A stretch of DNA of 64,000 nt from Antedon mediterranea (Eukaryota > Echinodermata > Crinoidea > Comatulida > Antedonidae). A program made the translations under genes and the position numbers. This document shows, one piece after another, positions 1 through 64,000 of the stretch (position 1 is the stretch's first letter; each line of letters begins with the position of its first letter). The DNA lies in contig NC_092675.1 of the NCBI RefSeq assembly GCF_964355755.1, forward strand, positions 31,210,912-31,274,911, given 5' to 3'. Below the pieces are notes generated by a model. The model searched no databases and had not been told where the DNA came from. It worked only from the letters and a program-made list of their open reading frames with translations.

Positions 1-339
1 GAAGTTTGAAGCTCAGTTGCATTAATGTGGCGTGCCATACTCAAACAAAGTTCTCCACAGTAATTAAAAGATGATGGACATGATGTAATGATTTCCATTG
101 TTGTGTAACAAAAAGCAAATCACTAATAACGAAATCCAATAATTATTTACCTCTCACTACTTAATTTTTCAACTAAAGCTGTAGCTTACTTTCTATTATG
201 TATTCCACCAGCAATATCAATTATAGGCCTACATACAATAACATTACACACTAATACAACATTAAAGATGAACAATGCAGATGAGCAGCTTCAGCAAAAT
301 ACATTATTATTCAATGTGAATGTCAAATAATACACTTAC

Positions 340-1418
340 TACAACTTTACTTCCATTCATAATTTCCTGAAAGTTTACAGCATCCGTGCTATAAGATACT
401 TCAAATGACGTCACCCAGTATGATGTCACGGAACCTCCTCCTCCTCCTTGCGTAATGACCCCAGTAGTCACTGTATCATTTTTAAGGAAGTCGACTTGAA
501 TCCATTGTTGTTCATCGTCACTGCCTGCTCTCCATCCCCAATCTGAATTTAGCCTAAATCCATTCCACATATATTCAGAAGAAAATGATGTTATCTGATC
601 TGACTTAACTGTTCCATCTTCTATTCCTAAGGCATCAGCGCACCAATCTTGAGAATGAAAATGTACGATTTCAACATAAGATGATTTATTCTGCGCGTAC
701 TATCTATATTTAGTAATCAAATTTTGTAATTAAAGATGTTTTGTTGTTTTCCGTGCACAGATGTATTTGTAATCAAAATCTTTATTGTTAAATTTGCTAT
801 AGTTCAGAAACAAAGAAGTTACCTTTGCACCCAAGAACTTCAAATCTCATGCCAATATGTTCGTGATGTTCAGTTGGATGAAGGCGGATGACTCGAGCAA
901 TTATAAGTGAAGAAAACATATTTATAACTTGAGTATTCTTATCGTTATTCCCCGTAAATACCTAAATAACAGTTACAATGTAATAATTAAGGTTAATACT
1001 GTTTATTAATTCGTCAGATTTCAGGACGGAGAGGCGGTAAGAGAGGAAAAGGGTCGACGATGATGTAGGCCTATGTAGTGCATGTAAAATAAACCAAACT
1101 TTACGGTACTTGCATTTATAAGTTGGAAGTTGGTACTTCCATCATCACGGTAAAGAACTTTATACACTGTCACCCATGCTGCAGTTCCTCCATGTTTACC
1201 TTGTGTGATGATTCCAGTTACGATGGTATTCTTTTTCAGATCAGCTTGAATCCATGGATTATCGTCTTGATTAGACGGTCTCCATCCTCCTTTAAATCCA
1301 TCACCATCATTTATAGTGTTTAATCTACCACGATTAGCCCTTGTGTAATTGACGTAATAACTAGATGCCGCCAATGGCGTCGTCCCATTTTCAACACCCA
1401 GAGGTTCCTCACATAATC
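340..1418 (-). CDS. Discoidin (F5/8 type C) repeat protein, partial, three exons
   Basis: Three minus-strand exons join in phase: 1418-1105, 961-823 and 647-340. The first encodes the first part of an FA58C domain (LCEEPLGVENGT, then GGWRPSNQDDNPWIQADL and VTGIITQG). The second encodes the end of that domain (VFTGNNDKNT, then ARVIRLHPTEHHEHIGMRFE and LGC). The third opens a second domain (DWCADALGIEDG, WIQVDF, VTTGVITQGG). Intron phases alternate 1-0-1-0, the usual module arrangement for duplicated FA58C domains, and all donors are GTAA-type. FA58C domains are extracellular lectin-like or adhesion modules, so the product is probably secreted or a cell-surface protein. The gene continues past the left edge. 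No convincing exon was found upstream between 1419 and 4606, so the start and any signal peptide are unknown. Family assignment is firm; identity of the whole protein is not. Confidence 0.85.
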
Positions 1419-4400
1419 CTAAAAAGAATTTATATAGCTGTTTTATTTTGGAAATTTTTATTTTTGATGATTTAATAAAATACTGAATAAAAACGACAGA
1501 TTTACATTTTATTTCCGAAATTTCGCGCGCTAGTTACATATAATAATAAGAACAAAACATGAATAATAGTGGGTTGTACAGCCCGTTAAACAATTAGTTT
1601 GTTTACTCTCCTGGGTGCATTTTTTTAATTAAGTATATTTTAAATGTCATTTAATATTTAGTATTTATATTTATATATTTTTCATTTTGTAATTATATAC
1701 TTTATTATAATACAAACGGAGCTTTATAATTAATTATTTTAAAATAAAGAATAAAAAAACAATGTGAAAAAAACACCAATCAGTTAGTTTATCAAGTATT
1801 TAAAAAAAGGAAGCCACCATAATTGTTATGGTACCAGGGATAGGCAATCTAAATCCTTTAAAAAGGGATTCAATTTACATGCTGAGTGGTCATCCAAAAA
1901 AGGAATGTCTTAGATCATACCACCATTAAAGTGGTATACCGTAACCTTCTGCCGACAAAGAGTCCACGTTGTCAATAGTTATTTTAACTCATGAGAGGCA
2001 TTACATTCTGCTGTTTCTCAATAATCATACTCAGTTTGTCTGTTGGTTCTGTGTACTTCGTTTAATAATTCAATTATTTAAATATCTTAAAATAAGTATG
2101 TGTAGAGGCCTACATACCGTCAACAACATTCGGCGAGCTGTTTACATTGACGACAGTAACAAGAACTGGAAAACAAGTAATAATACTATACAATTCTAGC
2201 CGTGATTTGTCAAGTATTGTAAAAGCGATTAGGACTAACATACATAAACGAATTAAAGAATACATGGGGTCATTTGTTTCCAATGCTGCTGGTTTTGATG
2301 GGCAATTAAGCGCGGCAGAACACAAGTTTTGAAAATAAGGCAGATCAACAAGATGTTTCGTATGTTCGCCAGATCTACAAGCCCCTTATGCACCCCACTA
2401 CACCCTACGCATACAGTATTTGTAAAACACATCAGTTTGTATACATTAGATGGGTTAGGAAAAAACAATTCGGTTTAACTTCGTAATAATTATATACCCT
2501 ATAATTTAAAATAGTTTACGTACCTATTATTAAATGTATGTACATCTTTCTTGGTAATCTTCATGCAGTATATCGAATGTGCAATTACTCTTCCAAATCC
2601 ATAATCGATTTTTTTAATTCGCTATTAAGGATCTCTGAAGTCATTGAATGAGATTGCATAAGTTGTACAGATAACAAGTCCAGCAAGTCTGCCAACAAGT
2701 TTGTAGGTCTGCACAGCCTTGTGGTCTGCAGGAAAGTGACGATGTGATGGACAAGCTTAAGGGTTCGTTGCTCGAATCGCGTATTATGCAAACTACAGGT
2801 TGATTACCTTCATTTAGTATAAGTATAAAAGGAATAATAGGATGTTCTTTGTTGGAAATGTCATTGGTTTAGCATGCTTGTTATTTGATATCATCATCAA
2901 CATAATTATGAACTAAACATAATTATTAGAATGTAATACGATATAACTTATATATATATATAACAATAGCAAGATGAATTCTAGAAAAATGAATGACGTG
3001 ACTGATGGAAGTTGTCAAGTAAAGGTTGTTGAATGGTTTATTTTTAGCCCCGATTATTCGAATTCATGATGGTCTCTGTTCTAATGTACTCCAACTATTG
3101 CCGCTGAGAAATTCACGGCGGCAAAATACACCGTCTCCGTTCTGTGTGTTTCAGTTTTTTATTTATTTTATGCAATCATTAAAATATGGATTACATCTCA
3201 GCCAATTGATATCATAATAAATTTCTGTTCTGGTTTATTCTGGTGCATCAATTAAAAAGCGATTATTATTATTAGATCACACCCACAGAAAGTTTACATA
3301 AGACCTAATATTGCCTTGAAATAACCAACATTGGAACTTCAAACAAGCCTAACAATTAAAGTTCATTTGGACTCATCTATTACAGATTGCAAGAAGAATT
3401 CTTATTCCAGACAATGCTTACCAAATGAAATGATATCTTATTGAAGTCATCAATACAATTAATGTTATTGATTTGAGCCAGAAATACACGCTCGGTCCAC
3501 TTTATTTTTAATTGTAATATTATCAACTGTCTTGGTATTGTGTACGTTACAATATGCATTATTGACTATAGATTAATATAACTACGACATTTATGGTAAC
3601 ATAATCTGATGAACATAATATACTCCATCATTTTATAAGTAGCTCCATAATAAAGTCTGAGAGAACGACCTATTTTGAGTTTAAAACGTATAAAGTACTA
3701 CAAGAGAACTACTTCAATTTGACCGCTGTTGCCTCCCTGTTTGTACGATTGAATGCCCTAATGATGATGTCTGAAATTCCGGGTCGAATCTCGTCTGCGT
3801 CTTCCTAACTCTCTCACAGTTTTCTCTGTTGCATGTCAATATAAACTGAAAATTACCGGTAATTTATAATTCATTAAACGATGAAGATAATCACTATATT
3901 GGATCATATAGAAGTAACCTTTTTTCACATTACATTATCAGATCCAAATGAACTTATTTAATAATCAGAGTTGTTATTATACTATGACATGATGCAATGT
4001 GACTATGCCCCTTGAATTGTTGGCGAATGCAGATGATACAGACCAATTAAAACATAAACAAAATGTTTACAACAATAAAAAAAAAAAAGAAGAAATGTTA
4101 TTTTATTTTATTTGTCTTGTTTGTTGTATCTAATCTTCCACGTTTGGGCCGGAGTGTGGTAGGTAAAATTGTGGCGGAGGGATCCTCACAATATGCGGCG
4201 GGTCCTCATCAATAATTGGCGTGGGGTCATGTGATCATTAGTTGTGGGACCCGGAGGAGGCCGGGCCATGGCTGTTTCAATAACATTATGCTTAATTAAA
4301 GTAATTTTTACTTATTTGATCTCCTTTCACACATTGTCTTCTTCTTTTTTTTCTAAAGTAAAACTATCTGTTCTTTTTTGTTCAATGTGTAGAAAATAAA

Positions 4401-4606
4401 TGAAACAAACAAATGAAACAAACATTTAAAAATTTCACCGATGCGCCCTCATTTTAAACTTTTTGAAAGTGGATCAAGAAGTACAAGAAATTACGATCAC
4501 ATGACCGTTTAAATAGATTAAATCCATTGTCATTCAAATGAATTGTTTACAGTGATATACAAAGACTCAGACTTGGTACGTTTAAAGATAAGTTACAGCA
4601 ATCACA
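1419..4606. other. Intergenic or intronic, no supported exon
   Basis: This AT-rich stretch lies between the minus-strand discoidin gene and the plus-strand ACSL gene. Short ORFs are present but none has splice sites plus family similarity. The 5' part may be an intron of the discoidin gene. A conspicuous GC-rich patch at about 4140-4275 lies 330-470 bp upstream of the ACSL-A start codon and is the best promoter-proximal candidate. An E-box-like CACATG lies near 4499. Confidence 0.4.
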
Positions 4607-7600
4607 ATGTTTGTTTTTGTCTTAACATCACTGTTTTCTGTCGTTTGGGGTAAGTATATGCTATTAGTCCCGGGTTTCTTTTTATCCTACACTGAAGAAA
4701 ATAACCCGGCAAATGAGTTAAAAGAACAAGATACAATTAGATCTGTAGCTAGTATAAAGTAATGAGTTATTATTATTATTACTTGGAATGTTGGGAATGA
4801 ACGGATGCTGTTGGCAGACGGTAATACAAATGTTGCTTTAAGTCTATACTAACCAACTAGTTTGCAACCACGAGCAATAAAAGTTTTTTTATGTATAAAG
4901 TTGCGGATAACATTTTCAAACTGTGATTTTGCTCGTGTTTGCAAATAAAACTAGCAGCTAGCGCACATTTCTTTTTAGCTATTATTATCGTCTTGGTGGT
5001 GTACAGAAAAAAAACCACACAAATGATCAAGTTTAGGATAGTTTATCAACCATTGCAGCATTTTTTGTTAAACTTTTGGCACAGTCGGCCCAGGACCGTA
5101 AAAGTGCTCGGAGAACGTGAACTTCTACAGTATAAATTGCTTTATTTTTCAACACGCTATTACACGCATATTCTACACGCCTACGAGAAGTGTGTTGTAT
5201 AACAACAAAGTGACAATGGATGATCCAGGTCAGCAGATTAGGATAAGAGCATGCGCAGAGAGTGGGAACTTCCTGATGCATTTTGCAGCTGCTCAGATCA
5301 CACACCACACAGCCAGACAGCGTGTTTATTTTTTCTGGGTGAGAGGGTAGGCCTACGTGACACGTGTAATAACATCGGAAAGGTACATTCATTTAAAGCG
5401 CTTTCATTTTGGTAATAAGCCTGGAGGGGCTGGGATAGGCTATTTTTATTGAGGCGTGTTTAGTGTAGGCCTACTGTATGGTAGTTAGGCCTAACTCTCT
5501 AGCCAATCTACTACCTAGTCTATAGGTAGGCTTAGTTTAGGCCTAACTAGTACTACTGTACTACTAGTAGTAGCAGACGCACAGATAGCCCATCCAGGTC
5601 ATGCTTACTCAGACTGCATGTTTTATTCATCATCTAGCTAGGCCTACTATTCAAGTCGCCCACCTCAGGAAGTCGCCCCATTTAAAGTCTCCCCATTACA
5701 AATTCGCCCCAACGTAAAGTGTTAACTGCTGTTATGCGCGATTTGAACGGTTTGCGAAACCATGATGAAAAGCAAAATAATACGGAACGGTGTAGGCATA
5801 AAAAGGGGAATCCCCGCGGTCGCACTCTCGACTCGAAACGCAGCAGCTCACCAGTAGAAGGGGAAACCCCGCCGTAGTCGCTCCGGTTTACGATGATATC
5901 AGTCTACGTTTGAAATCGGTCGCATTTATTTAATTTTGGTCGCGATAAAAATGATAAAGTGCAGATATTAGGATCTAGGTTATTTATTTTACCAGGTAGA
6001 TCATTAATTTGATGAATGAATATTTATTTTTAATAATTAAATTGTTTTTATTTTACAGTTGAGTAGGTCTTCTATGTATGCGTACCTTCAAAATGGCAAT
6101 TTGTAAACATCGTTTAAGAATAAGATTATACGACCATGTTAACAGTACAAAAGAGATATATGATGTATATCAGATAAATTATATTTTTGTAGCTATAAAA
6201 AACCTAGTTACAGTCTAATTGTTGTGTATTATCAAATTTAGGTGGACTTTCAACCGCCAGTTTGAAATAGGAATATTTTTAATACAATTTAACCATTTTG
6301 AATAAAAAACCCCTTATCCCTTATGAAATAAGATGTGTATTTTTACTAACCATCCATATCTGTAGGCCTTCTCTCTGTCAGTTTATGGACATGTGTGTTA
6401 TTGTTTATTGCAGCATTACCTGTACGTCCTGTGTCTAATGACCAATTAGAAATCATGGATAATGAAATAGATTATCAACTACTTATTTATGGTGCAGCAA
6501 CCATTGCAATTGGCACTGTCATCTATCTGGTTGTCAAGAAAACTAGCCCTTCTTCTCCTAAAGCTATCAAGCAATCAGTAATATTACCAGTAAGTATTTT
6601 AAACTCTTCTTTTGTGGTTTTGTACAATATAATGCATTGGGCTAGATGGTTTTATTTAAAAAATGTTATTTCAACCATCTTTAAAGAGGGTAAACCTTCC
6701 AGTTTAGCCCAGTGGGTTATTTTATTATTATTATTTGTTGGGTATATAAAATACATTGCAACAATTAACAATATCAAGTTTGAGTATTAATATTTATTTA
6801 TGAATCCACATAATAGTAAAAAGAAACTTCTTTCTTTTTTGTAGGGTGATGAACGAATTCACATTTCTCCATTGACAAATATCAATGAGGATGGCACACC
6901 AGACTTAATTGAGTATACTTACGAAGATGCCAGAACCATGTATCAAGCTATGATTCGTGGCAATGAACAGAGTAGTAAGTCATTGCAATATCACTTTAAA
7001 TCCAATTAGATTCATTTTATTTTGTCACAAAAGGAATAAAATTATTGCAAGTTTGAATGTGTTTTAAATAATAAAGCTCTGTCTACATTATCTAATCAAT
7101 GTGACAAAAAATGTGATGTGCCCATACAGTATATGGACTTATAATGTCATATCACTACCATATTTGGGCACATCACACTTTTTTTGTCAAACTAATTTGA
7201 TAATGTAGACAGAGCTTTAGTTTTGAAAACATCAATTAAATCTTTGTGTTTATCACATTTTCTTTGTTGAAGTTGCCGCTTTTTACAAGATTGTGAATCA
7301 ATTTTTACTCAAATATTGTACTATTATACAGTTGTTGTTGGTTTTACTGCATAACATAACTTATCCTATTGTTTCCATATAATAGAAAATGGACCATGTC
7401 TTGGCTGGCGGCCAGCACCTGAAGAGCCATTCCAATGGCTCACATACCAAGAGGTAAGTATACTTTACTGTTTAGTTCTAATGACCTTATATAACAATGT
7501 TCTGTTAAGCCTAGATGAATCATTTTGCCAACAAAAGAGTTTGTAGGCTGCTAATTCAATAGAACTCATATTAAGTAGGTCGGGAAACAATTTAAATCTA

Positions 7601-10600
7601 AGAATACATGTTTACACTTGCATAAAAAAAATGGTACATGATATAATAAAAATAGAGCTGTAGCTTGGTGGTTAACATTCTTGTCTTCCAAATTACAAGG
7701 TCTAAAGTTCAATCCTGACCTAGTGCCACATTTTCCACACTACTCCCTAACCTTCAAATGAGACTTCAGTTTAAGAGCAAGAGATACAGTAGTTGTCCAT
7801 CATGTAATTGGAGAGTTTGATATGAATGACAATAAATGTGTTTAATGTCTGCATTTGTTACAGGTACTGGATCGTGCATATGCAATTGGCTCGGCAATGG
7901 TTGTGAAAGGATTTTCACCAGGACAAAATACTTACATTGGTATTTACGCCAATAACAGACCAGAGGTAAAGAAACCCTCTAACAGAGCAAATTAATGATA
8001 CTTTAAAAAAAATGTAATAATAAGGTGTGCTTTGCTATTGTTGTATTGTGACCTTGACTTGATTGTTTAATTGAATGATAGTTTATTCGTAAAGACCTAT
8101 TTTCTGTGTGTAAGAATTTGATAAAGGAAGTTGTTCTAGATACTTTAAGCCATAAGCCTAAAAGACGCCAAGAGACATACTATTTTTAGTTGGAATTATT
8201 AGTATTTTAGAGTATGTATCATAGTGTAATGCACGGTTGTAAAATAATTTTTGGCTCTGAAAAAAGTGTACTTGAAAAAAACAAGAGTAAATTTTGAGTT
8301 AATTTAACTGTTTTTTTTTTGTCTTTTATAAGTGAACTCATTATTTTTGTTTTTTTCTACATAGGTGAATAACATTAAAACTGCAAAATTACCCATACTT
8401 CATTGTTCATGTTTTTAAGGGATAATTCATAATAATTATTAATTAATATTACATAATTTTTTCAGTGGGTAATTGCAGAGCATTCTTGTATTAAGTTCAA
8501 CATGATAACAGTACCTCTTTATGACACATTGGGAGATGATGCTTGTGTTCATATTATTAATCAAGGTATTCTCAACATATTGTTGTATTCATAATCATCA
8601 TCAAATATCATCACCAGCCCTCAAACTAATTGTTACTACCACCAATATCTACACCCATGTGACCATCATCAAACTTTATGTTACAAAAAAATGTGAGGTG
8701 CCAATAAATGGACATGATGATGTCATATCACTACCATATTTGGAGATATCACAATTTATTGTCAAACTAGTTTGGTAGTCATAGACAGAGCTTAATATTA
8801 ATGACTACCACCAATCTGCACCCATAGTGGTTACATTCAGTACCACTAGACTGAATGTTGGTAACTACCACCCATGTTGTGGCATGTGATCATCATCAAA
8901 TTAATATCTTCACAGCCAATATACCATTGATCTTTCTTGACACTGTTGACAAACTAAACAAATTGCTGAAGAGGTCAGATGAAATGTCAACGTTGAAAGT
9001 GTTTGTATTAATGGTTGGAGAAGTGAGTGAAGAAATAAAAGGAGCTTGCAGCAGTAAAGGAATAGAAGTGTTGACATTTGAGGAAATGCTAAAACTTGGT
9101 CAGGAAAACAAGAAAGAAGAACAGGTAACAAATCCTCTTTTTGTCTTCCATTTTGAATGTCATTTATGAAATATTTTTTATACCTATTTGTTTCTTTTGT
9201 CGTTTGAATAGATATTTGGTTCGTAGCAATATTTATTTTTTTATTTTTAAAGTTACCAAACCCTGATGACGTCTTTTCTGTGTGTTATACAAGTGGAACA
9301 ACTGGTAAGAGTCTGAGTATATTGTGATTTTGTTGAGTTCAGCCTTTGTTGTTGCCTGTAATTTCCACAGTATTTTATTACTAATTTATTACTTTTCACT
9401 ACTATATATTGAGGGTAAAAATTGTAATAAAATAGTTTGATTTTTGTTATTGCTTTGTATTTCAAGGTTTGCCTAAAGGTGTTATTCTGACCCATTCTAA
9501 TCTGATAGCTGATATTGCTGGTGTCTATGAGTACACAAAGGTTTGTTTAAAAAAACCATACAAATATATATGAATATATTCAATATTTTTTAACATAATG
9601 GTAATATTTTATCAGTGCCTTCCAGGCCTTTTGCATGGGAGGTTGTATTTTTTGCTAAATTTGCTGCATTTTTAGGGACTTCAGGATGGGAAGCCACAAG
9701 ACGGTGCTCATTTATGCATGCAAAGTGGGCGGAGCTTAGCATTCTGTCGTCTTAACTTTGTGAAGACTTAATTAATTAAAAAGAAATGTTATCTAACCAA
9801 ATTGTTTTTTAGGACTGTTTTTCAGTGGATCCAAGCTACAGCCACATATCGTACCTTCCACTTGCGCATATGTTTGAAAGAGCTATGCATGTGAGTAACA
9901 TACATATTTATATATGTGTTAGATGTTAAATAATAGAGTATTTGTAAATTAATTATAAACCGTTTTAATATTCATATATATATATATTGCAATGTACTTA
10001 ATGTTTTAGTTTAGTAGTTTAGTAATAGTATCATTATGTTGTTATTCTATTTTTTATAATTTGTTATTTTTTAATTTATGAATAACATTTTATTCTTTCT
10101 CTTGTTTTGTATTTGAGCTTAACTTACTTACAAACAACATATGGTTGAATTAAGTTTCTGTGAATGAATAAACTTATTTCTAGTATTATTTGAATAAACA
10201 CTGCCGGAGGACAATGTTTGATATTTGTTGTAACTTCCCAAAGCCATTGTTCATATTTAAAAAAGAAACCAACTGCTTAGGGGGAAATTCAATCAAATCA
10301 AATATTTTCAAATTATATGTAAACAAAATTCAAAAAATGTTATGTGATTACAAAATATTTAACTTTGAAAGTAATCTTTTTTATCTTTGTTGTGCGTTGC
10401 AGGGATTAGCTTACATCCATGGAGGTCGGGTTGGAATATTTCAGGGAAATCCCAAACTTCTAACTGATGACATACAAGCTCTAAAACCAGCTAGTTTTCC
10501 ATCGGTACCTCGAGTTCTCAATAGGATTTATGATAAGGTATAGCACAGGATTAACAAATAGTAATTGTTCATCTTCAAGAGAAGATCACTCAAGTTTCCT

Positions 10601-13600
10601 AAAATTTTGTTTTCAAATTTTGTGTTTATGTTTTTCGCTAAAATTGTTCTCTCCCAGTAACTCTATTTAAAGAAAATTCATAAAACTTTGTTTTTTTAAA
10701 TTTTGTATTTATGTTTTTAGCTAAGTAACTCTATTTAAAGAAAGATTGAAACTTTTTTCATTTTTTTAGCTTATTTTATTTGTATCTCGATTGAAATCCA
10801 CCCACTAACTTGGATTTATATACACACCTATATACATTACTCATTAAAAATAACATACTGTATTGATGTGTTTAAATAGGAATTGATTAAACCCAGTATT
10901 ATGAGTGGTTTTTCTGATTCAGGTGTCAATGAGGCATTAACTGCAATAATGATTTTGTTTAGGTGATGGGGCAAGTTAATTCTGCTTCATGGTTAAAAAA
11001 GAAAATGTTTTATATGGCATTGAATTCCAAGAGGAAGGCACTTGAAAGGTAAAACTTTGATACAAATAATGATTGTTCACTCAATTCAAAATTCATTTAT
11101 TTGAAACTTAATTTATTTAGGCCAAGGATAACTTAAAAATAATATTAAATAGTTTGCTACTATCAATTCAGTATGTCTGATCAACTTTTGAAATCTAAAA
11201 TTTAGGGGAGAAATCTGCTTTGACACAATTTGGGATAAACTGGTGTTCAAGAAAATTCAGGTAAACTTTTGAATTGTTTGTTTGTTAACATTCAGAGATG
11301 ATGGCAGACTTGAATTACCCAAAGATTTCACAAAATAAATGAATATTATAACTCTTTGTTGTTTTTTGTTTGTAGTTAATGTTAGGTGGGCAACTTAGAA
11401 TGATGATAGCTGCAGCTGCTCCTTTATCTCCTGAAAAAATGCTCTTCTTCAGGTCAGCAATGGGATGCTGGGTAAGGTCACAATTAACTTTACTTTAAGT
11501 AATGTCAACAAAGTAATGCAGTGGCATCGGTCGTTGATATGTTACCAATCTCAAATTCTGGGTTAAAATCTTGTCAGACATGGTTCCAGTATTTCTTGCC
11601 AGTACAGTGTCACTACTGTATGTAAGCCTCATGAGGTACTTGGTTTAGAAAACATTGGATTCCCATTCTTCAAGTTTTGTGCTTGCTGCTGGATGGTGTG
11701 TGAAACAAATAATGGTTTATATAGTCATTGTTTGAATTGACTGAGTCATGATGGAATGGCATGATTTTTTTAGCTATATTTGAGCTACAGAATCTACTGT
11801 TGTTTTTACATTTACCTACTAGATGTAAAGATTGATTTGAATTGATTTGTTATCATAGGTATTTGAAGGCTATGGTCAGACAGAATGCACAGCTGCATGT
11901 ACATTCACCTATCCAGGAGATGTATCTTTTGGACATGTTGGAAGTGTAATTCCATGTTGTATGATTAAGTTGGTTGATGTACCTGAAATGGAATACTTTG
12001 CAAGTGATGATAAAGGAGAAGTAAGTACGCCATACCAGTCCTAAATTATTAACACCTTTGGTTTGATTTTTACAATTTCAAAGACAATAATTTAGGTTTT
12101 AATTAATAGAAATTATTCAATTCAGGTTTGTGTAAAAGGGCCAATTCTTAGCAAAGGTTATCTGAAAAATGAAGAGAAAACTAAAGACACATTTGATGAA
12201 AATGGATGGCTTCACACTGGAGATATTGGGGAGTGGTTACCAGTAAGTATGTTTTATGGCAGGTATTATACACAAAGTGTAAATATTACTATTAGGAATA
12301 TCAAACACTGAATTGAATAACGTCCACACCTGTTGTTTGAAGATGAACTCCGTACTGATTGAGTACTCTAACATTATTATATTAGAAATGTATCTAATGG
12401 ATTTGTTTTAGACTGGACAGCTAAAGATTGTTGATCGTAAGAAACACATCTTCAAGTTATCACAAGGAGAATATGTTGCACCAGAAAAGATTGAGAATGT
12501 GTACATCAAGTCGCTGTACGTTGCTCAGGCATTCGTCTTTGGGTATAGCCTTAAGGTACAGTTGTCTGATTCATGTTGTTTGAATTTAAATGTAATTAAT
12601 CCTTCACAATTTAACTGTAAGATTACAGGGGAGTGGTAACATATAATATAATATTAATAGTTAAAAATGTATAAATCATATAGTATAATAGTAGTTTATA
12701 ATTTCATATTTGCTGTCAAGGGAATCCTCCCCTGCTTGCATTCAAACCAGTGTCTAAATTCATCCCTTTTACATAGAATAACCCTGTTTTATCTTTTTTG
12801 ATGTAAATGTGTAAGTGCTATTTTTTTTAATGTATTGAAACGTGATGATTCATGCTTTTTTATGTCATTTTGAATAAATACCAATGTATAAAAACAGCCG
12901 GTAGAATTTTAAAATAACTAGAGTGAATCATTCCTTCATCTGTTGGTTTTATTTTCCCCAATAGCCAACAAGTCACTCCACTTCTGTTAGGCAATGAAAA
13001 AAGCATGTACAGTATTTTGTATAGAAATTAGAATACTGTACTATTTATTATTTATTCATTATAGTCGAACCTTGTAGGGATTGTCATTCCTGATGAAGAA
13101 GAGTTGATGAAGTACGCAAAATCTAAATCTTTAGACATGACATTCCAAGAATTATGCAAACACAAGGTTAGTAAATTATAAATCTTTAAATAAATTATCG
13201 AATTGCTCATGTATTTTGAAATTATTTTATCATTGAAAACCTGACAGTGTTTTCTATAGTAACATATTGTAATGCATTTATTAGTTTAAATGTTCTAGTT
13301 GTGTCATAGTTTAATACAAATGTTCTAGTTGTGCCATAGTTTTGTTAAATGGTAGCAATCCTGTTTTTGTAGACAATTTATGACAAACTTTTTGAAGACA
13401 TGGTCAAGGTAGCAAAAGAATGTAATTTAAAAGGCTTTGAACAGGTAACACACATTTTTCTTCACATTTATTATTCTTTAAACCAAAAGATATATCTGGT
13501 TTACTGTTGGAATATAATGGCTGATCTCTCAGTGATAGTTGTTATAAAATAAAAAGCAGTATCATAAATGTCAACTTCAATGAGTGCAGATTTATTTTTA

Positions 13601-13986
13601 TTTGCATTCAAAACGAACAAAATAGATTTTAAAGTGAGAAAATACATGATTAAAAAGTTGCATACAAAAGATTACAAATATATTATGGTCAAGCGATATA
13701 TAAAATACAATAAAACTATTTGTAATATTTCAAAGTTTGTAATTTTCTCTAAAAATAAAATTGTATTGTATTCATCACCTACAAATTGTATTGTATTCAT
13801 CACCTACAAATGGCATTTGTGTAACATTATATTTTGTACTCATAGGTGAAGAAGATTCATGTTTCAAGCGAGTTATTCAGCGTTGAAAATAACTTGTTGA
13901 CGCCAACATTTAAAGCACGTCGAAAGCAAATTGAAAATACCTACAAAACTGAAATAGATGCTATGTATGAGCAGGTAGAGCCATAA
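4607..13986 (+). CDS. Long-chain-fatty-acid--CoA ligase, ACSL1/5/6 type (copy A)
   Basis: Makes acyl-CoA from long-chain fatty acid, ATP and CoA at ER or mitochondrial membranes. Twenty exons join in phase to 713 codons: 4607-4649, 6414-6589, 6845-6974, 7386-7453, 7864-7965, 8466-8565, 8916-9124, 9253-9304, 9467-9540, 9813-9890, 10403-10537, 10963-11048, 11206-11260, 11376-11471, 11859-12020, 12126-12242, 12412-12555, 13065-13166, 13373-13444, 13846-13986. The adenylate-forming motifs are all visible: YTSGTTGLPKG at about residues 288-298, GYGQTE near 472-477, TGDIGEW near 553 and [19 protein letters not shown] near 569-587. Exon 1 is signal-peptide-like ([15 protein letters not shown]); a second hydrophobic segment (about 36-55) is the membrane anchor. 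Length is close to the roughly 700 residues of vertebrate ACSL1. The last exon can read through to a stop at 13986 or splice from a GTAGAG donor at 13975 to 14417-14458. Copy B lies 9.4 kb downstream. Confidence 0.93.
5805..5870 (+). promoter_or_regulatory. Pair of kappaB-like sites in ACSL-A intron 1
   Basis: GGGGAATCCCC lies at 5805-5815 and GGGGAAACCCC at 5860-5870. Both fit the Rel/NF-kB consensus GGGRNWYYCC and are 55 bp apart in a small GC-rich patch inside intron 1. The two sites share similar flanks (CCCCGCGGTCGC and CCCCGCCGTAGTCGC), so the pair may be an internal duplication or part of an old repeat. Binding is inference from motif only. Confidence 0.3.
7076..7215. mobile_element. 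MITE family M1, copy 1 (ACSL-A intron 3)
   Basis: The left end GCTCTGTCTACATTATC and right end GATAATGTAGACAGAGC are inverted repeats. The core has the family words TGTGACAAAAAATGTGATGTGCCC and CATATTTGGGCACATCAC (each under 25 bp and reverse-complementary in part). Flanks suggest a short TA-rich target duplication. There is no coding capacity, so it is non-autonomous. Further copies are at 8669, 23693, 29790, 33741, 42639, 51339 and 53833. Confidence 0.85.
8669..8791. mobile_element. MITE family M1, copy 2 (ACSL-A intron 6, left end degraded)
   Basis: Contains AAACTTTATGTTACAAAAAA, the central CATATCACTACCATATTTGG and the right end CAAACTAGTTTGG...AGACAGAGC. The left GCTCTGTCTACAC terminus is not recognisable, so this is an older or truncated copy. 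Confidence 0.7.
13753..13810. repeat. Short direct repeat in ACSL-A intron 19
   Basis: The word TGTATTGTATTCATCACCTA followed by CAAAT occurs twice in tandem, about 28 bp apart. It lies just upstream of the acceptor at 13845. It is probably replication slippage. Confidence 0.7.
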
Positions 13987-14153
13987 AAACCTTTGTATTT
14001 TATTATAGTAGATTGGTATCTTGATGACCTTTGTGTATATTCTCTCTTAAGTCACTTGTAACTTCCACTAATCATGAAAATGAGAACAAAGTTGTGTACA
14101 GGACCAGATTAAATTTCCAAATATTATGTGGATATTTAGGTAAATAATAAATA

Positions 14154-14290
14154 CAGTAGACTCTCTCAATACCAGACGGTTATCAAGGCCCAAAAGGTCC
14201 CAAATTCATTACCATTAAAAACACTTTCCAGAAAACCACACATATTTGGTTATCCCAACGGTGTCCGGTATTGACTGTGAGAGTTGACTG
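14154..14290. mobile_element. Pogo/Tigger-like MITE, copy 1
   Basis: The element begins CAGTAGACTCTCTCAATACC and ends GGTATTGACTGTGAGAGTTGACTG, flanked on both sides by TA. Inverted ends with a TA target duplication and a CAGT(A/C)... start are typical of pogo/Tigger non-autonomous elements. It lies between the two possible ends of ACSL-A (13986 and the 14417-14458 exon). Related copies are at 41894 and 57134. Confidence 0.75.
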
Positions 14291-14416
14291 TATTCCATTC
14301 ATGTGTGTAAATGGTCTCATTCACATTTTATAGAATATTTATGAATGTCATGAAATTTATTTTGACCAAAATCATGCCTTTATAAAAATATAAATATATA
14401 TGATATATATTTTCAG

Positions 14417-14458
14417 TATCAAAAATTAAGCAACAGTTATGATGCATCTCAGTACTAG
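14417..14458 (+). other. Possible alternative terminal exon of ACSL-A
   Basis: TTTTCAG at 14410-14416 is followed by an open frame of 13 codons (YQKLSNSYDASQY) and TAG. It is in phase with a CAG|GTAGAG donor at 13974/13975 in exon 20. Copy B has ATAGAAGC at the equivalent place, so it lacks that donor and ends differently ([12 protein letters not shown]). Splicing here would replace the read-through tail VEP. Choice between the two ends needs transcript data. Confidence 0.4.
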
Positions 14459-15971
14459 TTATTTGGCATATTTTACCTTGCCATAGTTGGTAAGAATGTC
14501 AACATAACATATATCCTATGTATTGCATAATATATATAGTCACTGTTCGACAACCTGCCTATGGATAATAAATACCAGGAAAGAGTGACACTCTTTCTTG
14601 ATAATACTTTAGGGTGATATTGACCAGATTGGAAGGGTGGCAAATTCAACTTTACTGAAGGTGATGGGTCAAACAATTATATGTATATACCGTCCACATT
14701 CTTAGAGTGTTACAATCTACTCAGAATTTTTTTTTTAAATCATAGTTGTAGATCTTGCAAAACAACAAGGGGATAAATTTATTTTTTTTTAAACTAAAGA
14801 AAAGCTAAATCTTTTTATATACTATTTTTATAAACTATTGATACTAAGTTTATTTTGTATAAATATACTTATTAAACAACCATGTACTGCCATGTACAGT
14901 ATGGTACTTATTAAACAACCATGTACTGCCATGTACAGTATTGTACTTTATACTATAGAAACCGTAGAGTAAACAAACTGTTCTTGGTAGAATTATTATT
15001 TGTCTTTATGTATTTTGATTTACGTATTAAAAACGATTAACAATAATACCATATTTGGTATGTGCATTATCGTCATCGATTAACATTGATACCATATTTG
15101 GTATGTGCATTATCGATAAATTATATTTTAAATGTGTATTGTAAATATTTAACTATATCAAACGCACAACTATACAATAACTCAGGGTGTTGGTTTTCTG
15201 ACCAGGACTCTAGGTCAGCTGGTCAATTTAAAAAAAACCGCACAATTTTAAATAATTGTTTTATGAACTGAAACAGAGGTATATAAAATAAGCAACAGTA
15301 CTTTATTTGTTAAATGATATTCTAACCAAGTGCCTTAATCACAACATTATATAAACTATTATTTTTGTTTGCATGTTACTTATGTTGTACGTTATCAGTA
15401 AAGGTATAGATTAGATTAGAGAACCGAAAATGAAATAATAAAATGTTAGATAGTCGAAGAGTGACGTGAACAATTATTCATTTTACATTTTCTGAGCATG
15501 GTGGGATACTTCCATGGTCTAAGTTACATTCATATATACAACCTAGCAATGGTTTGACAGTAACCGCGTGACGTTTGTATGATAGTGTTTAGCGATAGTG
15601 ATAGTGTGACAGCGGATGATGAGGCGATACAAAAATACGTACATGAGTTTCATCAGAATTAGTAGTTCTTTATAGTATTATAAGGATTACTGTGACGTAG
15701 GTGATTCGTCATTGACGGTGATTGTGAAGATGATTAACTTCAACTTTATTTATCAACAGTGGCCCAGATCAACTGGTTGGGCATTGTGCATAGCGCATAC
15801 AATCATGCATTTTAACAATCTTATATTTCATATATGTATTTGATATAATAACGTAACAAACAAAAAGAGAATTGACTGCTAAAGTAAACACGATTACTAT
15901 AAAACTTCAAGAGTCGGCAGTCCCATGCATGATCTTGACTAAAATAAATGTATAACCATCAACACTATTTT
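14459..15971. other. Intergenic, small tandem duplications
   Basis: No coding exon is supported. Two local duplications are visible. A unit of about 39 bp containing CATGTACTGCCATGTACAGT is doubled at 14868-14945. A unit with ACCATATTTGGTATGTGCAT is doubled at about 15050-15118. A stretch near 15740-15800 (CAACTTTATTTATCAACAGTGGCCCAGATC) has a loosely similar counterpart near 49330 and may be an old retroposon end. Confidence 0.5.
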
Positions 15972-16271
15972 TACTCGGGGTACCCGAGTCTAGGACTTAT
16001 TCATTTTCTCCTCTTCTTCCATCTGGACACTATTGAGTAAAAAGTGCGATTTTTAAAGTACTACTCCTCCCTTATTAGTTGTAGTATTGAGCTGGGATTT
16101 GGCATGAATATACTACAGGGACATGTCCTAAAATCTATAGAGCCGGATTTTTAAATTTCAAACCGGATGCAGCCATATGACGTCTCGAAGATGGTACCAT
16201 ATAGCCGTATTTGGTAGGTTATTGATGTGTATGTGACGTCACATCCCGTCTTATGACGTCATTACAGCTTC
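15972..16271. mobile_element. TIR element 'CGGGG', left copy, one end missing
   Basis: Starts TACTCGGGGTACCCGAG and runs to CATTACAGCTTC. It matches 21071-21399 almost throughout, with shared words CTACTCCTCCCTTATT, ATACTACAGGGACATGTCCT and AAACCGGATGCAGCCATAT. The far terminus GTACCCCGAGTA present in the other copy is missing here, replaced by the tRNA-like gene region. No coding capacity is seen. Confidence 0.75.
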
Positions 16272-16290
16272 ATTTGCTGTAGTTATATGC

Positions 16291-16362
16291 GGCTTCTTGG
16301 CGTAATGGTTATCACGTTTGCTTAACACGCAGAAGGTACCTGGTTCGAGCCCGGGCGAAACC
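16291..16362 (+). tRNA. tRNA-Val(AAC)-like gene
   Basis: A cloverleaf can be drawn. The D arm contains GGCGTAATGGTTATCAC (A box). The anticodon loop is TTAACAC (anticodon AAC) on a TTTGC/GCAGA stem. The T arm is CCTGG-TTCGAGC-CCGGG (B box). The acceptor strands GGCTTCT and CGAAACC pair at five of seven positions. A run of ten T follows at once, a good Pol III terminator. The two acceptor mismatches and the repeat-rich setting mean it could be a tRNA-derived repeat head. A decayed relative lies at 20986. Confidence 0.55.
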
Positions 16363-16518
16363 TTTTTTTTTTCATTTTATGGTGAAAAGTACTGTAGGCC
16401 TATACGCAATATGATAATTATACACAGTATATCTTATTTTTATTATTTTTTTAAATAACTATTTTGTGTAATCGGTAATTATCACTTTTACACATGTTTC
16501 TTCTGCTTTGTGCTTATT

Positions 16519-16684
16519 AGGTTATATGCATGATATGCATATAACCTCTTGATTCTGTCAGAATCTTTATTTATTTATTTATTAGGTTATATGCATGATA
16601 TGCATATAACCTCTTGATTCTGTCAGAATCTTTATTAGGTTATATGCATGATATGCATATAACCTCTTGATTCTGTCAGAATCT

Positions 16685-16735
<51 letters not shown>

Positions 16736-16738
16736 TTC
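16519..16738. repeat. Three mini-units with paired ends and hairpin, then a TTTA tract
   Basis: AGGTTATATGCAT, GAT, ATGCATATAACCT, then GATTCTGTCAGAATC (a 6-bp hairpin) and TTTA repeats. This block starts at 16519, 16584 and 16637. Each looks like two element ends joined with nothing between. The word ATGCATATAACCT followed by a hairpin recurs at the 3' end of each 1.4-kb unit downstream. The TTTA tract at about 16685-16738 leads straight into the first large unit. Confidence 0.8.
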
Positions 16739-18130
16739 TTTCCTTAGCACTATTTGTCCGTCAATTATCTTGGCATCGGTTTTATCTATCTAAGTCAATT
16801 TTTCAGAGTATATTCCTTATGGCCAGGAATCGATGTGGTTATGTTTTCACGGTGCGCAATCAAAAATTACGCGGTCTACGCGCGATTTAACGAAATCACG
16901 TTTGTAATCATATCTTCACAAACATGAATCACTTTTAAACAAAATTTGGTACTCATAAATTTCAGGTCATATTTCATCATATGGCAATACAATTACGTGC
17001 GTAGCGCATATAACGCATGCGTACGCGCGCTTAAAATGTTGAAAATTGTCAGAATTTATTTTCGATGAAATTAGAGTACGTTTCAGGCAATTTTAAGCGT
17101 TTAAAAAATTGCCATGAGTGCGCAGATTTTTGCACGCGCACTGCGCGTCAAACGTTAATGCGCACTGTTTGTGTCTGATTACTGTTGTATAACCTTTCTT
17201 TAATAATATCATCATATTTTATTCACTTTTCAACGCGAAACAGCGTTATACGAGCACGTCAAAAGTGACGGGCTACGCACGTGTAAGTTAACAAAATGGT
17301 GAAAATATGCTAAATTTTAAAATTAATATATATCGTTAGAATGCTCGGGAACACCTATTTTTTATTTAATTTTCTTGAAGTGTATGTATCATATGTATGA
17401 TTTATTATGAAATTAGAAGAACAAAAGTTGATTAAGTCATCATTAATGGCATATTAAATTCAACAAAATTAATTTCGACAATCAAACAAATTATAACATT
17501 TTCTTAGGCCAAAATAACAAACTTAACGTTAACTTTCTTCCTTAAGAAGTTCATATATTAAAGTTAAAAGTATATAGTTTGACAGTGCATCATTTTTTTA
17601 AATTTTTAAAGATGTCATCATAGTAAAACATTATAATTCATTGCGGTATGTAATAATCTATCTGCACCAAAGTGGTTACTGCATAGTAAATACACGGAGG
17701 AATTTTTCTCCAACTTTTAGTCAGTTGTGCATGGCTCGATGGTCTGTGCTCGTGTCAATGGCATTCAAGGTACCGAGTTTCCTTGGGAAACGAAATAAGA
17801 TTTTTTTTTTATTATCCGTATTGTTCAAATTTATTTCTTAGTGTATAGATTATACACATGATTTATAATGAAATCTAGATAAAAAGTTACTTTATGTCTT
17901 TTTTATTATGTAACAACAAATGCGGTTTATGACATTATACGCAGAGGGATCTTTGATCGGATTGTGATACCGGCTATGGTGTTCGCGTTAGCAAGGTCCT
18001 ATCATATATTATAAATAATTAAAGATTCTGAGAAAATCAATCAATCAATATATCTTTTAAAAATCAATTATCTTTATTTAAATCAATGCATATAACCTAT
18101 AATTCGTCATAGTGACGAATTAAATCTAGT
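16736..18130. repeat. Tandem 1.4-kb element, unit 1
   Basis: Begins TTCTTTCCTTAGCACTATTT and ends with ATGCATATAACCT, a 9-bp-stem hairpin (AATTCGTCA-TAG-TGACGAATT) and AAATCTAGT. It differs from unit 2 at only a few positions. A tRNA-like stretch near 17725-17790 keeps the A-box-like GGCTCGATGGT but has lost the B-box bases that unit 2 retains (CGAGTTTCCTTGGG against CGAGTTCGAGTCTCACC). No long ORF or transposase motif is seen. Confidence 0.85.
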
Positions 18131-18153
18131 TTATTTATTTATTTATTTATTTA

Positions 18154-19556
18154 TTCTTTCCTTAGCACTATTTGTCCGTCAATTATCTTGGCATCGGTTT
18201 TATCTATCTAAGTCAATTTTTCAGAGTATATTCCTTATGGCCAGGAATCGATGTGGTTATGTTTTCACGGTGCGCAATCAAAAATTACGCGGTCTACGCG
18301 CGATTTTACGAAATCACGTTTGTAATCATATCTTCACAGACATGAATCACTTTTAAACAAAATTTGGTACTCATAAATTTCAGGTCATATTTCATCATAT
18401 GGCAATACAATTACGTGCGTAGCGCATATAACGCATGCGTACGCGCGCTTAAAATGTTGAAAATTGTCAGAATTTATTTTCGATGAAATTAGAGTACGTT
18501 TCAGGCAATTTTAAGCGTTTAAAAAATTGCCATGAGTGCGCAGATTTTTGCACGCGCACTGCGCGTCAAACGTTAATGCGCACTGTTTGTGTCTGATTAC
18601 TGTTGTATAACCTTTCTTTAATAATATCATCATATTTTATTCACTTTTCAACGCGAAACAGCGTTATACGAGCACGTCAAAAGTGACGGGCTACGCACGT
18701 GTAAGTTAACAAAATGGTGAAAATATGCTAAATTTTAAAATTAATATATATCGTTAGAATGCTCGGGAACACCTATTTTTTATTTAATTTTCTTGAAGTG
18801 TATGTATCATATGTATGATTTATTATGAAATTAGAAGAACAAAAGTTGATTAAGTCATCATTAATGGCATATTAAATTCAACAAAATTAATTTCGACAAT
18901 CAAACAAATTATAACATTTTCTTAGGCCAAAATAACAAACTTAACGTTAACTTTCTTCCTTAAGAAGTTCATATATTAAAGTTAAAAGTATATAGTTTGA
19001 CAGTGCATCATTTTTTTAAATTTTTAAAGATGTCATCATAGTAAAACATTATAATTCATTGCGGTATGTAATAATCTATCTGCACCAAAGTGGTTACTGC
19101 ATAGTAAATACACGGAGGAATTTTTCTCCAAGTTTTAGTCAGTTGTGTATGGCTCGATGGTCTGTGCTCGTGTCAATGGCATTCAAGGTACCGAGTTCGA
19201 GTCTCACCTTGGGAAACGAAATAAGATTTTTTTTTTATTATCCGTATTGTTCAAATTTATTTCTTAGTGTATAGATTATACACATGATTTATAATGAAAT
19301 CTAGATAAAAAGTTACTTTATGTCTTTTTTATTATGTAACAACAAATGCGGTTTATGACATTATACGCAGAGGGATCTTTGATCGGATTGTGATACCGGC
19401 TATGGTGTTCGCGTTAGCAAGGTCCTATCATATATTATAAATAATTAAAGATTCTGAGAAAATCAATCAATCAATATATCTTTTAAAAATCAATTATCTT
19501 TATTTAAATCAATGCATATAACCTATAATTCGTCATAGTGACGAATTAAATCTAGT
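18154..19556. repeat. Tandem 1.4-kb element, unit 2
   Basis: Repeats unit 1 at an offset of 1418 bp. A complete A-box/B-box pair lies near 19148-19215 (GGCTCGATGG ... GAGTTCGAGTCTC). The same 3' hairpin and CTAGT end follow. The TTTA tract between units 1 and 2 varies in length. Confidence 0.85.
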
Positions 19557-19567
19557 TTATTTATTTA

Positions 19568-20918
19568 TTCTTTCCTTAGCACTATTTGTCCGTCAATTAT
19601 CTTGATATCAGTTTCATCTAACTAAGTCAATTTTTCAGAGTATATTCCTTATGGCCAGGAATCGATGTGGTTATGTTTTCACGGTGCGCAATCAAACATT
19701 ACGCGGTCTACGCGCGATTTAACGAAATCACGTTTGTAATCATATCTTCACAAGCATGAATCACTTTTAAACAAAATTTGGTACTCATAAATTTCAGGTC
19801 ATATTTCATCATATGGCAATACAATTACGTGCGTAGCGCATATAACGCATGCGTACGCGCGCTTAAAATGTTCAAAATTGTCAGAATTTATTTTCGATGA
19901 AATTATAGTACGTTTCAGCCAATTTTAGGCGTTTAAAAATTGCCATAAGTGCGCAGATTTTTGCACGCGCACTGCGCGTCAAACGTTATTGCGCACTGTT
20001 TTTGTCCGATTACTGTTGTATAACCTTTCTTTAACAATATCATCATATTGTATTAACTTTTCAACGCCAAACAGCGTTATACGAGTACGTCAAAAGTGAC
20101 AGGCTACGCACGTGTAAGTTAACAAAATGGTGAAAATATGCTAAATTTTAAAATTAATATATATCGTTAGAATGCTCGGGAACACCGATTTTTTATTTCA
20201 TTTTCTTGAAGTGTATGTATCATATGTATGATTTATTATCAAATAAAGATAACAAAAGTTGATTAAGTCATCATTAATGGCATATTAAATTTACAAAAAT
20301 TAATTTCGACAATCAAACAAATTATACAATTTTCTTAGGCCGAAATAACAAACTTAACATTAACTTTCTTCCTTAAGAAGTTCATATATTAAAGTTAAAA
20401 GTATATAGTTTGACAGTGCATCATTTTTAAAAATCTTTAAAGATGTCATCATAGTAAAACATTATAATTCATTACGGTATGTAATAATCTATCTGCACCA
20501 AAGTGGTTACTGCATAGTAAATACACGGAGGAATATTTCCATATTTTTTAGTCAGTTGTGTATGGCTCGGTGGTCTTTGCTCGTGTCTATAGCATTTAAG
20601 GTACCGAGTTCGAGTCTCACCTTGGGAAACGAAACAAAATAAGATTTTTTTTTATTATCCGTATTGTTTGTTCAATTGTATTTCGTAGTGTATAGATTAC
20701 ACAAAATGTGGTTTATGACATTATATACGCAGAAGGATCTTTGATCGGATTATGATACCGGCTATTGTATTTGCGTTAGCAAGATCCTATCATATATTAT
20801 AAATAACTAAAGATTCTGAGAAAATCAATCAATCAAAATATCTTAAATCAATCAATTATCTTTATTTAAATCAATGCATATAACCTATAATTCGTCATAG
20901 TGACGAATTAAATCTAGT
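19568..20918. repeat. Tandem 1.4-kb element, unit 3 (diverged)
   Basis: Repeats unit 2 at an offset of 1414 bp but with many more substitutions and small indels, so it is the older member. It also lacks part of the segment just after the tRNA-like region. It retains the tRNA-like A and B boxes near 20560-20625 and the 3' hairpin followed by CTAGT. Confidence 0.85.
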
Positions 20919-20985
20919 TACCATATTTATTCTGTAATGTAAATGGATTAAAACACTTTGTGTAACCCAAATTTTTAGTGCAAGA

Positions 20986-21033
20986 GGTTTCGTAGTGTAG
21001 TGGTTGTCAAGTCTGCTTAACAACACGCAGACT
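20986..21033 (+). pseudogene. tRNA-Val-like fragment
   Basis: GGTTTCGTAGTGTAGTGGTTGTCA matches a tRNA-Val 5' half including the A box. It is followed by CTTAACAACACGCAG, an anticodon-loop region with an insertion. The T arm is absent. The sequence after it (TATACGTAATATGATA) resembles that after the intact tRNA-like gene at 16291, so both belong to one duplicated block. Confidence 0.55.
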
Positions 21034-21070
21034 GTATACGTAATATGATATAGAGTATATCTCGTTTTAT

Positions 21071-21399
21071 TACTCGGGGTACCCGAGTCTAGGACTCTCT
21101 CATCTTTTCCTCTTCTTCTACCATCCAGACACTATTGAGCAAAAAGTGCGATTTATAAAGTACTACTCCTCCCTTATTCGTTGTAGTATTGAGCTCGGAT
21201 TTAGCATGAATATACTACAGGGACATGTCCTCAAAGCTATAGAGCCGGATTTTTTAATTTCAAACCGGATGCAGCCATATCACGTCTCGAAGATGGTACC
21301 ATATAGCCGTATTTGGTAGCGCGGTTATTGATGTGTATGTGACGTTACATCCGGTCTTATGAGTACGTCATTACAGCTTCTTTCTCTGTACCCCGAGTA
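21071..21399. mobile_element. TIR element 'CGGGG', right copy, both ends present
   Basis: Begins TACTCGGGGTAC and ends GTACCCCGAGTA, a perfect 12-bp terminal inverted repeat. The interior is about 330 bp, matches 15972-16271 in the same orientation and is non-coding. With the left copy it brackets the whole 1.4-kb array. Confidence 0.75.
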
Positions 21400-21475
21400 T
21401 TGCACATTCGTGCTTGTTATATCATATGTACATTATCATATGTACAGTATTAAAACAATTAAGTAGTTTATGTTT

Positions 21476-21560
21476 AAGCTTGGTTCCCACTAGGACGCAA
21501 CGCAAGGACCTAGACGCAACGCAAACGAGTTGACCAATGACAAGCGACAGACCAATAAAT
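21476..21560. mobile_element. MITE family M2 fragment
   Basis: AAGCTTGGTTCCCACTAGGA then repeated ACGCAACGCAA and TTGACCAATGACAAGCGA. The same words occur at 26281-26424 and 27632-27935, and inverted near 23047-23098. The right arm is missing here. Confidence 0.6.
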
Positions 21561-21581
21561 CCAGCTCTATACGGTATTAAA

Positions 21582-21721
21582 CAGTTTGGAATGCCGTGCG
21601 TTGTTATGCAAATGAGTTTGTGCAGGTGTATTATGGGGAAGATGGTATGTCAGTCATTCGCGGTCAACACGCCGAACTGTTAAATTTTGATTTTGTTAAT
21701 CTTTACATTAGAAGATTGTTC
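21582..21721. repeat. Dispersed repeat pair, copy 1
   Basis: CAGTTTGGAATGCCGTGCGT through GCGGTCAACACG to TTTTGATTTTGTTAATC. It is repeated in the same orientation at 22566-22683 with moderate divergence. No coding frame is shared. Confidence 0.65.
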
Positions 21722-22026
21722 AAATCATGTAAATAAAACATTTTTCGGGCGGGAACCTAGCAGCTCCTCTTAGTTTGCAAAAGTAATCTCGAAAAGAACT
21801 CTATGTTGAAAAGAAGCCCACCCAAGAGTACTAAAAAATAAAAAATAAAGGAGCACATGGGCTTCTTTTAGAGGTTTTATGGAAGTCTATTTAATGGAAA
21901 AATGAATGCCATACAACTTTGTTTCTGATTTAAAAAAAAAAGTCCATTGACATTTACATCCCTCAAAATATTTCTCTTTCAAAATAAAAGAAAAACAATA
22001 TTCATTGTTTTCCATTAAAAAAAAAT

Positions 22027-22107
22027 TCCGTAGAGATTCGAACCCATGAATCTAGAACACTGGAGAGCACTCTAACCTGAGCATTACCCGTTACGCCACA
22101 ACATGGT
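22027..22107 (-). repeat. tRNA-like sequence, minus strand
   Basis: Read on the minus strand there is an A-box-like TGGCGTAACGGG, a B box GGGTTCGAATCTC and an oligo-T stretch right after. The anticodon arm is not clean, so it is probably a tRNA-derived retroposon head or degenerate tRNA. Confidence 0.4.
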
Positions 22108-22203
22108 ACATGACTGAACAACTGATAATAGTCTATTTATACGTGTATTACGTAATTCATCATTACGTCATAAATATCATATTAACCTTATTAAAACCAA
22201 AAT

Positions 22204-22470
22204 GACCAGTTAGCTCAGTCGCATGAGCGTCGTGTTGACAACACGTATGTCGTGGGTTCGATTCACACGCTGGTCGGTGGAAAAGAGTTAAAGGCATGCG
22301 GCCACTGTGTTTGGGGTTCACAGAATTATACGTCCCCCTTTCCACCACGCATCATGAGGCGACAACATCAATGCATCTGGTGATGTGCTGGAAACGACCC
22401 CAAAAGGCTGTGGCAGGGCCTTAGTGCTGAGGCAGGGAGAGCACATTTAACATCTTTTTTTTTTATTTCA
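22204..22470 (+). mobile_element. tRNA-derived SINE
   Basis: The 72-nt head (22204-22275) folds as a tRNA. Acceptor strands GACCAGT and GCTGGTC pair at all seven positions (one G-U). The D arm has an AGCTCAGTCGCATGAGC A box. The loop TTGACAA gives anticodon GAC, and the B box is GTGGGTTCGATTCACAC. An unrelated body of about 170 bp follows, ending in T-rich sequence. A tRNA head joined to a body and a simple tail is SINE architecture. Confidence 0.7.
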
Positions 22471-22565
22471 TTTTTTTTTCAACATGTATGCGATCTCGTA
22501 AATTTTACGTTTGGTGCCCTCATTTTTAAAAGAAATCGAATTTTTATTTCATCGCAGGTACGAAA

Positions 22566-22683
22566 CGGTTTGGTATGCCGTGCGTTGTTATGCAATGGTT
22601 GTGCAGGTGTAGTGAGAAAGATGGTATTGTTAGTCATTTGCGGTCAACACGTCACACTGTTCAATTTTGATTTTTTTAATCAA
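22566..22683. repeat. Dispersed repeat pair, copy 2
   Basis: Matches 21582-21721. About 95 bp downstream lies CAGGGGCGGATCCAGGATTT (22770), a word seen at hAT-type MITE ends, but no matching opposite terminus was found. Confidence 0.6.
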
Positions 22684-23415
22684 TATTACTACATTGGTAG
22701 CGAAATGTCCGATTCATGCAAGATATTCTATTGTAATAGTGTTATGAATAAACGGTTGTGGTAGGTCTACAGGGGCGGATCCAGGATTTTGTGAAAGAGG
22801 GGGTAAAAAAAAAGTTCAATGCGAACGTACGTCCAGTGGAAGCCTAAAAAAAAGCGCAAAAATTCAATGCTTATTATAGTTCAATATTTATTTACATCAA
22901 TATGTTAAAAATAGGCAATTCAATCAGTCTTTATTTACAGACACGTATCGCTCCAAGTTGATCGTTGTAACAGTATGTCTTTTTTTCTCGGGCGATCGAT
23001 AATTACAACTGAATGAAAAAAACAGGAAATTTCGGGTGGGGGACTAAAGTTATAACTACGTTGCGTTACGTCGTTGTGTTGCGTCTATGTGTGATAGAGA
23101 GCGAATTCACCGATACCATCTCTATGCCGATACTGTTTACAGTAAGCGGACAAAAAAAAAATATTGTTACACTGAAAAAATACAAAGAAAAAAAACACCC
23201 GCCCTCATTGGAATGTTGTTTTGTTAAATAGTTCTTCGGATGAGTGAGTTTAAGGCTTTATCTAAAGTTATATGGTTTTACAATTTATCATTGTTAACCG
23301 ATTGCTAGCTTATTGTCATTCAAAATAGTATTTGATGCCTGCTACGTTGCAGAAGGGAAGGTTAAGGATGCTCGTTGTTGTCTGAATGCAATTAGCACAT
23401 TAATAATATTCCACC

Positions 23416-26400
23416 ATGTTCGGGCTTGGTGCAGTTTTTGTGGTATTTATAACTTTTGCTCAAGGTAGGCCATGATTTACATTTATTATTTAATGAAGCA
23501 TTATATGACAATATTATGATATGATCGATTAAGGATAACATAAACATTGGTATGCCAAGTATCTGCTCAAGCAAATATGGGCGGATCCATACTGGTGGAG
23601 CGCCGCAGATCCTGGATTAGACCAGGGAGTTGTTCACTTCCCGTCAGACTGTAAGGGTTTGGCTCATCCCGGTAGTAGTAATCATTCCTTAAGATCTGTC
23701 TACAATGTCAAACAGCCCATAGGCCTATATTGACATAATGATGCCATATCATGGAGCTATAGCTCCATTGTCATATCATAATGATGCCATATCATGGAGC
23801 TATAGCTCCATTGTCATATCATGCTCCATTGTCATATCACTACCACATTTTTGCAGCACACGTTCTTTTTATCAAACTAGTTTGATAGTGTAGACAGAGA
23901 TTTAGAAACTACATTTTTTCAGATTCTTCGAGGAGGAAGGAGGAGGAATCATGGCATTTGAAATAATTGTATTATCGCCTGCAATGTGCGCACGGAAAAT
24001 ACATTTTATACAGTTTTGTAGACATTGCATTAGTAAATGTTGTACAATACAGAACCTAAAATAAAACTCTAAAAATAAAATAAAATGTAGACTCTTTATT
24101 CATTCTTCGATAAGTAAATTATAATTTTATAATTCTAGCCTTGCCAATTGACAATGAAGTTGGTTTTGATGAGAACACATTCAACTATAATAAGCTGGTA
24201 TTATTTGGAGCAGCAACCATTGCTATTGGTACCACGATTTATGTTGTTTTGAAACGTTTTACTTCCCCTGGCAGTCTTCGTAGGCAATCCATCGTACTTC
24301 CCGTAAGTCGGCCTAAATAACAGTGCCATAAAACTTGATTCCACATGATGTTATGTATTAGTATTTAGAACTTTGCAGCTTATGTTATTTGTAATTTTGT
24401 TGTAAAATGAATGCACCACTGATGTAAAGGTGATTCCTATGAATAAATAAATACTTCAATCTTTATTGTATATCCTAACTCCGTCGTAATCGTTAAATAT
24501 TTCTAAAATAGTTTCTTTGATTTTTCACGGTAAATTTAGGGCGAAGAACGCATTCACATATCATATTTTACTAAAGTCAAAGATGATGGTACCCCAGACC
24601 TAATGCAATACATATATGAAGATACCAAGACAATGTATGCGGCAATGGTGCGTGGAAGCCGCGAAACGGGTAAGTAACGCCGAGTAGTGACGAGCAGATG
24701 CGGCAATGGTGCGTGGAAGCCGCGAAACGGGTAAGTAACGCCGAGTAGTGACGAGCAGATGCGGCAATGGTGCGTGGAAGCCGCGAAACGGGTAAGTAAC
24801 GCCGAGTGACGAGCAGAATATTGTGTCCACAATTCACTCTCTGTTAAATTACCGTATTCTCCGCTACCGTCCGGAAACGAAACTACGGAATACAAATTCT
24901 GTCCAGCAGCGGGTCCATAAACTATTCCTAAAATATGTGTTAAAACTTCAACAGTCCAGACTCTTCCCAGCTCAGTTGTAATTTCTTGTAACAATTTAAT
25001 AAGGCCATACACTCTAGTAAACCAACTCCTTCATGCCCTACTTTTGTATTATGTAAAAATAAATCTTCTCATGGGATATCTAATACTATTGTGACGAGTA
25101 CTATTGTTGAAGTGGAGCATATTTCAAAACATCAACAATTTTATTATATTGTACCAATATAGTGTAACTGTTCGGAGCAGTCAAGGGCTAAGTTTGTAAG
25201 TTACAATAACATAGCGAACAATAAGACAAGGGCTAAGTTTGTAAGTTACAATAACATATAGCGAACAACAAGACAACAGTAAAGTCAAATATTGCACATA
25301 GAAAATAAACACTAAAACCCTCGTTTTATACAAATATAACTTAAATCATTATAAATTTGAAGAAGGAAGTTTAAGCTTGCGGATTATAATTGCAAATACT
25401 ATGAATTTTAAACTTTGAAACAGTTATTTCTTTCAATGGTCTGCTACAAGTAGGTGACGATCACAAGGGATTCTGACATTGTATTGTGGAATCTTTAGTA
25501 AATTGTGTAAATTTGTTTTAAACATCACTCAAGGGCGAGCTCAAGAGTCTGTAAAGAGATTTAGATTTAAATACTCATACAATAACAATGCCTAAACTTA
25601 ATACAATTTGGCGTATGGGGTTCAAAGAAGCAGAAAGGAGACGTTTTATGGTTGGTTTAGTATTGTTTTAGAAATTGAAGAACTACTTATTTCTATTATG
25701 ACTAGATAGAAAGGAGCTTAGTTTCCCTTTTTACTAATTACAATAATAAATCATTTGAATTGGTTTTATTATATATGTTTAATGAACTGTCTAAGGTTAA
25801 GGTGATTGTATTCAACGTTTATAGCCTACAATGTAAAATCATTCAACTACTGAAATGTCGCTTCTATGAAGTTTTGCGTGTTCTGGTTGGACATACACTT
25901 TAACTTATTTAAGTGTTGAGATCCAATCGAAAAATAACCCCAACTTTTTCTCAATGATAGGCCTGGTAGGCCTATATAAATGTAAGGTCGATAAGGTCGT
26001 ACAAAATAACATACATTAAGATTACTAAAAGCAACTTAACACTAAAAATCATTTTACATTTTGCAGAAACTGGTGAATGTCTGGGCTGGCGTCCAGGACC
26101 AGATCAACACTATCAATGGCTATCCTATCAAGAAGTAAGTTTCTACCAAGGCTATCACATTCCTATTTATGAATGATCATTTTATCTAAATATATATCTA
26201 GTATACTATAGTATAATTCATTTTTTACCGCACAATGTCTGTTTAAAGTCTGCTACTTTATTGCTGTTTTATTGTTAAATGCGCCATTCACACTAGAGAC
26301 GCAACACAACGACGTAACGCAACGTAAGGGATTTGACCAATCACAAGCGATGAATTATTTGATATGTTGCTCACTTGCTGTTGCGTCTACGTCCTTGGGT

Positions 26401-29400
26401 TGCGTCCTAGTGCGAAGCAAGCTTTATCGTGTTCCACTGTTGAAAGTAAAGAATTTAAGATGAATTTTACTTTTTGCAAAAAGCCTCGAATTCAATAGTA
26501 ATAGTAAATATCAGATTTGTAAACTTCTGAATATTTGCAGGTTGGCTGGGTTTCGTGCTTCTTTCAGATATTCTTGGTTTCAAATCTTATTATTGTACCA
26601 GAATATACATCGGTATTCTTCCAATTATAAACCCAATTATTTGTGAATACTAATGACTGTAGGTAATGGATCGTGCATGCAGTATTGGCTCAGCTTTGGT
26701 TGAAAAAGGATTTTCTCCTGGACAAAACACTTATATTGGACTTTACTCCAATAACAGACCAGAGGTAAACATTTTTTTCTAATATTATATGACAGATTCT
26801 GCACGATAATGAGTTTTAAGTTTTATGAACACAATTCAATGCCAAAGCAATAGAATGTTTCACTAAATGTTTCATGCAAATAAATAAAAGTGAAGTTAAA
26901 TTAACAAAATTACAAATCATGAATTTCCAAATATAAAATGTAGCAATACAATATAGTTCTAAGTTTAATTTGATTATTCAATTACAAAGTTTGAACATGG
27001 AGGTAAAACATAATCTTAATATTTTTTACCTTCATGGTTTGAACATGGAGGTAAAAAATAATTTTAATATTTTTTAACTCCATGGTTTGAACATGGAGGT
27101 AAAAAATAATTTTAATATTTTTTACCTCCATGGTTTGAACATGGAGGTAAAAAATAATTTTAATATTTTTTACTTCCATGGTTTGAACATGGAGCTATAC
27201 TTGTATAGATGCATGGTTTGAAGTAGTTCTTATTGTTTCTGTTAATCTGTTCAGTAGGAAGTTATTGTGATATTTAAACCCACGAGAACCCCCAAACGGA
27301 AGTTATCGCCTACGTTCCACTACAGTATAATAAAAAAAATTAATGACAATGTCAGACATGTTCAGTTAGAATGTTATTAATTAAATCCTAACGAAATTCT
27401 AACTAGAAGGATATCATGATGAATGTATAAACCAAAATAGCAATCTGACCAAAATGTGTTGGCTGTGATATAAAGTAATATAGGAAACTCAATAGGCAGC
27501 CTATTTGTTTTATTTTAGTGGGTGATTGCTGAGCAGGCATGCTTTAGGTTCAACATGGTAACTGTTCCACTTTACGATACTTTGGGCACCGACGCTTGTG
27601 CTCATATTATTAATGAAGGTAGGTTGTCCTAAAGCTTGGTTCCCACTTGAACAACGCAGCAATTGGGGACCAAGCGCAAAGCAAGTAAAGCTTGTTTCCC
27701 ACTATGATGCAGCACAAGGACGTAAGCCACAACACAAGCAAATTAAATTGACCAATCAAAAGCAATGGATTATTCGAACTGTCGCTTGTGATTGGTCAAT
27801 TGGTTTCCATAGGCGTAAGGGCGTAAACGCAACGAATTTGACCAATCACAAACGATGGATTATCCTAACTGTCGTTTTTTATTGGTGAGATCACTTGCGT
27901 TGCGCTTACACGTCCTTGCACTGCGTCTCTCTTAGAACAATCGCCGACTACCTGATAGTCTTCATCGCTACCAACAACATCGCCACCATATTCTCCATTT
28001 AAGCCCTTTCTAATAAAGTTCTTGTTTTCCATTATCTTTGCATTGAACCCTTATTTTAATTCATGTATTAATTAGCCGAGATCCCTTTGGTGTTTTTGGA
28101 CACTATCGACAAAATACAAAAACTTCTTGAGAAATCGGATGAAATGTCAACGTTGAAAGTGTTTGTATTAATGGTTGGAGAAGTGAGTGAAGAAATAAAA
28201 GGAGCTTGCAGCAGTAAAGGAATAGAAGTGTTGACATTTGAGGAAATGCTCAAACTTGGTCTGGAAAACAAGAAAGAAGAACAGGTAATTTTAATTAATT
28301 AATTTTATTTTAAAATAGCTGCCATAACACAATGAAATAAGCATGTCGATGTGGCAGTCTATAAAAGTAAAACAAGGGGAAGCTAAATTTTCAATGGTAA
28401 TTAATAATTAGTTAATAACAAATAATATAACCATAATATTAAAGTGCTACGCTATGTACTACTCGTAAAATAACGATTGATTTTAATTCCTCAACTTGGT
28501 GTTCTCGTTTACACAGTATCAGTGTGTATTACTTCCTGTAAATTCAAGATATGTCTTTATTTTGTATATTTAAATAGATAAAACAAAGGAAATCAGAATG
28601 TTGATGTACACATTGCAATATCATTTTGATAACATATTTAGAAATATCTCTTGTAATAGACTTACAATATACATTACTAGCTGTATGTTATTTATTTATG
28701 TTCATTTTAAGTTGCCGTCTCCTGAAGATGTCTTTACAGTGTGTTACACAAGTGGTACAACAGGTACGAACAAAATGCTACACGATGTCGCAATTAAAAT
28801 GAACAAATAGAAACTTACCAAAGTTAAAAGATTTTAGTGTAAATTCAACTTGCTGAGTTTGGATAAATTATAACGTTTTTATTGAAGTATCATGCAAATC
28901 TTATATTTAAAAAGCACAGAAGGGCCGCAATTTATTTGAATATTTTGAACATAGTGATACAGAAAATATCGGAAAAGTATTTGCAATATCACTATGTATA
29001 TTTTGTTGTATATTAACACAAACAAAATATACAATTCACCAATAAGGAGATAAATTAAAATTGTATTTAGTAAACAATTTGTTGTTTTAGGTTTGCCAAA
29101 AGGTGTCATTCTTACACATGCTAACATGGTTGCTGATATTGCGTCTGTGTTTAGGCACACTAAGGTAGGCCTAATACTATACCGTATTATTATTATATAA
29201 AATTTGTGATGTTATAATTAGAAAATATTTTGTATTATTTAATATAGGTCTATTTGTATTTAGTTTTTCTATAATCTAACACGAAGACTTAACGTAGGCT
29301 ACATGATTGCCTGTTTCTTTTATACGGCGACAAAAAAAATAATAATATAGACAAAACTCCTATAAGTAAATACAAATGTATGTTTATTTCAGGAATGTTT

Positions 29401-32400
29401 TGACGTGGATTCTAACTACAGGCATATATCATACCTTCCTCTTGCCCATGTATTTGAGAGAGCAATGCAGGTAAGATCTACCAAAGCAATGCTGTAGGCC
29501 TACAATTGCTTTGGTTAACATTTACCACCATGCTAGAAATAACATGTTTGTACTGATATCGACTAATCTACAGAACAATGATTATCTTACAACAATCATT
29601 AACAAAGTATATGCATTGATGATGTTTTTCTGATATCGTTTGTTAGGGCATCGTTTTCATGCATGGAGCTAAAGTTGGATTCTTCCAGGGTGATCCGAAA
29701 CTACTAACTGATGACATCCAGGCATTGAAACCAAATAGTTTCCCAGCAGTGCCCCGTGTACTTAATCGAATTTATGATCGGGTATGTAAGCTCTGTCTAC
29801 ACTATCAAACTTTATGTGACAATAAAATGTGATGTACTCAAATATGGTAGCGATATGCCCAAATATGGTAGCGATGTGACATCATCATGTCCATATATGG
29901 GCACACCACACATCTTTGTTACATAAAGTTTGATAGTGTAGACAGTGATTAAGAGATTTTACAGATAAGGTAATGATATCAGGCTGGCCGCATCTTGGAA
30001 TCATATTAAACTTCAAAATAAATTTCAATATAATTATATTAATATGTGTATGTTTATTTGTAGGTAATAGGCCAAGTTAGTTCTTCAGGATGGCTGAAAA
30101 GAACTTTGTTCAACATGGCACTGAATTCAAAAAGGAAAGCAATGGAAAGGTAATACATGACAAAGGTGATAATAATAATATTTTTCAATTAAAATTTGAA
30201 TTTGTTGAGATAAAACAAACATGTTGCTGTAACTAATACTGATATAATCATCTACAATTTCCATTCCAGAGGAGAAATTCGCTTTGACACAATATGGGAT
30301 AAAATCGTCTTCAAAAAGATTCAGGTAACTATTTCCACATTTTAAACATGTTTTTGAGATTCGATTGCGGCGGCATACACTTGCTTTAACAACGATCATT
30401 TTCTCTACGGTAGACTATGCTTGGAGGTGAACTTCTAATGATGATTACAGGAGCCGCTCCACTGTCTGCTGAGACCATGCTCTTCTTCAGATCGGCAATT
30501 GGATGTTGGGTATGTCACAATAAAAAATACCAATTACACTCTTCCCTGATACTGTGTGAGTGATATGATAAAACCAACTAGAAGGTCGTGCAGGAGTGTG
30601 TAATTTGTGAATGGATAAGAAGAGAGAGGAGAGATAGATTGCAGGTGAATGACGTTAGGAAAATTCAGATATATCATTCACCTGAGATAGATAGTGGACG
30701 ATAGTTTTGTATCTGAATTATACACGCAGGGTGTTTCCGAGAGTGTTTGGCAACGGGGCGGTAGTAAGCGGGTTAGAGGTCTTCACATGAAAACTGATTT
30801 TCATCACCTTACAATGAATGTTGACCGATTATTTTTTATACAGGTATTTGAGGGTTATGGTCAAACGGAGTGTTCGGCTGGATGTACCTTCACATATCCT
30901 GGAGATATGACATGTGGTCACGTTGGTACTGTCTTACCTGGATGTATGATCAAGTTAGTAGATGTGGAAGAAATGGGATATCTTTCCAGTGAAGACAAGG
31001 GAGAGGTATAATTAATATTAGATTGATCGTGTGTTGGTTGTTTAAAAAATATCGTACTGAATTTATGAGTTTTGATCCGGAAAGCGTATGTTCTGTACTT
31101 TCAGATATATGGTTGAACTAATCCATATAAATGCTCAAATTTGTATTGTAAAAACATTTGTATAACTTGTGTTTTGATAGGTTTGTGTAAAAGGACCAAT
31201 TGTTAGTAAAGGTTACCTGAAGAATGAAGCGAAAACTAAAGAAACAATCGACGCAGACGGATGGCTCCATACTGGTGATATTGGAGAATGGTTATCGGTA
31301 AAGTACTTCTAAACACTACCGTATCGCTGATATGACTACGCTTTAGAAGAGAATGTGTCTTTTTTGTTGTCGATCTGATAGATCGAATGTACTAAAATGG
31401 AAACTTACAGCAATGTTTCGCAAACAATCAGTTTGCTTTGTCAAGAGACTGTTTGTTACAGTCTGGTGACGTATTAACCTTACTTTCGATCTATTGTATC
31501 AACAAAAAAAGAAAACTCTATAATAATTTAGTATCCAAATGAAATTATTTAAAGATAGTAAACTTTTTGTTGTCATCAATTTAGACTGGACAGCTGAAGA
31601 TTGTTGATCGTAAGAAACACATCTTCAAGTTATCACAGGGAGAATATGTTGCACCGGAAAAGATTGAGAATGTGTATATCAAGTCGATATACGTAGCTCA
31701 GGCATTCGTCTTTGGGTATAGCCTTAAGGTACAGTTGTCTCGTAAATATGCATATCACGACAAGTATATTAGTTTATCTTCTGCTTATTAGAGGGAAACA
31801 AGAGAAGTCATACTCTTGTAGGCCTATATCATCAAACATTACAGAGTTGTATGTTCACTGTATTATACTGTACTTGTGTCTCTTTTGTTCAGTCATGTGT
31901 TGTAGGGATTGTCATTCCTGATGAAGAAGAGTTGATGAAGTACGCAAAATCTAAATCTTTAGACATAACATTCCAAGAACTATGCAAAAACAAGGTTAGT
32001 AAATTTAGTTTACATTCTCGAAACTCTGAAAAAAGCGGCTGATGATTTTAATTGTCAGTCAGTGTGTTTTCAAACATTTAAAAAACCCAAGAATTTGTTT
32101 TCAATTTTACGATATTTGTATGCCTGGTTATATTCATACAGTTGAGTAAACTTCTCAGATATCGGTAAAATCATCGTTTGTTTTCGTCGCTATCTGACTC
32201 TCAATGTTATAATAAGAAAAACAATGTATTTTACAGGAAATCTGTGAAATGATATTTCAAGATATGAACAATGTGGCGAAAAATGGAGATCTGAAGGGCT
32301 TTGAACAGGTAACACAATCATGTCCAATATCTAATCAAACTGCTTATTAGTATATACACAGATAAAAGCATATTGTATACGTTATTGTCATTGTACCAGC

Positions 32401-32677
32401 CGTTTCTCTGTGCGACTATTGTAAATGCAGACCTGCTTCAAATTCTATTCTAGTTTGAACATTACGTTGTATTTCTAATTAAACAAATTGTTATATTTAT
32501 ATTTCATAGGTGAAGAAGATTCATGTTTCAAGCGAGTTATTCAGCGTTGAAAATAACTTGTTGACGCCAACATTTAAAGCACGTCGAAAGCAAATTGAAA
32601 ATGCCTACAAAACTGAAATAGATGCTATGTATGAGCAGATAGAAGCTGTTTCACCTTCACCATCATGCACTGCTTAG
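23416..32677 (+). CDS. Long-chain-fatty-acid--CoA ligase, ACSL1/5/6 type (copy B)
   Basis: A tandem paralogue of copy A with the same 20-exon plan, 720 codons: 23416-23464, 24139-24302, 24540-24669, 26067-26134, 26663-26764, 27519-27618, 28076-28284, 28712-28763, 29091-29164, 29393-29470, 29647-29781, 30064-30149, 30270-30324, 30414-30509, 30844-31005, 31181-31297, 31585-31728, 31893-31994, 32237-32308, 32510-32677. Exons 3-19 match copy A base for base in length. The start has a good context (CCACCATGT). Exon 1 is again signal-peptide-like ([17 protein letters not shown]), then the anchor [43 protein letters not shown] and the [19 protein letters not shown] motif are intact. The C-terminus differs from copy A ([12 protein letters not shown]). 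Exons 7, 17, 18 and 20 are nearly identical to copy A; others are clearly diverged. AATAAA at 33321 could be its poly(A) signal. Confidence 0.93.
23693..23900. mobile_element. MITE family M1, copy 3 (ACSL-B intron 1) with internal duplication
   Basis: Left end GATCTGTCTACAATGTCAAA, right end TTTGATAGTGTAGACAGAGA. The middle has a tandem duplication built on the palindrome TGGAGCTATAGCTCCA (about 23751-23813), which makes this the longest copy. Confidence 0.75.
24638..24816 (+). repeat. Triplicated 61-bp unit carrying the exon 3 splice donor
   Basis: Three copies start at 24638, 24699 and 24760. Each contains the last 32 bases of exon 3 (TGCGGCAATGGTGCGTGGAA...), the donor GGTAAGTAACG and CGAGTAGTGACGAGCA. 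The third lacks three bases. Only the first donor keeps the frame; reading past it meets TAA within the donor sequence. All three donors are identical, so the spliceosome sees three equal sites. Confidence 0.9.
25185..25275. repeat. Short tandem duplication in ACSL-B intron 3
   Basis: A unit of about 46 bp (AAGGGCTAAGTTTGTAAGTT then ACAATAACATA and GCGAACAA) is present twice with small differences. Confidence 0.7.
26281..26424. mobile_element. MITE family M2, near-complete copy (ACSL-B intron 4)
   Basis: Left arm ACGCAACACAACGACGTAAC; right arm GTTGCGTCTACGTCCTTGGG then TTGCGTCCTAGTGCGAA. The arms are imperfect inverted repeats around TTTGACCAATCACAAGCGATG. There is no coding capacity. Confidence 0.65.
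26990..27195. repeat. Four tandem 48-bp hairpin units (ACSL-B intron 5)
   Basis: Each unit runs CATGGAGGTAAAAAATA, a short AT spacer, TATTTTTTACCTCCATG, so each is itself an inverted repeat with a stem of about 17 bp. Units are separated by GTTTGAA. The first copy has a changed stem (GGTAAAACATAATC). The same bases give an open minus-strand frame with a 16-residue period, which is a by-product. Confidence 0.85.
27632..27935. mobile_element. MITE family M2, compound copy (ACSL-B intron 6)
   Basis: Starts AAGCTTGGTTCCCACTTGAA 14 bp after the exon 6 donor. It contains TTGACCAATCAAAAGCAATGG and GATTGGTCAATTGG in opposite senses, and ends TGCGTTGCGCTTACACGTCC. It looks like two overlapping insertions of the same family. 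Confidence 0.6.
29790..29948. mobile_element. MITE family M1, copy 4, 8 bp inside ACSL-B intron 11
   Basis: The left end GCTCTGTCTACACTATCAAA begins directly after the donor GTATGTAA at 29782-29789. The right end TTTGATAGTGTAGACAGTGA is one step away from perfect. ATATGGTAGCGAT is duplicated inside. The insertion leaves the donor hexamer intact. Confidence 0.85.
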
Positions 32678-33740
32678 AAAACAGTGCTGCATTTTTATTT
32701 AAAACATTCCGAAAGTATATTATACGTACTCAATAACCATATTATTACGGTAATTACTAAATGTTACCCACCGCTTCTATCAAGTTGCAAATGCAACAAC
32801 CTTGAAAACGTACCGGTAGTGTACGTAGTCATAATTTATACGTAATTTATACGTAATATGGGTTACCATATATTATATACTGTTTTATAAAGGGAATTTT
32901 ATTTTTGTTTATAATTAATAATACCGATTATTTTAACTTTTATAACTATTTGCGTCAAGAAGTATTTGCAATATCCCTATTTGCTTATTAGATAACATTG
33001 ACAAAACAGCCCACCATAATATAATGTATCTGTTTGAAAAGTCATTTCATATGTGTTATTTTATACAAAGACTAATAAGCTATTTTTACAATTCTTAATG
33101 TTTTTATAAATTATGAGTGTGTGAACACTAAAACGAAATTTGGGGAAATGAGGTTCTTTAACAATTGTAGGTTTAGTTTATGATTATCTATAGTTTATGA
33201 TATATAATATTCCTTTTACCATATTTAAACATTTTATTAAATAATGTTTTTTATGCCAAATATCTACTGTACGCTTTATTTACTATTTATAATATATTTT
33301 TTCGCCTGCAGTCAAGTCAAAATAAACATTTATTTCTTTCATTTTAAAATTAATTCATTTTAAATTTTGACGAGATTCTGTTTTTGAGAAAAAATATTAT
33401 AATAAATCATAATGTATAAAATGGTGATTAAATTATATAAAATAAAATATAAAAAAGGAAAAAACCCAAGAAGTATAAATCAATTGGACAAAATCCAATA
33501 GGAAAATTTTATTTTAGAAAGCCATATAATATAATAACAATAACACAACGTAACAATAAGCAAACACAAAACAATTTACAAATACATAAATTCAACATGT
33601 TATCTTTGTCTTTATGTGAAAACAAACATTAAAGTAGGCTACTTGGTTGTCGAATAGAGATTTTTAACAGATGTTTATCAACGGAATTCTAAAACAGGAG
33701 ACGAGGAATGAAATCTCGGATAAAAATAATGCCGCACTAA

Positions 33741-33885
33741 GCTCTGTCTATACTATCAAACTTTATGTGACAAAAAAATGTGATGTGCCCAAATATGGTA
33801 GTGATATGCTTAAATATTGTAGTATACGGTGATATGACATCATCATGTTCATGGGCACATGGGCATCACATTTTTGTCACATAAA
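33741..33885. mobile_element. MITE family M1, copy 5, right end truncated
   Basis: Begins GCTCTGTCTATACTATCAAA and keeps CACATTTTTGTCACATAAAG near its right end, but the final GATAGTGTAGACAGAGC is missing. Confidence 0.8.
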
Positions 33886-34479
33886 GGAAGAGGTCGGTGG
33901 TGTGAATCTCTCTGTAATCAATAACTCATCAACAATAATTTATTCAAGACAAGGAACTCTAGAGAACACCATGTCGGCAACCAGATATACGGTATACTAG
34001 AAAAACTTTTTAAATTTTGGTAAATGGTGACTTGGCCTATTAAAAAAATTAAATTGTCTGGGCGTTTGTTTAAATGTAATTGTTTATTTTGTCTTTGTAG
34101 TGAAATCATTATTTGTTCGTTTTCTACGGAAATAAACATTTGTATTAAAACTGCAAAATGGCATATTTAAAGTCTTATTTTTTCATGTTTTTGGAAGACA
34201 ATTAAATCTGTATGTAAACCGGTTTTATCGGAAAATAGGGGATTTAAAAATGTAAAGCGCCACCATCATCATCATTATTTTTGTTTTGACATCAAAATCT
34301 CGAGCGGCGATGACACACCACCGTACCAGTACTACATTCAACACGACGTAGACTAGAGTTGAAATAGTTTATCTTGTTTCTATATGTTTGTGGTCATTGA
34401 ATATAATTATATTGAAGTAACTGGTTTGTAAAGGTAGGTTAGCCTATTTATTTAATTAATGATAACATGATTATTAATA

Positions 34480-34705
34480 ATATAACTAGGGCCTAGCCTA
34501 GGCCTATATAGGCCCTATATAGATAGCTAGGGCTAGGCCTAGGCCTAGCTAGTTAGGTTAGGCCCTCCCTGCCTGGCTTTTTAGCTAAAAAAGGCAAGTA
34601 TAGGGTCTAGCCTAGCCTAGGTACTAGCTAGGCCTGAAGACGACAGTAGCTACGGAATAGCCTAGACCTTTGGGTAGCCTAGATAGGCAGGCTTTCTCTA
34701 GCTAG
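34480..34705. repeat. GGCCTA/CTAGCCTAGG-rich patch
   Basis: Dense runs of TAGGCCTA, AGCCTAGG and CTAGCTAGG in a low-complexity mosaic. Similar words occur near 5460-5560 and 63790-63850. Confidence 0.6.
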
Positions 34706-36466
34706 ATACATGATACTATAGGCGAGGTCTAATAATAATACCATGAAAGTAAAATAAAGTTTATGTTACATACTAATCTATCTAAACCATACTCTTCTCT
34801 AGCTACTTTAATAAAGCATCGTTGTCTAAGCATATAGGCTAGGCCTAGTAGTTATACCATTGTATCATCAATGCCTGGTATAGATGCTTTTTTCGTGACA
34901 CTCTTTTTGAAGAGATGACATACACCCGTGACCAGTGTATATAAGCAGGAGCCGTGACTGCACCGTTAAAAAACAGTGGTGACAAACGCCTACATACAGT
35001 AGGCCTATATGCTTAGTTATAGTTATACAGTACACTGGTGTTTTTTTTCGAAGGATTTTAAGTGTTTTAATGTTTTTAAAAACATTTTACAGTAATTTTT
35101 TTTCTCATACGGTTGGTTACGCTCGGATGGTTACGATTGGTCTGTAGCACGAAAATCGTCTATTTAGGCTAGTTGACTGTGAGTATCACCCACACTCACT
35201 ACTACAGTACATATACCCCTGAGTTCCTTTTAAAGATTTGCTTCGTTATACCTCTTCATTAAAAAAATTGGTGAGCTATGTGATGAGTAATTTAAGGAAA
35301 GATCATAATACTGTATAATGCCAATACCATGGATGTTTGTCTGTCTACACTACAGAGAACATTAATATAGCCTTCTTTTAGACTAACTAACTTGGTGTTT
35401 TTTTTTTTGCAAAGTGAAATTTTAAAATTTAAAATTGTTATTCTTTTTTTATTTGCTCATATTACTTTATTGCATGATATCTTTAATCAGTAGGCATTGC
35501 ACTGCTGGCTGCCGTGGAGGGCCTAATCCAAATTATCTCGGTTTCCAGTTTGAGGACAAATTTAAATATTGTTATACCTTCTGTTTTAATTGTTATACAG
35601 TACTGTATTAACACCATATTGATACCCCTTTAAATGACCTATTGTCAGCCTGTATTATTTTATTAAATTACTATAGAAAATGATGACACGAGATGCTTCT
35701 ATTTGTTCATCGACAGTTGAAATCTAATCAAGTGTATAGAAGATGAATTACCTTCAGTATACCAATGAATTAGTGTGATCATGCACACTCACTCATTAGT
35801 AATATTGTAAAGAATATAAAAAGCTTACACTATTGTACTAGTTATTATATTATTAAAAAGGCAAATTATAAAAACACATGATTTCACTTTTTTCAGTAAA
35901 GCTACAAACAAACGACTTTGTTCAAATTGTTGGTGATTATTTTATGATTGATATATTGTGTAGTCAAACAAATTGTAAATTACACATAAATTGTAACTAA
36001 TTGATTCTGGGTTTTCCCTTAATTGTATTCAAATAGTTTGCCAGTAAATAAGCCTAAGCACTGCATACAATGTATGTCAAGTTTGAGGGTACTGATTGGC
36101 TTTAGATTTACCAACATTGCCCCTCGACCCCCTGCTCTAACTCCAAAAAACAAAACATTCAAGCTAACAGGCTTGGATAGTCTCAAGCCAAAACTTCCAT
36201 GATTCATTCCTCCCATTACGTTGCTTTGCAAATTGTGGTCTAGGGCCTAGGATCAAGGCATAAACAACAGGGGAAAACAGGGAAAAGATTGGTTTAATAA
36301 AGTGAGAGATTTTAGGTACTGTGGTCTGCTTGAGGTTTCATCGGACATTCAATATTTACAATCGTTGAAATGTATTGGCTCATCAATGATCAGTTAAAAC
36401 CCCCAAAATGGTTGAAATAAAAAAATCAAATCAGGGCTGCATTGGGTTTTCTTTAATAAAATACCA

Positions 36467-36592
36467 TAATAAAGTATACTACTACTTACTACTATACTCT
36501 TGTGATTATAATAAAGTATACTACTACTTACTACTATACTCTTGTGATTATAATAAAGTATACTACTACTTACTACTATACTCTTGTGATTA
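36467..36592. repeat. 42-bp tandem repeat, three copies
   Basis: The unit holds AATAAAGTATACTACTACTT, ACTACTATACTC and TTGTGATT, three times with essentially no differences. Both strands stay open through it because 42 is a multiple of three, which creates two spurious short ORFs. Confidence 0.9.
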
Positions 36593-37714
36593 AAATTAGT
36601 GTTTAAATTCCATGAACAAAAGACTGTTCCAAAGAAAAGAGTTAAACTGGTTTGGTTTGTTCGCCACAATTGATTAAACAATGTATAATTGGTTTGAAAT
36701 TTTAGCATTGTGGATTAACAGGACTGACTTAGGGTAATTAACCCTTAATATCCCACCATCAAACTCTTTGTTTCTTTTATCCAATGTAATTTATTCCAGT
36801 TTTGTTGTTTTAAATATTAATTATTTAATGATGAGCAGGAAAATAAATAGTGATAGTGGTTTCTTAATGTGATATTTAGCCACACCCTTTTTTCAAATTA
36901 CTTTTTACTGGAAATGAAGTTTTATTATTTTCCTTATTGACACAATGAATGTTTGATGTGAAAGTTTACCTAATAAAAACTGAATGACTAGGAAATTGCA
37001 CAGGTTAAAAAAATATTATGTAAACAAAACAGGAAAGATACCACGAGTCAGATATTTATACTTAATTACATCATTTAGTCATACTAGTCATAGTCATTAA
37101 TAGTAACCTTTGTTGTATTTTGTTGTGGCACAATACTACCAGGTTGTATTTGAGATTTATAAATCCTGATTACAATAGTGCTGTTATTATTGAGTGCTGT
37201 AGTATGTTTTCTTTTTCTTCTGGTGGTATATTAATGATTAACTAGGTTTAATAAGTTTATAGTAATTGGGTATTGCTTTTTCTGTATGCTGTTTGTATGG
37301 AGTTGTGTACATAGGATTTTTTTATATACCAATTGTAATGATTAACTAGATAGACATAGGATAATTGTCTGGTATTATAATTTTTTTTGGTATTCTGTAA
37401 ATTGTGTAGAAATTTAGTACAGTAGGTTTTTGACATTGATGTCTGTTTATTGCTGTTTCTTCATCACAAACCAGATAGTTTGTAAAAAAAACTACGATTT
37501 GATTAAATTAATATTCATGATGAGTCATCATTATTATACAGTAATATAATAGACAAGCTATTCTACAGTATACAGTACGAGCTGAAATACTAATTATAGA
37601 AATGATAGAAGGTAGTATTGTTAATTATCAATACAAAGAGCCAGCTATCTACAGACTATGTAACTGTTTACCTTTGCCTGCAGCTGGCGGTTTTAGCATT
37701 TGTTTTGTGTGTGT

Positions 37715-37820
37715 TGCTGCTGTTGTCGTACGATGATCATCTACTGTAATGTGATGATACAAAATGCTGCTGCTGTTGTCGTACGATGATCATCTACTGT
37801 AATGTGATGATACAAAATGC
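37715..37820. repeat. 53-bp tandem duplication
   Basis: TGCTGCTGTTGTCGTACGAT then GATCATCTACTGTAATGTG and ATGATACAAAA, twice and identical. It is a recent local duplication. Confidence 0.9.
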
Positions 37821-38300
37821 TCTTTGTAAATTTAAAATTAGAGGATACAATTACATTTGATTTTACTGGCCTATGCTGCATAACACATGCTGTCAATCAT
37901 CGTTAAAACACATCATTTCCATCAATTTTAATTAATCTTGTTTGGATATTAACATTTTTTAGCAAGATTAATTTACAGTAATTAATATTGAGTAGTAGAC
38001 TGTATTATTATTATAAATTGCTTATTATTAATTAATTCTGTACAGTATTTCGGTTTTTTTCACATTTCATATGCTATTTTTCATTGATATTTGGCTTTTC
38101 TCCATGTGGTACAGCATCATCATCATCTACATTCATTGATGGTGTTTCTGTTTTCCTTGCCATCATAATGCATTTATTCTATGTATCAGACTGTACATTC
38201 ATTAATTGTTCCATTTCATTAATAGTTCCATTTCATTACAAATTCATTCTTTTTGTGCTAGATTTCCTGTCATCATCTGGATCATATTCAACTCGTTACC

Positions 38301-38363
38301 ATGGCAATCAATAAGAGCGATCTGATTTCTCATCTAGGAGAAAGGTATGAAGAAGAGGTTTAG
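38301..38363 (+). CDS. Upstream ORF overlapping the USP53/54 start
   Basis: ATG at 38301 in a strong context (TTACCATGG) opens a 20-codon frame ([20 protein letters not shown]) that ends at TAG 38361-38363. It overlaps the USP start ATG (38347) in a different frame. If it is in the 5' UTR it should lower translation from 38347. The alternative is that GAAAG|GTATGA at 38345/38346 is a real donor and this is a first coding exon of another transcript. Confidence 0.35.
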
Positions 38364-41300
38364 CATAGTAGGAAAGAAACGGTACAAGATGTCTTCTTCA
38401 CAGACTCGTTTACAGAGACCAGGCAGCACTGCTTCCTTATCCTTTCCCAAAGGATTGCTAAATGCTCCTGGTGAAAATAACTGTTTCTTAAACAGTGCTG
38501 TACAGGTAAGTAATCATTTCAAATACTTAAGTTGTGAATTTTTATTTTTTGTCAAACCAAAATAACGACTAATTCATGTTTGGTTTGGTTTGGTCTGTAA
38601 TGGTTGTATGATGCATGCTGTACAGCGCCACCAATCATCTTGTTGTTATTGACTATAAGCGCTGCGTTTCCGCTGACCATTTCCTGATTCAACTTTTTTT
38701 CAGCAAACAGTTTATTGACAAAAGTAAACGTCACTATGGTAAAGTATGTTATTCTGGTTTTATAAAAGTAAAATTCAACTTCAACTATTTTTTTGGAAGC
38801 AGAGTTTATTTAATAATTTCAAAGAATGGTATAGTTTATAAGATTATGAAGCCTAATTTTTACCACAAAAAAAAAGTTTGTTTTACTCTTTGTTATTATT
38901 TTGAATGACATTATCCATATTTGACCTTCTAAGCTGCGGTCAAATTGAAACCACGATTGTGTCGCAGTCAAAATTTCTTCCCAACTAATTACAAAATTTG
39001 GTGATGAAGACCGCAACCAATTGTAGTTTTTAAACTATATAAGATTAGTTTCTATTACGGTGTGGTTTTATGCTAGGAAGACACATTTCAATAGGAAAGA
39101 AAATGTAATGGTTTAAGTTCCTTCTCGGAACCGTCTGTTACTGTACTTTAATGATTTTAGACGAAGTACCAAACTGAAAAAAAAACAAAAACAAAACAAA
39201 CAAAATCATGTTACATTGCCATTGATCTACCATTCGGTTTTAAATATCTGTATATTAGTATAAAGGCAAAACTGTTACCGTATATAGATATTTAATAAAA
39301 TTGATTGCATGCAGAAGTAGAAAAATTGTTTTCTGAATAAAAAACAAAACGGGAAATGGTATAGGATTACTAATTGAGAATACAACATTCTTTAGAGAGT
39401 TATAATAACTGATTTGACAGCCTAAGGAATTTTGATGAGAATTTAAAATTGTATCATTGTCAAAATCCAACAATAGTTGGACTGTAAATTGCTGTCGTTT
39501 CCATGGTTATTTTTGTTTTGTTTATAATGTAATAATATGCTTTTCTCTCAACTTATTTATTGCACACATCTCTCAGGTTTCATTCATTCTGTTATTTATT
39601 AACACTTTATAATGTTAACATATTTTCACCGTTATTAATGAAAGCGATTGAAATGCAAGCATTACTAAATAAATGTGAAACTTAATTTATACCATAACAC
39701 TACTAATACATAAAGAACATAATGTGTGGTTGATAATGAAAGTATTGAAGTTAATCTGTCGGTTTAAGCACTAAAATAAACTGTGTAAATTATCATTACT
39801 AACCCATGATTTAAATGATGTTACTATAGGTTGTTAGTAGAAGATAAAAAGTTCACTAGCAAGCAGTACAGTTACGATTTCCCTAATATAATTTTTTTTA
39901 TTTCACCTTATTTATATAGGGTGACAATCAAGTGGCCCATTATGATAAGCTATGGAAGTGTGTGACAGTGGCTGTGTGTATACTAGTACCCATTAATACA
40001 ATACAATGATCTGTATAATTAAGTTAATAGCCATATAAGGACAGCATTAATATGAAGCTCGTTGCCAGGGAGTTGGTAGAATTGACAACATCTTTCTCCA
40101 CCCCCCCCCCCCCTCCCCTGTCCCCAAGACTAAAAAGATGCATGCTCAAACTTTTCACATTTTTGAGGGGAAAAAACCTTCTGTAAACATTCCTGGTTGC
40201 AGACTTTACTTGTTTCTATAATAAACATGTCATATTTTTGTTTCACAAATTTTAATTTATGTTTTTGAACCATATTTTTATAGGTGTTATGGCATTTGGA
40301 TGTATTTCGTCATAGTTTTCGTAACTATACTGGCCATGCATGCATGGGTAACTCGTGCATATTCTGTGCACTTAAAGTAATCTTTACACAGTTTCAATAT
40401 GGGGAAGAACAAGCCTTACCACCAGACGCTTTACGACATGCCCTTGCTCAGACGTTTAAGAATCAACAACGATTTCAACTTGGCTGTATGGATGATGCCG
40501 CAGAGTGTTTTGTAAGTAGAACCGTTACAATGACGTGTTATTTAAATAGATTATAACAATAAATACTGACAATTATTAAAACAAGTAATCATGAAGAATA
40601 TTTGATTATGAATTTATTTCATAATTTCTTGTTCCAGATTGTCCTTCTTATAAACAAAATCATTATTTTGTTGGTTATTCAAAATTAGGAATTAATAAGA
40701 CTACAACCCGTAGAAGATATAGGTAACACTGGGAGATTTGGCTTTTGCCTATGTATCATGTAATGATGAGTACTATTACTGTATCTCATCTGCTACGCCA
40801 CTATTCAAAATGTTATAATGTTTGTAATTTTAGTTTTTATGTTTCGGGAGGCAATACCTCTTTAACAGTATTTACAATTTCACAATTTAATTTCTTTTGC
40901 AGGAGAACATTTTATGTAGAATCCATTTCCACGTTGCACATGACATTAAGGAAGATCTATGCAATGTTAAACACTGTGTTCCTCATCGCAAATTTGGAAT
41001 GACTTTAGTCGAAAATGTAAGTACCGGATAAAATAGATTATATGTTAATAGTCTATTTTGTGCCTAGCTTACCTAGATAAACCGACAATAGCCCTTTCTT
41101 GATCATGGTGGTTTTTAGGAAGGCTCCCACCGGACATTGTTTATGGACTACACCATTTGTCTAGAGGGGTGTTCAATAAGAATTTCTACTTTTTGAGTTA
41201 TATCTCGCTCTTCGAAGAGAAAGAGCTATTGTCAGTTTATCCAGGTAAGTTAGGCACGACCAACACCACTATTGGTTTGTGTATTTTAAACATTCAATCT

Positions 41301-44300
41301 TTCAACTCAATATTCTATGTGGTTATGTTTTAGTTAAGAATAATAATAACTTCATTCAAAATCTCAGATCAAATTATAATGTCCTACTATTTTATTTTTA
41401 GAGTAAATGTCGCTGTGGTGCAACTTCAGAACCTTTCCCTTTTACACAAATGGTGAATTATGTATCTTGTAAAGCATTGTGGTAAGTCATCAAAATAAAC
41501 TGAAATAGAAACAAGCAATTTAGCAAGAAATGTGATAAGTCATCAAATAACAAACTTGCTTTCTTGCTAATGAAAGTCTAAGATAAAAAAGAAACCTTAA
41601 GCCGATTTTCCACTAGGCAAATTTTTTTAGCGCAAATCAAAAGTGTTAGCTTATACGCATGCGTAGAGAGGGATTTGGAAGATGGAAACGTGAATACGTA
41701 TACGTATAAGCTGATGCTTTCAATTCGTGCGAACAAATTTGGCTTTAAACTTACAAATGATAATCAGCTTACTTTATTGACTCTTCCCCCCCCCCCACCC
41801 CCACAGATTACTTAATTGTATTTATGTATGTATGTTATTATATTGTGGAAATAAAATAAAATTGAAAATTAGTGCAGAACATGTTTCAGTATACAGTCAA
41901 CTCTCCTAACACCGCACCCCTTTGGGCTGGCCAAATATGTCTGGTTTTCCGGAAGGTCTGGTACTCAGAATGTGCTTTTAATGGTAAAGGAGAATTTGGT
42001 ACCTTTTGGACTTCGTGAAAAGTCTGGGAGAAAAGTATTGGGAGAGTTTCTGGTTTTCAGAGAGTCCGATATTGGGAGAGTTGACTGTAATGAATTTCTC
42101 AGATTTACACCTCTGAGCTTCCCAATTTGTTCCTTGGAAGCTAATTTTAAAATATTTGATCTTTAAAGTTCTGAATTTCGGAAAAGTAAAATAAGACGAG
42201 AACCACGAACTATCAACTTTGGAGAACTGTTGTGTTACGCAAATGCTGTCGGTGATAGACGTGACTGTCCTGTGAGTTTTTGATTATAGTAACTTCTTTA
42301 GAATTGTACGAAATAAATCTTGAACTGAAGATCATTTATAGACAAAATTAATCATTGTATATTACATTGTTATTTGTAGAGTAATTGTGGAAAGAGAATT
42401 ACAATACAGCGAATAGTAACAAATAGCCCTGAAGTTGGTAAGAAATCTTTTCTATGATTAATAAATAATATACAGTGCTGCCAATTAAAGCACCCTCTCC
42501 TGACTAAGTACAGTGAGCAGTGTTCACTAGTCCTTATCTGAAAAGGCAGTGAGTGCTATTGACATGGATTACCTTCCTACTGTTTTAACTGCTCAGCTAC
42601 AAACCCATATAATGACTTTATGTATTGGATTATTTAAAACTCTGTTTACACTATCAAACTTATCACATATATAAGCATATCACTACCATATATGGGCACA
42701 TCACTTTTTTTTGTCACTTAAGGTTTGATAGTGTAGACAGAGCTTTAGATTATATATAATTATTTTTGTTCACCAGTAAGTGTAGGTCTGGTATGGGATA
42801 CTGATAGACCAAGTGTAGATCATATAATGGACGTTATTAACTGTCTTGGAACTACAGTAATGCTTAAAGATGTAAGTAATAATTGTTATACATTTTGTTG
42901 ACAATAAAGCTTTTGCAACAATTATTGTATCATATTTACTATGTTGAGTAACATTGAACAATGAGTATGCATATTTAAACCATGGGTGTCAGATATGGAG
43001 TGCAAGCAATCTTTTCCATCCCCCCCCCCCTCTTTTTTATTCTAAATAATTATAGGTTTAGTTTGTTATTTTTCAACTAAATGAAAACATTTCTTCTGGT
43101 TTCGATTCGTATAATAATAATATAAGTAGTTCTTTGATAGTAAACCAATAAAACTTACGTTGGCAAGACAGTTTCGTCTAGCTGTCAGCTTGACTTCTTC
43201 AGTTGCTATGATGCGTTATGGCGCCGATTGGTCTCCTTTCCAGCCACTAGATGATTTTGTTGTGTAGCCTAGGGGACCAGTCGTCGTCAGAAGCTGATCG
43301 TAAATGTGAGATAGTTGGTGCGCGCCTTCGTCTCTATTCATCTTTGTATTTTTATTTTGCTTTCTTATGCTGATGCTTTCTTTAATTTTACGTTTAAGCC
43401 AAACTTGTTCTTTGTGTAGTATCTCTATCTTATCCCAGTTAGGTATGTGGTTGTGTGTGGTCATATGGTCCGTGATTGCTGATTTATGTAAAATGGAGGA
43501 CGAAACTTTCCGTGATGCACGCGTCTGCATGTTCTGTGTGTTTTCCTCAACATCTTTCTTGTGCTCTTTAATTCTGGTTTTGAGTGCCCTACCCGTTTCC
43601 CCAATGTACACCATCTCACAGTTGGTGCACCCCACTTTGTAGACGACACCACAGGAATCCTCTTTGCATGCTTTATCTTTCGGTCGGACGATTAAGTTTT
43701 TAATTTTGTTAGATGGTTTAAAGTATGTTCGTATGTTATATTTTTTAAATGTTCTCTTGATTTTCTCTGACAGGCCTTGAATATATGGGATGGATATCGA
43801 CCCTCTTATATCTTCTGTTTCGGGTTGTTTGTCCGTTTTTTGTTTATCTAGGTTACGTTGTACCTTTCTAATCGTCCATGTAGGGTAGTTGCATTGTTTA
43901 AGTGAAGTATGTATCATCTCAGTTTCGTTCTGTTTGTCTGGATTATTTGTGATTATCGTGTTACATCTGTGTAGAAGTGTGCGGATAACGGATAACTTGT
44001 GTTGTAGAGGATGATGTGAGTTAAAGTCCAAGTATTGATTTGTGTGGGTGGCTTTCCTAAAAACTTTAGTGTTGATGTTGCCTTCCCCATCAACTAAAAT
44101 TAGCGTATCCAAGAATGGGATAGAGTTGTCTGTTAAGGACATTTCTTCGCAAGTGAAATTAATGTCATCATCGATTTTGTTTAAGTGTTGTAATAATGGT
44201 TGTGTCGCATCCTTGGGAATTATTGTTATAATGTCATCTACATACCTTTTCCACATCCTCGGTTTTATGTCGGTGTGAGCTGTAGTTATTGCCTCATTTT

Positions 44301-47300
44301 CCAGCCATTCCATAAATAAATTCGCAACAATCGGAGAACATGGACTACCCATGGCCATACCTGAATTTTGCTGGTAGATATCCCCTCTGAAGCTGAAATA
44401 TGTGGTGGTGAGGACCAATTGAAGCAATTCCATAATGTCGTTGATATGTAACCACGTTCTCTCTGATAGTTGTTTATCACAGTGTAAGCGTTCTTCAATT
44501 ATTTTGAGGGACTTGTTGACTGGTGTTTTGGTAAATAATGACACTACATCATAAGAGACCAATGTTTCATTTGGCTGTAACTTAATGTCCTTTATGTCAT
44601 TGACAAATTCAAGCGAATTGGTAACATGATGGATGCTGTTTCCAACTAGTGGTACGAGAATGTCGGCTAAGCTTCGTGACAAATTGTACATAATGGATCC
44701 CGTATAATCGACTATGGGACGTAACGGATTATTCATTTTATGGATTTTTGGTGTGCAGTAAATTCTTGGTGTGATGTCCGACGTGGGGTACAAGTAGTGT
44801 TTTTGTTTGACAGTGATTTTCTTTTCTTTGAGGAGTCTCGTGATTACAGTGATAAGTTTTTTCTTGTAGGATGAGGTTGGATTTTTCTTTAATAGCGTGT
44901 ATGTATCAGTATCTGAAAGCATGTTTCTCACTTTCTCATCATATTCTTTAGTGTTCAGAATTACTGTGGCCCTACCTTTATCGGCCGGTAATACCATAAT
45001 GGTTTTATCTTTCGCGATGTTGTTCAAAGCCTGCATCTCTTCCTTGGTTACACACAGAACATGCAGACGCGTGCATCACGGAAAGTTTCGTCCTCCATTT
45101 TACATAAATCAGCAATCACGGACCATATGACCACACACAACCACATACCTAACTGGGATAAGATAGAGATACTACACAAAGAACAAGTTTGGCTTAAACG
45201 TAAAATTAAAGAAAGCATCAGCATAAGAAAGCAAAATAAAAATACAAAGATGAATAGAGACGAAGGCGCGCACCAACTATCTCACATTTACGATCAGCTT
45301 CTGACGACGACTGGTCCCCTAGGCTACACAACAAAATCATCTAGTGGCTGGAAAGGAGACCAATCGGCGCCATAACGCATCATAGCAACTGAAGAAGTCA
45401 AGCTGACAGCTAGACGAAACTGTCTTGCCAACGTAAGTTTTATTGGTTTACTATCAAAGAACTACTTATATTATTATTTCAACTAAATGTAGTATTATTT
45501 TCTAAGATAGTAGGTAATATTTGTTACTTTCCATATATTTTCAATAATACAAATATTAAACTTGAGAAATGATGTATGTATGTATTATATTAGAGAGTTC
45601 CATCTCAAATGCTAATTTATCATGATCATCATACTTGTCTCAATTTTAACCCTCTTCTAACATCCCTGACAACACCCATGCTAACTGTATAAATTACTTT
45701 CTTTAGATATTTTATAATGTGCTGGATGATAAAACAAGATCTACTAAGTTCATCCTGGTAGGGGTCGTTACCTACTATGGAAAACATTATTCAACCTTCT
45801 TTTACAACACTCGACTTAAAATATGGGTTTATTTTGACGATGCATCTGTAAAAAAGGTGTGTCCATTTTATTATTTTTTTAGTTTACATCTAAGACTTTG
45901 TTAAAGAGAACAAGCAAAATAAGAAAATCTTATATTGCGTCGGTTTCCATCACAAATTAGATGCTCAAGGCACATTGACACAACAATGCAATGAATGAAA
46001 TCATGTAGTAAAGTCTATGTCTAATGATAAAGGTCTTAAGATTTGATTTAAAGGAGTTAATGCAGATTTAACATGTTCGAGAAGTTAACAAAGTTGTATC
46101 ATTATCATGATACTAGTAAATATACTCAAAGGCAGGGTCAAGTCAAGTATCATTTATTATCATTTGTTTTAGGAAAAACATAGAAATTCTGTTTGCTCTG
46201 TTGGCGGAGCACAATATCCAACGGACACAACACGAACTCAAAAACAAAAACATTACAAAAAAAAGTGTCTACATCATATTTAAGGGTTCGAGTGTATGAA
46301 GCATCCCAGTACAACACCATATGTATAGATGTGTGCAGTAACAACGAACAAACCTACAATTAATTGAATATATTGTCTATTACGTGACTAGCTTACCTGG
46401 GTAAACTTATATAGGCCTTTTCCCCTTTGAGGGGAGAACATATCGAAAAGTATAAATATTCTTAGCATTTCCCTCCAAGCTAGTGGTAATTTAACATGTT
46501 ATTTAAAATGTGCAGGTTGGGCCTAATTGGAAAGATGTTGTGGAGAGATGTCGCAAGGGTCACTACCAACCACTGCTACTGATTTTTGCTGACCCAAATG
46601 GACGTGAAGTTTCTATGGATACAGCACCAACTGATACGATTTTTGTCAATGGACCTTCAGACTCTGATGGTAATTTTGTTTTTCTGGCCTAAATTTGAAA
46701 ATGTGTAACAAAGAGTTGTTAATTTATAGTTATTTCTTGTTTCCATTTCAATTGTGTTAAGTTGTTTTTATTTTAGTTATTTTATTTCATTCACATCCAA
46801 CAGCGGAAAGCCCGCCACTTACAGAACGGAACATACAACAATAATAAGACAAAAAAATATATAAAATAGCAAAAAACCTTAATTTTACATTTAAAGGAAC
46901 TAAGAGTTTTTTCAGCTATAAAATTGACAAAATCTGATTTAATTTATTTTGTCTATTTACAGATTTTTCTGATGTAGATACTTTTGATGGGCAAGAACGT
47001 GAAGTGTACAAATCAGTGAACCCTCTGCCTGTTAATCATAACCACTATAATAGTACCAGCAGTTCTGCAAGCACACACAGTTATAAAAGCTTCACCTCGT
47101 TTGATTCTGCTAATACTGTTATCTATAAGCCATCTCCTGATGACCTTAAAATGTCAAATTATGACAGTAGACCGCCTAAACCTGCACGATCAAACTCATC
47201 GGAAATGTTTCGTCCGGTCAAACCAATACCAGAGTTCCAACCTCAAATTCAATCGGTTGATGGAAATTTTAATGGAAAGACATCTCGAACGGCAACTGCC

Positions 47301-50300
47301 AATCAAAATTGGGGTGTTGTTGAAATTGGGCGCGATGTTAGAAAGTTAATAACTGATGAAATGGCATATCCGTCTGAGGAATATTATCGTAATGAAGAAA
47401 GAAGGCAACTTGAGGAGTATGCTAATCAGAAGAGAGAAAAAGATTACCATAAAGCTGTTGCAGATCAAATGATATCAACTTTAAGAACTGAAACTGCTCC
47501 AACTTCCAATATGCATACACCCAAATTTCCAGATAGTAAAGATTTAATTGATTTAACACAAGAAAGGACTTACAAAAAACATAATGAAAGCCGTAGAAAA
47601 AGTGGAGAGTATGATGATCAGCAAACGTGGATAAATAGCATGAAGCCAGAATTGCTTGCCTATAAACCTCCTAACATGGCAGGGTCAAAGCCCAAAAGAC
47701 AGCCGAGTTTCCAGTTTGCTGTTGGTGCTGATTATCCACATACTAAGTCAAAACAATATCCAGAGGTTGCAGGAGGACCAGATAGAAATAAGATTGCACC
47801 TCAAAGACCCCAAAGTGCAATGAATAGATCTGAGCCTGGTTTGTCACAAACAAATCACAGAGCTCAATATAATGAAGGCCACAAACAAGTAATTGGTGGA
47901 AGGCCTCAAAGTGCGAGACCTTCTCAGCACACAAACTCAAGAAATAATGGGAATTATACAGTACCATCAAACCAAGCCAGCAGTACTTCAGAGCACCGAA
48001 GATCATTGGTATCTTCAAGGAGTGTCCCAGACTTAACAGAAAAATTGGCTTTTGAGCAAATGACCCATAAAGGGTACAGAGAAGACCCAGAGGTGAGTTT
48101 GAGGGCTACTCAACAGCCTAGACAATATACAGACAGACCTGACAGGAACTACCCAATAAACAATAATGTCCAGGATAAAAGTACAAGTAGTAAAATGCCT
48201 ACTTACAAGTCTCCACAAATCCTGCCGCAAAGTAGATCACCATCGATGGGGAGTTACAATGTGCAAAGTGGATTTGTTACTCTGCCACGTAAACGTCAAA
48301 GTGTTCCAATGAAAGCAGATCATGTCTCTGAAATGGTAGTGAAAGGAAACTATCCAATAAATGACAATGGTAGAAATGACTATCAACCAGCAAGTACTAC
48401 GTTGACATCAGGTGTACTTGATCAATTCCATCAAATTGGATATGGTGGACAACCAAAGTCTGATGCTTTGGAAGTTGGTTCACTTGGGCGGGATTCTGGA
48501 TACAGAAGTGGCGATCGTAACAGTACCAGTTCTGGTAGTATCTACTCAATTGATATGCTAGGTGACTACCAGTCTGCTAATGGATCTCCTTATAATAATA
48601 GATCCGAGACAAGTCAACATAATCCAAAGTACACTATGACAGAAATGCCAGCAAACGGTGCTGTGTATACAACTGCTAACACCAATACCACTATGAAACG
48701 TAAGTTGAGTTGAATTGCCAATACAATAATTTAGTAATTTAGTAATATTATATTATATTATATAGTATAGTAATTTAGTGATATAGTCCTGAGAGAACGA
48801 TATCCCAAGATGATTTCAAAATTTTACGGATAACCAACAATGTTTTTTTTGTCAATAATTCTTCATCAATCGAAGTCACCATTTCCAAAGAGCGTTTCTC
48901 AAGTTTTTCCTCCACAATTGTTTGTCGATCATTCCCGCAAACTATGTTTTTGGGCCTGACTGGTACATTTTGTTTTTGGGCCTGACTGGTACATTTTGTT
49001 TTTGGGCCTGACTGGTACATTTTTCTTTCAGAAAACTGGCAAGACTTGGTATGTGAAGCAAATAAATTGATAAAGAAATCCACAATAGCTGAAGATAGTG
49101 ATGATCTTGCTGTAGCACTGTCTATAGTTTCAAGTGCAATAAGTATGTACTTATGTAGGAACTTATTAATAAACTACAGAGAGTGGTGCTGGTGGTATTA
49201 TTTATTTTCTACTGTTACACATTCAGATGTAGCTTAAACCCAAATTGATTAATTTGATTTTGAACTTTTCCGTTATGTCTACTAAATGAATAATCAATAT
49301 GAGAAGATATAATTTTTTAATTCAATTCACCTTTATTTAACCACAAAGGCCCAGATCATGATTGTCCTTTCCTGGGGCCATGCAAGTATACAAATTCATC
49401 TTTAAAAATGATGTATCATATATAATAAAAATAGAAAAGAAAGATTCTAAAGTTTACGTTAAAATTATTTTCTCATGTTACTGTTTACACATTATCCACT
49501 ATTAATGTTTTATTGTCATATTAAGTAATCAATGGCACATCTTGTTTTTAGTGAATATCAAGCAAGCATTAAAAATTTCATATTTGGATCCGGCAACCAA
49601 GATTCTTTTGGAGAACATGTATCATACAACTGTAGCACGTTCTAGAAGCATACACAGTCGTTTACAAGTTCTGCAAAGACAAGATTCTAACCAGTCAAGT
49701 AACACAGATGAGGATGACTTGTAAGTGTTTTTTAAGTTTATGTACAGGTAACTTCTTGCCAATGAAGGTCTAAACATAAAGATACAATAATAAAAATAAT
49801 AATATATTTTAACCATGTCCTTAATGTTGATATAAAGGTGACAGTGTACCATGTATATTAGTTCTGAAAAGAACTGTTGAGTTTTTCGACGTTTCGATCA
49901 ATATGCATTTTTAGTTTTAACCTTTTCTATTAGATTGCATGTTAATCACCAAGTAACCACCCAATTCCAGAATATGAGTTTGTCTCATAGTAAAACATTT
50001 CCAGTTGAGCATCAAAGATATCAAAGTGACCCACATCATTTACCAGCTAATACACAAATACGCCAAGAGCCAAGGAGGAATAGAAAAGAAGCATACCAGA
50101 GTTACACTCCGGTTACCAGTACCTATCCACAGGTTGCTACTCAACCAAAACCTGCTGATAGGTACTCAATTGAAACCCAGAAACAGAGATATACTAAGTA
50201 CACATCCTTACAAGAACCAGTTCAAAGTAACTACCCACAGTACAGTCAAAGTTTAAAAGTAGAAGCAAGTAAAATGTACTCACATCAGAAATACACAGAG

Positions 50301-52316
50301 CCTCAGCACCTCTATAGAGCCCAGTCTTGTATAAAGATGCCTCAGTATGCTACTGCAGGGCCACCAGATAACCTTCCTACACCTAGCCTACACCGTACTC
50401 ACAGCGCTGAAATGTTAGACCAACACGATCTCCGAAGACCGTCTGTTAAACATAAGATCAGCATGTTTGAAAGACAACCAATGATTGGAGGTCAAACTGA
50501 GGTTAAAGGTCACTACACAGCGCAAGATCTTTACAGACCAGAGTCAAAATCAGTAAGAGATTATTCACAAGAGGTAAAAGTTGCTATGTTAATTTGTAAA
50601 ACCTATGATAATATTAATAAAATACCGTAACTTCATTATATAGTTGAGCTTGTTTGCCTTCCAATCCAAAGATCCCGAGTCCAATCGTCTCAAATTATAT
50701 TCTAATATGTTCAACCACAAAGCTACTTAAAATGTTTGTTACAATTGAAATCAATTTAAGTGTTTATTTGATTTAGAATTACAAGACAGAAAATCGACAA
50801 ATCCGAAGAACACAAACGTTGTCATCTAACGCCACACAAAGTAAGTTGTTTATACAACAGACTGAAGTTACAAATTTAGTATCAAGTAAACACAAATTGA
50901 TAAATGAAAATATTAGCTTGTTCTTACATTTCTTATTTATAAATCTTGTTAATTTATTTCTTATTGAACGCTTACAGTGGAAGAAAGGTAATTCAGGTTT
51001 AGGTTTTGTACTACATTTCTTGTTCATTACATCAATTTCAAGACTGTTAAATATTTTAATTAGTTTTTACAAAGAGTAGATATTTACATGATGATGATAC
51101 CATGCTTTTTATGAATGTTTTTAGCTGGTATGACTACTACTACGATGACAATGACCTCTGGCCTGAACCCTACACCTGTAAGTAGAAGGTCCTGCTTGGT
51201 CCTTCCTAGATGTTGTTCATCCACAAATTGTTTGGCTTCTATTTTTTTTTTTTGCATTAATCAAGTACTTGCTTCCAGCTTCATTTTTGTTGTTTCTTAG
51301 ATTTTGTAATCCTAATCATTTCTACACTGTCATCTTAAGCTCTGTGTACAGTATCATAACTTTATGTGATGTGCCCATATTTGGACATGATGATGTCATA
51401 TCACTATCATATTTGGGCATATCACTACCATATTTGGGCACATCACACTTTTTTTGTCAAACTAGATTTACAGAGCTCATTGGTTAGAATATATTTTTAC
51501 GTACATATTGCTTTTTGTATGAAACTGTCTCTGTTTAATATCACTTGTATTTCAGAACATTTATATCTGCACTTTCTCAACACCATATAGTTTAATTAAT
51601 TTTATGTAAATTATATTTAATATTTCTTTCATTTTGTTTTTCTTCTAATTAAATGGCTTTATTTTCAGCAAATAATAATCATTCAACACTATCAATAAAA
51701 TCGATGTTATTCATGCTTATATTATATATTAATATTGTACTGTTCAGTAGTTATCTTTTGTTTATATCCATTTAAAATATATAAGCATCTTTCTTAAATA
51801 ATCTCTTAATTTAATAATGTATTACTTACTTACCCAGTCCAGGACATACCTGAAATTATGACTAAATTCCTCTATAACTTCCTATCTGTCATTGTCACAG
51901 CCAGTTCTTCTCTCTGCATACCAGTATCCGTACATCAATGTATGTGAATGCTGGCCTTCCTTGTTTTGCAAGCCCATGATTAATTTATTAAAGTAACATA
52001 GACCACTAAAAAGACTAAATCAATTTTGTTGTTTGCTTTTTTCAATATTTTTCTTTTACCATTAAACAAATCCACTATTTATCCAATTGATTAATTTATT
52101 CTTGTTTTTTATTAGGGTGAATTACCGATAAACAATAAGTCCAATGTGCCTCGTTTGATATCAAAGAAGCCAACAGCAGTGGATAACTCTATGTCAAATG
52201 AAGAACTAATATCACAATATGCAAAACAAAACATAGATGACTTTCAACTTAGTCCTATGTCACGTTTTACATTCTCATATTGTACCATACGAAAATCAAA
52301 GAACCAGTGCACTTAA
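38347..52316 (+). CDS. USP54: USP53/USP54-type ubiquitin carboxyl-terminal hydrolase
   Basis: Fourteen exons join in phase to 1371 codons: 38347-38505, 40284-40511, 40903-41016, 41402-41481, 42169-42271, 42380-42437, 42777-42871, 45707-45856, 46516-46669, 46963-48699, 49032-49142, 49552-49720, 49934-50573, then 50777-50840 with 51125-51177 and 52116-52316 (so 16 segments in all). An in-frame stop 12 nt upstream supports the start. The USP domain spans about residues 36-355. The Cys box is [18 protein letters not shown] (Cys46). Zinc-ligand pairs are [13 protein letters not shown] and CPSNCGKR. The His box is [10 protein letters not shown] (His306), followed by [13 protein letters not shown]. 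The tail of about 1000 residues is Ser/Gln/Pro-rich and probably disordered. USP53 and USP54 were long listed as inactive; K63-directed activity has been reported more recently. Cys and His are both present here. I cannot separate USP53 from USP54. Intron 7 carries a Penelope element. Confidence 0.92.
41894..42087. mobile_element. Pogo/Tigger-like MITE, copy 2 (USP intron 4)
   Basis: CAGTCAACTCTCCTAACACC at the left and GATATTGGGAGAGTTGACTG at the right form inverted ends, with TA on both sides. It lies about 80 bp upstream of the exon 5 acceptor. Confidence 0.8.
42639..42743. mobile_element. MITE family M1, copy 6 (USP intron 6)
   Basis: Short copy: ACTCTGTTTACACTATCAAA at the left, TTTGATAGTGTAGACAGAGC at the right, with GGGCACATCAC in the core. 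It ends 33 bp before exon 7. Confidence 0.8.
43163..43206 (-). ncRNA. Candidate hammerhead ribozyme (Penelope copy 1, sense strand)
   Basis: On the minus strand, nine nt after the ORF stop: helix I strand GCAA, core CUGAAGA (matches CUGANGA), helix II GUC/GAC extended by AGCU/AGCU, core GAAA, then CUGUC ending in the cleavage triplet GUC, then UUGC which pairs with GCAA. The order is that of a minimal type I hammerhead. Oddities are one extra A before helix II and a helix III too short for one molecule (AC-U-GU), which would favour a dimeric form. Hammerheads are known in Penelope elements; this one is inferred by eye. Confidence 0.6.
43216..45036 (-). CDS. Penelope reverse transcriptase with GIY-YIG endonuclease, N-terminally truncated
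   Basis: An uninterrupted frame of 606 codons. [11 protein letters not shown] (about 17-27) begins the RT. YDVVSLF near 162-168 is motif [18 protein letters not shown] near 230-246 and RYVDDI near 264-269 carries the catalytic Asp pair. The GIY-YIG domain follows: VVYKVGC (about 464-470), VYIGETGR (476-483) and EH (491-492). A full Penelope ORF starts further upstream, so the N-terminus is missing. The first Met shown is only the first in the open frame. It acts in target-primed reverse transcription of the element. RT and nuclease residues all look intact. Confidence 0.9.
   Translation of the reverse strand: MQALNNIAKDKTIMVLPADKGRATVILNTKEYDEKVRNMLSDTDTYTLLKKNPTSSYKKKLITVITRLLKEKKITVKQKHYLYPTSDITPRIYCTPKIHKMNNPLRPIVDYTGSIMYNLSRSLADILVPLVGNSIHHVTNSLEFVNDIKDIKLQPNETLVSYDVVSLFTKTPVNKSLKIIEERLHCDKQLSERTWLHINDIMELLQLVLTTTYFSFRGDIYQQNSGMAMGSPCSPIVANLFMEWLENEAITTAHTDIKPRMWKRYVDDIITIIPKDATQPLLQHLNKIDDDINFTCEEMSLTDNSIPFLDTLILVDGEGNINTKVFRKATHTNQYLDFNSHHPLQHKLSVIRTLLHRCNTIITNNPDKQNETEMIHTSLKQCNYPTWTIRKVQRNLDKQKTDKQPETEDIRGSISIPYIQGLSEKIKRTFKKYNIRTYFKPSNKIKNLIVRPKDKACKEDSCGVVYKVGCTNCEMVYIGETGRALKTRIKEHKKDVEENTQNMQTRASRKVSSSILHKSAITDHMTTHNHIPNWDKIEILHKEQVWLKRKIKESISIRKQNKNTKMNRDEGAHQLSHIYDQLLTTTGPLGYTTKSSSGWKGDQSAP
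45385..45428 (+). ncRNA. Candidate hammerhead ribozyme (Penelope copy 1, inverted arm)
   Basis: The same 44-nt motif as at 43163-43206, but on the plus strand in the inverted arm. It would be transcribed in the sense of the USP gene, inside intron 7, so it could act on the USP pre-mRNA if functional. Confidence 0.5.
48945..49023. repeat. 27-bp tandem repeat next to a USP splice acceptor
   Basis: TTTTTGGGCCTGACTGGTAC plus ATTTTG, three copies. The last copy runs into the pyrimidine tract of the acceptor at 49030-49031, so the array forms the branch-point region of that intron. Confidence 0.85.
51339..51476. mobile_element. MITE family M1, copy 7 (last USP intron)
   Basis: Left end GCTCTGTGTACAGTATCATA, internal doubled ATATCACTA(T/C)CATATTTGGGC, right end CTAGATTTACAGAGC (partly degraded). 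Confidence 0.75.
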
Positions 52317-54251
52317 TAATGAACGCTTGTAAATACAGTAGGCTTAGAAAATGTATACAGTGTAGATAAGACCTTACATTGATAACATTATTCAATGTAA
52401 AACAGTATTTCACAACATTTATATTTTTGTTTGGCTAATGGTATTCTTTTGAATAGTTTGATTTCAAGTTAGTTTTTATCGTTTGCTAAAATAGTTGCGT
52501 TTTTTTAGTTGATTTCAAAATCAGTTCGTATGCTATTCTATACTAAGTTTAAGTATAGTTCTGCATTATTATATATTTTTAAGTATGAAGTGTTATCAAC
52601 TCATTGTATAGAATACATTTGTGTATATAGATAGTGAATATAAACCGATTTGTAGTATTCCTTTAAAATTATAATAACAATTCCTAGTGTAGACACCTTG
52701 ATGATAGGGTTACCGTTTGCTTTAGATATATTTAATGAGAAAGCCTTGAAAACTGTAAATAGATAATTTTATTTAAAGCACAAAATGTTATATTGTTTAT
52801 AAATTTTTAGATTATATGGTGCATTATTTAATATAGGGTATAGACGTGTTGCAGAGTAAATGCTCTGATAAGCATTTTGTACAATTATAGCCGCGATGAA
52901 ACGTTCACCATCCCACTCATAAACATTCATTATTTGTATACAGACCTTTAACATTCAATAAGTTTAAATGCTTAAAGCGATACTATCTTAAGCTTGTCAG
53001 AGCTGGTGTGCATTTCGGTAGTGTGAACGCATCAATGAAGACAAGTTGGAAACCTTACAGTATGTGTATGTGAATAGGTAGTGTGAACGCATCAATTCTT
53101 AAAACTTTTATCCCTTGAAACAACCTTAAAATGAAGTATAGAGATCATAGTCTTGTATAATAATAATATAACATTTGAAAAGCCATTTAATCCGATATAA
53201 TCTATTCATCTAACTCTCACGAAATTATTAAAAACAGGATTCAAAACATTGCAATCATATTATCCCTTATATTGTTGTCTTGGATTCAAAGCAGGTTAAT
53301 TTATATCTAGCATTGTTGATTGTATTTTAATGTAAATATTGTTAAAAAATAATCCTAATTATCAGATTATGCCAATGTTTCTATAGTGTGCCACAATTTG
53401 CCTTATTAGTCCAAGATAATTTACATGTGCTTCTATTATTAACCAAAGAATTTGTAGTACTGTATCTGTACTTAGTGGTAATGGAATTTTCCCCACAAAA
53501 GCTTTCTCTAAAAGTCTGAAAAGGGTTTAGCAAATGAATATACATAAGAGTGGGTTACATCAACTGTTTTCTGTAAGCCAGTTCTTTAGCTGAATTGTAT
53601 CGACTTCAACTCGCAGCTCTCTGTTTGAAACCCATCAACCTTGTTCGATATATTGCAATCTCTCAGATTTTCAGAGAAAGTCTTTGAAAAAAAATGTTAC
53701 ATTCCCTGGGTACTTGCTTACCAATCGCTGGCCACTCGGCTACCAATCTATGCTGGAGTAAAGTGGACATAACACTAAACCATTCAAACACGCACACCAC
53801 TTTGTGATCACATATTTTATTTTCACTGTTAAGCTCTGTCTACACTATCAAATTTTCTGTGACAAAAATGTGATGTGCCCATATATGGACATGGTGATGT
53901 CATATCACTACCAAATGTGGGCATATAACTATCATATTTGGGCACATCACACTTTTTTTTGTCCAACTAGTTTGATAGTGTAGACAGAGCGTAAGAAACA
54001 CTGTAGTATTTATACAATTATAAAAAGTTCTTGATTTGAATTCCATGTTGTTACATTTAATACTAGTGTTTTAACTTTAATTTAACTTTCTAGTTTAAAC
54101 AATGGCAGAGTACTAATGGCATCAAATGTAGTACTAATGGCATCAAATGTAGGTTATTCACAGTTTATTATAAAAAAGATGTTGTTACACTTGTAATGCA
54201 ATTGAAATAAAAACAGTTATCTTGATTTTATTTTACCTTAATCGGTAAAAC
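52317..54251. other. USP 3' UTR and intergenic sequence
   Basis: Begins with the USP 3' UTR. Holds one M1 MITE, a doubled GGTAGTGTGAACGCATCAAT near 53018-53090, and a doubled AGTACTAATGGCATCAAATGT at about 54110-54155. No gene is supported. Confidence 0.5.
53833..53990. mobile_element. MITE family M1, copy 8 (best preserved ends)
   Basis: GCTCTGTCTACACTATCAAA at the left and TTTGATAGTGTAGACAGAGC at the right are a perfect 20-bp inverted pair. The core has CATATCACTACCAAATGTGG and GGGCACATCACAC. Confidence 0.9.
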
Positions 54252-54309
54252 CAATACCAGATAATAATATAAGTAGTTCTTTGATAGTAAACCAATAAAA
54301 CTTACGTTG

Positions 54310-54353
54310 GCAAGACAGTTTCGTCTAGCTGTCAGCTTGACTTCTTCAGTTGC
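54310..54353 (-). ncRNA. Candidate hammerhead ribozyme (palindrome, left arm)
   Basis: Identical to the 44-nt motif at 43163-43206, minus strand, directly after the stop codon of the left-arm ORF. Confidence 0.55.
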
Positions 54354-54362
54354 TATGATGCG

Positions 54363-55580
54363 TTATGGCGCCGATTGGTCTCCTTTCCAGCCACTAGATG
54401 ATTTTGTTGTGTAGCCTAGGGGACCAGTCGTCGTCAGAAGCTGATCGTAAATGTGAGATAGTTGGTGCGCGCCTTCGTCTCTATTCATCTTTGTATTTTT
54501 ATTTTGCTTTCTTATGCTGATGCTTTCTTTAATTTTACGTTTAAGCCAAACTTGTTCTTTGTGTAGTATCTCTATCTTATCCCAGTTAGGTATGTGGTTG
54601 TGTGTGGTCATATGGTCCGTGATTGCTGATTTATGTAAAATGGAGGACGAAACTTTCCGTGATGCACGCGTCTGCATGTTCTGTGTGTTTTCCTCAACAT
54701 CTTTCTTGTGCTCTTTAATTCTGGTTTTGAGTGCCCTACCCGTTTCCCCAATGTACACCATCTCACAGTTGGTGCACCCCACTTTGTAGACGACACCACA
54801 GGAATCCTCTTTGCATGCTTTATCTTTCGGTCGGACGATTAAGTTTTTAATTTTGTTAGATGGTTTAAAGTATGTTCGTATGTTATATTTTTTAAATGTT
54901 CTCTTGATTTTCTCTGACAGGCCTTGAATATATGGGATGGATATCGACCCTCTTATATCTTCTGTTTCGGGTTGTTTGTCCGTTTTTTGTTTATCTAGGT
55001 TACGTTGTACCTTTCTAATCGTCCATGTAGGGTAGTTGCATTGTTTAAGTGAAGTATGTATCATCTCAGTTTCGTTCTGTTTGTCTGGATTATTTGTGAT
55101 TATCGTGTTACATCTGTGTAGAAGTGTGCGGATAACGGATAACTTGTGTTGTAGAGGATGATGTGAGTTAAAGTCCAAGTATTGATTTGTGTGGGTGGCT
55201 TTCCTAAAAACTTTAGTGTTGATGTTGCCTTCCCCATCAACTAAAATTAGCGTATCCAAGAATGGGATAGAGTTGTCTGTTAAGGACATTTCTTCGCAAG
55301 TGAAATTAATGTCATCATCGATTTTGTTTAAGTGTTGTAATAATGGTTGTGTCGCATCCTTGGGAATTATTGTTATAATGTCATCTACATACCTTTTCCA
55401 CATCCTCGGTTTTATGTCGGTGTGAGCTGTAGTTATTGCCTCATTTTCCAGCCATTCCATAAATAAATTCGCAACAATCGGAGAACATGGACTACCCATG
55501 GCCATACCTGAATTTTGCTGGTAGATATCCCCTCTGAAGCTGAAATATGTGGTGGTGAGGACCAATTGAAGCAATTCCAT
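54363..55580 (-). pseudogene. Truncated Penelope RT/GIY-YIG ORF, left arm
   Basis: 405 codons matching the C-terminal two thirds of the 43216-45036 ORF. It keeps [18 protein letters not shown] and the whole GIY-YIG domain but lacks RT motif A and everything upstream, so it cannot encode an active RT. The frame is undamaged, which indicates a recent insertion. Confidence 0.85.
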
Positions 55581-55581
55581 A

Positions 55582-56886
55582 ATGTCGTTGATATGTAACC
55601 ACGTTCTCTCTGATAGTTATTGTTATCTGAAACTATCAGAGAGAACGTGGTTACATATCAACGACATTATGGAATTGCTTCAATTGGTCCTCACCACCAC
55701 ATATTTCAGCTTCAGAGGGGATATCTACCAGCAAAATTCAGGTATGGCCATGGGTAGTCCATGTTCTCCGATTGTTGCGAATTTATTTATGGAATGGCTG
55801 GAAAATGAGGCAATAACTACAGCTCACACCGACATAAAACCGAGGATGTGGAAAAGGTATGTAGATGACATTATAACAATAATTCCCAAGGATGCGACAC
55901 AACCATTATTACAACACTTAAACAAAATCGATGATGACATTAATTTCACTTGCGAAGAAATGTCCTTAACAGACAACTCTATCCCATTCTTGGATACGCT
56001 AATTTTAGTTGATGGGGAAGGCAACATCAACACTAAAGTTTTTAGGAAAGCCACCCACACAAATCAATACTTGGACTTTAACTCACATCATCCTCTACAA
56101 CACAAGTTATCCGTTATCCGCACACTTCTACACAGATGTAACACGATAATCACAAATAATCCAGACAAACAGAACGAAACTGAGATGATACATACTTCAC
56201 TTAAACAATGCAACTACCCTACATGGACGATTAGAAAGGTACAACGTAACCTAGATAAACAAAAAACGGACAAACAACCCGAAACAGAAGATATAAGAGG
56301 GTCGATATCCATCCCATATATTCAAGGCCTGTCAGAGAAAATCAAGAGAACATTTAAAAAATATAACATACGAACATACTTTAAACCATCTAACAAAATT
56401 AAAAACTTAATCGTCCGACCGAAAGATAAAGCATGCAAAGAGGATTCATGTGGTGTCGTCTACAAAGTGGGGTGCACCAACTGTGAGATGGTGTACATTG
56501 GGGAAACGGGTAGGGCACTCAAAACCAGAATTAAAGAGCACAAGAAAGATGTTGAGGAAAACACACAGAACATGCAGACGCGTGCATCACGGAAAGTTTC
56601 GTCCTCCATTTTACATAAATCAGCAATCACGGACCATATGACCACACACAACCACATACCTAACTGGGATAAGATAGAGATACTACACAAAGAACAAGTT
56701 TGGCTTAAACGTAAAATTAAAGAAAGCATCAGCATAAGAAAGCAAAATAAAAATACAAAGATGAATAGAGACGAAGGCGCGCACCAACTATCTCACATTT
56801 ACGATCAGCTTCTGACGACGACTGGTCCCCTAGGCTACACAACAAAATCATCTAGTGGCTGGAAAGGAGACCAATCGGCGCCATAA
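55582..56886 (+). pseudogene. Truncated Penelope RT/GIY-YIG ORF, right arm
   Basis: The true element sequence starts at about 55634. The first 17 codons read the spacer and the tail of the other arm and are not Penelope protein. From [11 protein letters not shown] to the end it equals the left-arm ORF. Motif A is missing, so it is inactive as an RT, though the GIY-YIG domain is complete. Confidence 0.85.
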
Positions 56887-56895
56887 CGCATCATA

Positions 56896-56939
56896 GCAAC
56901 TGAAGAAGTCAAGCTGACAGCTAGACGAAACTGTCTTGC
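56896..56939 (+). ncRNA. Candidate hammerhead ribozyme (palindrome, right arm)
   Basis: The fourth identical 44-nt copy, plus strand, nine nt after the right-arm stop codon. Confidence 0.55.
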
Positions 56940-57133
56940 CAACGTAAGTTTTATTGGTTTACTATCAAAGAACTACTTATATTATTATACGAATCGAAAC
57001 CAGAAGAAATGTTTTCATAACAATACCAGATACCATAATTAAAATAAATAGCCTCGCCATTCAGGTGTGCCTTAATACAAATTATTTTCTTTTTGTTTTC
57101 AATAATCTTTCTCTTTCAACTTAATTATAATGT

Positions 57134-57361
57134 AGTCAACTCTACCAATACTCTATTTCTATGAAAACATGAAACTCCCTTTTCTTCAGAGCCAAAAGGC
57201 CCAACTCCTTTTTACCATTAAAACACATTCGAAATACCGGACTTTTCAGAAAACCAGACATATTAGTCCCGCCCATCAGGGGTACATATTAGTCCCGCCC
57301 ATCAGGGGTACATATTAGTCCCGCCCATCAGGGGTACATATTAGTCCCGCCCATCAGGGGT
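57134..57361. mobile_element. Pogo/Tigger-like MITE, copy 3, broken by a 26-bp repeat
   Basis: The left end AGTCAACTCTACCAATACTC and the interior (GCCAAAAGGCCCAACTCC, ACCATTAAAACACATTC, CAGAAAACCAGACATATT) match the copy at 41894 and the one at 14154 in part. From 57258 the unit ACATATTAGTCCCGCCCATC-AGGGGT is repeated four times and the right terminus is lost. The array grew from within the MITE. Confidence 0.75.
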
Positions 57362-57629
57362 ATTATTGCCTGTAGCTCTAGTATTTTATTTTTTTAAATG
57401 GACCAGCTACAATGTGTGTCTAGAAAAGTCTATAGAATGCAATTCAAACTTGTTTTAATATAAATACAACCGTAATATGAAAACATTAGGTATTAGGTTC
57501 ACAGCTCCTTGTGTTTTGTGCAGAATATAATTATTTGGTATCCAATGGCCCAACTGTGAAACCAATGGCATTCACAATATTCCAAAACTTAAGAACTTAG
57601 CAAAGTTAATATATAATTAATATATAATA
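57362..57629. other. FAM241B-like 3' flank
   Basis: AT-rich, no feature recognised apart from the probable 3' UTR of the minus-strand gene. Confidence 0.4.
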
Positions 57630-58607
57630 TCATCTAGGTCGTCGTGATATACTAGGACCTCCTAATCTTCTTCCTCCTCCACTACCACCTAAATTCCTAC
57701 CACCCCCATTACCCCTTCCTCCACCCCTCCACCAGCTACTATTCCCTTCTCCTGTGCTGTATTTACACACAAAGAATAACAGTCCTGCAAATATGATACC
57801 AGCAAATCCTGCAAAAAGGCCGGCTAGTAGAATGCCAACACTGACAATTGGTTCCACGACATAGGGACCAGCATTCCACCGTGGGAAGCCATTATCCACG
57901 AGACGTTGATTAGCTGTATCAAAAATGGAAACTTGTCCCATCATGCCCTGTTGTTGCTGATTATCTCCTTCCTGTTGCTGAGTGTGGTCACTTTGTTGCA
58001 CAGTTCCCTGAAATGGAATGTTTGAAGACTATAAGAGATATTTCAATAGTGACATAATGAAACAAGACGGTGTGAGGATGACTACGTAATGATGTATGAC
58101 ACATAAATCAAGCTTAGTTGTCAGTAAGCTTTATTTCGCATTTGACACTCTATTTTGTCTTATTGTGTAACTATCACTACAATTCCATAATTAACATTTA
58201 TTGTATCAGTGCCTAAAATTTAAAATAACATCATTTTAATTGAATTAAATTAATCTGCAAGACCGTACTTAAGTGAGAGGTTAAAAACAGACGAGGCAAA
58301 GATGCTTAAAATAAAATTAGCAACATAAAATATTATGATCTGTGCTGGGGAATTGGGGTGCGGAGCCTTGTCTGCCTAATGCTGGCTATATGGCTCTGCT
58401 CTGTAATTTGTTTTAAATAAGTCTGAGTGCTAAAAATTCACAATTCACTTAAAATGAGAAAGGTGACAATTATTTTGCTTGTCAAGGATGTTACTATCAA
58501 AAAGTATCTCTTGGTCGTCGTACCATTCTTGGATTTCTTCTTTGTTGCCCTCCTTGTTGTGGACCATCATCATGTACAATCTCTCCATTTGGTAAGATTC
58601 TCCCCAT
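57630..58607 (-). CDS. FAM241B: FAM241B-like small membrane protein (DUF4605)
   Basis: Two minus-strand coding exons: 58607-58524 and 58007-57630. The first encodes MGRILPNGEIVHDDGPQQ, which matches the conserved N-terminus of FAM241B (a VRILANGEIVQDDDP-type motif). The second encodes SIFDTANQRLVDNGFPRW, then VVEPIVSVGILLAGL leading into one transmembrane segment (about residues 80-105), and a Gly/Arg-rich tail ending SISRRPR. Predicted length is about 153 residues. The acceptor is TTTCAG at 58008. The donor AATG|GTACGA is weak, so the exact join is less certain than the two blocks. Vertebrate FAM241B is a single-pass membrane protein linked to lysosome homeostasis; the Gly/Arg tail here is longer than in vertebrates. 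It is divergent from the CARD gene at 60816. Confidence 0.8.
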
Positions 58608-60815
58608 TACAAATCCAGCGTCTCCTAAAAGGTTCCAAAATTAATATATATTGTTAAAAAGTTATCATTTATTTCAACCTTTTCACTTACTCCTGGTTAA
58701 TATAGTATTAATACAAATTAACCTAAGGAAGGCTAATATTTATAAAGCACCTTTATGCCAATATTTTGAATTTCGTAGAATATTATTTATCATTAATTAA
58801 TGAAATCAACTAAACGGCCGAAACGACTTGAAACATCAAAGCAGGGCCCACTCTACAGCAGCCACATACACATTTACACTGCCAACTGGGTGTCTGAGTG
58901 AGACTTACCCTAGAGTGTGCGCAGCCTATGATTAAACTGTCTGTATTTTGAAATTGATTAACACTAAAATTATAATGGATCGCAGGATCTCAATAAAAAA
59001 AAGAAAAACACATAACAAAAAATACATTATTACATAATATTGTACTTACAAAAACATAAGTATACACACGTAGTAGTTAGTACTAATAAGTACGTACTCA
59101 GCACAATGTTTACAAACATTACGAAACGTTGGTGGCGCTGTTGCGTATCAAATAATAGGAAAAATAAAAAATATCATCTCTGATCTTTGATAATTTATAA
59201 AAATGTAAATAATATGCTAATACAAAATTAACATAAGAGAAGATATAATTACAATTTTTAAATAACAATTATACTTGACAATCTTCATTATTACATATCA
59301 TTAGAATTTACGTTTAACTAAATAGTAATACAGTAATGATAATTCTAACATAGGGTTTTAATATAGTGCCGCTATGTTAATTTTTCTAATAAGCGATTTA
59401 TACAAAGAAGAACGAGTCGATAGAATATCCTAATAACGAAGAAAACTGAAGATTACAGAGGAAACATTTATCTGTTCCGTTTTCCAGTGAGTTGCTCCCA
59501 ATGAGCTCGTCGAACAACTGCGTTTTAATTATTTTATCATTTTTACACAAAACAGATTTGTAATGTAATTGGTACAAATTAGTTATATTGGTACAAGTGA
59601 CACAAAAAATGAATAATCAATATTAATGATGTTTTGAGTTTGTGAAAAGTTGAAATTAGTAATACTCTGTATTAGCCTTTGTTGGTCAATAGATAAATGA
59701 AACGATTTTCAGATTATACGATCTTTGTCGAAATGGTCAACCAAAACATTTATAGCGCCCTCTCGTACGTACATGTTAGAACTGTGTTGTTTCGTACTGT
59801 ACTTTAAATAATTATAATACAGTACTTTAATTTCATATTTTAATTTTACTCTTAATTATTTTGTAGAATATTTTAATGTAAACCAGTCATTTAAATAAAT
59901 CAATGCCTGCATATTATTTATAGAAAAAAGTACATAAATTCACCAATTGAACTTCAGTGCAAGCAAGACAATAATTGTCATTTCATCTCTATGGTCAAAA
60001 TTGTTTGACATGATTTACGGTAAGACTTTACTGTATAATTTATTAAATGTCCCATTTCAGCAATAAGTTTTGTAAATGTAATACATTTATATCAATATGT
60101 AATTGAATTAGTTTTGTTTTGAGGAGTTTTGAGCATATACATATTAAGCAAGTGCCAGGTTGAACGTTGGGATTGTAACAGTGAGTAACTATGTCAAATT
60201 TTCAATCAAATTGCTAATTCTAGACTCGATTTCAGAGCAAATATTTAAAATTAAAAAATGAATATTCCAGAAAAAAAATTAAAAAGTTAGCGATTGAGGG
60301 CGGAGTTTACGCCAATTTTCACGCCTGCATGAACCTTATAAGGAGTGTGACGTAACGATGATTGATAGAATCGGTCTGTTGTCATTATTCATCGTCGATC
60401 TACCAAATTTAGGTCCAACAGTACAATACAAAATGGCGACAAAGCATTAAAGGACGGAAAACCGGACACTTTTTGAGAGTTGGCTAACGATATGAAGGGA
60501 AGTATGTAACCAAACTTCGGGTATTGATAAAATATAACTTTACCTTGATAAAAAGCACCTTTAAAATGCAAACCATTTTGTTATTAGAAATCGTTAGGCG
60601 AATAAAAACATCGTACTTTTACTCGTCGTAGGCGACCATTTTGGGATTTTGATTCTTTTTAGCTGGAGCTAACAGACTACTAGGGTCGTCGTACGTCCAA
60701 ACACAATTATGGCCGGAGTGTTTCAGCTATGGACAGCTGACCTTATAGTTTCCATTAATAATTAACCATTCTCGGGTTATTATAACTCTACTGCTGTAAA
60801 ACAAACGTTTACAAA
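58608..60815. other. Shared upstream region of FAM241B-like and CARD genes
   Basis: No coding exon found. The right end (about 60300-60800) is less AT-rich and holds a CRE-like TGACGTAAC near 60348, CTTATAAGG near 60335 and a YY1-like site at 60430. This is the likely promoter of the CARD gene. Confidence 0.4.
60430..60440 (+). promoter_or_regulatory. YY1-type site
   Basis: AAAATGGCGAC matches the YY1 consensus AANATGGCGNC. Such sites often sit just downstream of TATA-less start sites. It is 376 bp upstream of the CARD gene ATG. Confidence 0.35.
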
Positions 60816-61116
60816 ATGGAGTTAAAACATAAAGAATTACTGCAGACTCACAGGACAAAGTTTATCCATTCTGTGGACCAAGTTGATAGATTATTGTACC
60901 CAGTGCTTCATCATAGGATTCTATCCCAGGCTGATATAACATTAATAAACCAGCAACCTACTGCCCATTCAAAGGTACAAACACTTTTGGATATTTTACC
61001 AACAAAAGGAAAAGAAGCATTTAAAACGTTATGTCTAGCTTTGGAAACCACGTATCCACATCTACTGACCGTGATGTTTTTAAGTACAGACTCACTTATG
61101 GGTGCTGGCCAACAAG
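60816..61116 (+). CDS. CARD-domain protein, first coding exon (caspase-2/CRADD type)
   Basis: The exon runs from ATG 60816 to a GTAAGT donor after 61116 (phase 1), 100 codons. Residues about 5-92 form a CARD. HKELLQTHRTKFIHSVDQ is helix 1-2, ILSQADITLINQQPT matches the RAIDD/caspase-2 pattern, and LLDILPTKGKEAFKTLCLAL is the hallmark second half. CARD proteins build death-domain-fold complexes such as the PIDDosome or apoptosome. Whether this gene is an initiator caspase, a CRADD-like adaptor or another CARD protein cannot be told, because no further exon was recognised before 64000. The next intron starts with a minisatellite 295 bp downstream. Confidence 0.75.
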
Positions 61117-61410
61117 GTAAGTTTCTTTTAACAATAAATATTTTTAACTTTTAATTTTATATAGATATGTTTTATCATTTTGTTTGTGTGACTTTACATT
61201 TTTGGTAAGTGTAGGCTTAAGTGCAAGACATTTAAGTTAACCCATATCCTCTAGTTTTTTTTGGAGAAACATAAAATAAAGTTTTCAATGGTGTTGTACA
61301 TAGGAAATCACTTTGTTGGAGGATTATCCATTTGATGTTTAAAAGAGTTAAACATTTTACCATGTCAATTTTGTGGAGATCCATTATGAACAATGTGACC
61401 CATATGTGAA

Positions 61411-62260
61411 GAGCCATGGATGTGAGATTTGTAAGTTCTTAGTATACAGCATTGATGTCAATACCAAGGTGGAGAGCCATGGATGTGAGATTTGTAAGTT
61501 CTTAGTATACAACATCGATGTCAATACCAAGGTGGAGAGCCATGGATGTGAGATTTTAAGTTCTTAGTATACAGCATTGATGTCAATACCAAGGTGGAGA
61601 GCCATGGATGTGAGATTTTAAGTTCTTACAGTAGTATACAGCATCGATGTCAATACCAAGGTGGAGAGCCATCATGGATGTGAGATTTTAAGTTCTTAGT
61701 ATACAGCATTGATGTCAATACCAAGGTGGAGAGCCATCATGGATGTGAGATTTTAAGTTCTTAGTATACAGCATTGATGTCAATACCAAGGTGGAGAGCC
61801 ATCATGGATGTGAGATTTTAAGTTCTTAGTATACAGCATTGATGTCAATACCAAGGTGGAGAGCCATCATGGATGTGAGATTTTAAGTTCTTAGTATACA
61901 GCATCGATGTCAATACCAAGGTGGAGAGCCATGGATGTGAGATTTGTAAGTTCTTAGTATACAGCATCGATGTCAATACCAAGGTGGAGAGCCATGGATG
62001 TGAGATTTGTAAGTTCTTAGTATACAGCATCGATGTCAATACCAAGGTGGAGAGCCATGGATGTGAGATTTTAAGTTCTTAGTATACAGCATTGATGTCA
62101 ATACCAATGTGGAGAGCCATCATGGATGTGAGATTTGTAAGTTCTTAGTATACAGCATTGATGTCAATACCAAGGTGGAGAGCCATGGATGTGAGATTTT
62201 TAAGTTCTTACTGCATAGCATTGGTACCACTACCAATGTTGAGAACCCATTGATAAGAGA
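61411..62260. repeat. Minisatellite, 13 copies of a 62-67 bp unit
   Basis: Units start at 61411, 61474, 61537, 61599, 61666, 61731, 61796, 61861, 61926, 61989, 62052, 62114 and 62179. The core is GAGCCATGGATGTGAGATTT, AAGTTCTTAGTATACAGCAT and GATGTCAATACCAAGGTG. Length variants come from an inserted CAT, a GT next to the T run and a CAGTAGTA insertion. 63-bp units keep a reading frame open on either strand, giving spurious repeat ORFs. It lies in the presumed first coding intron of the CARD gene. Confidence 0.92.
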
Positions 62261-63287
62261 TTTAAGTTGTAGCAGTATGCCACATGTACTGTAAGTGTAA
62301 AGGTGGTATTAATAACTTTTTGGTGTCCATTGTTTCCTGGTATCCTTGTCTGCTTAGATCATAACCAACTGTCTAATTTATTTTTAACCTATATTGAGTA
62401 CAAACAGTAGATAGAATCAATCTTTTTCTCATTTTTATTACACACTACGTTACATTACTTTTAAGATATAAGTTTTCAGTGCTTAAACATATCACACCTC
62501 TGCACCCATAACTACAGTACATTTGGTACTTTTTGGAGATTGTAATGAAAATGTCATGGTTACAGACATGACTGACATGGTCTGTAAACCTTGCTAAAAA
62601 AATTTTTTTTTCATCATTGCTAAATATTTGATTAGTCAGTTCAATTATACTGTATTAGCAAAGACAAATGGTTTTCACACATTAATTGCAGTTTATTCTA
62701 TTCACAGTATGCATTCTGAATATATTAATTGTATAGAAATGTTGACTTGTTACAGCCAGTCAGCCAGTCCACAGATTAAGTCAATGTGTACATAAGGATG
62801 CTTTATCATTAATAGCAAATCACAATAGACAGACCAGGATGTTTACATTTAAACAAACGCTATGTTTGCATGTTACATTGTTATTCAAAATTTAACATCA
62901 TTTTTTCTCATCGTTTGGTTTTACAATTTATGTGTGTGTCCAGACACTCTGAAATTAGATAATAATATTCAAAACTCATACAATTCTTTCCTTTTGAATC
63001 AATAAAGACATTTTTTTCTTATATTTTTTTTAAACGATAATGAATAAAGTAAAGTAAAACATAGAAATTTACATTTGCAGTTTGTGTGCATGCAGAATGT
63101 TTTCCCTTCTAACATTTAATTTGAATAATATCCCTAACCCCTGTACATTACAGTAAGTAAAACATACTCAATGACATAATATTTCAGCCTACAATGCAGT
63201 GTACAGTATGTGTACATTCATCTGTGTCTATAATTAAAGAACATCAACTTCACAGTTTTTGTCTTTAGAAATATGAAAGAATGTGCA
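62261..63287. other. Presumed intron of the CARD gene, nothing firm
   Basis: AT-rich with no confirmed exon. A TTACAG at 62751-62756 is followed by about 47 open codons in the right phase (starting ASQPVHRLSQC), but they show no recognisable domain and no good donor. Confidence 0.35.
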
Positions 63288-63480
63288 TTAACACTTTGAC
63301 TGCCAAACACGAAGATCTTCGTTTTTGGAAACACAACGCTTGACTGCCAAACACGAAGATCTTCGTTTTTCGCGTTTTTTTACGAAATCCGGTAGATAGG
63401 TTAATTATTGGTATATACTATAAATATGGACACTATATTCGGTCTGGACCGTGAATATTTTTCTTTTTGAAAGTAACTAA
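63288..63480. mobile_element. piggyBac-like repeat, left end
   Basis: TTAA (63288-63291) is followed by CACTTTGACTGCC, the usual start of a piggyBac-type terminal repeat. ACTGCCAAACACGAAGATCTTCG, with the 12-bp palindrome CGAAGATCTTCG, then occurs twice (about 63298 and 63343), a 45-bp duplication. The opposite end (GGCAGTCAAAGTG...TTAA) was not found before 64000. Confidence 0.5.
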
Positions 63481-64000
63481 TCTGGTTACGAACGATTGTC
63501 AAAATGGTACCTGTCGAAATAACATACACCGCGCATCACAGTAGCGCGTACAGCGATGGTTTGGCGCATTGTGTATCGGTCGCGCGCTAGCTATGCCGCC
63601 GAAGCATTACAAAGGTTTATGTGGATTGGCATGTTTGTTATCTGAATAAAAAATAATGGATGAATTTTCAATATGAAGTCTTTAATTTTATTATTGTATG
63701 TATACCCTAATTGTTTTGGTGTTTCACTGTAAGTGGCCGAGTTTCACGCAACAAATTTGTTTAGAAATTGTATGAATATTATCATCAGTTTACTAGCTAG
63801 GCTAGTAGTACTAGGCTAGCTAGGCTATAGCCTAGGCCTAGTCGTAAAACGGTTCCGGACCAACTTTAGGCCTGGTGTCTTTACTATGTGGATTTTGGCG
63901 AAACATTGATGTAAGATTTATGATTTATAAAATATAATAAATTTTTCGATAGGGATAACTTGTTTTTATAGGCCTACTGGTGCCGTGTAAGTAACTTTTT
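63481..64000. other. Right edge, no gene seen
   Basis: Contains CpG-bearing sequence near 63520-63600 (GCGCGTACAGCG, CGGTCGCGCGCTAGC) and GGCCTA/CTAGCTAGG words at 63790-63850. No exon or RNA gene is supported. Confidence 0.4.

What the first reader, a model, noticed from the sequence alone, without database searches (positions are those of the whole stretch)
54252..57032. Penelope insertion shaped as a 1.36-kb-arm near-perfect palindrome with one target-site duplication
Two 5'-truncated copies meet head to head with a 12-nt spacer, and the pair is bounded by one 12-bp duplication (CAATACCAGATA). That means the inverted dimer integrated as a unit, rather than as two independent insertions. 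Both arms break at exactly the same RT codon, which fits template switching or copying back during target-primed reverse transcription. Inverted Penelope ends are known; a fully symmetric dimer this long and this young is less usual, and should be unstable or cruciform-prone.
Basis: seen in the sequence. Interest (0 to 1): 0.75.

Follow-up and report, generated by a model that had tools for sequence, protein, structure and literature searches.

The report
Two-armed Penelope retrotransposon insertion
A mobile element of the Penelope type has left two head-to-head copies of itself at one chromosomal cut; this two-armed form is the normal product of these elements in this genome, and the arms of every measured pair start at two different fixed points about 30 bases apart, a clue to how the poorly understood element inserts.

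Summary
Two 1,358-bp arms face head to head (99.93% identical, one mismatch) around a 12-nt spacer, inside one 12-bp duplication. Genome-wide, this is how the element normally inserts. I measured 41 head-to-head pairs of this family and 28 of a second Penelope family. In all 69 (one old pair is poorly resolved) exactly one arm carries the tail and the other stops about 30 nt short. The tail spans the two reverse-transcription start sites known for a lizard Penelope enzyme. Cuts lie 12-13 bp apart at a symmetric AAC-N12/13-GTT target, and both arms come from the same source (134 of 135 variable-site comparisons agree; 24% disagree between insertions). Best explanation: both cut strands are primed, one from each start site, and the two cDNAs are joined head to head by microhomology. 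Copying one arm back from the other is contradicted. Near-equal arm lengths form a real minority class in this family (6-7 of 31; about 0.7 expected); a shared broken RNA template would explain the focal one but is not shown. The palindrome is an ordinary member; the tail rule is the interesting part.

The parts
54252..54263 (.). left target-site duplication CAATACCAGATA (last 3 bp overlap the arm)
   Evidence: exact match to 57021-57032; preceded by AAC, as in the family-wide target motif
54261..55618 (-). no-tail arm: 5'-truncated element, sense on the minus strand, outer end at start site B
   Evidence: outer end at reference 2935 as in other no-tail arms
54363..55616 (-). open frame, 417 aa: C-terminal part of RT (YVDD) plus GIY-YIG-type endonuclease
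   Evidence: intact 870-aa frame in L041 has Pfam RVT_1 E=5e-9, and its C-terminal 190 aa match GIY-YIG at E=6e-4, just under cut-off
55619..55630 (.). 12-nt filler ATTGTTATCTGA between the arms; not native element sequence
   Evidence: native sequence at this point is GATAAAC|AACTATC; 11 nt of its reverse complement match the tandem duplication junction CAGATA-ACAAT (post hoc)
55631..56988 (+). tail arm: 5'-truncated element, sense on the plus strand
55631..56886 (+). element part of the open frame (438 aa stop to stop), C-terminal RT plus GIY-YIG-type endonuclease
56989..57018 (+). 30-nt tail ACGAATCGAAACCAGAAGAAATGTTTTCAT, on this arm only; ends at start site A
   Evidence: present on exactly one arm in every measured pair
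57021..57032 (.). right target-site duplication CAATACCAGATA
43081..45049 (-). second insertion in the window: tail arm (1,969 nt)
45050..45477 (+). second insertion in the window: no-tail arm (428 nt); duplication TTTCAACTAAATG at 43071-43083 and 45477-45489

Best explanation
This is one insertion of a canonical (RT + GIY-YIG) Penelope-like element made by two-ended target-primed reverse transcription. The endonuclease, probably as a dimer, cuts both strands of a symmetric AAC-N12/13-GTT site and leaves 12-13-nt 3' overhangs. Each 3' end primes cDNA synthesis on element RNA from the same source, one from start site A (giving the tail) and the other from start site B, 30 nt further in. The two cDNAs, each ending where its RT stopped or ran off, are joined 5'-truncated end to 5'-truncated end by microhomology or short filler. 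Gap filling of the overhangs gives the duplication. In the focal copy both cDNAs stopped at the same nucleotide, most simply because both were copied from the same RNA broken in the loop of a small hairpin (AAC|AAC). Shown: anatomy, one-tail rule, duplications, target motif, same-source arms, excess of near-equal arms in this family. Inferred: dimer, cut order, single RNA molecule, RNA break, joining pathway.
For: Exactly one tail per pair: 41 of 41 in this family (old L060 poorly resolved) and 28 of 28 in a second family. If the two ends chose freely, at most half would be mixed; 69 of 69 has probability about 1e-21. Duplications mostly 12-14 bp around pairs. Symmetric target: A/A/C before and G/T/T after the duplication in both families. 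Arms of a pair agree at 134 of 135 comparisons at segregating sites, against 24% disagreement between pairs. Junctions overlap by 1-7 nt or hold short fillers. Near-equal breaks: 7 of 31 within 15 nt against 0.68 expected; 6 of 30 and 5 of 29 after removing doubtful cases. A purified lizard Penelope protein cuts and extends both strands, and its two RT start sites bracket the tail (PMC11167929).
Against: In vitro the lizard enzyme showed no start-site difference between top and bottom strand (PMC11167929), so strict pairing of A with B is not explained by published biochemistry. Near-symmetry is not seen in the second family. The focal filler is 12 nt, longer than most. The focal RNA hairpin is weak (z = -1.1). 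A few insertions have only one detectable arm (for example L033, L036, L037, L040, L052).
Confidence: 0.72

Rival explanations
1. Snap-back or self-priming: one cDNA folds back on itself and copies its own arm, giving the inverted repeat (the reader's 'copying back'; close to the self-priming model of PMC3846280).
For: Several near-equal pairs have hairpin-like centres with loops of 7-14 nt (L010, L012, L032, L042), and L053 has a 17-nt filler that is an inverted copy of its own neighbouring arm. Head-to-head palindromes are reported in rotifer Penelopes.
Against: A copied arm could not gain or precisely lose the 30-nt tail, yet every pair has one arm with it and one without, both ends precise. 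The longer arm is sometimes the no-tail one (L010, L012), which cannot template a tail. Brief snap-back during end joining remains possible.
Confidence: 0.1
2. Near-equal arms arise by a short cis snap-back at one cDNA end followed by exchange onto the other, independently primed cDNA (polymerase-theta-like joining), rather than by run-off from one broken RNA.
For: Loops of 7-14 nt and the templated L053 filler; the focal filler resembles target-site sequence.
Against: In the focal copy both arms break at exactly the same nucleotide, so no native loop is present.
Confidence: 0.3
3. Two independent insertions, or a nested insertion, that happen to be head to head.
For: Penelope elements favour AT-rich targets.
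Against: One 12-bp duplication around the pair, none at the centre, and dozens of pairs with the same design.
Confidence: 0.01
4. Assembly artefact (folded read or collapsed allele).
For: Long palindromes are a known hazard; no reads available here.
Against: Arms differ by one base and by the tail; flanks are distinct; no N in the window; other loci have the same architecture with unequal arms.
Confidence: 0.03

Closest known systems
Penelope/Poseidon-type elements with inverted pLTR and tail (rotifer Pen2a_Av and others, PMC3846280)
   Same: Single RT + GIY-YIG frame, 5' truncation, head-to-head inverted part, about 31-nt tail on one of the inverted ends, 8-10-bp duplications, palindromes at inverted junctions.
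   Different: There the tail is called optional, examples are few, and self-priming on an antisense template is proposed. Here the one-tail rule has no clear exception in 69 pairs, duplications are mostly 12-14 bp, and the inverted arm is often long rather than a pLTR.
PAc (Poseidon of Anolis carolinensis) in vitro system (PMC11167929)
   Same: Two adjacent internal RT start sites bracket the tail; both target strands are cut and extended; dimer predicted; AT-rich target with a T-rich cut motif.
   Different: No strand difference in start site was seen in vitro; joined two-ended products were not described in the parts read. A hammerhead ribozyme is reported there; none was found here by Rfam.
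LINE-1 twin priming
   Same: Second cut strand primes on element RNA, giving an inverted segment within one duplication, joined by microhomology.
   Different: From general knowledge: in twin priming the second strand primes internally at a variable place and is occasional; here both strands start at fixed sites near the RNA 3' end and pairs are the usual form.

Membership tests
Penelope-like elements (canonical, endonuclease-containing) | Reverse transcriptase domain with YVDD-type core | tested here: met
   RVT_1 E=5.4e-9, above Pfam cut-off; YVDD present
Penelope-like elements (canonical, endonuclease-containing) | C-terminal GIY-YIG endonuclease in the same frame | tested here: met
   Pfam GIY-YIG E=6.2e-4, 20.5 bits against cut-off 22.6, so just below cut-off; motif [20 protein letters not shown] visible
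Penelope-like elements (canonical, endonuclease-containing) | Partial tandem copies forming pseudo-LTRs | tested here: met
   L041 carries 314 nt of pLTR plus tail directly before the full internal region; family 2 likewise
Penelope-like elements (canonical, endonuclease-containing) | 30-40-nt tail at some 3' ends | tested here: met
   30 nt in this family, about 33-36 in the second
Penelope-like elements (canonical, endonuclease-containing) | Target-site duplication and 5' truncation | tested here: met
Penelope-like elements (canonical, endonuclease-containing) | Hammerhead ribozyme in the pLTR (common, not universal) | tested here: inconclusive
   No Rfam hammerhead match in 56840-57020 or in L041/L073; a degenerate CTGAAGA...CGAAAC stretch is visible by eye only
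LINE-1-type twin priming | Second priming at variable internal RNA positions | tested here: not met
   Second arm always starts at start site A or B

The most novel reading that the evidence does not exclude
Penelope insertion is inherently two-ended: two RT protomers always engage one RNA at its two adjacent start sites, one per cut strand, so head-to-head pairs are the obligate primary product, and symmetric palindromes are the cases in which both protomers ran off the same RNA end.
Probability: 0.35. Interest if true: 0.75.

Novelty: new member of a known kind. Interest (0 to 1): 0.52.

Why it matters
How Penelope-like elements insert is an open problem, and the published self-priming idea was built on their inverted structures. 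An essentially exceptionless one-tail-per-insertion rule, a symmetric target and same-source arms argue against full-arm self-copying. They turn the question into a concrete test with the existing purified protein: does the second strand always take the other start site, and on the same RNA?

Tried and rejected
Rfam scans gave only spurious microRNA hits on the palindrome centres and no hammerhead. Full-arm copy-back was rejected by the tail rule. RT stalling at the native hairpin of the focal break was considered; the hairpin is weak and the stop lies in its loop, so an RNA break there is preferred but unproven. Pyrimidine-A steps at breaks are only weakly enriched (8 of 25 against 17% background). 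Target-derived filler: 11 of 12 nt match the tandem duplication junction, seen in about 1 of 3000 random fillers, but the idea was formed after looking. Symmetry was tested in family 2 and not found. L097 looked like a tail/tail exception but its right end is an internal pLTR running on into the frame. Craig et al. 2021 is not held, so prior mention of the tail rule there cannot be excluded. A structure prediction of the endonuclease part did not finish. PDB sequence search gave nothing.

Full report
What is there. The window lies in a 354-Mb genome (C6:31210912-31274911). At 54252-57032 two copies of a 5'-truncated element meet head to head. The arms 54261-55618 and 55631-56988 are 1,358 nt each with a single mismatch (54801/56448) and a 12-nt spacer. 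CAATACCAGATA is exactly repeated at 54252-54263 and 57021-57032.

What the element is. [quoted passage not shown] A direct pLTR precedes the frame. It is a canonical Penelope-like element. The focal arms keep only the C-terminal 417 codons and cannot be autonomous.

The family picture. A pattern at the element end occurs 97 times (50/47 by strand, control 0). I fetched and mapped most of these loci. Nearly every insertion is a head-to-head pair with outward 3' ends inside one duplication of mostly 12-14 bp. In 41 of 41 pairs exactly one arm ends with the tail and the other ends about 30 nt earlier; L060, an old copy, is the only poorly resolved one. Some apparent single arms hide a very short partner (L043, L048, L067; read from the flanks printed). 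A second Penelope family, about 64% identical, gives 28 of 28 (counting L091-L093 as one insertion and leaving out L097). If the two ends chose start sites independently, at most half of the pairs would be mixed.

Target and templates. Oriented by the tail, the uncut site reads AAC [12-14 bp] GTT in both families. This is a symmetric site cut on both strands with 3' overhangs, whose 3' ends abut the arms. At 15 sites that vary among insertions, the two arms of one pair agree in 134 of 135 comparisons, while arms of different pairs disagree in 24%. Both arms therefore derive from the same source transcript or RNA molecule, or, less likely, were homogenised later; the 31 arm-only changes seen argue against wide homogenisation.

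Why the arms are equal here. Break points of the two arms are mostly unequal (differences up to 2.3 kb), but an excess of pairs breaks within 15 nt: 7 of 31 with both arms above 140 nt, against 0.68 expected on shuffling (no shuffle of 100,000 reached it; still p=0.0017 after removing two doubtful pairs and the focal one). The focal copy is the longest and the only long exact one. Its shared break lies in the loop of a small native hairpin (AAC|AAC), compatible with two cDNAs running off one RNA broken there (inference). Other near-equal pairs have 7-14-nt native loops, and L053 has a 17-nt inverted templated filler, so short snap-back during joining also occurs. The excess was not seen in the second family.

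Mechanism. Copying one arm from the other is contradicted because no arm can gain or precisely lose the tail. Two-ended target-primed reverse transcription explains the outward 3' ends, single duplication, symmetric site, fixed outer ends and variable inner ends. It agrees with in vitro work on a lizard Penelope: both strands are cut and extended, and two adjacent internal start sites bracket the tail (PMC11167929). What that work did not report is strict use of one start per strand. Rotifer work noted the tail on 'one of the inverted pLTRs' and proposed self-priming on antisense template (PMC3846280). In the papers I could read the rule is not stated as general; Craig et al. 2021 and the older structural papers were not available.

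Verdict. The palindrome is real and is an ordinary, if unusually symmetric, member of a standard insertion class. The one-tail rule is the part worth following.

Noticed in passing
window 43071-45489: A second head-to-head insertion of the same family, arms 1,969 and 428 nt, duplication TTTCAACTAAATG, one tail.
   Followed up: yes
L070-L102 (second Penelope family): Tail-arm break points cluster at reference 2695-2735 in 13 of 28 pairs (1 of 28 for the no-tail arm), giving a pLTR-length inverted arm. This suggests a defined RNA 5' end, or priming at the upstream pLTR of the same RNA.
   Followed up: partly
L022, L023, L024, L026 (C5) and L091-L093 (C3): Same insertion with the same duplication at several places: segmental copies of a host block carrying a Penelope insertion.
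   Followed up: no
L015 and L024: Two insertions break at the same element position (GCTTACACTG, reference 1560) with unrelated sequence upstream.
   Followed up: no
L053, centre near 806-821: The filler is a 17-nt inverted copy of the adjacent arm, a templated snap-back footprint.
   Followed up: partly
window 57258-57361: Four perfect copies of a 26-bp unit (ACATATTAGTCCCGCCCATCAGGGGT) shortly downstream of the insertion.
   Followed up: no
window 53829-53994: Short nested inverted repeats (24 bp) just upstream, containing AACTAGTTTGATAGTGTAGACAG. Similar sequence flanks the insertions at L045 and L047, so it looks like another repeat used as a target.
   Followed up: no
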